From Pseudoflavonifractor sp. Marseille-P3106 (lineage in GTDB: Bacteria > Bacillota > Clostridia > Oscillospirales > Oscillospiraceae): a stretch of 41,378 nt of DNA. The stretch's first letter is position 1. Each line of letters begins with the position of its first letter. Shown here piece after piece: positions 1 through 41,378 of this stretch. The position numbers and the translations under genes were made by a program. The notes under the pieces are model-generated. The model made no database searches. It was given only the letters and a program-made list of their open reading frames with translations, and was not told where the DNA came from. The stretch covers positions 1-41,378 of the forward strand of contig LT827107.1 of the NCBI GenBank assembly GCA_900169975.1, given 5' to 3'.

Positions 1-79
1 TGTCAACTACTTTTTTCAGCCCTTTCGGACCCTTCCGATCCCTCGACTCGTTCCCGCCCTGCTCAACAGGTGCTCGAAT

Positions 80-108
80 AATATATCAAAACCACACCCG
101 TTTGTCAA
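80..108 (-). promoter_or_regulatory. Strong SigA promoter reading off the left edge
   Basis: On the minus strand a perfect -35 TTGACA (103-108) is separated by exactly 17 nt from a -10 TATATT (80-85). The transcript would run toward base 1. A second TTGACA is visible in the same orientation at bases 1-6, its -10 lying outside the window, so the two would be tandem promoters. Tandem near-consensus promoters without an ORF between them are typical of rRNA or tRNA operons in Firmicutes. That assignment is inference because the transcribed gene is not in view. Confidence 0.65.
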
Positions 109-144
109 CGCTTTTTTCGCATTTTCTCAAAAAACCCATTTTGC

Positions 145-173
145 TTGCGCAGAACGTCGATATACATTATAAT
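145..173 (+). promoter_or_regulatory. Putative metA promoter
   Basis: A perfect -10 TATAAT lies at 168-173, 17 nt after a weak -35 TTGCGC (145-150). Transcription would begin near 180, leaving a leader of only about 28 nt before the metA start. That is too short for a SAM riboswitch or T-box, so any methionine control must act elsewhere. Confidence 0.55.
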
Positions 174-207
174 AGGAAAAATCTTTTCTCCAGGGAGGTC
201 CGTTCCT

Positions 208-1125
208 ATGCCCATCCGAATCCCAGACTCTCTTCCGGCCCGCTCGGTGCTGGACAGCGAAAACATCTTTGTCATGACGGAATACCGGGCCGTCCACCAG
301 GACATCCGGCCGCTGAACGTGCTGATCCTCAATTTGATGCCCACTAAGATCGTCACGGAGACGCAGCTGCTCCGCAAGCTGTCCAACACGCCGCTGCAGA
401 TTCAGGTGGAACTGCTGCGGACCGCCAGCTACCAGTCCCAGCACACGGATGAAGATCACCTGGAATCTTTCTATACCACATTTCAGGCGGTCAAAGGACG
501 GAATTTCGACGGTCTCATCATCACCGGTGCTCCTGTGGAGAATCTGGATTTTGACCAGGTGGACTATTGGGAGGAGCTGCTGGAGATCATGGAATGGTCC
601 AAGCACCACGTTCACTCTACCCTCCATATTTGCTGGGGGGCCCAGGCCGGCCTCTACTTCCACCATGGCATTCCCAAATATGAGCTCCCCCGCAAACTTT
701 CCGGCGTCTTTGAACACCGGGTGCTCAAGCCCTCTTCCCCGCTGTTTCGCGGCTTTGACGACCGCTTTTACGCCCCGCACTCCCGCTATACCGAGGTGCG
801 CCGCAGCGACATTCTGGCTGTTCCCGGACTGGAACTGATCGCGGATTCCCCGGAAGCCGGGGTATTTGCAGTCAAAACCGAGGATTCCAGGCAGTTCTTC
901 ATCATGGGTCACCCAGAGTATGACCCCGACACCCTTGCCAGGGAGTACCGCCGGGATTTGGAGAAAGGGCTGGAGATTCCTGTCCCCGCCCATTACTTCC
1001 CAGACGACGATCCCGCTCAGGCACCCGTGGTGCGCTGGCGAAGCGCCGGACAGCTGCTCTACACCAACTGGCTCAATTACTATGTTTACCAAACCACGCC
1101 CTACGATCTGCGGACGCTCCTTTGA
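208..1125 (+). CDS. metA: Homoserine O-acyltransferase MetA, acetyl-CoA type predicted
   Basis: MetA acylates the hydroxyl of L-homoserine, the first committed step of methionine synthesis. The 305-residue protein has the usual family length. The acyl-accepting cysteine is Cys142 (HICWGAQAG), and the catalytic His235 and Glu237 sit in GHPEYD, at the canonical positions. Residue 111 is Glu (GAPVE). In characterised MetA proteins Glu111 favours acetyl-CoA and Gly111 favours succinyl-CoA, so this is predicted to be a homoserine O-acetyltransferase despite the common 'succinyltransferase' label. The ATG at 208 is chosen because AGGGAGG lies at 192-198 and the protein then begins [12 protein letters not shown], as in homologues; the frame is open further upstream to 145. 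It is a single-gene unit facing the minus-strand RNA at 1147-1507. Confidence 0.93.
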
Positions 1126-1146
1126 GCCGGGTTCCAAAACCGTCGC

Positions 1147-1188
1147 AAAAACACCAACCCCCCGGCCATCCGTTGTGACCGGGGGGTT
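1147..1188 (-). terminator. Intrinsic terminator of the minus-strand RNA
   Basis: AACCCCCCGG (1156-1165) pairs with CCGGGGGGTT (1179-1188), a 10-bp stem. Read on the minus strand it is followed by GGTG and five U (1147-1151). Read on the plus strand the hairpin is followed by ACTGCTGAG with no U tract. It therefore suits the minus-strand transcript better than metA, although it could also slow metA read-through. Confidence 0.7.
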
Positions 1189-1507
1189 ACTGCTGAGTAG
1201 GGTCTACCAAATTGAATACCTCTTCTTTCTACAGGATGTTCGCTCCGCTGTGATCTGAACGCGGGATCAATTCTTCGCCTTGCAGTTACCTTGGAACCCT
1301 TGATGCGCTTCATTCGCCCTGCATCGACGAACCGTCGCTTCCGCAGGAGTGGCTGGAGCTGCGTTCTCACACGTGTGAGCCAGTTCGGAATCTGCTGTGC
1401 TGAATTGCCAATCCAGATCTCGCTTTGCCGAGAAGCCTTTGGCTTCCCCTTCCAGAAAGGGTTTCTGGCCGGACCTCCTAGCCCATTGGATTCACCTCTT
1501 TCTTTCT
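1147..1507 (-). ncRNA. Candidate structured non-coding RNA of about 360 nt
   Basis: This stretch lies between a consensus minus-strand promoter (1514-1542) and an intrinsic terminator (1147-1188), and no convincing reading frame fills it. From the 5' end the RNA has four hairpins nearly end to end: CCAGAAA/UUUCUGG (1468-1452), GAAGCC/GGCUUC (1446-1432), UCUCG/CGAGA (1433-1418) and CUGGAUU/AAUUCAG (1416-1400). The last contains a G-U pair that would be an A-C mismatch on the other strand, which favours minus-strand transcription. A perfect 14-bp palindrome (1366-1379) and CGACG/CGUCG (1337-1325) follow. The AGAAAGAA(A)GAGGT motif occurs near both ends. I find no tmRNA, RNase P, SRP or rod-like 6S hallmarks. 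A large clostridial RNA class such as the raiA motif is possible but unconfirmed. Confidence 0.6.
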
Positions 1508-1513
1508 GTCTGT

Positions 1514-1542
1514 ATTGTACAACGATGCAGCGTTTTTGTCAA
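1514..1542 (-). promoter_or_regulatory. Consensus SigA promoter for the minus-strand RNA
   Basis: The -35 TTGACA (1537-1542), a 17-nt spacer and the -10 TACAAT (1514-1519) are close to perfect. The start of transcription would be about 1507. It is one of the strongest promoters in the window, and no protein gene follows it. Confidence 0.8.
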
Positions 1543-1645
1543 CTGTTTCTATGCAGATTTTCCGCTCTTTTTCTTTCCTCCTTTCTATTCCATTTGTTTT
1601 CACAATGTGTTATTATAAAAATAATTGGCGAAAGAAGGGGCTTTT

Positions 1646-1984
1646 ATGACCGTAAGCGCGCTTATTTCCTCGCTCTCTCTCCATGTTTTCCACCTGGCCG
1701 ATGCAGAGCGCTCCGTCACCGGCGGCTACTGCGGCGATCTGTTGTCTTGGGTCATGGGCCGAGCCCCGGCTGGGGCCGTATGGATGACCATTATGTCCAA
1801 CGGAAACGTCGCCGGGGTGGCTTCTCTTTCGGATGTGGCCTGTGTCCTGCTCACCGAGGGGGTGGCCCCGGATCCGGATCTTCTGTCCAAGGCCAGCGAG
1901 CACGGCGTCACCATCCTGGGCTGTGCCGCCGGAACTTACGAGGCAGCCGGACGGGTGTCTGCCGCAATCGAGGGAACACGATGA
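1646..1984 (+). CDS. DRTGG-domain-like protein of the hydrogenase operon
   Basis: A 112-residue protein resembling the DRTGG domain also found in HPr kinase N-termini and phosphotransacetylase. It has a DAERSVTGGYCGDLL stretch followed by WMTIMSNGNVAGVASL. Such small proteins recur at the start of clostridial NADH-hydrogenase operons; their biochemical role is not established and a ligand-sensing or regulatory role is inference. The ATG at 1646 follows AAGAAGGGG (1632-1640); an in-frame TTG at 1625 would add seven residues without a better ribosome site. Its stop overlaps the next start (ATGA). Upstream DNA (1590-1625) is A/T-rich, with a CACAATGTG dyad at 1601-1609, but no convincing -35/-10 pair was found. 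Confidence 0.72.
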   Translation: MTVSALISSLSLHVFHLADAERSVTGGYCGDLLSWVMGRAPAGAVWMTIMSNGNVAGVASLSDVACVLLTEGVAPDPDLLSKASEHGVTILGCAAGTYEAAGRVSAAIEGTR

Positions 1985-2718
1985 GACTCTCCTTCGACCT
2001 GCATCTGCACTCCTGCCTCTCTCCCTGTGGCGGAGCGGAGAACACGCCTGCCGATCTGGCCGCCATGTGTGCGCTGGCCGGACTGGATGTTGTTGCGCTC
2101 ACCGACCACAACACCGCAGGAAACTGCGGTGCTTTTCTCCGGGCGGCGGAGCGCCACGGCCTGCTGGCTCTTCCCGGAATGGAGCTGACCACCCGGGAAG
2201 AGGTACATATTGTCTGCCTCTTTCCGGACCTGCCCTCCGCTGTCGGCTTTGATGCCCGGATCAAACCGCTTCTCCCGCCCATCCCCAACAATCCCGGCTT
2301 TTTTGGCCCTCAGCTCCTTATGGACGACACTGACCGGATTCTGGGGGAAGAAAGCGCCTTCCTCGCCGGCGCCGCCGAGATTGGCATCTACGAGGTTGCA
2401 GGATTGACCGCGCAGTATGGTGGAACGGCGTTTCCAGCCCACATCGACCGCCCCTCCTTTTCCCTTCTGTCCAACCTCGGCTTCTGGGACGCAAACATGA
2501 ACTTCCCTCTGGCCGAGCTGTCCCCGCACAGTCCCCCCGCGCTTCTTCTTCGGCCCGATTTATCAGGTGTAACACGAATCACAAACTCCGACGCGCACTA
2601 TCTGGATCAGGTCATGGACGCCCACCAGTACATGGACCTGCCTCAGCGTTCCCCCAAGGCCGTAATCCACTGGCTGAAAACGGCCAAAAACAGCGATGTC
2701 TTTTTCAGACGCACTTGA
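1981..2718 (+). CDS. PHP-domain metal-dependent phosphoesterase-like protein
   Basis: A 245-residue protein of the PHP superfamily. It shows the metal-binding motifs in order: DLHLHS (residues 6-11, His8 and His10), TDHN (41-44), GMELTT with Glu68, His76, PAHIDRPS in the middle, and SDAH near the C-terminus. PHP proteins hydrolyse phosphoesters using two or three metal ions, but the substrate here is unknown. The start overlaps the previous stop by 4 nt, implying translational coupling. PHP genes frequently sit beside DRTGG-like and HydABC genes in Clostridia, so a link to hydrogenase regulation or nucleotide signalling is plausible but unproven. Confidence 0.85.
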   Translation: MRLSFDLHLHSCLSPCGGAENTPADLAAMCALAGLDVVALTDHNTAGNCGAFLRAAERHGLLALPGMELTTREEVHIVCLFPDLPSAVGFDARIKPLLPPIPNNPGFFGPQLLMDDTDRILGEESAFLAGAAEIGIYEVAGLTAQYGGTAFPAHIDRPSFSLLSNLGFWDANMNFPLAELSPHSPPALLLRPDLSGVTRITNSDAHYLDQVMDAHQYMDLPQRSPKAVIHWLKTAKNSDVFFRRT

Positions 2719-2738
2719 AAAATTTTCGGACTGAAAGC

Positions 2739-2755
2739 GTATAAATCATTTATAC
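2739..2755. promoter_or_regulatory. Perfect 17-bp dyad upstream of hydC
   Basis: GTATAAA (2739-2745) and TTTATAC (2749-2755) are perfect inverted arms around TCA. The right arm overlaps a possible -10 TATACT (2751-2756); no good -35 sits 17 nt upstream. The dyad does not match the Rex consensus (TTGTTAA-N4-TTAACAA) expected for NADH-controlled hydrogenase genes. It lies in the 104-nt gap that splits the operon into two possible transcription units. Confidence 0.45.
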
Positions 2756-2822
2756 TGGAGAGTTCATTTTCTCAAGGCGTGAGAGATCGTCTATTCCATT
2801 ATTTGAAGGAGGAACCCCAGAC

Positions 2823-3317
2823 ATGCCCAATGTCAAAACCGCTGTCCCGTATTGCGGAACACCCGAGCAGGAGGAAAAGCTCCGTCAGGTGATCGCCGCG
2901 CACAAAGGCCAGCCCGGCGCCACTATGCCGGTGCTCCAGGCCGCCCAGGAAATCTTCGGGTATCTGCCGGAAGAGGTCCAGATCATGATCGCGGAGGGGC
3001 TGGATCTGCCTCTGTCCGAGATCTACGGCGTCGTATCCTTCTACACCCAGTTCAGCCTGAACCCCAAGGGCCGCTACCAGATTTCCGTCTGCCTGGGCAC
3101 CGCCTGCTACGTCAAAGGCGCCGGCGACATTCTCCAGGCCGTAGAGCAGAAGTTGGGGATCGCCCCCGGCGGGATCACACCCGACGGGAAGTTCTCTCTG
3201 GATGCCTGCCGCTGCATCGGCGCCTGCGGTCTGGCCCCCGTCATGATGATCAATGAGGACGTCTATGGTCGTCTCACGCCGGCACAGGTCGCCCCCATTT
3301 TGGACATGTATAAATGA
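2823..3317 (+). CDS. hydC: NADH-dependent hydrogenase subunit HydC (NuoE-like, [2Fe-2S])
   Basis: This 164-residue thioredoxin-fold protein is homologous to the 24-kDa subunit of complex I. It passes electrons between the flavin subunit HydB and the rest of the cytoplasmic HydABC complex. The [2Fe-2S] ligands are visible as Cys90 and Cys95 (CLGTAC) and Cys131 and Cys135 (CIGAC). The N-terminal helical bundle covers about residues 15-75. Start ATG 2823 follows GAAGGAGG. Its stop overlaps the next gene by ATGA. Length and order match HydC in bifurcating or NADH-linked hydrogenases. Confidence 0.9.
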   Translation: MPNVKTAVPYCGTPEQEEKLRQVIAAHKGQPGATMPVLQAAQEIFGYLPEEVQIMIAEGLDLPLSEIYGVVSFYTQFSLNPKGRYQISVCLGTACYVKGAGDILQAVEQKLGIAPGGITPDGKFSLDACRCIGACGLAPVMMINEDVYGRLTPAQVAPILDMYK

Positions 3318-3850
3318 AAGAGCTCGCCCTTTACTTTTTGGATATTGTGAAAAACTCCACCGCCGCCGGTGCCCGCCATGTGAATCTGTCCCTCTCGGAA
3401 TGTGAGGACGGAACGCTTACCGCGGTGATCTCCGACGACGGAAAAGGGATGTCCCCCGACCTGCTGGCTGCGGTATCAGACCCCTTTACCACCACCCGCA
3501 CCACCCGGAAGGTCGGCATGGGGATTCCCCTCTACCGCATGGCCGCGGAGCAGACCGGAGGCTCGCTCTCCCTGGAGAGTACGCTTGGCGCGGGAACTAC
3601 CATAACAGCGGTCTTTCATCGGGGCCATCTGGACTGCCCTCCCCTGGGAGATCTGCCGGGTGCGGCAGCGCTGATGGTCCAGGGCAGTCCCCAGGTGGAT
3701 TTCACTTTGGTCCATACCACAGTAAAAGGGAGCTATACCTTTCAAACGGAGCAGATTCGGGACCTGCTGGGGCCCGAGGTTCCCCTGGATACGCCGGAGG
3801 TCTTTCTCTGGATCAGGGAGTTCCTGGCCGAGCAGGAAGCCAACATTTGA
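3314..3850 (+). CDS. GHKL-type ATPase (histidine-kinase-like ATP-binding domain)
   Basis: A 178-residue protein made almost entirely of a HATPase_c fold. The N-box is DIVKNSTAAGA (residues 10-20), the G1 box is DDGKGM and the G2 box is GMGIPLYRM. There is no dimerisation/phosphoacceptor His domain, no sensor and no membrane segment, so it is not a complete histidine kinase; anti-sigma-factor-like kinases share this layout. Such genes are regularly found between hydC and hydB in Clostridia. A role in regulation or assembly of the hydrogenase is inference. It overlaps hydC by 4 nt, so the two are probably made in fixed ratio. Confidence 0.85.
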   Translation: MKELALYFLDIVKNSTAAGARHVNLSLSECEDGTLTAVISDDGKGMSPDLLAAVSDPFTTTRTTRKVGMGIPLYRMAAEQTGGSLSLESTLGAGTTITAVFHRGHLDCPPLGDLPGAAALMVQGSPQVDFTLVHTTVKGSYTFQTEQIRDLLGPEVPLDTPEVFLWIREFLAEQEANI

Positions 3851-3863
3851 AGGAGTGACAACT

Positions 3864-4232
3864 TTGAAGAGCCTGGAAGAACTGAAAGCCATCCGGGAAA
3901 AAATGAAGCAGCAGATGGACATCCGTGACCAGAGCGGCGACAACATCCGTGTGGTAGTGGGTATGGCTACCTGCGGCATCGCCGCGGGCGCGAAGCCCGT
4001 GCTGACCGCATTTCTGGATGAGATCCAGCGCCGCGGCCTGCGCAACGTCACCGTGGCCCAGACCGGCTGTATCGGCGTATGCCGTTTGGAGCCCATCGTG
4101 GAGGTCTATATCCCCGGTGAAGAGAAAGTCACCTATGTAAAGATGAAGCCCGATATGGTCCCCGTTGTGGTGAACGAACACCTGGTCAACCGCCGGGTCG
4201 TGACCGAGTACACCATCGGGGCCGCAGAATGA
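3864..4232 (+). CDS. Small thioredoxin-fold [2Fe-2S] ferredoxin-like protein
   Basis: A 122-residue protein resembling the [2Fe-2S] thioredoxin-like domain found at the N-terminus of HydB. It has Cys37 (ATCGIAAGAKP) and Cys69/Cys73 (GCIGVC). Only three cysteines are at cluster-type positions, whereas four normally bind a [2Fe-2S] centre, so the cluster may use another ligand, be shared or be absent. The TTG at 3864 is preferred because AGGAG (3851-3855) is 8 nt upstream; a GTG at 3855 would overlap its own ribosome site. It ends 13 nt before hydB and presumably serves as an electron carrier or assembly partner of the complex. Confidence 0.8.
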   Translation: MKSLEELKAIREKMKQQMDIRDQSGDNIRVVVGMATCGIAAGAKPVLTAFLDEIQRRGLRNVTVAQTGCIGVCRLEPIVEVYIPGEEKVTYVKMKPDMVPVVVNEHLVNRRVVTEYTIGAAE

Positions 4233-4245
4233 GGAGGCGGGGAAC

Positions 4246-6048
4246 ATGAGTCGAATTCGGTCCCATGTCATGGTCTGCTGCGGCACAGGCTGCACCTCCT
4301 CGGAAAGCCCCAAGATCGCCGAGGCTTTTGAAAAGCAGCTCAAGCTGTCGGATCTGGACAAGGAGGTCAAGGTGGTCCGTACCGGCTGCTTCGGTCTGTG
4401 CGCCATCGGCCCCATTGTCATGATCTTTCCGGAGGGGGCCTGTTACAGCCGGGTCACCGCTGAGGATGTCCCCGAGATCGTTCAGGAACACCTGGTCAAG
4501 GGCCGCATCGTCAAGCGCCTGCTGCATATGGAGAGCGACGCCGGCGATGCCGTCACCTCTCTCGCCGAGACCAAGTTCTATAAACATCAGCAGCGCATCG
4601 CCCTGCGCAACTGCGGCGTCATCGATCCCGAATCCATTGACGAATACATCGGCGTCGACGGCTATCTGGCGCTCAGCCGTATCCTGGAAAATCACGTGGA
4701 CCCTCAAACGATCATCGATACGATCAAAGCGAGCGGTCTGAGAGGCCGCGGCGGCGCCGGGTTCCCCTCCGGGAACAAGTGGCAGTTCACCAAGGACGCG
4801 GTCAGCCCCGACGGGGTGAAATACGTCTGCTGCAACGCCGATGAGGGCGACCCGGGCGCTTTCATGGACCGCTCCGTGCTGGAGGGCGACCCCTTCTCCA
4901 TACTGGAGGCCATGACCATCGCCGCCTATGCCATCGGCGGCACCCACGGTTACATCTATGTCCGCGCCGAGTATCCCATCGCCGTCAAGCGTCTGCAAAA
5001 GGCTATTGAGCTGGCCCGGGAGTACGGTCTGCTGGGCCAGGACATCCTGAACTCCGGCTTCTCCTTCGATATCGAGCTCCGGCTGGGCGCCGGCGCCTTC
5101 GTCTGCGGCGAGGAGACCGCTTTGATGACCTCCATTGAGGGGCACCGGGGCGAGCCCCGTCCCCGTCCTCCCTTCCCCGCGGTGAAGGGCCTGTTCCAGC
5201 GCCCCACCCTTCTCAACAACGTGGAGACCTACGCCAATATCACCTGGATTCTCAATAACGGCGCGGACAAATTTGCCGCCATCGGCACCGAGAAGTCCAA
5301 GGGCACCAAGGTCTTTGCTCTGGGCGGCAAGATCACCAACACCGGCCTTGTGGAGATCCCCATGGGCACCACCCTGCGGACCATCATCGAGGACATCGGC
5401 GGAGGCGTGCCCGGCGGCAAAAAGTTCAAGGCGGCCCAGACCGGCGGCCCCTCCGGCGGCTGCATCCCCGCCTCCCTCATTGACACCCCCATCGACTACG
5501 ACTCTCTGCTCTCCATCGGCTCCATGATGGGTTCCGGCGGGCTGATCGTCATGGATGAGGACAACTGTATGGTGGATATCGCCAAGTTCTTCCTCTCCTT
5601 TATCGTGGATGAATCCTGCGGAAAGTGCACCCCCTGCCGCATCGGCACCAAGCGGCTCTACGACCTGCTGTGCAAAATTACCGACGGAGAAGGCACTTTG
5701 GAGGATCTGGACACCATTGAGGAGCTGTGCTACCACCTCAAGGATTCCGCCCTGTGCGCCCTGGGTCAGTCTGCGCCCAACCCCGTGCTCTCCACGCTGA
5801 AATACTTCCGGGACGAGTATGTGGCCCACGTGGTGGAAAAGCGCTGCCCCGCCGGCGTGTGCAAGAACCTGATCCGCTATGTCATCACGCCAGACAAGTG
5901 CCGCGGCTGCACTCTGTGCGCCCGGAACTGCCCGGCCGGTGCCATTACGGGAGCGATCAAGGCACCCCACGTCATCGATACCACCAAGTGCATCAAATGC
6001 GGCGTCTGCCTGAGCAACTGCCGCTTTGACGCCATCGTGAAAATGTAA
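4246..6048 (+). CDS. hydB: NADH-dependent hydrogenase subunit HydB (NuoF-like, FMN)
   Basis: The 600-residue flavin subunit that oxidises NADH. Domains in order: an N-terminal thioredoxin-fold [2Fe-2S] domain (Cys12, Cys16, Cys48, Cys52); the 51-kDa complex I fold with the FMN/NADH glycine-rich loop GRGGAGFPSGNKW (167-179); the SLBB region; the 4Fe-4S motif CGKCTPC (Cys458, 461, 464, with Cys504); and a C-terminal pair of [4Fe-4S] ferredoxin motifs (Cys552/555/558/562 and 582/585/588/592). This is the layout of HydB in electron-bifurcating HydABC. Confirming bifurcation rather than simple NADH coupling needs biochemistry. Start ATG 4246 follows GAGGAGGCGGGG. Confidence 0.94.
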   Translation: MSRIRSHVMVCCGTGCTSSESPKIAEAFEKQLKLSDLDKEVKVVRTGCFGLCAIGPIVMIFPEGACYSRVTAEDVPEIVQEHLVKGRIVKRLLHMESDAGDAVTSLAETKFYKHQQRIALRNCGVIDPESIDEYIGVDGYLALSRILENHVDPQTIIDTIKASGLRGRGGAGFPSGNKWQFTKDAVSPDGVKYVCCNADEGDPGAFMDRSVLEGDPFSILEAMTIAAYAIGGTHGYIYVRAEYPIAVKRLQKAIELAREYGLLGQDILNSGFSFDIELRLGAGAFVCGEETALMTSIEGHRGEPRPRPPFPAVKGLFQRPTLLNNVETYANITWILNNGADKFAAIGTEKSKGTKVFALGGKITNTGLVEIPMGTTLRTIIEDIGGGVPGGKKFKAAQTGGPSGGCIPASLIDTPIDYDSLLSIGSMMGSGGLIVMDEDNCMVDIAKFFLSFIVDESCGKCTPCRIGTKRLYDLLCKITDGEGTLEDLDTIEELCYHLKDSALCALGQSAPNPVLSTLKYFRDEYVAHVVEKRCPAGVCKNLIRYVITPDKCRGCTLCARNCPAGAITGAIKAPHVIDTTKCIKCGVCLSNCRFDAIVKM

Positions 6049-6063
6049 AGGGGGCGGAACACT

Positions 6064-7830
6064 ATGGAAAAGAAAATGGTCCATCTCACCATCGACAGGA
6101 TTCCCGTCACCGTCCCCGAAGGCACCACTGTGCTGGAGGCCGCCCGGAGCGCCGGAATCAAGATCCCCACGCTGTGCTTCCTGAAGGACGTCAACGAGAT
6201 CGGCGCCTGCCGCATCTGCGTGGTGGAAGTCAAGGGTGCCCGGAGCCTGATGGCCTCCTGCGTTTACCCCGTGTCCGAGGGCATGGAAGTCCTCACCAAC
6301 ACCCCCAAGGTCCGCCATTCCCGTCAGCTGACCCTGGAGCTCATCCTTTCCAACCACCGCATGGACTGCCTCACCTGCTCCCGCAACGCCCACTGCGAAC
6401 TGCGGCAGCTGGCCGCCGACCTGGGCATTGACGCGGTGCGCTACGCCAACGACAAACTGCCCCCCCGCCTGGAGACCACTGCGCTCCATCTGGTGCGGGA
6501 CAACTCCAAGTGCATCCTCTGCCGCCGCTGTACCTCCATGTGCCGCAAGATCCAGGAGGTCGGCGTCATCGGCTGCAATGACCGCGGCTTCTCCACCCAT
6601 GTGGGCTGCGCCTTCGACCGGGACCTGTCCGAAGTAGACTGCATCTCCTGCGGCCAGTGCATCGTGGCCTGCCCCACCGGCGCTCTGGCCGAGCAGGACA
6701 ACACCGCTCAGGTGATGGCGGCCCTGATGGACCCCAGCAAGCACGTGGTGGTCGGCCCCGCCCCCTCCGTCCGCGTAACGCTGGGCGAGTGCTTCGGCCT
6801 GCCTGTTGGTACCAACGTGGAGGGCAAGATGGTCACCGCTCTCCACCGGCTGGGCTTTGACAAGGTTTTCGACGTGGACAGCGCCGCCGACTTCACCATC
6901 ATGGAGGAGGGTACCGAGTTCCTCCACCGGCTGGAAAAAGGCGGACCTCTCCCCCTCATCACCTCCTGCTCCCCCGGATGGATCCGCTACTGCGAGCAGC
7001 ACGCCCCCGAGCTGCTGCCCAACGTCTCCACCTGCAAATCCCCCCAGCAGATGTTCGGCTCCCTGGTAAAAAGCTACTACGCCCAGCAGGCGGGCATTGA
7101 TCCCAAGGATATCGTAGTGGTATCCGTCATGCCCTGCACCGCCAAGAAGTACGAGGTTCAGCGCCCCGAACAGCGGATGTCCAACGGCTGCATGCCGGTG
7201 GATATCTCCCTCACCACCCGGGAGCTGGCCCGCCTCATCACCCAGTCCGGCATGATGTTCGACCATCTGCCCGACGGGGAGTTCGATCCCCTGCTGGGTA
7301 TCTCCACCGGCGCTTCGGTCATTTTCGGCGCCACCGGCGGCGTCATGGAAGCCGCCCTGCGCACCGTCTCCGAGATTCTCACCGGCGGCGAGGTCAAGAT
7401 GGTGGAGTTCACTCAGGTCCGGGGCATGAAGGGCGTGAAGGAGGCCAGCTACGAACTGGCCGGCCGTACCGTCCGGGTGTGCGCCGCCTCCGGCCTGTCC
7501 AATGTGAAGAAGGTCATCGACGGCTTGAAGGACGGTTCCCTCCAGTACGACTTCATTGAGTTCATGGCCTGCCCCGGCGGCTGCATCAACGGAGGCGGTC
7601 AGCCCCTCCACTCCTCCGACATCCGCTCCTTCACCGATCTGGCCGGGCTGCGCGCCAAGGCTCTGTATGACCAGGACAAAGAGATGCCCATGCGCAAAAG
7701 CCACGAAAATCCCGTGGTGAAAAAGATTTACGACGAGTATCTGGGCGAGCCCGGCGGGCGCAGAGCTCACCAGCTCCTCCACTGCACTTATGTCCCCCAG
7801 AAGCGTTACCGCACCGAAAACAACATCTGA
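6064..7830 (+). CDS. hydA: [FeFe]-hydrogenase catalytic subunit HydA, with a variant L1 motif
   Basis: This 588-residue enzyme reduces protons to H2. Domains: N-terminal [2Fe-2S] ferredoxin (Cys38, 49, 52, 66); His-ligated [4Fe-4S] motif (His98, Cys102, 105, 111); two [4Fe-4S] clusters (Cys150/153/156/160 and 193/196/199/203); then the H-cluster domain. L2 is MPCTAKKYE (Cys358) and L3 is MACPGGCINGGGQP (Cys503, Cys507). L1 reads TSCSPGW (300-306), not the textbook TSCCPxW. The residue that aligns with the H-cluster ligand (Cys300 of CpI) is Ser303, while the proton-relay cysteine position (Cys299) is kept as Cys302. No maturase genes (hydEFG) are in the window. Start ATG follows AAAGGGGGCGG. 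Confidence 0.93.
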   Translation: MEKKMVHLTIDRIPVTVPEGTTVLEAARSAGIKIPTLCFLKDVNEIGACRICVVEVKGARSLMASCVYPVSEGMEVLTNTPKVRHSRQLTLELILSNHRMDCLTCSRNAHCELRQLAADLGIDAVRYANDKLPPRLETTALHLVRDNSKCILCRRCTSMCRKIQEVGVIGCNDRGFSTHVGCAFDRDLSEVDCISCGQCIVACPTGALAEQDNTAQVMAALMDPSKHVVVGPAPSVRVTLGECFGLPVGTNVEGKMVTALHRLGFDKVFDVDSAADFTIMEEGTEFLHRLEKGGPLPLITSCSPGWIRYCEQHAPELLPNVSTCKSPQQMFGSLVKSYYAQQAGIDPKDIVVVSVMPCTAKKYEVQRPEQRMSNGCMPVDISLTTRELARLITQSGMMFDHLPDGEFDPLLGISTGASVIFGATGGVMEAALRTVSEILTGGEVKMVEFTQVRGMKGVKEASYELAGRTVRVCAASGLSNVKKVIDGLKDGSLQYDFIEFMACPGGCINGGGQPLHSSDIRSFTDLAGLRAKALYDQDKEMPMRKSHENPVVKKIYDEYLGEPGGRRAHQLLHCTYVPQKRYRTENNI

Positions 7831-7840
7831 TCCAAGCCTG

Positions 7841-7887
7841 CGGCGAAGAGCCGGACACATGATGTGTCCGGCTCTTCGCCGTGTTTG
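7841..7887. terminator. Long hairpin between convergent hydA and flavodoxin genes
   Basis: Arms 7841-7860 and 7862-7881 form an almost uninterrupted 20-bp inverted repeat around an ATG apex. The plus-strand tail is GTGTTTG and the minus-strand tail has no U run. It probably ends hydA transcription and may block antisense entry, though it is not a textbook U-tract terminator. Confidence 0.55.
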
Positions 7888-7937
7888 AAGAAAGTCTGTG
7901 GAACAAGATGAAAGGTGAGTCTTTACAATAGAGCAGT

Positions 7938-8366
7938 TTAGCCGGCCAGCGCCGCGCCCAGATTCCGGCAGGCAGCCAGGCCGGCATCGTCGGGGACCTC
8001 ATTGACCATGAGGCCCCCGGGGCCGCAGAGAGCGGCCCCGGCATTTTCCGCCCGCTCGTACCAATCCCGCATCCACTGCCCGTCCCCCCAGCCGTAGGAG
8101 CCGAACAAAGCGGTCTTTTTCCCGGAGATGCGGCGCTCCAGCGCCGAGAAGAAGGGCTCAAATTCCGCCTCCTCCAGCGTCTCAGCCCCCATGGCCGGGC
8201 AGCCCAGAGCCAGCGCGTCATACCCAAGCGCCGCCTCCGGTGTCATTTCTGAGACATTGAAGAGTTCCGCGGCGGCTCCGGCGGCTATGGCGCCTTCCGC
8301 CACCGCCCGGGCCATTGCCTCGGTGTTGCCGGTTCCCGACCAGTAAATCACAGCAATTTTGCTCAT
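7938..8366 (-). CDS. Short-chain flavodoxin
   Basis: A 142-residue FMN electron carrier. The phosphate-binding loop is SGTGNTEAMA (residues 10-19) and the flavin-shielding loops lie around CPAMGAETLEE and GSYGWGDGQWM. Flavodoxins replace ferredoxin when iron is scarce. Its partner upstream is a DUF3793 gene, 34 nt away, and both sit behind dyads that look metal-regulated (9000-9090), which fits an iron-starvation role. Start ATG follows GGAGGACAACACA. It faces hydA tail to tail. Confidence 0.9.
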   Translation of the reverse strand: MSKIAVIYWSGTGNTEAMARAVAEGAIAAGAAAELFNVSEMTPEAALGYDALALGCPAMGAETLEEAEFEPFFSALERRISGKKTALFGSYGWGDGQWMRDWYERAENAGAALCGPGGLMVNEVPDDAGLAACRNLGAALAG

Positions 8367-8400
8367 TGTGTTGTCCTCCTGTTTTTCATGTATTTTTTCT

Positions 8401-8982
8401 TCAGGCCGTTTTAGGTCCAGCCCCCATCATGCGGATCAGGGAATCTCCCCGTTCCAGCCTCGCCCACAGCAGGTCTCTGCACTGACGAAACTGACGAAAC
8501 CTTCTCCGGGCCCCTTCCGCGTCGTGATAAACCTTCCAGCAGCCGCAGAGCCGGCATCCCCTACCGCCGGGGTCATTCAAGAAGCCCTCCACATCCTCCG
8601 GAGGGTAACCCAGAAAAAGGCCGATCTCGTGCGGAAACTCCTCGGCCGTCTCCATTCGCTCCATAAGCCGTCCCAGCAGGCGGGGCAGCGGTTCCCCCAC
8701 CGGATACCCGGCCCTGTGCAGAATGGCACAGGCCGCCGGACACTCCAGGGCCCGCGCCAGGGGCTCCTCCCGGTAGACCAACAAAAGACGGCGGCGGCCA
8801 CAGCGGCACAGAGGCAAAAAGCGCAGGCCATTTCCAGCCAGCAAAACATTGTATTTTCCCGCCATCTCGGGCAGCATTCCCCCATTCTCCATCGTCAGAG
8901 AGAGCAGCCCCGCCGCCTTCAGTCCCACCAAAACAGGCGCACAGTGCCAAACCAGCGCCCGCTCAAAGTCCGTCTGCCGCAT
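8401..8982 (-). CDS. DUF3793 family protein
   Basis: A 193-residue protein recognised as DUF3793, a family of unknown biochemical function often located near ferrous-iron transport (feo) genes and flavodoxins in Clostridia. Several CxxC-like or paired cysteines are visible (CRCGRR, CRLCGCW), so metal binding is conceivable. No feo gene occurs here. It begins at ATG 8982 behind AAAAGGAGGG and is the first gene of a two-gene unit with the flavodoxin. Confidence 0.78.
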   Translation of the reverse strand: MRQTDFERALVWHCAPVLVGLKAAGLLSLTMENGGMLPEMAGKYNVLLAGNGLRFLPLCRCGRRRLLLVYREEPLARALECPAACAILHRAGYPVGEPLPRLLGRLMERMETAEEFPHEIGLFLGYPPEDVEGFLNDPGGRGCRLCGCWKVYHDAEGARRRFRQFRQCRDLLWARLERGDSLIRMMGAGPKTA

Positions 8983-8999
8983 TGCTCCACCCTCCTTTT

Positions 9000-9017
9000 A
9001 GTTAGCTAAGACTAACT
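9000..9017. promoter_or_regulatory. Dyad 1 (AGTTAG-N6-CTAACT) before the DUF3793 start
   Basis: Perfect 6-bp inverted arms at 9000-9005 and 9012-9017, located 18 nt before the DUF3793 start codon. The same 18-bp design occurs at 9067-9084. The arms resemble DtxR/IdeR-type sites (TTAGG...CCTAA family), which suggests metal control. This is inference. Confidence 0.5.
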
Positions 9018-9024
9018 CATTTTT

Positions 9025-9052
9025 AAAAAAACGGGCTCCTCGGCGGGAGCCG
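9025..9052 (-). terminator. Intrinsic terminator inside the DUF3793-flavodoxin leader
   Basis: On the minus strand GGCTCC (9051-9046) pairs with GGAGCC (9039-9034) and is followed by CG and seven U (9031-9025). It stands between the promoter at 9094-9122 and the DUF3793 start at 8982, so full-length mRNA must read through it. It faces away from the plus-strand operon and cannot serve that. Confidence 0.7.
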
Positions 9053-9060
9053 TATTTCAG

Positions 9061-9090
9061 TGCAGGAGTTAGTTATTGCTAACTCCTGCA
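9061..9090. promoter_or_regulatory. Dyad 2, 12-bp arms over the transcription start
   Basis: TGCAGGAGTTAG (9061-9072) and CTAACTCCTGCA (9079-9090) are perfect inverted arms around TTATTG. The inner 18 bp repeat dyad 1 exactly in its arms. The site covers the predicted start (about 9087) of the minus-strand promoter, where a bound repressor would block initiation. In RNA it would also form the first hairpin of the leader. Confidence 0.6.
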
Positions 9091-9093
9091 CAA

Positions 9094-9122
9094 AAGATAC
9101 CACAGCCAGCTTCTTTTGTCAA
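9094..9122 (-). promoter_or_regulatory. SigA promoter for DUF3793-flavodoxin
   Basis: The -35 TTGACA (9117-9122), a 17-nt spacer and the -10 TATCTT (9094-9099) give a good promoter pointing to the DUF3793 gene. The leader is about 105 nt and contains dyad 2, the terminator and dyad 1. Confidence 0.7.
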
Positions 9123-9177
9123 GCCGTATTTTTTCCTGTCCTTCTCATTTTTCTACACTGATCCGTGGGGGAAAGTC

Positions 9178-9206
9178 TGGACAATGAACATACGGCATGT
9201 TAAAAT
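9178..9206 (+). promoter_or_regulatory. Promoter of the LuxC/LuxE-type operon
   Basis: TGGACA (9178-9183), a 17-nt spacer and TAAAAT (9201-9206) precede the first gene of the operon by about 37 nt. It is the only promoter-like match seen before the seven genes that run to 15812, consistent with a single transcript. Confidence 0.6.
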
Positions 9207-9242
9207 GATACTAAACTCTGCGTATGGTAGGTGTTTGATATC

Positions 9243-9965
9243 ATGTCCGAAAAGCCTCAGATCGGTGTGCGCTACTGCGGCGGCTGCAACCCCCGCTACG
9301 ACCGGGTCTCTCTGGTCAAACGGCTCCAGGCCTCTCTGCCTGATCTGGAATTCGTTCCGGCGGAAGACGGCGTCCCCTACGCCGCGGCCCTCATTGCCAA
9401 CGGCTGCACCAATCGGTGCACTACTGTCTCCGGGCTTGCGGTGCCGGAGGCCCGGCAGGTGGCCCTGTCCGGGGATATCGACTTTTTCCCCGCGCAGGAG
9501 AAACTGAAGGATCTGGTGTTTGGCGGCGAGGTCCGGAGTTTGACCCACGAAGAGGTACTGGGAGTTCTGCCCCACCGCCCTCCCATGCTGCTGATCGACA
9601 CGGCCAGCCGGCTGGTCCCCGGACGGGAAGCGGCAGCCTCTCTCTACGTCGATCCTCAGTGGGATATTTTCCGCGGCCATTTCCCCGACCATCCGGTACT
9701 TCCCGGAGTCTATGCCCTGGAGGCCATGGCCCAGTGCGCCGACCTGCTGCTTCTCTCCGCAGAGCAGTACGCCGGGAAAGCGCCTCTCCTGGCCGGGAGC
9801 GACAAGGTCAGCTTCCGCCGCCCCATCGCCCCGGGAGACACCGTGGAGCTCCACGCCAGCCTGCTCAGTGAGCGGCCGGAATTCGGCATGGCCGTCTGCA
9901 AGGGCCGCGCCTTTGTGGGCGACGCCCTGTGCGCCGAGGCCGAGATCACGCTGGCCCTGCGGTAA
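9243..9965 (+). CDS. FabZ-like hydroxyacyl-ACP dehydratase fused to a Cys-rich N-terminal domain
   Basis: A 240-residue two-domain protein. Residues about 100-240 are a hot-dog-fold FabZ: LPHRPPMLLID carries the catalytic His111, GHFPDHPVLPG follows, and Glu160 lies in LEAMAQ. FabZ removes water from 3-hydroxyacyl-ACP. Ordinary FabZ has about 145 residues. The extra N-terminal part (5-85) starts IGVRYCGGCNPRYDR and has Cys12, Cys15, Cys55 and Cys59, suggesting a metal or Fe-S site; its function is unknown. ATG 9243 follows GGTAGGTG; an in-frame GTG at 9231 is less likely. First gene of the acyl-reduction operon, followed 73 nt later by the carrier protein. Confidence 0.82.
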   Translation: MSEKPQIGVRYCGGCNPRYDRVSLVKRLQASLPDLEFVPAEDGVPYAAALIANGCTNRCTTVSGLAVPEARQVALSGDIDFFPAQEKLKDLVFGGEVRSLTHEEVLGVLPHRPPMLLIDTASRLVPGREAAASLYVDPQWDIFRGHFPDHPVLPGVYALEAMAQCADLLLLSAEQYAGKAPLLAGSDKVSFRRPIAPGDTVELHASLLSERPEFGMAVCKGRAFVGDALCAEAEITLALR

Positions 9966-10038
9966 CGAAAACAGCGACCATCCGGGAGAACATTTCTCCC
10001 TTTGGAAATGAAAAGGATTATTGAAGGAGGACCCCCCC

Positions 10039-10275
10039 ATGAGCAATTTAGAGAAATATGACAAACTTTTTCTGAGCAGCTTTCGTGTCAAGCCCGAAGA
10101 TCTCCCCACCCTGACCTACCGCGGCATCCCGGCCTGGGATTCCGTAGGACATATGGAGTTCATGAGTGAAATGGAAGAGACTTTTAAAATCAGCCTGAGC
10201 ACCCTGGATGTGCTGGACTTCTCCTCCTATGAGAAGGGCAAGGAGATCCTTGCCAAATACGGCGTGACGCTGTAA
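10039..10275 (+). CDS. Dedicated acyl carrier protein
   Basis: A 78-residue acidic carrier protein. The phosphopantetheine site is Ser35 in WDSVGHMEF, matching the DSxGHxE pattern of specialised carriers rather than the DSLD of fatty-acid AcpP. This points to a pathway separate from bulk fatty-acid synthesis. ATG 10039 lies 8 nt after GAAGGAGG (10023-10030). It is located among enzymes that activate and reduce acyl groups, so it probably holds the substrate as a thioester. No phosphopantetheinyl transferase gene is nearby, so the house enzyme would have to modify it. Confidence 0.88.
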   Translation: MSNLEKYDKLFLSSFRVKPEDLPTLTYRGIPAWDSVGHMEFMSEMEETFKISLSTLDVLDFSSYEKGKEILAKYGVTL

Positions 10276-10280
10276 TTTCC

Positions 10281-10937
10281 ATGATGGACATCCTGCGCTG
10301 GACCGATCCCCTTGCCGAGGGCAACTGCTACGTCTGCGCCGAAGGGGACAGGGCGGTGGTCATTGATCCCTGTCATCCCGAAGGCCCCGCTTCTCTTTTG
10401 GAGGAGCGGGGTCTTGTCCCGGAATGGATCCTCCTCACCCATGAGCACTGCGATCACATGCTGGGCCTGGAGCCCCTGCGGCACAAATATCCCGAAGCCA
10501 TCGTTCTCTGCTCCGCTCCCTGCGATGCCGGGATGCAGAACAAGTACCTCAACATGTCCGCCATGATGGAGGTCTACCTGACCTTCAAGGGCAAACCGGG
10601 CGCACACTACCCTCCGCTGGTCTGCTCCCCGGCGGATCAGACCTTTGCGGAAGAACACACCATGACTTGGCGGGGGCACACCCTCCGGCTCACCCCCCTG
10701 CCCGGCCACACGCCGGGCAGTACTTGTATCCTTCTGGACAGGGACACCCTTTTTACCGGCGACTACCTCATCCCCGGCGAGGCAGTCATCACCCGCCTGC
10801 CCGGCGGGAACACCGAGATCTACGAGCGCGTGGCCAGGCCCTGGCTGTCTGCCCTGCCGCCGGGGCTGCGCATCTGCCCCGGGCACGGCGAACCCTATGC
10901 ACTCACTCAGGAGGTGAAAGATACCTATGGACTATGA
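10281..10937 (+). CDS. Metallo-beta-lactamase-fold hydrolase
   Basis: A 218-residue cytoplasmic protein with the complete di-metal motif set: THEHCDH (His54, His56, Asp58, His59), GHTPGS (His143), TGDY (Asp161) and PGHGE (His202). It resembles glyoxalase II-like thioester hydrolases. In this operon an acyl-thioesterase that frees or proofreads the carrier-bound acyl chain is the most natural guess, but the sequence does not fix the substrate. It begins 5 nt after the carrier gene with no clear ribosome site, suggesting coupled translation, and overlaps the next gene by 11 nt. Confidence 0.85.
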   Translation: MMDILRWTDPLAEGNCYVCAEGDRAVVIDPCHPEGPASLLEERGLVPEWILLTHEHCDHMLGLEPLRHKYPEAIVLCSAPCDAGMQNKYLNMSAMMEVYLTFKGKPGAHYPPLVCSPADQTFAEEHTMTWRGHTLRLTPLPGHTPGSTCILLDRDTLFTGDYLIPGEAVITRLPGGNTEIYERVARPWLSALPPGLRICPGHGEPYALTQEVKDTYGL

Positions 10938-11997
10938 CACCCTGCTCACCAAAGAGCCCTTTTCCCTCTCCCGGGCGGAGAAGCGGACCGTCTTTTCCGA
11001 CGGTCTCACCGAATTGACCCGCTATCACCGGGAGCACTGCCCGCCCTACGCTGCCCTGCTGGATCGGCTGGGCGTGCCTGACGGCCCTCTGGCTCCTGAG
11101 GACGTCCCCTTCCTGCCGGTCTCGGTCTTTAAGGATCTGGAGCTCAAAAGTGTACCGGACGGCCAAGTCTTTAAGACCATCACTTCCTCCGGCACCACCG
11201 GCCAGCGGGTCTCCCGGATCTTTCTGGACGCCGGAACCTCTGCCAACCAGCAGAAGACCCTCTTCCGCATCACCTCCGCGCTGGTGGGCAATGACCGGCT
11301 CCCCATGCTGGTCATCGACTCCAAAAAGGTGCTTCGGGACCGGGCCATGTTCTCCGCCCGGGGTGCGGGCATCCTGGGCTTCTCCATCTTCGGATCCCCC
11401 ATGCGCTACGCCCTCAACAACGACATGGAACTGGATCTGGAGGCTGTGGAGGCCTTTCTGGAGCAGTACCGGGGCCGGAAGATCCTGCTCTTCGGTTTCA
11501 CCTTCATGATCTGGAGGCACTTCTGTCAGGCTCTCCGGGAAAAGGGGATCACCCTGGACTTTGGGGACAGCGTTCTCATTCACGGCGGCGGCTGGAAAAA
11601 ACTCGTCAATGAAGCGGTCTCACCGGAGGAGTTCAACCAGACCCTCCGGGAGGTGGCGGGCATTCGCCAGGTGGCCGACTACTACGGCATGGCGGAACAG
11701 ACCGGCTGCATTTACCTGGAGTGCCCCCAGGGCCACCTCCACGCCAGTGCCTATTCCGACGTTCTCTTTCGCCGCCCCGCCGACCACGGGCTCTGCACCG
11801 TGGGAGAACCCGGCGTCATTCAGGTTCTCTCGCTCCTGCCCCGCTCCTACCCGGGCCACTCCCTGCTCACTGAAGACATGGGAGTTCTCCTGGGGGAGGA
11901 TGACTGTCCCTGCGGCTGGAAGGGGAAGTATTTCTCCATCACCGGCCGCATTCCAAAAGCTGAGGTAAGGGGGTGCAGTGATACTTATGGAGGCTGA
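10927..11997 (+). CDS. LuxE-type acyl-protein synthetase
   Basis: A 356-residue member of the LuxE family, which activates a carboxylic acid with ATP as acyl-AMP and moves the acyl group to its own C-terminal cysteine for reduction by LuxC. Visible features: the P-loop-like TSSGTTGQR, ADYYGMAEQTG, the GRIPKAE motif and, very near the end, Cys350 in RGCSDTYGG, the position of the acylated cysteine in luminous bacteria. There is no luxAB or luxD here. It overlaps both neighbours (11 and 20 nt), so hydrolase, LuxE and LuxC are tightly coupled. Confidence 0.9.
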   Translation: MDYDTLLTKEPFSLSRAEKRTVFSDGLTELTRYHREHCPPYAALLDRLGVPDGPLAPEDVPFLPVSVFKDLELKSVPDGQVFKTITSSGTTGQRVSRIFLDAGTSANQQKTLFRITSALVGNDRLPMLVIDSKKVLRDRAMFSARGAGILGFSIFGSPMRYALNNDMELDLEAVEAFLEQYRGRKILLFGFTFMIWRHFCQALREKGITLDFGDSVLIHGGGWKKLVNEAVSPEEFNQTLREVAGIRQVADYYGMAEQTGCIYLECPQGHLHASAYSDVLFRRPADHGLCTVGEPGVIQVLSLLPRSYPGHSLLTEDMGVLLGEDDCPCGWKGKYFSITGRIPKAEVRGCSDTYGG

Positions 11998-13174
11998 TAC
12001 GCTGCGGGTTCTGGCCGGTTCCGCCCACCCGGAGGCCGCCCCCTGGCCGGTCTTTGACCCCCGGGTGCTGGATTTTCTTTCTGATCTCTCCACCGCACTG
12101 CGCGCTTCCCCCCTGGGAACCGACGCAGAGGCCGTCTCCTTCGCCTTTTGGTGCCGCCGTTCCCGGCTGGAGGCCCTGAAAAAACAGTATGAGGGTCCGA
12201 TCCGCCTGGGCCGGGGCCTGCTCTTCCACATTCCCCCCGCCAACGTCCCCCTGCTCTTCGCCTACTCTCTGGCGGTGGGGATGCTCGCCGGATGCGCCAA
12301 CCTGCTGCGGATGTCCTCCCGGCTGGAGGAGCGGGGGCGGATGTTCTGCGCCGTGCTGGACGAGGTGCTCTCCCGCCCCAAACACGCCGCGCTGAAGGCC
12401 CGCACCGGGCTCATTTCCTACCCCCGGGAGGAGGAGGACCGCACCGCCGCCCTTCTCTTGGAGTGCGACGGCCGGGTGGTCTGGGGCGGCGACGCCACCG
12501 TGGAGGCCATGCGCCGGTTTCCCGCCCGTCCCGGCGGGGTGGAACTGGTCTTTCCCGACCGCTGGTCCCTGTGCCTCATGAGCGAGGCCCATGTGGCCGC
12601 CCTCTCCGCATCCGAGTTGGAGCTGCTGGCCCACCGGTTCTACAACGACACCTACCTCATGGATCAAAACGCCTGCTCCAGCCCCCGGTTGGTGCTGTGG
12701 GAGCAGGACTGCCCGGACGGCGCTTCCGCCCGTGATCGCTTCTGGGCCGCGCTCTGCCGGAAGGCAGAGGATACCTACGAGCTGACCCCCTACAAAGCGG
12801 CCCGGAAATATGAGGCCCTCTGCGAACTGGCCATGACCGAACCCGCTCTGGGTCCCGTCCGCCGGGAGGGGAACCTGCTCTATCGGGTGTCCCTCACCGC
12901 CCCCCCCGCCGACCCCGATGCCCTTCACCTGGCTTTCGGCTCCTTCCTGGAATATGAGATCACGTCTCTGGGGGAGCTTTCCGCCTTTGTCACCCGACGA
13001 ACCCAGACTCTGACCTGCGCCGGGATCGCCCCGGATGAAGCGGCCCGGACTGTGGCGGCTCTGGGTCTGCCCGGGATCGACCGGGCGGTCCCCGTGGGGC
13101 AGGCCATGGAGTTCGACGTGGTATGGGACGGAAAAGACCTGATTGCCTCCCTCTCCCGGGTCATCCGCTGCTGA
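11978..13174 (+). CDS. LuxC-type acyl-CoA/acyl-enzyme reductase
   Basis: A 398-residue LuxC family protein, a relative of aldehyde dehydrogenases that uses NAD(P)H to reduce an acyl thioester to an aldehyde. The catalytic cysteine is Cys233 in LMDQNACSSP, matching the LuxC active site. HIPPANVPLLFAYSLA (84-99) and LLRMSSR follow the family pattern. The length is somewhat below the roughly 480 residues of Vibrio LuxC. The start is the GTG at 11978 just after GAGGTAAGGGGG; ATG 11987 is an alternative. Paired with LuxE it forms the core of a fatty-acid-reductase-like complex without luciferase. Confidence 0.9.
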   Translation: MILMEADTLRVLAGSAHPEAAPWPVFDPRVLDFLSDLSTALRASPLGTDAEAVSFAFWCRRSRLEALKKQYEGPIRLGRGLLFHIPPANVPLLFAYSLAVGMLAGCANLLRMSSRLEERGRMFCAVLDEVLSRPKHAALKARTGLISYPREEEDRTAALLLECDGRVVWGGDATVEAMRRFPARPGGVELVFPDRWSLCLMSEAHVAALSASELELLAHRFYNDTYLMDQNACSSPRLVLWEQDCPDGASARDRFWAALCRKAEDTYELTPYKAARKYEALCELAMTEPALGPVRREGNLLYRVSLTAPPADPDALHLAFGSFLEYEITSLGELSAFVTRRTQTLTCAGIAPDEAARTVAALGLPGIDRAVPVGQAMEFDVVWDGKDLIASLSRVIRC

Positions 13175-13249
13175 CCCTCTCTATCCTGAACCTTCAAAAC
13201 AGGCAAACACGCCGACTGCTGTGCGCCATGAGAAAAAGGAGTGACTGAA

Positions 13250-14683
13250 ATGGCACTGTTTACCGCCGAATCCGGCTGGGCCGGGCGGACTCTGTGTATC
13301 TCCGACAGCGGTCTCACCCTCACCTACGGAGACCTGGACACCTTTGCGGACCGCTTTGCCGCCGGTGTGGGCGAGCGCTCCCTGGGCTTCCTCCTGTGTG
13401 AAAACATTCCCGGCGTTCTGATGGCCTATCTCTCCTGCCTGCGCTGCGGCGCAGTGCCGCTGCTGCTGGCCGCAGACATTGACCCCGCCCTTCTCTCCCA
13501 GCTCGTGGAGACCTACTCCCCCGCCTGGGTCTTCCGCCCTGACGCCCTCCCGGCGGAGACCTCCGCCGCCCTCGGCTCCACCGAACCCCTGCTGGCGGAA
13601 TACGGCTGCACTCTGGAGCGCCGGATCGGCGCAGTCTCTCCTGCGCTCCACCCCGACCTGGCCATCCTCCTCACCACCTCCGGCTCCACGGGAAGCCCCA
13701 AGCTGGTGCGGCAGAGTCGGGCCAACATTGAAGCCAATGCCCGCTCCATTGTGGAGTACCTGGAGCTGAACGAGACTGAGCGCCCCATCACCACCCTTCC
13801 CATGAACTATACCTATGGTCTGTCGGTGATCCAGAGCCACGCCCTTGTGGGCGCAACGATCCTGCTCACCACCCGCGGTGTGCTGGAGGGCGACTTCTGG
13901 CGCTTCTTCCTGAAAGAAGGGGCCACCTCCCTGGCGGGGGTCCCCTATACCTACAAAATGTTCCACCGCCTGCGCCTGCCCACCATGGATTTGCCCACCC
14001 TGCGCTATCTCACCCAGGCGGGAGGCAAGCTCCCCGAGGAGCTCCACGAGACATTTGCCCGCTGGTGTGCCGAGAGCCGACGCCGGTTCTACGTCATGTA
14101 TGGGCAGTGTGAAGCCACTGCCCGTATGGGGTACCTGCCTTACGCCCGCTCTGTGGAAAAACGGGGCAGCATGGGCATTGCCATCCCCGGCGGCTCCTTC
14201 ACTCTGGAGGACGACGACGGCCAAGAGGTACCCGAGGGCGCCGTGGGCGAACTCATCTACCGGGGAGCCAACGTCACTCTGGGATACGCCACCTGCGCCG
14301 CCGACCTGGCCAAGGCCGACGAATGGCACGGTGTGCTCCGCACCGGCGACATGGCCCGCCGGGATGACGACGGCTATTATTACATCGTGGGCCGGAAAAA
14401 GCGCTTCATCAAGATCTTTGGCAACCGGGTGGGACTGGACGAATCCGAACGGCTGCTGGCCGCCCGCTTCCCGGAGGCAGAGTTTGCCTGTACCGGTCGG
14501 GACGATCTCATGACCATCTTCACCGACGGCAGGGACCCCGCCCTCCCTCAGGCCGCCGTGGACTATCTCTCCGGGGTGACCCGGCTCTCCCACACCGCCT
14601 TCTCTGTAACAGTGGTGGATGCCATCCCAAAGAACGATGCGGGAAAGACCCTCTATATCAAGCTCACGCCCAAGGAGGGATAA
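13250..14683 (+). CDS. AMP-dependent acyl-CoA/acyl-ACP ligase
   Basis: A 477-residue ANL-superfamily adenylating enzyme. Core motifs in order: TSGSTGSPK (143-151, ATP phosphate loop), YGQCEAT (284-290), RTGD (364-367), hinge GRKKRFIK (381-388) and catalytic Lys466 in PKNDAGKTLY. It activates a carboxylic acid as acyl-AMP and transfers it to CoA or to a carrier protein; the nearby carrier is the likely acceptor, but this is inferred. ATG 13250 follows AAAAAGGAG by 8 nt; the in-frame GTG 13241 overlaps that site. The 75-nt gap before it is the largest break within the operon's second half. Confidence 0.9.
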   Translation: MALFTAESGWAGRTLCISDSGLTLTYGDLDTFADRFAAGVGERSLGFLLCENIPGVLMAYLSCLRCGAVPLLLAADIDPALLSQLVETYSPAWVFRPDALPAETSAALGSTEPLLAEYGCTLERRIGAVSPALHPDLAILLTTSGSTGSPKLVRQSRANIEANARSIVEYLELNETERPITTLPMNYTYGLSVIQSHALVGATILLTTRGVLEGDFWRFFLKEGATSLAGVPYTYKMFHRLRLPTMDLPTLRYLTQAGGKLPEELHETFARWCAESRRRFYVMYGQCEATARMGYLPYARSVEKRGSMGIAIPGGSFTLEDDDGQEVPEGAVGELIYRGANVTLGYATCAADLAKADEWHGVLRTGDMARRDDDGYYYIVGRKKRFIKIFGNRVGLDESERLLAARFPEAEFACTGRDDLMTIFTDGRDPALPQAAVDYLSGVTRLSHTAFSVTVVDAIPKNDAGKTLYIKLTPKEG

Positions 14684-14684
14684 C

Positions 14685-15812
14685 ATGATCGGCTTTACCC
14701 ACTACTTCCCCACAAAGCTGCTCTTCGGCGAAGGCCAGCTCCGGCGGCTGGGCCGTCAGACGCTCCCCGGCAAGCGCGCCCTGCTGGTAACCACCAAGGG
14801 ACAGTCCCGACGGGGCGATGCCCTGCCGGAAACTCTGGCCCAACTGGAAAAAGCAGGGGTGACCGTCTCGATTTTTGATGCCGTCTCCCCCAACCCTACC
14901 GCCGCCCAGGCCTCCGCCGCCGCAGAGCAGCTCAAGGCCGAAGGCTGTGACTTTCTGGTGGCGCTGGGCGGCGGAAGCTGCATCGACACCGCCAAAGCCG
15001 CGGGACTCCTCGCAGTCAACGGCGGTGTCTGGAGCGACTACGTCGGCGGAAAGAGCTTCCCTGGGCCGGGCCTCCCGGTCGTCGCCATTCCCACCACCGC
15101 CGGCTCCGGCTCCGAGGTCAGCCCTTGGGCTGTGGTCACCGATGAAGCCACCGGGATCAAAGCTGGGCTGGGGCGGCAGGACGGAGCTCCCGTCCTGGCC
15201 GTAGTGGATCCCTCCCTCACCGTCTCTCTCCCGCCCCGGCAGACTGCTTTCCAGGGCTTCGACGCCCTGTTCCACGCCATCGAGACCGTCATCAACCGGG
15301 GCGGCAACCCCATGGCCGAGATGTACGCCCTGAAGGCCGTGGCGCTTCTGGCTCAGGGCCTGCCCCATGCGGTGGCGGACGGAGCCGATCCGGAGGCCCG
15401 GGCTCAGGTCTCTCTCGGAGCCGTCCTGGCGGGCTGTGCCATGCGCTCCTGCTCTGCCCACGCTCTGGAGCATGCGTTGAGCGGACACCACCCTTCCCTT
15501 CCTCACGGAGCCGGTCTGCTGGCTCTGGCCCTGCCCTACTACCAGCACTTCGCCGACTGCCATGCCTGTGACGACGCCTTTGCAAAGCTGGACACCGCCC
15601 TGGATCGCGGCCATTTCCCCAAGGCGCTGGGACGGCTGATGGATCAGTGCGGGATGGGAGCAATCAAGCTCAGCGACTACGGTGTGACCTTGGAGGAACT
15701 CCCCTCACTGGCTGCGGAAGCCCGGCAGACCGCCCCCATCCTCTTCTTCAACGATCCCGTTTCCCTGACGGAGGAGGAGACCGTGGCGATCTTGCAGGCA
15801 GCCTATCGCTGA
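14685..15812 (+). CDS. Iron-containing (group III) alcohol dehydrogenase
   Basis: A 375-residue NAD(P)-dependent enzyme that interconverts aldehydes and alcohols. It has GGGSCIDTAK (95-104), TTAGSGSE (137-144) and the four metal ligands Asp193, His197, His263 and His274 at the usual spacing. It starts 1 nt after the ligase stop codon behind AAGGAGG. In this operon it would reduce the aldehyde made by LuxC to an alcohol, or run in reverse. Ends with a strong terminator at 15830-15875. Confidence 0.92.
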   Translation: MIGFTHYFPTKLLFGEGQLRRLGRQTLPGKRALLVTTKGQSRRGDALPETLAQLEKAGVTVSIFDAVSPNPTAAQASAAAEQLKAEGCDFLVALGGGSCIDTAKAAGLLAVNGGVWSDYVGGKSFPGPGLPVVAIPTTAGSGSEVSPWAVVTDEATGIKAGLGRQDGAPVLAVVDPSLTVSLPPRQTAFQGFDALFHAIETVINRGGNPMAEMYALKAVALLAQGLPHAVADGADPEARAQVSLGAVLAGCAMRSCSAHALEHALSGHHPSLPHGAGLLALALPYYQHFADCHACDDAFAKLDTALDRGHFPKALGRLMDQCGMGAIKLSDYGVTLEELPSLAAEARQTAPILFFNDPVSLTEEETVAILQAAYR

Positions 15813-15829
15813 TCTTCCCTTTCAAGCCG

Positions 15830-15875
15830 CGGCATCCTCACCCTCTTTTAGAGAGAGGATGCCGATTCTTTTCAT
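15830..15875 (+). terminator. Terminator of the acyl-reduction operon
   Basis: CGGCATCCTC (15830-15839) pairs with GAGGATGCCG (15855-15864), with an inner CTC/GAG extension. ATTCTTTTC follows. It defines the 3' end of the seven-gene unit. Confidence 0.75.
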
Positions 15876-15903
15876 CTTATTATTGACATATGCCAATAAT
15901 AAG
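15876..15903. promoter_or_regulatory. 28-bp palindrome over the -35 of the NifX-like gene
   Basis: CTTATTATTG (15876-15885) and CAATAATAAG (15894-15903) are perfect arms around ACATATGC, so the core reads TTGACATATGCCAA, itself nearly symmetrical. It covers the -35 TTGACA (15883-15888). A protein bound here would block RNA polymerase, which makes it a strong operator candidate; which regulator binds is unknown. Confidence 0.6.
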
Positions 15904-15911
15904 ATTAGAAT
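15883..15911 (+). promoter_or_regulatory. Promoter of the NifX-like gene
   Basis: TTGACA (15883-15888), a 17-nt spacer and TAGAAT (15906-15911) form a near-consensus SigA promoter 26 nt before the start codon. It is embedded in the 28-bp palindrome. Confidence 0.75.
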
Positions 15912-15937
15912 AGATTCATAAAAAGGAGGCGCTTTCC

Positions 15938-16342
15938 ATGAAAATTGCGGTAACTTATGAAAATAGCCAGGTGTTCCAGCACTTTGGCCATTGCGGACAG
16001 TTTAAACTGTATAAGATTGAAAACGGGGCGGTCCAGTCGGCGCAGGTCGTGGACACCATGGGCAGCGGCCACGGGGCCCTGGCCGGTTTTCTGGTCGGGC
16101 ACGGCGTGGACACCCTGATCTGCGGCGGGATCGGCGGAGGCGCACGGACGGCTTTGGCCGAGGCCGGTATCCGCCTGTATCCCGGCGTATCCGGAGATGC
16201 CGACGCCGCGGTGACAGCGCTGTTGAGCGATTCCCTGATTTTTGATCCGGATACTGTCTGCGCCCACCACCACGAGGGCGGACACACCTGCAGCGACCAT
16301 GCCTGCCACGAGGATAAGGCAGGCTGTTCCGGAAACCACTGA
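15938..16342 (+). CDS. NifX/NifB-type iron-molybdenum cofactor domain protein
   Basis: A 134-residue protein of the dinitrogenase iron-molybdenum cofactor family. The fold spans residues 1-100 (MKIAVTYENSQVFQHFGHC at the start, GGIGGGARTAL in the middle). The last 28 residues are rich in His and Cys (CAHHHEGGHTC, CSDHACHEDKAGC), a likely metal-binding tail. Members without nitrogenase are common in anaerobes and are thought to handle Fe-S or metal cofactors. A DUF134 regulator gene, a regular companion, is convergent downstream. ATG 15938 follows AAAAAGGAGG. Confidence 0.88.
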   Translation: MKIAVTYENSQVFQHFGHCGQFKLYKIENGAVQSAQVVDTMGSGHGALAGFLVGHGVDTLICGGIGGGARTALAEAGIRLYPGVSGDADAAVTALLSDSLIFDPDTVCAHHHEGGHTCSDHACHEDKAGCSGNH

Positions 16343-16349
16343 TCTCCCA

Positions 16350-16395
16350 AAAAGCCGACGGCGGGAAGTGCATGCACTTCCCGCCGTCGGCTTTT
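16350..16395. terminator. Bidirectional terminator between NifX-like and DUF134 genes
   Basis: A perfect 46-bp palindrome: AAAAGCCGACGGCGGGAAG... mirrored to end in GGCTTTT on both strands. It can stop both convergent transcripts. Confidence 0.85.
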
Positions 16396-16420
16396 GACCG
16401 TTTGTTTGAAACCGGGGCAC

Positions 16421-16765
16421 TCAGATCCCTTCCCCCCGGCGGCAGCATTTCTTTCCCGGGCACTGTCTCCCCTTGGGGCAGATCTGGTACACCCCGCCCT
16501 CTACCCGCAGGCGCTTCCCCTCCACCAGGGCGGCGGCCAGCTTTTTCCGGGCCGCCTCATACATATTTTGGATGGTCGCCCGAGAAACTTCCATTCCCGC
16601 TGCCGCCTCCTCCTGAGACAGCCCCAGATAATCGATCAGTCGGATGGCCTCATACTCGTCCACGCGCAGCTCGATATACTCATCCCCGAGCATCCTGCCG
16701 GCGGGAATGAATTCCCGAAACTCGGGCATCGCGCATACCCGCCTGCATTTCACCGGACGTGCCAT
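16421..16765 (-). CDS. DUF134 family DNA-binding protein
   Basis: A 114-residue probable transcription regulator. The centre contains a sigma-region-4-like helix-turn-helix (LGLSQEEAAAGMEVSRATIQ), and cysteines at both ends (VKCRRVC near the start, CPKGRQCPGKKCC at the end) suggest metal or Fe-S sensing. The family commonly sits with NifX/NifB-like genes, as it does here, so it may bind the palindrome at 15876-15903; this is inference. ATG 16765 (MARPVKC) is chosen because AGGTGG lies 8 nt upstream. Confidence 0.85.
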   Translation of the reverse strand: MARPVKCRRVCAMPEFREFIPAGRMLGDEYIELRVDEYEAIRLIDYLGLSQEEAAAGMEVSRATIQNMYEAARKKLAAALVEGKRLRVEGGVYQICPKGRQCPGKKCCRRGEGI

Positions 16766-16791
16766 CTTCCTCACCACCTGGTTTTTTCTCC

Positions 16792-16820
16792 ATTTTACCC
16801 AGTTTTTCTTCTCAAGTCAA
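16792..16820 (-). promoter_or_regulatory. Promoter of the DUF134 gene
   Basis: TTGACT (16815-16820), a 17-nt spacer and TAAAAT (16792-16797) on the minus strand, about 27 nt before the start codon. It lacks the 28-bp palindrome seen at the NifX-like promoter. Confidence 0.65.
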
Positions 16821-16828
16821 GCATCCCC

Positions 16829-16875
16829 GGACAGCAGAGCGGCAGCCGGGAAATCCCCGGCTGCCGCTCCTGTCC
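16829..16875 (-). terminator. Long hairpin downstream of spoVAC
   Basis: GGACAG(C)AGAGCGGCAGCCGGG pairs with CCCGGCTGCCGCTCCTGTCC across a 4-5-nt loop. There is no clear U tract on either strand, so it may act as a weak terminator or mRNA-stabilising structure after spoVAC. Confidence 0.45.
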
Positions 16876-16887
16876 GCCTTATCGCCT

Positions 16888-17331
16888 TCAGGTCAGGCCG
16901 AAAAGCACCAGGACAATTCCATAGAGTACGCTGGCCACAGTACCGAACACGATGACCGGCCCCGCCACCACAAACATTTTGGAGGCGGTGCCCATAATCA
17001 GCGTCTCGCTTTTGAATTCCAGCGCCGGAGATACCATGGCATTGGCAAAACCCGTAATCGGCACCAGCGTCCCGGCGCCGGCGTGTTTGGCAATGTTGTC
17101 GAAATAACCCAGTCCGGTCAGAAGGGCCGCCAGAAAGATCAGGCTCACCGAAACCGCCGTGGCGGCGTCCTCCTTTTCCAGACCCCATCCCCCGTAAAGG
17201 TTCATGAGCCCCTGTCCCAGTGTGCAGATCAGTCCCCCCACCAGGAACGCCCAGACGTCGTTTTTCCAGCAGGGCGAGGGCTTGGATTTGGAATTGACAT
17301 ACTTGCCGTATTCTTGGTTTGTCATGTCCAT
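16888..17331 (-). CDS. spoVAC: Stage V sporulation protein AC
   Basis: A 147-residue integral membrane protein with about four hydrophobic segments and the conserved TGFANAMVSPALEFKSE stretch. SpoVA proteins form the inner-membrane channel that takes up dipicolinic acid in the forespore and releases it in germination. Partners spoVAD and spoVAE/AEB, usually adjacent, are absent on both sides, so this is an orphan copy here. ATG 17331 lies 8 nt after AGGAGG. A forespore-type promoter is visible upstream (17356-17385). Confidence 0.9.
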   Translation of the reverse strand: MDMTNQEYGKYVNSKSKPSPCWKNDVWAFLVGGLICTLGQGLMNLYGGWGLEKEDAATAVSVSLIFLAALLTGLGYFDNIAKHAGAGTLVPITGFANAMVSPALEFKSETLIMGTASKMFVVAGPVIVFGTVASVLYGIVLVLFGLT

Positions 17332-17355
17332 CCTTCCCACCTCCTTTTCCGAAGT

Positions 17356-17385
17356 AGTTTATCCGGTCCGGCACAAAAAATACAC
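17356..17385 (-). promoter_or_regulatory. Possible SigF/SigG promoter of spoVAC
   Basis: On the minus strand GTGTA (17385-17381), a 16-nt gap and GGATAAACT (17364-17356) resemble the forespore sigma pattern (GYWTA ... GGnnAnAnT) with one mismatch in the -35. spoVA genes are known forespore-expressed genes, which supports the reading. A match this short can arise by chance. Confidence 0.35.
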
Positions 17386-17400
17386 ATGGCTTTTTGACAG

Positions 17401-17434
17401 AAAAACGGAGCCCATCCCCCGGGGACAAACTCCG
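17401..17434 (-). terminator. Terminator downstream of the TrpB-like gene
   Basis: CGGAG (minus, 17434-17430) pairs with CTCCG (17410-17406), with a CCCC/GGGG inner stem, followed by five U (17405-17401). It lies 23 nt after the stop codon of the TrpB-like reading frame. Confidence 0.7.
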
Positions 17435-17457
17435 CTTTTTTGCCTTTCCGGCGGCAT

Positions 17458-18836
17458 TTATCGATTCTGAGGAATGTCCGGCAGCGAGTCAAACCCCTTT
17501 TGCAGCTCCTCGTCGGTGGGCACATGATCGGTCATTCTGCCATCCAGATAGGCCGCATAGGCCGTCATGTCAAAGTATCCGGTCTCGGTCAGACCGAAGA
17601 GGATGGTCTTGGCCTCACCTGTCTCCCTGCACTTGAGGGCCTCGTCCATCGCGCCCTTGATGGCGTGGGCCGACTCCGGGGCGGGCAGAATGGTCTCCAG
17701 CTTGGCAAACTGCACCGCCGCCTCAAATACCTCGGTCTGCTTATCACTCACCGCCTCCATATAACCCTCGTGATAGAGCTTGGAGAGAATGGGGCTCATG
17801 CCGTGGCAGCGAAGGCCCCGGCGTGATTGGCGGAGGGGATGAACCCGGCGCCCAAAGTATACATCCGCGCCATGGGGGTGACTTTTCCCGTGTCGCAGAA
17901 ATCATAGGCGTAACGCCCTCTGGTCAGCGAGGGACAGGAGGCAGGCTCTACGGCCACAAACCGGGCCCCTGTATGCTTTCCCGTGAGCTTATCCCGCATG
18001 AAGGGCGCGATCAGGCCGCCCAGATTGGAGCCGCCGCCCGCGCAGCCCACCACAATGTCAGGGTACTCCCCCAGCTGCTCCATGGTGGTTTCGCTCTCCA
18101 AACCGATGATAGACTGATGGAGCAGCACCTGATTGAGCACCGAGCCCAACACATACCGGCTGTTTGGATGGGACACAGCCGACTCCACCGCCTCGGAAAT
18201 GGCGCAGCCCAGGCTGCCGGTGGTCTCGGGATCCATCGCCAGGATCTTCTTTCCCACCTCGGTGGTCATGGAGGGAGACGGGGTCACCCGGCCGCCAAAG
18301 ACCCGCATCACGTCTTTGCGGAAGGGCTTTTGCTCATAGGAGCACTTGACCATGAACACATCCAGGCCGGGGCCGAAAGAGGAACATACCTCGCTCAGGG
18401 CCGTGCCCCACTGGCCGGCGCCGGTCTCCATGGTGAGCCGGGCGATCCCCTGGGTCCTGGCATAATAGGCCTGGGCCACGGCGGAGTTGAGCTTGTGGGA
18501 GCCGGAGGTGTTGTTGCCCTCAAATTTGTAGTAGAGCTTGGCGGGTGTGCCCAGCGCCCTCTCCAAATGATAGGCCCGGACCAGAGGAGAGGGCCGGTAC
18601 ATCTTGTAGACCTCCCGGATCTCCTCCGGGATCTCCACAAACTCGGTGCTTCCATCCATCTCCTGATGGGCCAGCGCCTCACAGAAAATAGGATAGAGTT
18701 CCTCCTCCTTCACCGGCTGGAGGATACCCGGGTTGAGCATGGGATCCGGCTGCTCCGGCATGGCGGAACGGAGATTGAAATAGTGTGTGGGGATCTGATC
18801 CTCGCTCAGGTACAGGCGATGCGGAATGGTTTTCAT
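17458..18836 (-). pseudogene. TrpB2-like PLP enzyme, interrupted by one missing base
   Basis: The gene encodes a PLP-dependent TrpB-like enzyme of the TrpB2 type, which joins indole and serine to make tryptophan. The reading frame starts at ATG 18836 (MKTIPHRLYL) and contains the PLP lysine in TSGSHKLNSA. It stops early after SANHAGAFAATA, at 17796. The missing C-terminal part (MSPILSKLYHEGYMEAVS onward) continues in the next frame to 17458. Adding one G to the four-G run at 17816-17819 (CCCC on the plus strand) restores HAGGLRCHGMSP, the family pattern, and a protein of about 459 residues. This is a real frameshift or a homopolymer sequencing error. The Trp T-box, promoter and terminator are intact, which favours error or a recent mutation. 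Confidence 0.87.
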
Positions 18837-18883
18837 ATCAAATGCTCCCTTTCTCGTTGAGATGGGTTTGAGAAAAGGGGTGC

Positions 18884-19178
18884 AAAAAAAGCCCCTGTAT
18901 CCCAAACAATTTCTGTTTTGGGACAAAGGACTTGCCTCTGCGGTACCACCCAAATTGACGTCCCGCGACGCCCACTCGTCTCCACACATCCATCGAATGT
19001 GCGCTCCCCTGATAACGGGCGGAGTCCCCGTCTGACTACTCGGTCACCCTTTCGCCCTCGCCCTCGGAAGCCCATTCCCTGCACCGTTTCCTGCCGCGAT
19101 CCCACCGCCCGCGGCTCTCTGAAAGAAAACATCTGTCCGGGTACTCCACTTCGTCATCGGTTTTTCCCTTTGAAATTG
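18884..19178 (-). promoter_or_regulatory. Tryptophan T-box leader
   Basis: The RNA between promoter 19184-19212 and the TrpB-like gene is a T-box riboswitch. The conserved T-box GGGTGGTACCGC lies at 18951-18940, and the stem I region carries the AGAGAG element and the GAGTA motif. A TGG (Trp) codon followed by a purine occurs in GAATGGGC (19074-19072) and is the best specifier. Terminator: CCCAAA(A)CA pairs with TGTTTGGG and GUCCUU with AGGGGC, followed by seven U (18890-18884). Uncharged tRNA-Trp would favour the antiterminator and switch the gene on. Confidence 0.88.
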
Positions 19179-19183
19179 TGCTC

Positions 19184-19212
19184 ATTATAGACCTCCCTCA
19201 TTCCCATGTCGA
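19184..19212 (-). promoter_or_regulatory. Promoter of the T-box/TrpB-like unit
   Basis: TCGACA (19207-19212), a 17-nt spacer and a perfect -10 TATAAT (19184-19189). The transcript would start near 19177, at the 5' edge of the T-box leader. Confidence 0.75.
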
Positions 19213-19268
19213 GAAGATATGAGAAAATTTCCAATTTTTTATTGCTATTTTTTCTCACTATTTCCGTC

Positions 19269-19297
19269 TTGCTTTTGTGGAACAAACGTGCTATTCT
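19269..19297 (+). promoter_or_regulatory. dinB promoter with a possible LexA site
   Basis: TTGCTT (19269-19274), a 17-nt spacer and TATTCT (19292-19297) precede dinB. Inside the spacer, GGAACAAACGTGCT (19279-19292) resembles the Gram-positive SOS box GAAC-N4-GTTC with one mismatch. Control of a translesion polymerase by LexA would be natural, but the match is imperfect. Confidence 0.4.
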
Positions 19298-19322
19298 TTT
19301 GTAAGAAGGGGGTGGGACCGGC

Positions 19323-20525
19323 ATGGAACGGGTCATTTTACATTGCGATCTGAACAGTTTTTACGCTTCGGTGGAGCTGCTGGACCACCCGGAACTAAAG
19401 GATGCCCCCGTGGCGGTTTGCGGCGACCCCGAAAGCCGCCACGGCATCATCCTGGCCAAAAACGAAGGGGCCAAGGCCTTTGGCGTCAAAACCGCCGAGA
19501 CCATCTGGCAGGCCCGGAAAAAGTGCCCGGGCCTGGTCCTTCTCCCCGCCCATCACGAGAAATACCACCGCTATTCCCGCCTGGTCAACGATGTCTATGA
19601 GCGCTATACCGACCTGGTGGAGCCCTTTTCCATCGATGAGAGCTGGCTGGATGTGACGGGGAGCCTCCATCTCTTCCGCACCGACGGAAAGGGGCTGGCC
19701 GATCGTCTGCGGCGGGAGGTCCGGGAAGCGTTGGGGCTGACCATTTCGGTGGGAGTGTCCTTCAACAAGATCTTCGCCAAGATGGGAAGCGATTACAAAA
19801 AGCCGGACGCCACCACCGTCATCACCCGGGAAAATTTTCAGGCGCTGCTGTGGCCCCTCCCGGTGGACGCGCTTATTTTTGTGGGGGCCGCCGCCGCCCG
19901 GACGCTCAGCGGATACGGGATCCGCACCATCGGGGATCTGGCCCGTTTCGACCGCGCAGCCCTCATCACCATTCTGGGCAAGCAGGGGGCCGTGCTCCAT
20001 GACTATGCCGTCGGGACCGAATGTGCTCCCGTAATCCCCGCCGGCGAGCTCCCCCCGCCCAAATCTGTGGGAAACGGTCTCACCTTCCCAAAAAACCTGC
20101 TGGGCTGGGAAGAGCTGGGGGCGGGCGTGGCCCTCCTCTCCGACGAGGTGGCCGCCCGTCTGCGGCGGCTCGACATGAAGTGCGGCACCGTTCAGATCAC
20201 GGTGAGGGACCCGGCCTTTCATGACATCTCCCGCCAAAAGGGGCTGGAGATCCCCACCTATCTGGCCCGGGAGATCACCGGAACCGCCCTGAAGCTGCTG
20301 CGCCAGTCCTGGAATCCCAGATCCCCTGTGCGGGCGCTCACCGTGACGGCCCAGAATCTGCTTCCCGCCGGGGAGGCTGTGGAGCAGCTGGACCTGCTGT
20401 CGCCCCAATCCGCGCCGCGGCGGGAGAAAGTGGAGCGGCTGGAGCGCGCCGTGGATGGGATCCGTGGGAAATACGGAAAGGACGCCATTCTCTCCGCCCG
20501 GCTGAAAAAACCGCCTTCCCCCTGA
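19323..20525 (+). CDS. dinB: DNA polymerase IV (Y-family translesion polymerase)
   Basis: A 400-residue Y-family polymerase that copies damaged DNA without proofreading. The catalytic carboxylates are Asp9 (CDLNSFY) and Asp105/Glu106 (SIDESWLD). The thumb helix-hairpin-helix region lies around YGIRTIGDLARF and the little-finger domain occupies the last ~110 residues. The start ATG 19323 follows AAGAAGGGGGTGGG. No C-terminal QLxLF-type clamp motif is obvious; EQLDLLSP (near residue 360) is the closest candidate. It is convergent with the macro-domain gene, whose stop is only 3 nt away. Confidence 0.93.
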   Translation: MERVILHCDLNSFYASVELLDHPELKDAPVAVCGDPESRHGIILAKNEGAKAFGVKTAETIWQARKKCPGLVLLPAHHEKYHRYSRLVNDVYERYTDLVEPFSIDESWLDVTGSLHLFRTDGKGLADRLRREVREALGLTISVGVSFNKIFAKMGSDYKKPDATTVITRENFQALLWPLPVDALIFVGAAAARTLSGYGIRTIGDLARFDRAALITILGKQGAVLHDYAVGTECAPVIPAGELPPPKSVGNGLTFPKNLLGWEELGAGVALLSDEVAARLRRLDMKCGTVQITVRDPAFHDISRQKGLEIPTYLAREITGTALKLLRQSWNPRSPVRALTVTAQNLLPAGEAVEQLDLLSPQSAPRREKVERLERAVDGIRGKYGKDAILSARLKKPPSP

Positions 20526-20528
20526 GCG

Positions 20529-21035
20529 TCACAGTTCCGTCAGCGCCGCCTGATAGACAGCCCAGTCCGGCTCGGAAAAGCATACCATGGTGACTTCCTC
20601 CACCTGACGGCACTCCGGAAGTCTCTCCCGGAGCGTTTTCAGGGCAATGGCCGCGGCCCGGCGGATGGGAAAATGATAGACCCCTGTACTGATGGAGGGG
20701 AAGGCCACCGTTTTACAGCCGTGTGCTTCCGCCAGCAGGAGGCTGTTCCGGTAGCAGTTTGCCAGCAGCTCCGCCTCGCCGTGCCTCCCACCCCGCCACA
20801 CCGGTCCCGGGGTGTGGATCACATATCGGGCCGGAAGGCGGTAGGCCTTTGTGATCCTTGCCTCCCCGGTGGGGCAGCCCCCCAGGCCGCGGCACTCCTT
20901 CAGCAGTCCCGGCCCCGCGGCGCGGTGAAGGGCCCCGTCCACCCCGCCCCCACCCAGCAGGGTGGTGTTGGCCGCATTGACGATGGCGTCGCAGGGGAAC
21001 TGAGTGATGTCCCCCTGAATAATACGGATCGGCAT
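20529..21035 (-). CDS. Macro-domain protein (ADP-ribose/O-acetyl-ADP-ribose processing)
   Basis: A 168-residue stand-alone macro domain. The ADP-ribose pocket is visible as [19 protein letters not shown] (8-26) and [14 protein letters not shown] (28-41), with STGVYHFP near residue 116. Bacterial members hydrolyse O-acetyl-ADP-ribose or remove ADP-ribose from proteins. ATG 21035 follows GAGGGAGAAGC. It is 16 nt downstream of the DUF3048 lipoprotein gene and is likely co-transcribed with it. Confidence 0.92.
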
Positions 21036-21051
21036 ACCGCTTCTCCCTCTT

Positions 21052-22131
21052 TCACGAAAATTCCACCGCGCTGCCGGTGGGCACGATACAGACATAGCTG
21101 CGCCCCTGTCCCAGGAGAAGGGGCCGACCATCCTCCGTTTGATAGCACAGCTGGCCGTCGGGCGCTTCTTTCTCCCAGCGGATGGGCACGGATCGGCCGC
21201 CGCAGGCAAACCACCCCTCGCCCCCCTCAAGATCCACGGTGATGCGGCCGTAAGCGTCCCCGGGAATATTGGAACAGCGGGTTCGAAGGATGAGAAGATT
21301 GGTGACCGCCACCTGTTCGCCGGTATTTCCGTCCACATAGGGCTTTCCATACTCAGAAACCAGATAGGTTCCGGTCTCCGGCTCATAAGTAAAGACTCCG
21401 GTCTTATACTGAGAAAAGGGAACCTTGACCTCAGCGGCCGTCCGTCCGCCCTTCGGTGTCCCGTCCTGGGAAAAGGACATTTCATAGGTGTAGCCGGAGG
21501 CATGCCGCTTTCGGAAGGCGTAACCGGGGAAGAGCGTGGTGATGGTCTCCCCGGAAGTGATGACGCTGTGCTCATAGCCCAGATTTCTTCTCCGCCAGGC
21601 GTCCCGCCAGAACAGGGTCCCCTCGTAGGGTCCGTTGACGCAGTCGAGGGCCGTGACGTTCCACGCCCGGATCTTGGCATAGGCATCCGGGCTCCCTCCG
21701 GCGTGGAGATAGACCGCATCATGTCCCAGTGCGAGCTCCAGATAATAGGGCCGGGAAGAGCGCACAGAGCCGATGTTCCCCACGCCCTCCACACTCTGAT
21801 AGATCCCCAGCATCCGGGTGATCCCGCCCTCGGCCAGCAACTCATAGATGATGTCGGCCCGGGAAACGCCGAGCTGGGGCAGGGCCCCCTTCAAATTGTT
21901 CAGCATAATGGCAATGGGACGATCCTCCGGGGTGCCGGACAGCAGCGGCAGCCCGGTCAGCGGGTTGATCGGCCCGTCATAGGGCGTAGGAGTTGGCTCC
22001 GGGGTGGGGGCTGCAGTGGGCACAGGCTCCGGACTCGGGTCAGGCGCAGGGGACCCCTCTGCCGTTCCGCCTCCGCAGCCCGAGAGCATCAGGGTCAGTA
22101 TCAGCATCAGGGTCAGCTTTTTCCGGGACAT
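21052..22131 (-). CDS. DUF3048 family lipoprotein (YerB-like)
   Basis: A 359-residue exported lipoprotein. The signal peptide has a lipobox LSGC (Cys19 after start [10 protein letters not shown]), followed by a Pro/Thr/Glu-rich spacer (about residues 25-55) that would lift the domain off the membrane. The DUF3048 domain follows ([31 protein letters not shown]). Function is unknown; Bacillus YerB is the named relative. ATG 22131 follows AAGGAGGGAT; the reading frame is open further upstream but without a ribosome site. Confidence 0.9.
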
Positions 22132-22218
22132 CCCGATCCCTCCTTTTGTTCCATCATACCCCGGCAGCCGCAGGACTGTCAAGGCGGACCATCCCCACCT
22201 GCCGAATCCATCCTCGTC

Positions 22219-22272
22219 AAAAAACAGCGCCCCCCTGCCTGGCCGCAGCTTGCGGTTCGGCAGGGGGGCGCC
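22219..22272 (-). terminator. rpoBC terminator
   Basis: GCGCCCCCCTGCC pairs with GGCAGGGGGGCGC (22271-22259 with 22239-22227) and is followed by TG and six U (22224-22219) on the minus strand. It lies 14 nt after the rpoC stop and is one of the strongest terminators in the window. Confidence 0.88.
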
Positions 22273-22285
22273 ATTTTAAAAACGC

Positions 22286-26083
<3,798 letters not shown>

Positions 26084-26101
26084 AGTCTCGTCCTCCCTTT
26101 C

Positions 26102-29800
<3,699 letters not shown>

Positions 29801-30074
29801 GTAGAAATCACACCTCGTTTTCTGTATTTTTGGCAGTCCGGGCTCCCCGCTGGGGCCCCCTTCTCCGCCGTCTGTCGCACTTTTTTCGTCAAATCGCACA
29901 ACCGTCGGCGCCTTTCATTTTTGAAACGCACGAGGCAGTTGTCATTTTGCGGCCCATTGGTCTTGCGCGCGGGCCCCGCCTGTGATAAACTGAATCCATC
30001 GTGGGAGGGTGGCAGAAAATGGTCTCCCGTGGATAGTAGCGTTTTAGTATACCATGTAAATAGCTGGAAGTCAA
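29801..30074 (-). promoter_or_regulatory. rpoBC promoter and about 240-nt leader
   Basis: TTGACT (30069-30074), a 17-nt spacer and TATACT (30046-30051, with an upstream TGG extended -10) form a strong promoter. The leader to rpoB is about 240 nt. It begins with a possible hairpin GGGAG/CTCCC (30028-30024 with 30007-30003) and has a G/C-rich segment near 29850 and 29975. No full intrinsic terminator or known riboswitch was recognised. A 36-codon frame (ATGGATTCAGTT...) exists but lacks a ribosome site and was not called. Confidence 0.72.
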
Positions 30075-30137
30075 CTGTAATTTTGTCTTTGATCTGGAGA
30101 AATCCAGATTTTTTTCATGTTCGGGGGGATTTCTGCC

Positions 30138-31478
30138 TTGAAAAAAGATCTGACGCGGCCCTGCGCCGTTTTGGGGCTCCTTCTGGCCGGTCTGGCCGCT
30201 CTGCGCTGCTTCACATTGCCGGGCAACACACTTTTGGGCCGTATCTTTCTCCCTCTGGCCCTGCTGGCTGTCGGGGCGCTGGCGGTGGTCCTTCTGGCGC
30301 GGACCGGATATAATCGCGACACCCTGGCCATCCTGCTGCTGCCCATCGGCCTGGCACTTTTTCTTCGGGCCTTCCTCCTCCCGCACTCCACCCTGGACTA
30401 TCAGGACTTTCTCTCCCAATGGGTGGAGCATTTCCGGCAAAACGGCGGTTTTGCCGCTTTGAAAGACCCTGTAGGCAACTACAATGTGCCCTATCTCTAT
30501 CTGCTGGCTCTGATCTCCTATCTGCCCATTCCCGATCTTCCGCTCATCAAGCTCTTCTCCATTCTCTTCGACGTACTGCTGGCCTGGGGCGGTCTTCGGC
30601 TGACCCGGCAGCTGGCGGGGGCAGGCGGAAAAGCGCCGCTTGTCTGCTTCTGCGTTCTGCTCCTTCTCCCCACCGTTGTCCTGAACGGAGCCTGCTGGGG
30701 CCAGTGCGATGCCGTCTACACCGCACTGTGCCTCCACGCGCTGGCCTGCGCGCTGGAGAAGCGGCCCAAGAGCTCTCTGGCCCTGCTGGCCCTGGCTTTC
30801 TCCTTCAAGCTCCAGGCAGTCTTTCTTCTCCCCCTCTGGTGCGCCCTGTGGTTTTCCGGGCGGGTCAAGTTCCGCCATTTGTTTGTCTTCCCCGGCGTCT
30901 TTTTCCTCTCCATGGTCCCCGCCCTGCTCCTGGGCAAGCCCGTGGGCGACATTTTGAGCATCTACCTCACCCAGGCGGGAGATCCCAGCCAGCACCGATA
31001 CCTCAACTTCAACTCTCCCTCCGTCTTCTCCCTTGTCCCCTACGGCATGGACGTGAATGCGGAGGCCGGCGCCCGAACAGGCATCCTGCTGGCGTTTTTG
31101 TTCACACTGGCCCTGCTGGCGGTCCTCTTTTTCCGGAAAAATGGTCTGTCCGACATGCAGCTTTTTCTCGCCGGAACCGCGCTCTGCCTGGGGATCCCTT
31201 TCTTCCTGCCCTATATGCACGAGCGATACTTCTTTCTGGGCGGCGTTCTCCTGGTAGTCCTGTCCTGCGTCTCTCCCCATTTTGCTCCTGCCGCGGCGGC
31301 GGCCGAGCTGGCCTCCCTGGGCGGTTATCACGCCTACCTGATGACCCGGTACGCCATGACCATTACCCTTCTTGGGGTCACCTGGGCCCAACTGGGAGAA
31401 GGCCTGCTGATGCTGGCGGCCCTGACTGCCACGGTGGTCCGCCTGTTCGACAGTTTATTCGGCGCCCCGGTCGATTAA
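30138..31478 (+). CDS. Gpi18-like multi-membrane glycosyltransferase
   Basis: A 446-residue integral membrane protein with about ten hydrophobic segments, in the Gpi18/GT-C-type lipid-linked mannosyltransferase group (COG5542-like). Visible motifs: an early loop LDYQDFLSQWVEHF with acidic residues, GACWGQCDAVYTA, SFKLQA and PYMHERYFF near residue 360. Such enzymes transfer sugars from polyprenyl-phosphate carriers outside the membrane; donor and acceptor are unknown. TTG 30138 is preferred (MKKDLTRP) because GGGGGGA lies 8 nt upstream; the in-frame ATG 30117 has no ribosome site. It is divergent from rpoB and convergent with a second glycosyltransferase. Confidence 0.78.
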   Translation: MKKDLTRPCAVLGLLLAGLAALRCFTLPGNTLLGRIFLPLALLAVGALAVVLLARTGYNRDTLAILLLPIGLALFLRAFLLPHSTLDYQDFLSQWVEHFRQNGGFAALKDPVGNYNVPYLYLLALISYLPIPDLPLIKLFSILFDVLLAWGGLRLTRQLAGAGGKAPLVCFCVLLLLPTVVLNGACWGQCDAVYTALCLHALACALEKRPKSSLALLALAFSFKLQAVFLLPLWCALWFSGRVKFRHLFVFPGVFFLSMVPALLLGKPVGDILSIYLTQAGDPSQHRYLNFNSPSVFSLVPYGMDVNAEAGARTGILLAFLFTLALLAVLFFRKNGLSDMQLFLAGTALCLGIPFFLPYMHERYFFLGGVLLVVLSCVSPHFAPAAAAAELASLGGYHAYLMTRYAMTITLLGVTWAQLGEGLLMLAALTATVVRLFDSLFGAPVD

Positions 31479-31493
31479 ACGATCCCGGCCGCA

Positions 31494-31529
31494 AAAACCC
31501 CCTGGCTCCACATTGGAGTCAGGGGGTTT
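31494..31529. terminator. Bidirectional terminator between two glycosyltransferase genes
   Basis: AAACCCCCTG(G)CTCCA pairs with TGGAG(T)CAGGGGGTTT around CAT. T-rich tails occur on both strands, so both convergent genes can use it. Confidence 0.8.
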
Positions 31530-31533
31530 CCGT

Positions 31534-32814
31534 TTACATCACCTGTCCCCAGCAGAGATACCGGTACAGGAATATCGCCTGCAAAACAGCCATCCCGGCC
31601 AGCAGAACGGCCGTCCGCCCAGGCTTGTCCTCCAGCTCGTCGGCGGCAAACAGGAAGCAGGGCACCGCGCAGGAGAGATACCGTCCCGCGCTGAGCAGCC
31701 AAGACAGGCAATAGCTGAGAATAAAATAGACAAAGCCATACAGCGTCAGCATACTGCGGTGCTTTTTCCAGCTTTTCCAAAGCAGCAGGGCAACGACAGG
31801 AAAAAGCACCAGCTCCGGGATCCACATTTCCCAGCGCGTGGAGAGTTTCGGCCAGGTCATCGCGTTCCTGGCCAGATAGACCAGCACCTCCGAAAACCAC
31901 TGAAATCCCTGGCTCCAGTGCTCCTGCATCCGGGTAAATGCAAATGCGTCCCCGGCAACAAAAAAATTAAGGGCCAGATAGACCAGACTGCCCAGCGCCG
32001 GGGCGCACAGCAGAGGAAGCTTTCTGCCCAGCACCCCAAACGCCTGACGCCGGGCCAAGCCGGTCCGGGCCAGCGGGCGGAGCTCACTGCCCAGCTCGGC
32101 CACCGCCGCCCCGATCAGGATCACGCCCTGCATCCGGGTCATGGCGGCCAGGATCCCCCATATCGCCGCCCTTCCCCACGCATGGCGCCGGATGGAATAG
32201 AGTCCCGCGGCGGTGGTGAGGAAAAACAGGCTCTCTGTCATAATGCCCCCAAAGAAAAAAGAAAAGGGGTAACATGCCAGCAGGAGCAGCGCCCGTCGGG
32301 CCGTCCGGGGGCCGTACTCCTCACAGCCCAGTCGATAGAGATACACGCACCCCCAGGCAAAGCAGAGGAAACTCACCGTCATCCCGGCCAGCGCGGCGTG
32401 TCCGAAAACAACGGTCAAAATCCGCATCAGCCAGACATACAGGGGAAAGAACACCAGGAAGAGCGGCTGTCCGCCTTCCAAATAGCCCCCATAGCCCAGC
32501 TCTGCCAGCTTGACATAGTGGGGCGCGTCCCACCGGCACCACAGCTCCGGAAGCTCGGCAAGGCCCAGCGCCGCCCCGGACCAGACGTTGTAGAGGACCA
32601 GGCTCCCCAGCGCCGCTGCACACCGAAAGAGCAGAGCCGCCAAAAAGACCTTCCCGAGCGTCATCCGGTCCGGCCTCTCTCCTCTCCGGGCGGGCAGCGG
32701 ATCGGAAAAAGGCGCCGGGACATCCGCACCACAGGAATCCAGCCACCGCAGCACCAAAGCCCCAGCAGCCAGCAAAAACGCAAGTGTGGCCGCAACATTC
32801 CACAAAAAAGTCAT
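31534..32814 (-). CDS. PIG-V/Gpi18-family membrane mannosyltransferase
   Basis: A 426-residue membrane protein with roughly ten hydrophobic segments. The luminal/extracellular motif CRWDAPHYVKLAELGY (about residue 92) matches the PIG-V/Gpi18 mannosyltransferase family, and YPFSFFFGGIMTESLFF and LSAGRYLSCAVPCF are further family-like segments. It presumably uses a polyprenyl-phosphate sugar donor to decorate an envelope glycan or lipid. It shares a terminator with the plus-strand relative at 30138-31478, which may act in the same pathway, though they are in separate transcripts. Confidence 0.82.
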   Translation of the reverse strand: MTFLWNVAATLAFLLAAGALVLRWLDSCGADVPAPFSDPLPARRGERPDRMTLGKVFLAALLFRCAAALGSLVLYNVWSGAALGLAELPELWCRWDAPHYVKLAELGYGGYLEGGQPLFLVFFPLYVWLMRILTVVFGHAALAGMTVSFLCFAWGCVYLYRLGCEEYGPRTARRALLLLACYPFSFFFGGIMTESLFFLTTAAGLYSIRRHAWGRAAIWGILAAMTRMQGVILIGAAVAELGSELRPLARTGLARRQAFGVLGRKLPLLCAPALGSLVYLALNFFVAGDAFAFTRMQEHWSQGFQWFSEVLVYLARNAMTWPKLSTRWEMWIPELVLFPVVALLLWKSWKKHRSMLTLYGFVYFILSYCLSWLLSAGRYLSCAVPCFLFAADELEDKPGRTAVLLAGMAVLQAIFLYRYLCWGQVM

Positions 32815-32897
32815 TCACATCTCTCCCATTTTGCTTCAGTATAGCGTTTCCAAAGGGGTTTGGCAAATTTTTCTTTCCTCTTTCTTCCTGTCAAGCG

Positions 32898-32926
32898 TTG
32901 ACACCCCGGTATCAATGTGTTACAAT
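32898..32926 (+). promoter_or_regulatory. Strong promoter of the 97-residue protein gene
   Basis: TTGACA (32898-32903), a 17-nt spacer and TACAAT (32921-32926) are near perfect. The start codon is 49 nt further on and follows a perfect AAAGGAGGT. Confidence 0.8.
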
Positions 32927-32974
32927 TCGGTTACAGCTTATAAAAAGTACGGCAACCGTCAAAGGAGGTATTCG

Positions 32975-33268
32975 ATGGCTGACAAAAACGAATTTCCCCT
33001 GGTCTACAAGGGCCATCCCCTTCGCAGGAAGGACAACTTAATTTATTACGGCAGCATGGCCGACAAGTATATTATCGCCCTGCAGATCCTCTCTTCCAAA
33101 AAGGAAGGCGACATGGATGTGTCCACCAGGGTCTCCGTTCAGCTCCAGCTCACCGACCCCGATCTGAAAAGCCGGGACCGGGTGGTCAAAAAGAGCGAAA
33201 AGGACAGTCTCTACGCCGCCATGGACGTGGGCTGCATCTGGTTGGAGCGCGCACTCTCCGGGAAATAA
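32975..33268 (+). CDS. Conserved small protein of unknown function (97 aa)
   Basis: A short cytoplasmic protein with no signal peptide, membrane segment or cysteine cluster. Residues 1-35 include PLVYKGHPLRRKDNLIYYG, then a beta-rich body (DMDVSTRVSVQLQLTD) and the ending CIWLERALSGK. It looks like a conserved Oscillospiraceae protein, but I do not recognise a named family. A consensus promoter and ribosome site imply high expression. It lies 46 nt before the NlpC/P60 gene and may share its transcript. Confidence 0.75.
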   Translation: MADKNEFPLVYKGHPLRRKDNLIYYGSMADKYIIALQILSSKKEGDMDVSTRVSVQLQLTDPDLKSRDRVVKKSEKDSLYAAMDVGCIWLERALSGK

Positions 33269-33314
33269 AATTCCCGTCAATACAAATGAAATGCTGAAAG
33301 GAAGGACGAGTCCC

Positions 33315-34226
33315 ATGCCTTTTTCCGGTAAATTTCTGCGTGCCGCCGTCATGACTGCCGCCCTGTCCACTCTGTGCATCGTAGGTGCTTCCGCTGCCAG
33401 CTTGGGCATCGGAACCGTCAACGCAGACGCCCTTCGCATGCGTGCCGAGGCCAGCACCGATTCCTCCATTCTCGCCACCGCCTCCAAGGGCACTTCCGTT
33501 GTCGTTTTGGAAGATGCCGGAAACGGCTGGTTCAAGGTGGACTATAAATCCGTCGAAGGCTATATGTCCGCATCCTATCTGGATGTCAGCACACAGGCCG
33601 ATGTGACCATCGGCTACGGCCTGGTCAAGACCGGCGGCGGCACCCTCAACGTGCGCACCGGCCCCAATACCGGCTACACCCATATCTTTACCCTCAATGA
33701 CGGTGATGTGGTCGAGATCACCGGCATCGATTCCGGTTGGTACAAGATTACATATAACGGCATGAACGGCTATGTCTCCAGCGACTTTATGGTCACCTGC
33801 AAGGACTCCGCCGGTTCCCGGGGAGACGGCACTGTTGCCGCCGCCTCGTCCAGCCTGGGCCAGCAGGTGGTGGATTATGCCAAGCAGTTTTTGGGCAGGC
33901 CCTATGTATGGGGCGGAAACGGCCCCAACAGTTTTGACTGCTCGGGCTTTACCAAGTATGTCTACTCCCATTTTGGCTACACGCTCAACCGTACGGCCAG
34001 CAGCCAGCTGAACAACGGCGTGTCCGTGGCCCGGGGCGAGTGGCAGCCCGGCGATCTTGTTTTCTTCTACAATGGCCGTGTTTCCACCCCTGTCTCCCAT
34101 GTGGGCATCTATGTGGGCAACGGTCAGTTCATCCACGCCTCCACCAACAGCTACGCTGTGCAGTATGACAGCCTGTACTCCAATTATTACAGCAACACCT
34201 ACGTCTACGCCAGACGGATCTTCTGA
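33315..34226 (+). CDS. Secreted SH3/NlpC-P60 peptidoglycan hydrolase
   Basis: A 303-residue exported cell-wall enzyme. Residues 1-28 form a signal peptide ending in ASAAS. Two bacterial SH3 domains follow (about 31-90, with ALRMRAEASTDSSI, and 95-160, with LNVRTGPNTGYT), then a short Ala/Ser linker and an NlpC/P60 catalytic domain (180-303). The active site is Cys209 (FDCSGF), His262 (SHVGIY) and His274 (FIHAS). It probably cleaves D-Glu-diamino acid bonds in stem peptides. ATG 33315 follows AAAGGAAGG. Confidence 0.93.
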   Translation: MPFSGKFLRAAVMTAALSTLCIVGASAASLGIGTVNADALRMRAEASTDSSILATASKGTSVVVLEDAGNGWFKVDYKSVEGYMSASYLDVSTQADVTIGYGLVKTGGGTLNVRTGPNTGYTHIFTLNDGDVVEITGIDSGWYKITYNGMNGYVSSDFMVTCKDSAGSRGDGTVAAASSSLGQQVVDYAKQFLGRPYVWGGNGPNSFDCSGFTKYVYSHFGYTLNRTASSQLNNGVSVARGEWQPGDLVFFYNGRVSTPVSHVGIYVGNGQFIHASTNSYAVQYDSLYSNYYSNTYVYARRIF

Positions 34227-34241
34227 TCTCCCGAATTTTAG

Positions 34242-34270
34242 AAAGCGCCGCCCTCCGGGGCGGCGCTTTT
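34242..34270 (+). terminator. Terminator of the NlpC/P60 gene
   Basis: GCGCCGCCC pairs with GGGCGGCGC around a TCCG-type loop and is followed by TTTTGCTTTT. It starts 16 nt after the stop codon. Confidence 0.85.
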
Positions 34271-34295
34271 GCTTTTATGTGCGTCTTTTCAGCGC

Positions 34296-34334
34296 AAAAA
34301 ATCCCGAACTGCTTTCAGCGGCTCGGGATTTTTT
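34296..34334. terminator. Bidirectional terminator upstream of the coiled-coil gene's 3' end
   Basis: AAAAAATCCCGA (34296-34307) and TCGGGATTTTTT (34323-34334) are perfect arms around a 15-nt loop, with U tracts on both strands. It serves the minus-strand gene ending at 34379. Confidence 0.85.
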
Positions 34335-34378
34335 ACGCTGCCGGTTTGATTTGCCTGCGCCCAACGCAATTCCGGACA

Positions 34379-34771
34379 TTACGCCTGGGGCGGCTCCTCG
34401 GGAGGGACTCCGTCGTCGTCAGCGTTCCCATCGTGGAACACAGGCTCCTCGGGCTTGACCTCAACGATCACCGGGTCCTCTTCAGGAGAGAGCCCATCCG
34501 ACTTCAAGTCCTCGATCCGCGCCTTGTTCTCCTCAATATTCACCTTGGCGGCAGTCACTTTTTCGCACAGAGCCGCATAGGCCGCCTCAGGGGCCATGCC
34601 CCGCTCGGCGTAGTAAAGCTTGCCCATTTCAATATATGCTTTCTTGATCTCATCCTCTTCGCTGGCGTTTGCCAGGTTCAGCTTGGCGATCTCAGCCAAC
34701 TGTTTGGACTTTGCCACGCCGGTCTGAGCAAGGTCAATTGCCTTGTCCTTAAACGCGTCAAAAAAAGCCAT
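34379..34771 (-). CDS. Helical/coiled-coil conserved protein (130 aa)
   Basis: Residues 1-90 are strongly helical (MAFFDAFKDKAIDLAQTG, then KQLAEIAKLNLANASEEDEI, YIEMGKLYYAERG, AAKVNIEENKARIEDLK); the rest is an acidic, Pro-rich tail (DDDGVPPEEPPQA). The N-terminus resembles a clostridial family in which a similar coiled coil precedes a zinc ribbon; here no cysteine ribbon is present, so the tail has replaced it. Function unknown. Start ATG follows GGGAGGGAAACTCT. Confidence 0.78.
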   Translation of the reverse strand: MAFFDAFKDKAIDLAQTGVAKSKQLAEIAKLNLANASEEDEIKKAYIEMGKLYYAERGMAPEAAYAALCEKVTAAKVNIEENKARIEDLKSDGLSPEEDPVIVEVKPEEPVFHDGNADDDGVPPEEPPQA

Positions 34772-34809
34772 AGAGTTTCCCTCCCGTTTCTTTTTGGATT
34801 TCTGAATTC

Positions 34810-34838
34810 ATTTTATGCTTTTTTCTGCTCCAACGCAA
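34810..34838 (-). promoter_or_regulatory. Promoter of the coiled-coil protein gene
   Basis: TTGCGT (34833-34838), a 17-nt spacer and TAAAAT (34810-34815) on the minus strand, 38 nt before the start codon. Confidence 0.5.
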
Positions 34839-34892
34839 TACCAAACGCCTGAAATTAAAAATCTCTTTACAATTTGAAGTCCGCCTTTCCGG

Positions 34893-34920
34893 CACCGCTT
34901 GCCTTGCGGCGCCATACGAT
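34893..34920 (+). promoter_or_regulatory. Possible mother-cell (SigK/SigE) promoter
   Basis: CACC (34893-34896), 16 nt and CATACGAT (34913-34920) resemble the SigK pattern AC-N16-CATAnnnTA with one mismatch at the end. No SigA promoter is evident before the Cys-rich gene at 34973. The match is short and could be accidental. Confidence 0.35.
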
Positions 34921-34972
34921 GAACCGGGCAGGTCTCACAGCCTGCTTAAACTGAGAATGGGAGTGGCAGCTT

Positions 34973-35776
34973 ATGACCCCTGAAACCTATCTGCAGCTTT
35001 ATCACAGCCAAAACCCCGCTTTATCAGACGCGCTCCGCGCCGGAACGGCGCCTGCCTGTCCTTTACCGGCAGAGAAGTTTCGTCCCTGCTCCCACCGCCC
35101 CGCCCCCCAGCCGTCCCAGGACTGCTGCTGCAAGCGTGCCATGGCAGAAGCCCTTCGGCTTCTCTGTGATCCTCTCCTGGCCGAGCTGGTGGACTTTAAC
35201 ACCTTTTTCTTCCTCACGGATTCCCTCACCGTTGGCGGCGCCTTGACCGTCCCCTCCCCGTCCACCACTCCGGCAGACAATATCGACAGCGCCGAAGCGT
35301 CCTTCCACCGCTTCTCCCCCTGCAACAACGACCTGCTGGAGATCGACGCAACCGCCTATTTTGCCACCCCGCTGGACGATGTGATCGCTCTGGAGGACGT
35401 AGACCAGCTCAGCATATGCGCTTTGAAGGCCGTGGCCTTTGACCTCATTGATCTGGAAGACACCGAAGAAAATTCCTCTGCCTACCGCCGGGCCATCCGG
35501 GCACTGCGCCGGACCCTGGATTCGGAGGGTGGGGACACTTCCGCCTGCGGCAGCTGTGCCGCCCACTGCGACACCCACGACTGCTGCTGCACCTCGGGGG
35601 TGCTCAACGAGCTCTCCGCCCGCAACCTCAGCCGGGTGGCAACCTTCACCGCAGGGCCGCTGGTCCTTCAAAATCTCTCCGTCCTCGGTTCCCTGGGCGG
35701 CGCCCTTCTACTGGGCAACGAGACTTTGCGCCGCTTCTATCTGGTCTGCGCGGAAACCATCGAGGCCCTGGGCTAA
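34973..35776 (+). CDS. Cysteine-rich protein of unknown function (267 aa)
   Basis: I do not recognise a named family. There are two Cys clusters, CCCKRAM near residue 51 and CGSCAAHCDTHDCCC near residue 190-205, separated by helical segments (ALRLLCDPLLAELVDFN) and a TFFFLTDSLTVGGAL stretch. There is no signal peptide. Together with a SigK-like promoter this layout would suit a spore-coat or morphogenetic protein, but that is speculation. ATG 34973 follows GGGAG by 9 nt. It ends 30 nt before the stop of the convergent radical SAM gene. Confidence 0.72.
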   Translation: MTPETYLQLYHSQNPALSDALRAGTAPACPLPAEKFRPCSHRPAPQPSQDCCCKRAMAEALRLLCDPLLAELVDFNTFFFLTDSLTVGGALTVPSPSTTPADNIDSAEASFHRFSPCNNDLLEIDATAYFATPLDDVIALEDVDQLSICALKAVAFDLIDLEDTEENSSAYRRAIRALRRTLDSEGGDTSACGSCAAHCDTHDCCCTSGVLNELSARNLSRVATFTAGPLVLQNLSVLGSLGGALLLGNETLRRFYLVCAETIEALG

Positions 35777-35806
35777 AAGCAAGCGGAGACGGCAGTGCCG
35801 TCCCCG

Positions 35807-36694
35807 CTACATATCAAAAAAGGTCAGCTGGCTGTCGGTATAAGGCCGTTTGGCCGCCGAAACGATATGCTTCATCTCATACAAAAGCCCCCGTTCCCGG
35901 CACCGCCCCGAAAACGTCTCCCACAGTGCTTTTCCCCATGGGCTGGGACAGCAATAGCGCGCCCCATACCGGCGTTCATATTTTTCCCGCAACCCAGGCC
36001 AAAGGCGGTCAAGCTGTTTATAATAATACCCCCTCTGCCGGTCTCGAAGGGTCATGCCAAACCCGGGATAGATGAATTTTGCCCCCGCATCCGCCGCTGC
36101 GTCCACCACATGCAGAACGTTCTCCTCACTGTCTTCCAGGAAGGGAAGCACAGGCATCAGAAGGACGCCGGAAAAGATCCCCTTTTGCGAGAGCCTTTCC
36201 ACTGCCCCAAGCCGCCGGGCCGGGGACGGTGCTCCCGGCTCGATCCGCGCCGCCAAGGCTTCCTCCACAGTTGTCACAGTCACCTTGCAGATCACCGGGG
36301 CCTGGGTCTGCAGGTCCGCGTAAAGCCCGGCATCCCGAAGGATCAAATCAGACTTGGTTGCCACAGCCACTCCGCAGCCGTACGCATGGAGGAGCATCAG
36401 CGCCCGGCGGGTCAACTCCAGCTCCCTCTCAAAGGGATTGTAGGGATCGGACATCGAGCCCATCCCCACCAGGACCGGCCTCGTCTTTCTCCGCAGCTCG
36501 TCCCGCAGCAGTTCCAAAGCACCAGCCTTCGCCCGGACGGTGTCGAAATCCTCGTTGTGGTAACACTCGCTGCGGTTGTCACAGTAAATGCAGCCGTGAC
36601 AGCACCCGCGATAAAGGTTCATGGTACAGTCGGTGCCAAACCACTGTGTGGATTTGTTCCGCACAAGAATCTGCCGGGCGGGCAAATACTCCAT
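35807..36694 (-). CDS. SPL-family radical SAM protein
   Basis: A 295-residue radical SAM enzyme related to spore photoproduct lyase-like COG1533 proteins. The [4Fe-4S] motif is Cys31-x3-Cys35-x2-Cys38 (CCHGCIYC). SMSDPYNPFE and KVTVTTVEE are further family-like stretches. Members of this branch often lack known substrates; it is not clearly a true spore photoproduct lyase. ATG 36694 lies 8 nt after AAGGAG, and an upstream in-frame start would add only seven residues. Confidence 0.85.
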   Translation of the reverse strand: MEYLPARQILVRNKSTQWFGTDCTMNLYRGCCHGCIYCDNRSECYHNEDFDTVRAKAGALELLRDELRRKTRPVLVGMGSMSDPYNPFERELELTRRALMLLHAYGCGVAVATKSDLILRDAGLYADLQTQAPVICKVTVTTVEEALAARIEPGAPSPARRLGAVERLSQKGIFSGVLLMPVLPFLEDSEENVLHVVDAAADAGAKFIYPGFGMTLRDRQRGYYYKQLDRLWPGLREKYERRYGARYCCPSPWGKALWETFSGRCRERGLLYEMKHIVSAAKRPYTDSQLTFFDM

Positions 36695-36854
36695 TTCTCT
36701 CACTCCTTCGTCCAATCATACCACGCGCAGACTTATTTCGCCACTCCCATCAAACTTCTTTTGGCAGCATTTGAATTCTTTTCTGTTTTTCTTTCCTTTT
36801 TCTCGTTAAAATGGTATGATAATAAAAACCACATGCAAGTAAGGAGGCCTCCTC

Positions 36855-38075
36855 ATGCAAAAAAAGAAGCTGAACCTCTCCATCAAGATTTTAATCGGAC
36901 TGGCCCTGGGAATCGTCGCCGGACTTTTTCTCCCCGCCGATTTCGCCACCGCCGTGGTCAAACCCTTCGGCACGCTTTTCCTCAACCTTATCAAAATGGT
37001 GGTTGTCCCCCTGGTCTTTGCATCCATCGTGGTAGGCACCTGTGGGCTGAACGACGCCAAATCACTGGGACGCCTGGGCGGCAAGACCATCATCTATTAT
37101 CTGTTCACCACCGCGCTGGCCGTCACCATAGGCCTTGCGGCCGCCAACCTCTTCCCCGTGGGCCGGAACCTTGCCTTCCAAATGGAGGCGGTGTCCGGTG
37201 CGGAGCCCACCAGCGTGGTAGACACCCTGCTGAACATCGTCCCCACCAACCCCATCAAGGCGCTGGCGGAAGGTAATATGCTCCAGGTCATCTGTTTCGC
37301 CATCGCCCTGGGCATCGGCATCCTCCTGTGCGGCGAAAAGGGACAGCCCCTTTACCGCGGGATCAACTCTCTGGCGGAAGCGATGTACTCCCTTACAGGC
37401 GCCATCATGAAGCTGGCTCCCATTGCGGTCTTCGCGCTGGTGGCCCCCGTGGTGGCGATCAACGGCCCAAAGAGCCTGCTGCCTATGCTGGGGGTCATTC
37501 TCACCGTCTATGGGGCCTGCCTCTTTCACATGCTGGTGGTCTATTCGGCCAGCGTGGGCGGCTTCGCCCATATCAGCCCGGTCCGTTTCTTTAAAGAGGC
37601 TGTGCCCGCCATGATCTTCGCCTTCTCCTCCGCCTCCTCGGCGGCCACGATCCCCTTCTCCATGGATGCCAGCGATCGGCTGGGTGTTCCTCCGTCGGTG
37701 CGTTCCTTCATTCTTCCCCTGGGCGCCACCATCAACATGGACGGTACCGCCATCTATCAGGGCGTCTGTGCCCTCTTCATCGCCAATGCCTACGGCATCA
37801 GTTTGACCATGGGCCAGCAGCTCACCATCATCCTCACCTGCACGCTGGCCTCCATCGGCACCGCCGGCGTCCCCGGGGCAGGCGCGGTGATGCTCACCAT
37901 GGTGCTCTCCTCCGTGGGTCTGCCCGCCGAGGGACTTGCCATGGGCATGGTACTGGGCATCGACCGAATCCTGGATATGGCCCGCACCACAGTAAACATC
38001 ACCGGTGACATCGCCTGCTCCGTAGTGGTGGCCGCCTCGGAAAAACAACTGAAACAGCAGCACAAGAACACCTGA
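36855..38075 (+). CDS. Dicarboxylate/amino acid:cation symporter (DAACS, GltP/GltT-like)
   Basis: A 406-residue inner-membrane secondary transporter that takes up glutamate, aspartate or C4-dicarboxylates with H+ or Na+. It shows the family signatures: serine-rich re-entrant loop SSASSAATIPF, NMDGTAIYQG and GVPGAGAVM. The basic N-terminus (QKKKLN) precedes the first of eight helices. ATG 36855 follows AAGGAGGCC. An extended -10 (TGG-TATGAT, 36815-36820) lies upstream with no good -35. The exact substrate cannot be read from the sequence. Confidence 0.93.
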   Translation: MQKKKLNLSIKILIGLALGIVAGLFLPADFATAVVKPFGTLFLNLIKMVVVPLVFASIVVGTCGLNDAKSLGRLGGKTIIYYLFTTALAVTIGLAAANLFPVGRNLAFQMEAVSGAEPTSVVDTLLNIVPTNPIKALAEGNMLQVICFAIALGIGILLCGEKGQPLYRGINSLAEAMYSLTGAIMKLAPIAVFALVAPVVAINGPKSLLPMLGVILTVYGACLFHMLVVYSASVGGFAHISPVRFFKEAVPAMIFAFSSASSAATIPFSMDASDRLGVPPSVRSFILPLGATINMDGTAIYQGVCALFIANAYGISLTMGQQLTIILTCTLASIGTAGVPGAGAVMLTMVLSSVGLPAEGLAMGMVLGIDRILDMARTTVNITGDIACSVVVAASEKQLKQQHKNT

Positions 38076-38077
38076 CC

Positions 38078-38117
38078 AAAAAGCGCCCCTCTCCCAGCAG
38101 GGAGCGGGGCGCTTTTT
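38078..38117. terminator. Bidirectional terminator between symporter and MATE genes
   Basis: AAAAAGCGCCCC (38078-38089) and GGGGCGCTTTTT (38106-38117) with a CTCCC/GGGAG inner stem. Both strands end in U runs. Confidence 0.88.
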
Positions 38118-38129
38118 CCCATTGTTCGT

Positions 38130-39506
38130 TCAGCTTTCCAGTCCGCACAGGCGGACCCATTTTCCCCTCTTCCAGCGGACGGCACAGAGGATGCCCCGGA
38201 GGGTCAGATCCACGGCCATCGCTCCCCAGACCCCCTCCAGTCCGAACTCAAACCGAAGAACCAGAAGATAGGCCAGCGGCACCCGCACCAACCACATGCA
38301 TACCAGGCCCACCGCCATAGGGAAGCGGACGTCGTCCCCACCCCGGAGAGCGTTGGTGAGAATGATGGATAGCCCAAAGAAGGGCTCAGCAAAGGCCACC
38401 ACCCGGAGCGCCAGCGCCGCTTCCGCCACCACATTGGGATCGGTGTTGAAGAGGGAGGCCAGCGGGGGCGCAGACAGGAAGAGCGCGGTCCCGGTGACCA
38501 GGCACAGCAGAAAACCCAGCCCGGCGGTGAGATTCCCATAGGCCTCCGCGTCCTCCCGTTTTCCCGCACCCACCGACTGCCCCACCAGGGCAATGGCGGC
38601 GTAACCGATCCCATAGGCGGGCAGATAGCAAAGCCCCTCGGCGGTGGTGGCAATTTGGTTCGCCGCCAGAGCCACAGTGCTCATGTGGGCCACCAGAGCG
38701 GTAGTGGCGATCTGACCCAGGTTAATGGTAGCTCGCTCGGCGGCGGAAGGCAGGCCCAGTCCCACCGCCCGGCGAATGATACTCCGGTCGGGGCGGATGC
38801 CCTCCTTCAGGGAGGTGGTAAAGCGTCCCTGGCGGAATGCGGCGAAACCCGTGGCCGCGCCGGCCGCCGCGATGGAAATGGCGGTGGCAATGCCGGCACC
38901 CTCCACCCCCCACCCGGCACCGGGGATGGTGAATCCCCACCGCTCCCGGGTGGGGTAGATGAAAAAGAAGTTCAGCACTACGTTCAGCAGGTTGGCGGCA
39001 GTGTTGAACAGGAGAGGCGCTTTTGTATTGCCCATGCACCGCAGCACCGCGGAAAAAATGGCCAGGAAGGCGGCCAGAGGCAGGGCGGCGGCATAGATCC
39101 GCAGGTAGTTCACCGCGTGGGGGAACACCTCCGGCTTGGCCCCCAGCCACCGGGGAAGAGAGCCGGAGATGCCCTCGTAGATCAAACACGCAATCAGGCC
39201 GCAGACCAACGCGGCCAAAAAACTCTGGCGAATGACGCTCTTGGCCCTCGCCTCGTCCCCCGCACCCACCGCGTTGGAGACCTGGACCGAGTAGCCCACG
39301 CCCACCCCCACCAGGATGCCGTTGATGAGCCAGGTTGGGGCGGCATTCACCGACACAGCGGCGGTGCCTGCCGCGCCCAGGGTCCCCACCATGGCGGTGT
39401 CCACATAGCTGACCATGGTGCCCAGCACCTGCTCAATAATGGCGGGCCAGGACAGGTGCCACAGGGTCTTTATCCGGCCCTTCTGATCCATTAAGGCGCC
39501 CTGCAT
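38130..39506 (-). CDS. MATE family efflux transporter
   Basis: A 458-residue membrane protein with about twelve helices in two similar halves, typical of multidrug and toxic compound exporters that use Na+ or H+ antiport. Signature-like stretches are PAIIEQVLGTMVSYVDTAMVG at the start and the corresponding GLPSAAERATINLGQIAT in the second half. The start ATG 39506 lies 4 nt after the stop of the radical SAM gene and follows GGGAG; M6 (ATG 39491) is a possible alternative. It is translated from the same transcript as that gene, so a functional link is possible. Confidence 0.92.
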   Translation of the reverse strand: MQGALMDQKGRIKTLWHLSWPAIIEQVLGTMVSYVDTAMVGTLGAAGTAAVSVNAAPTWLINGILVGVGVGYSVQVSNAVGAGDEARAKSVIRQSFLAALVCGLIACLIYEGISGSLPRWLGAKPEVFPHAVNYLRIYAAALPLAAFLAIFSAVLRCMGNTKAPLLFNTAANLLNVVLNFFFIYPTRERWGFTIPGAGWGVEGAGIATAISIAAAGAATGFAAFRQGRFTTSLKEGIRPDRSIIRRAVGLGLPSAAERATINLGQIATTALVAHMSTVALAANQIATTAEGLCYLPAYGIGYAAIALVGQSVGAGKREDAEAYGNLTAGLGFLLCLVTGTALFLSAPPLASLFNTDPNVVAEAALALRVVAFAEPFFGLSIILTNALRGGDDVRFPMAVGLVCMWLVRVPLAYLLVLRFEFGLEGVWGAMAVDLTLRGILCAVRWKRGKWVRLCGLES

Positions 39507-39510
39507 CGGC

Positions 39511-40386
39511 TCACACTCCCGTCAAGTCAAAGTTTGGCACATAGCTCCCGCTGGCGGAATCCGGGTCCTGGACAAACCCCTCCAGCCCCAGGGCGGCCAT
39601 ATACGCCTCGGCGCTCCGCCGTTCGCTGGGGCGGAGCTTTCGGTTGATCTCCGCAAACTCCCCCGCACGGCCCAGGGGGACATACTGGCTCATCAGCGAG
39701 AAATAGATCTCACCCGGTGCAAAGGTCTCCGCCACGAAGTCCATCACCGCCTTGGCCTCGTTGAGCCCGCCGGGGAGGAGCAGGTGGCGGATGACCGTCC
39801 CCCGGCGCAGCAGGCCATCCCCGTCCAGCTCGCAGGGCCCGGTCTGGCGCACCATCTCCCGAAGAGCTGCAACGGCCGTCTCCGGATAGTCCGGGGCGGC
39901 GGAGTAGCGTTCCGCCCGGGCAGGATCCAGGTACTTGAGGTCAGGGAGGTAGATCTGCACCTTCCCCTCCAGCGCCCGCAAGGTCTCCACCCGCTCATAG
40001 CCGCCAGTGTTCCAAACCACCGGCACCGGGATCGGTTTCTCCAGTGCCTGGACAATGGCGTGGGCGAAGTGGGTGGGGGTCACCAGATTGATGTTGTGCG
40101 CCCCCTGGGCGATCAGTTCCTCAAAAATTTCCCGCAGCCGCTCCACCGTCACCGGCTTCCCGAACCCCTCCTGACTGATGACGCTGTTCTGGCAGAACAC
40201 GCACCGGAGAGGGCATCCGGAAAAAAAGACGGTGCCGGAGCCCCGCGTGCCGGAGATGGGCGGCTCCTCCCAGAAGTGCAGCGCGGCGCGGGCCACCACA
40301 GGCAGAGCCGGCATGGCGCATATCCCTCCGGAAAGGGTCTCTTCCCGGACCGCGCCGCATCGACGGGGACAGTGTTGACAGATCAT
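39511..40386 (-). CDS. PflA-like radical SAM protein (COG1313 type)
   Basis: A 291-residue radical SAM protein like uncharacterised PflX-type enzymes. The motif is Cys58-x3-Cys62-x2-Cys65 (CPLRCVFC). An extra N-terminal set of cysteines (Cys3, Cys6, Cys10, Cys23; CQHCPRRC) likely holds another metal site. No pyruvate formate-lyase gene is near, so its target is unknown. ATG 40386 follows GAGAGGAAACC. No separate promoter was found in the 68-nt gap to hpr, so read-through of the hpr terminator may supply it. Confidence 0.85.
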   Translation of the reverse strand: MICQHCPRRCGAVREETLSGGICAMPALPVVARAALHFWEEPPISGTRGSGTVFFSGCPLRCVFCQNSVISQEGFGKPVTVERLREIFEELIAQGAHNINLVTPTHFAHAIVQALEKPIPVPVVWNTGGYERVETLRALEGKVQIYLPDLKYLDPARAERYSAAPDYPETAVAALREMVRQTGPCELDGDGLLRRGTVIRHLLLPGGLNEAKAVMDFVAETFAPGEIYFSLMSQYVPLGRAGEFAEINRKLRPSERRSAEAYMAALGLEGFVQDPDSASGSYVPNFDLTGV

Positions 40387-40406
40387 GGTTTCCTCTCCCA
40401 GCCGTC

Positions 40407-40437
40407 AAAAAAAGCGCCGCGACTGCGGCGCTTTTTT
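40407..40437. terminator. Terminator of the HPr gene
   Basis: GCGCCGC pairs with GCGGCGC around GACT, with seven A before and six T after on the plus strand, so U tracts occur on both strands. It lies 17 nt after the HPr stop. Confidence 0.85.
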
Positions 40438-40454
40438 CGCGCATCATGTTCCGC

Positions 40455-40718
40455 TCAATCTCCGAAATTGCCGGAGATCAGCTCCACCAGGGCCTCGACG
40501 GCCTCTTTTTCATCGGCACCGTCGGCAATCAAATTGATTGCGGTACCCTTGACGATGCCCAGGGACAAAACGCCCAGGAGGCTCTTGGCGTTGACCCGCC
40601 GCTCGTCCTTCTCCACCCAGATGGAACTTTTGAATTCATTGGCCTTCTGAATGAAGAACGTTGCCGGGCGAGCATGGAGACCCACCTGATTGTTCACGGT
40701 AGCTTCTTTCATGTACAT
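40455..40718 (-). CDS. ptsH: HPr-family phosphocarrier protein
   Basis: An 87-residue HPr protein. It keeps His15 (GLHARPA), which receives phosphate from enzyme I, and Ser46 (NAKSLLGVLSLG), the site used by HPr kinase for catabolite control. Both residues are present, so it can serve in sugar transport and in regulation, unlike Crh. ptsI is not next to it. ATG 40718 follows GGGGGAAACTGCT; its own promoter is at 40759-40787. Confidence 0.93.
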   Translation of the reverse strand: MYMKEATVNNQVGLHARPATFFIQKANEFKSSIWVEKDERRVNAKSLLGVLSLGIVKGTAINLIADGADEKEAVEALVELISGNFGD

Positions 40719-40758
40719 AGCAGTTTCCCCCCAAAATACATTGCGGTACTGTTCTTAT

Positions 40759-40787
40759 AGCATAGCAAATTTCAGGCTGACAGTCAA
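40759..40787 (-). promoter_or_regulatory. Promoter of the HPr gene
   Basis: TTGACT (40782-40787), a 17-nt spacer and TATGCT (40759-40764), about 40 nt before the start codon. Confidence 0.7.
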
Positions 40788-40885
40788 TGGCATTTTACAC
40801 AAAAACCTGGGATCAGCCCTGCGCGTTCCACATTTTTCTCAGGCATATCTCCGAATGATTCGGCCCTTTTTCCCATGGATCCAAC

Positions 40886-41378
40886 TCATTTCAGCTCTGC
40901 CACCGTCACGCCGTCCTCGCCCTCGCCGTAGCGGCCGGGGCGGAAGGTCCTGATATAAGGGCTGCGCTTGAGGTGCTCCCGCACCGCCCTGCGCACCGCG
41001 CCGGTGCCCTTGCCGTGGATGATGGTGACCTGCTGGAGCTTTCCCATGACGGCATTGTCCAGGAAGCGGTCCAGTTCCACCACCGCCTCGTCTCCGGTAA
41101 GACCCCGGAGGTCCACCTCAGGGGACGCCCCCAGGCTGCGGAGCTGGTGGGCGGCCCGCTCCACCACTTTTTTCACCGACTGCTGGGTCTCCCCCTCGGT
41201 CACCCGCACCTCGTCCTGACGGGCGGTGAGCTTCAAAATGCCCGCCTGGAGCCGGAGGGTGCCGTCTTTTTTGACCTCCAGCACCGTGGCGCGGGTCCCG
41301 CCCATCTTGACAAGCTCCACAGTGTCCCCCCTGCCCGCCGGGCGGGTGGGAGGGAGCTCGGGGCCCCGGGGCGCCGCG
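40886..41378 (-). CDS. mutS2: Endonuclease MutS2, C-terminal part (runs off the right edge)
   Basis: The visible 163 codons encode the end of MutS2. There is a KOW/SH3-like segment (GDTVELVKMGGTRATVLEV), a linker (QQSVKKVVERAAHQLRS) and the complete Smr nuclease domain: VDLRGLTGDEA, then TIIHGKGTGAVRRAVREHL and the ending GVTVAELK. MutS2 limits recombination and rescues collided ribosomes in Firmicutes. The frame is open through base 41378, so the ATPase core lies outside the window. Confidence 0.9.
   Translation of the reverse strand, partial: AAPRGPELPPTRPAGRGDTVELVKMGGTRATVLEVKKDGTLRLQAGILKLTARQDEVRVTEGETQQSVKKVVERAAHQLRSLGASPEVDLRGLTGDEAVVELDRFLDNAVMGKLQQVTIIHGKGTGAVRRAVREHLKRSPYIRTFRPGRYGEGEDGVTVAELK

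Follow-up and report, generated by a model that had tools for sequence, protein, structure and literature searches.

The locus described here raises the question of what LuxC- and LuxE-type enzymes are used for in an anaerobe without luciferase. It lies in a window of 41,378 nucleotides (contig LT827107.1 of Pseudoflavonifractor sp. Marseille-P3106), and a preliminary description had read it as an acyl-reductase operon of seven genes with its own carrier protein, whose product is perhaps a lipid alcohol or a small signalling aldehyde. This interpretation is partly supported by our analysis; it did not include the membership of the operon in a clade linked to AbfD, the 4-hydroxybutyryl-CoA dehydratase, which is the key enzyme of the fermentation of GABA or succinate to butyrate. 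We regard it as probable that the operon forms the acyl-carrier and acyl-reductase arm of this 4-hydroxybutyrate (AbfD) fermentation, split from the AbfD module in this genus. In the literature searched, no earlier description of such a cassette beside AbfD was found.

All seven genes were found on the plus strand of the window in the order given before, and six of the seven proteins matched their Pfam families above the curated cut-offs (FabA 6.8e-20; Lactamase_B 2.2e-18; LuxE 2.1e-47; LuxC 4.2e-22; AMP-binding 1.7e-45; Fe-ADH 9.1e-49). The first gene (9243..9965, alternative GTG start at 9231), formerly called a FabZ-like fusion, could be resolved into an N-terminal CGGC domain (approximately residues 1–90) and a FabZ-type 3-hydroxyacyl dehydratase/hydratase domain of the hotdog type with His146 and Glu160 present. 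It is followed by the acyl carrier protein (10039..10275, Ser35 within WDSVGHM), which stays below the Pfam cut-off (PP-binding 0.012). A carrier profile has weak matches to acyl carrier proteins of known structure (best 7e-4), and the motif [WF]DSx[GA]H occurs in a carrier-sized open reading frame in 27 of the 31 loci of the LuxC clade of the window. The third gene encodes a hydrolase of the metallo-beta-lactamase fold (10281..10937, HxHxDH), a probable thioesterase, and the genes for the LuxE-family acyl-protein synthetase (10927..11997) and the LuxC-family acyl reductase (11987..13174, alternative GTG start at 11978) come next. The last two encode an AMP-forming acyl ligase (13250..14683, alternative GTG start at 13241), probably the loader of the carrier, and an iron-type alcohol dehydrogenase (14685..15812), which among solved structures comes closest to methanol, alcohol and 1,3-propanediol dehydrogenases.

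Three overlaps of 11–20 nucleotides had been reported, two of which are real: 11 nucleotides between the metallo-hydrolase and LuxE, and either 20 (GTG 11978) or 11 (ATG 11987) between LuxE and LuxC. The one between ligase and dehydrogenase disappears if the dehydrogenase starts at ATG 14685, which is preceded by an AGGAGG ribosome site. The operon is framed by two signals, of which a terminator-like hairpin (15830..15864, plus strand, -22.2 kcal/mol, z -4.6) lies downstream. The upstream sigma-70-like promoter candidate (9178..9206, plus strand, TGGACA-17-TAAAAT, TG before the -10 box) is a consensus match at 10 of 12 positions and is weak evidence, because the stretch holds three such sites where 1.2 are expected. 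Rfam gave no match in 8900-16000. The catalytic residues named earlier all exist (LuxC Cys233, LuxE Cys350, carrier Ser35, dehydrogenase Asp193/His197/His263/His274). Judged from the spacing in FucO, His259 is a likelier third metal ligand of the dehydrogenase than His263.

The set is conserved in a relative. In Oscillospiraceae bacterium CE91-St43, which belongs to the same genus, the whole seven-gene operon is present in the same order, and in Flavonifractor the order is kept in a modified form that also includes genes of the AbfD pathway and in which the dehydrogenase has been relocated or replaced. Only two of 16 genomes sampled from the genus, that of the window included, carry the cassette. 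Measured against locus L011, identity is 76-87% and dN/dS 0.10-0.26 across the seven genes, which are under purifying selection and are not chance open reading frames.

With the LuxCDE system of luminous bacteria (solved structure 7xc6) the operon shares the LuxE and LuxC families and the aligned cysteines, namely Cys350 with the cysteine near the end of the solved LuxE and Cys233 (GTG numbering) with that of LuxC. The similarity to 7xc6 is remote (LuxC 3e-6, LuxE 2e-24), and the operon differs in lacking luxA, luxB and luxD among its seven genes and in possessing a carrier, a ligase, a FabZ-type enzyme and a dehydrogenase; a role in luminescence is not supported. The family likeness to LuxE and LuxC would also fit a luciferase-free LuxCE pair producing long-chain fatty aldehydes or alcohols for wax, ether or plasmalogen lipids, but LuxE reaches 73 bits against the cut-off of 550 of the long-chain LuxE equivalog model of NCBIfam, and LuxC matched no NCBIfam model at E<=0.01. 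Since no lipid genes occur among the seven and LuxC falls into the AbfD clade, this reading was rejected on model scores and gene context and appears very improbable. The lipid alcohol suggested earlier is likewise disfavoured, because the clade is tied to AbfD operons and this genome, too, encodes AbfD, though on a different contig, while a small signalling aldehyde may be formed.

The core of the cassette consists of four genes, for carrier, LuxE, LuxC and AMP ligase, and is widespread. To place that of the window, LuxC relatives were collected by a scan with two motifs, one of which spans the active cysteine, so that the invariance of this residue in the collected loci is partly selected. 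Among the 82 loci examined (the scan kept the best 80 of 168 relatives; gene classes counted as HMM matches above 40 bits, with the distant loci L009 and L010 left out, and gene-cluster families checked by Pfam on example members), two main contexts were recognised, glycan-type loci and AbfD operons. In the LuxC tree, the window lies inside a clade A of 31 loci with a support of 100/99. AbfD was encoded in the flanks of 24 of these 31 loci versus none of the 51 others, whereas transketolase halves (0/31 versus 25/51), an SDR gene (4/31 versus 33/51) and a FabH-like gene (0/31 versus 19/51) characterise the loci outside the clade; all these counts rest on a scan that kept the best 80 of 168 relatives.

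Earlier annotations of the cassette come from flagellin glycosylation islands, which carry ACP - FabG - AMP synthetase - LuxE - LuxC in Aeromonas group II (PMC7874193) and in Enterobacteriaceae (PMC4875605) and have been guessed to add a liposugar. The four core genes correspond to those of the islands by annotation rather than by protein alignment, and the clade of the window differs from them in its AbfD-pathway genes and its CGGC-hotdog fusion and in the absence of transketolase and FabH. A moiety of 102 Da in the glycan of A. piscicola (PMC7874193) is a lead, and no more, to a putative product of such a cassette. As its sister cassettes seem to do for glycans, that of the window might produce a short aldehyde or a short alcohol in small amounts, to serve as building block or signal, and take only the precursor from the AbfD pathway. 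The SDR, transketolase and/or FabH-like genes in 36 of the 51 loci outside the clade (families checked on one example each) and the conserved ligase residues, which barely differ between the clades, speak for this proposal. We nevertheless consider it rather unlikely, as the seven genes include no glycosyltransferase, SDR, transketolase or FabH, and the cassette of relatives sits inside AbfD operons, some with genes of the butyrate pathway. The ligase itself is closest in NCBIfam to the exosortase A-associated acyl-CoA ligase (TIGR03098, 1.1e-49; 169 bits versus a cut-off of 592), but no exosortase is encoded among the seven genes, and the residues of the pocket gave no pointer to a substrate.

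Seven loci of clade A have no AbfD nearby. Four of them (L012, L021, L022 and L049) begin at or near a contig end, and the other three, which are those of the window, CE91-St43 and T. vincentii, belong to genomes that encode AbfD elsewhere. In the closed genome of CE91-St43, AbfD (95% identical to that of the window genome) lies approximately 265 kb from the cassette; the AbfD of T. vincentii is 84% identical. In the window genome, AbfD, a NifU-like protein and a CoA-transferase are encoded together on contig C18. This AbfD matches the solved dehydratase/isomerase of gamma-aminobutyrate metabolism (1u8v) with 2.6e-240, and the adjoining gene matches 4-hydroxybutyrate CoA-transferases, so that the genome shares with the pathway from 4-aminobutyrate or succinate to butyrate two genes that relatives possess at the cassette locus itself. 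In G033, a clade-A genome 80% complete, no AbfD was found. Conversely, 23 of the 28 AbfD genomes of the family sample had no LuxC match; AbfD thus does not require the cassette. The AbfD pathway of the Clostridium aminobutyricum type is not known to include a carrier, LuxE, LuxC or AMP ligase.

A second connection is provided by the CGGC domain. Counted from the CGGC loci outward, AbfD occurs in the fetched flank of 26 of 29 loci (in 25 of 398 genomes of the phylum); two of these 26, L167 and L169, are themselves clade-A loci. AbfD is missing from the flanks of three, namely the window, L194 and L195, the last of which is short. The window genome has one CGGC match at E<=1e-5. Hence, the link between cassette and AbfD survives the contig split through a domain that is otherwise a neighbour of AbfD. 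A fold search with the domain gave a best E of 0.07 and none below 0.001. The domain probably assists AbfD, for example in matters of the Fe-S cluster, or serves to dock the hydratase onto AbfD.

These observations suggest an additional aldehyde-forming step tied to the fermentation of 4-hydroxybutyrate to butyrate. From the enzyme families we infer an order and a direction: the AMP ligase would load a short acid onto the carrier, the FabZ-type domain would hydrate or dehydrate the bound acyl group, and the metallo-hydrolase would release the acid again. LuxE would then re-activate the freed acid with ATP on Cys350, LuxC would accept the acyl group on Cys233 and reduce it to the aldehyde with NAD(P)H, and the iron dehydrogenase would convert the aldehyde into the alcohol. 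The conversion of acid to aldehyde and alcohol proposed before is the natural reading of the gene set, and the supply of the acid from elsewhere agrees with the lack of a ketosynthase among the seven genes and of FabH-like genes in clade A (0/31), which sets the operon apart from polyketide and fatty acid synthases. Our best guess for the acid is one of the C4 acids of the AbfD pathway, with crotonyl or (R)-3-hydroxybutyryl as a first guess for the acyl group. More tentatively, gut and oral anaerobes of the genera Flavonifractor, Lacrimispora, Megasphaera, Anaerostipes and Treponema could share an undescribed carrier-bound branch of the 4-hydroxybutyrate pathway; the product of AbfD would be hydrated to (R)-3-hydroxybutyryl on the CGGC-linked hotdog enzyme, then reduced by LuxE and LuxC to 3-hydroxybutanal and finally to 1,3-butanediol, and the glycan cassettes would form the same aldehyde via FabH/FabG and extend it with transketolase. 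This is a speculative proposal with a chance clearly below even.

Several points stand against the arm of the AbfD fermentation as the main reading. They include the contig split with no sigma-54 site before the window operon, the many AbfD genomes without LuxC, the clade-A genome without AbfD and the presence of the cassette in only two of the 16 genomes of the genus. Moreover, both LuxE and the ligase spend ATP, which is odd in a fermentation, and succinic semialdehyde can come from elsewhere in relatives, through a GABA transaminase-like gene in L041 and a SucD-like gene beside the cassette in 10 clade-A loci (matching solved 8cei, 1e-140). In another reading, the cassette would work oxidatively, with dehydrogenase and LuxC oxidising an alcohol or aldehyde to the thioester and LuxE or the ligase giving back the acid, perhaps saving ATP from AMP and PPi. 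Such a direction suits a fermentation better energetically, and LuxC belongs to the aldehyde dehydrogenase superfamily; however, LuxC and LuxE run reductively in luminous bacteria, and an oxidative cassette needs neither an acid-loading ligase nor a separate thioesterase, which makes it decidedly improbable.

Alternatively, LuxE and LuxC, together with ligase and carrier, could reduce succinate to succinic semialdehyde in place of the CoA-dependent SucD, and an alcohol dehydrogenase would then deliver 4-hydroxybutyrate, which is the input required by AbfD. Six of 11 clade-A genomes tested lacked a SucD-like match at E<=1e-20 (G000, that of the window, and G010, G186, G284, G286 and G287). Replacement of SucD as the sole role was lowered, because SucD-like gene and cassette coexist in 10 clade-A loci, and the FabZ/MaoC domain would have no task on succinyl groups. 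Moreover, the window genome owns a second iron dehydrogenase on contig C20, which shares 59% identity with the enzyme that Lacrimispora encodes between SucD and AbfD, whereas that of the operon is only 25-28% identical to the dehydrogenases adjoining AbfD in Lacrimispora-type loci. Owing to this closer relative, the operon enzyme was also lowered as 4-hydroxybutyrate dehydrogenase of the pathway, a name that the AbfD-linked enzymes bear by gene position, as they score far under the cut-off of all NCBIfam models, the 4-hydroxybutyrate model included. Altogether, succinate reduction has a small chance.

In some relatives, cassette and AbfD genes may respond to sigma-54. Sigma-54 sites precede both halves in four of six divergent clade-A loci and the joint operon in all four Flavonifractor loci, and an rpoN-like gene lies 3' of the ligase in L026, L041, L053, L210 and L213 (Pfam on L026 only); upstream of the joint operons L017-L019 and of the Lacrimispora type no such site was found. 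In the window genome, a sigma-54 site lies upstream of the permease-AbfD operon, and none was found on the plus strand in 8900-9300, upstream of the cassette. As the halves also lie on separate contigs, shared control is not supported in this species.

AbfD serves as a marker of the pathway from GABA, succinate or 4-hydroxybutyrate to butyrate, a conversion of interest in gut ecology. The small CGGC protein, which nearly always adjoins AbfD, is a candidate maturation factor for this Fe-S/flavin enzyme, and the guess made so far that LuxE/LuxC cassettes in glycan loci are lipid genes is joined by a testable short-chain hypothesis. If true, an acyl-reductase arm on the AbfD pathway would imply that common gut genera have a metabolite or an entry route that has gone unrecognised.

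All seven genes of the operon were found on the plus strand, encoding a CGGC-FabZ fusion (9243–9965), a carrier (10039–10275), a metallo-hydrolase (10281–10937), LuxE (10927–11997), LuxC (11987–13174, or from a GTG at 11978), an AMP ligase (13250–14683) and an Fe-alcohol dehydrogenase (14685–15812). Six products scored above the Pfam cut-off; the carrier stayed below it and matched solved acyl carrier proteins weakly, with the DSxGH serine in place. Three overlaps had been reported in the preliminary description; two are real, and the one between ligase and dehydrogenase arose from too early a start. The single promoter proposed there corresponds to a sigma-70-like site, which is weak evidence, and the terminator to a strong hairpin (z -4.6). 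The same seven genes occur in the same order in Oscillospiraceae bacterium CE91-St43 (L007/L011; 76–87% identity, dN/dS 0.10–0.26). Two genes downstream of the operon (15938–16777), one for a dinitrogenase-cofactor-domain protein, are also matched at L007 (80% and 71%). On the minus strand, a TrpB-like PLP enzyme (17458–18989) is broken near 17796–17799 into two ORFs whose frames differ; both halves match consecutive parts of one model (PRK12391), and the split represents a frameshift, either of the genome itself or of its sequence.

LuxC matches were rare, occurring in 6 of 60 relatives, 7 of 250 family genomes and 5 of 398 phylum genomes, the own genome (G000) counted each time. Two of the six relatives (G005 and G014) are distant kin only, and within the genus (16 genomes) the close form was restricted to G000 and G010. 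A second, distant LuxE-like gene of G000 (C14:73859–74905; E 4e-35) and a differing LuxE/LuxC-like pair in two same-genus genomes (L009, L010; LuxE identity 26–27%) belong to another LuxE system.

Titled genome contigs were scanned with the LuxC alignment, and the best 80 of 168 relatives were combined with the window and the family locus L008 to a set of 82 loci, two distant loci being omitted. In a maximum-likelihood LuxC tree (83 rows), 31 loci form a clade (clade A, support 100/99), which holds the window and every locus linked to AbfD, the 4-hydroxybutyryl-CoA dehydratase. L022, first labelled differently (B) owing to a cut contig, belongs to clade A by the tree. Carrier, LuxE, LuxC and ligase were all seen at 28/31 clade A loci and 39/51 others, several contigs being cut. 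In this set (best 80 of 168 relatives plus two), clade A and the other loci differed in their neighbours: AbfD (24/31 vs 0/51), a NifU-like protein (24/31 vs 0/51) and a CoA-transferase (23/31 vs 0/51) flank clade A loci, whereas transketolase halves (0/31 vs 25/51), FabH-like proteins (0/31 vs 19/51) and SDR (4/31 vs 33/51) characterize the others. At least one of the latter three was present at 36 of the 51 other loci and none at 15. According to excerpts of two publications, such a glycan-type cassette is already annotated in flagellin glycosylation islands (PMC7874193, PMC4875605). No publication joining LuxC/LuxE to the AbfD pathway was found in the literature, which was incompletely covered.

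In G000 itself, AbfD (2.6e-240 against solved 1u8v) is encoded on another contig (C18), together with a sigma-54 activator, a permease, a NifU-like protein and a CoA-transferase matching 4-hydroxybutyrate CoA-transferases. Flavonifractor possesses the same gene kinds and the cassette in one run (permease, AbfD, NifU, CGGC-FabZ, dehydrogenase, CoA-transferase, carrier, hydrolase, LuxE, LuxC, ligase), and in the closed CE91-St43 genome about 265 kb lie between AbfD and the cassette. In T. vincentii, LuxE, hydrolase, carrier, transferase, CGGC-FabZ, NifU and permease lie opposite AbfD, a second permease and an iron dehydrogenase; LuxC is located about 15 kb from this locus, and a ligase was not seen in the two stretches read. 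Judged by their place, the AbfD-linked dehydrogenases are putative 4-hydroxybutyrate dehydrogenases; every NCBIfam model scored below its cut-off. A related iron dehydrogenase of G000 (C20:135058–136173; 59% identical to that of Lacrimispora), which has a paralogous permease next to it and a sigma-54 activator in divergent orientation, is possibly a third piece of the pathway.

Sigma-54-type sites, called at at least 10 of 12 matches, precede both AbfD and NifU at four of six divergent clade A loci (L026, L041, L045, L073), 54–114 bases upstream except for one site 271 bases before CGGC at L026. L053 and L071 possess a site on one side only. At the four Flavonifractor loci the site lies about 103–105 bases upstream of the permease, and the permease-AbfD operon of G000 is preceded by one with 11/12 matches; none was found at the corresponding place at L017, L018, L019 and Lacrimispora-type loci, or upstream of the window operon. 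Among 300 stretches of 400 bases drawn at random from the window, none reached 10 matches, and the entire window contains two sites of at least 10/12, both on the minus strand and one (9912) within the FabZ gene. An rpoN-like gene follows the ligase at L026 (checked with Pfam), L041, L053, L210 and L213. COG2368, which includes AbfD, is listed as sigma-54-regulated, mainly in Clostridia, in an excerpt of PMC12316311.

At its N-terminus the FabZ-like protein carries a domain with invariant CGGC and GC...C motifs. Among 84 loci searched, this domain occurred at 26 of the 31 clade A loci and at none of the remaining ones. Of the five exceptions, three are cut loci (L012, L021, L049), L037 encodes a hotdog without this domain, and T. 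vincentii encodes the domain near AbfD. The fusion partner is FabZ, or a MaoC hotdog in other lineages, and elsewhere in the phylum the domain also forms a short separate protein. In the phylum sample it was detected in 25 of 398 genomes (29 loci), with AbfD in the fetched flank at 26/29, counted per CGGC locus; two of these 26 (L167, L169) are clade A, and the window, L194 and L195 (the latter short) lacked AbfD there. This neighbourhood suggests that the domain is probably an AbfD helper. G000 has a single match at E ≤ 1e-5, the window copy, in which four of the five cysteines are conserved and Asn stands in place of the first one of the second motif. The domain was modelled confidently (pLDDT 86), and no solved fold matched (best E 0.07). 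The short CGGC proteins (L170–L193) adjoin AbfD across the phylum, have no Pfam match and are candidate AbfD maturation factors; at L184 (G412) the matching frame contains one in-frame TGA, so that selenocysteine or a broken frame is possible.

Several observations stand against the AbfD link. The cassette is rare, and 23 of 28 AbfD genomes in the family sample gave no LuxC hit. Seven genomes of that sample have LuxC; two of them (G027, G251) are glycan type by neighbours, and G251 also possesses AbfD on a separate contig. AbfD was not found in G033, a clade A bin of 80% completeness. Of the five LuxC genomes in the phylum sample, three belong to clade A judging from their neighbours, and each of these possesses AbfD, whereas G292 and G355, not of clade A, showed no AbfD nearby. 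The energy cost of the cassette is awkward for a fermentation.

The cysteines of LuxC and LuxE align with those of the solved LuxC-LuxE complex, and the clade A ligase keeps the ANL motifs. The hotdog domain would act at a 3-hydroxyacyl/2-enoyl step, which is argued for by the occurrence of either FabZ or MaoC at one same place; FabH-like and SDR genes at the other loci could be a source of the same kind of intermediate. Butyrate formation from succinate/4-hydroxybutyrate is described for Butyricimonas and Odoribacter (excerpt of PMC6069880), and Megasphaera expresses AbfD in chicken caecum (excerpt of PMC11204068). The sources of succinic semialdehyde vary: at the Megasphaera locus L041 a gene resembling GABA transaminase (503 bits, cut-off 676) is accompanied by one for an iron dehydrogenase, SucD-like genes occur at 10 clade A loci, and G000 showed no SucD-like match and only a partial aminotransferase match. 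This variety points to a cassette substrate that either follows 4-hydroxybutyrate in the pathway or lies parallel to it. The favoured, tentative candidate is therefore a C4 acyl group, for instance crotonyl or (R)-3-hydroxybutyryl; succinate is a rather unlikely second choice. From the AbfD-type and glycan-type neighbour counts it follows that the cassette is used in at least two settings, and the conserved ligase residues, which hardly differ between the clades, suggest that its acid may be the same in both.
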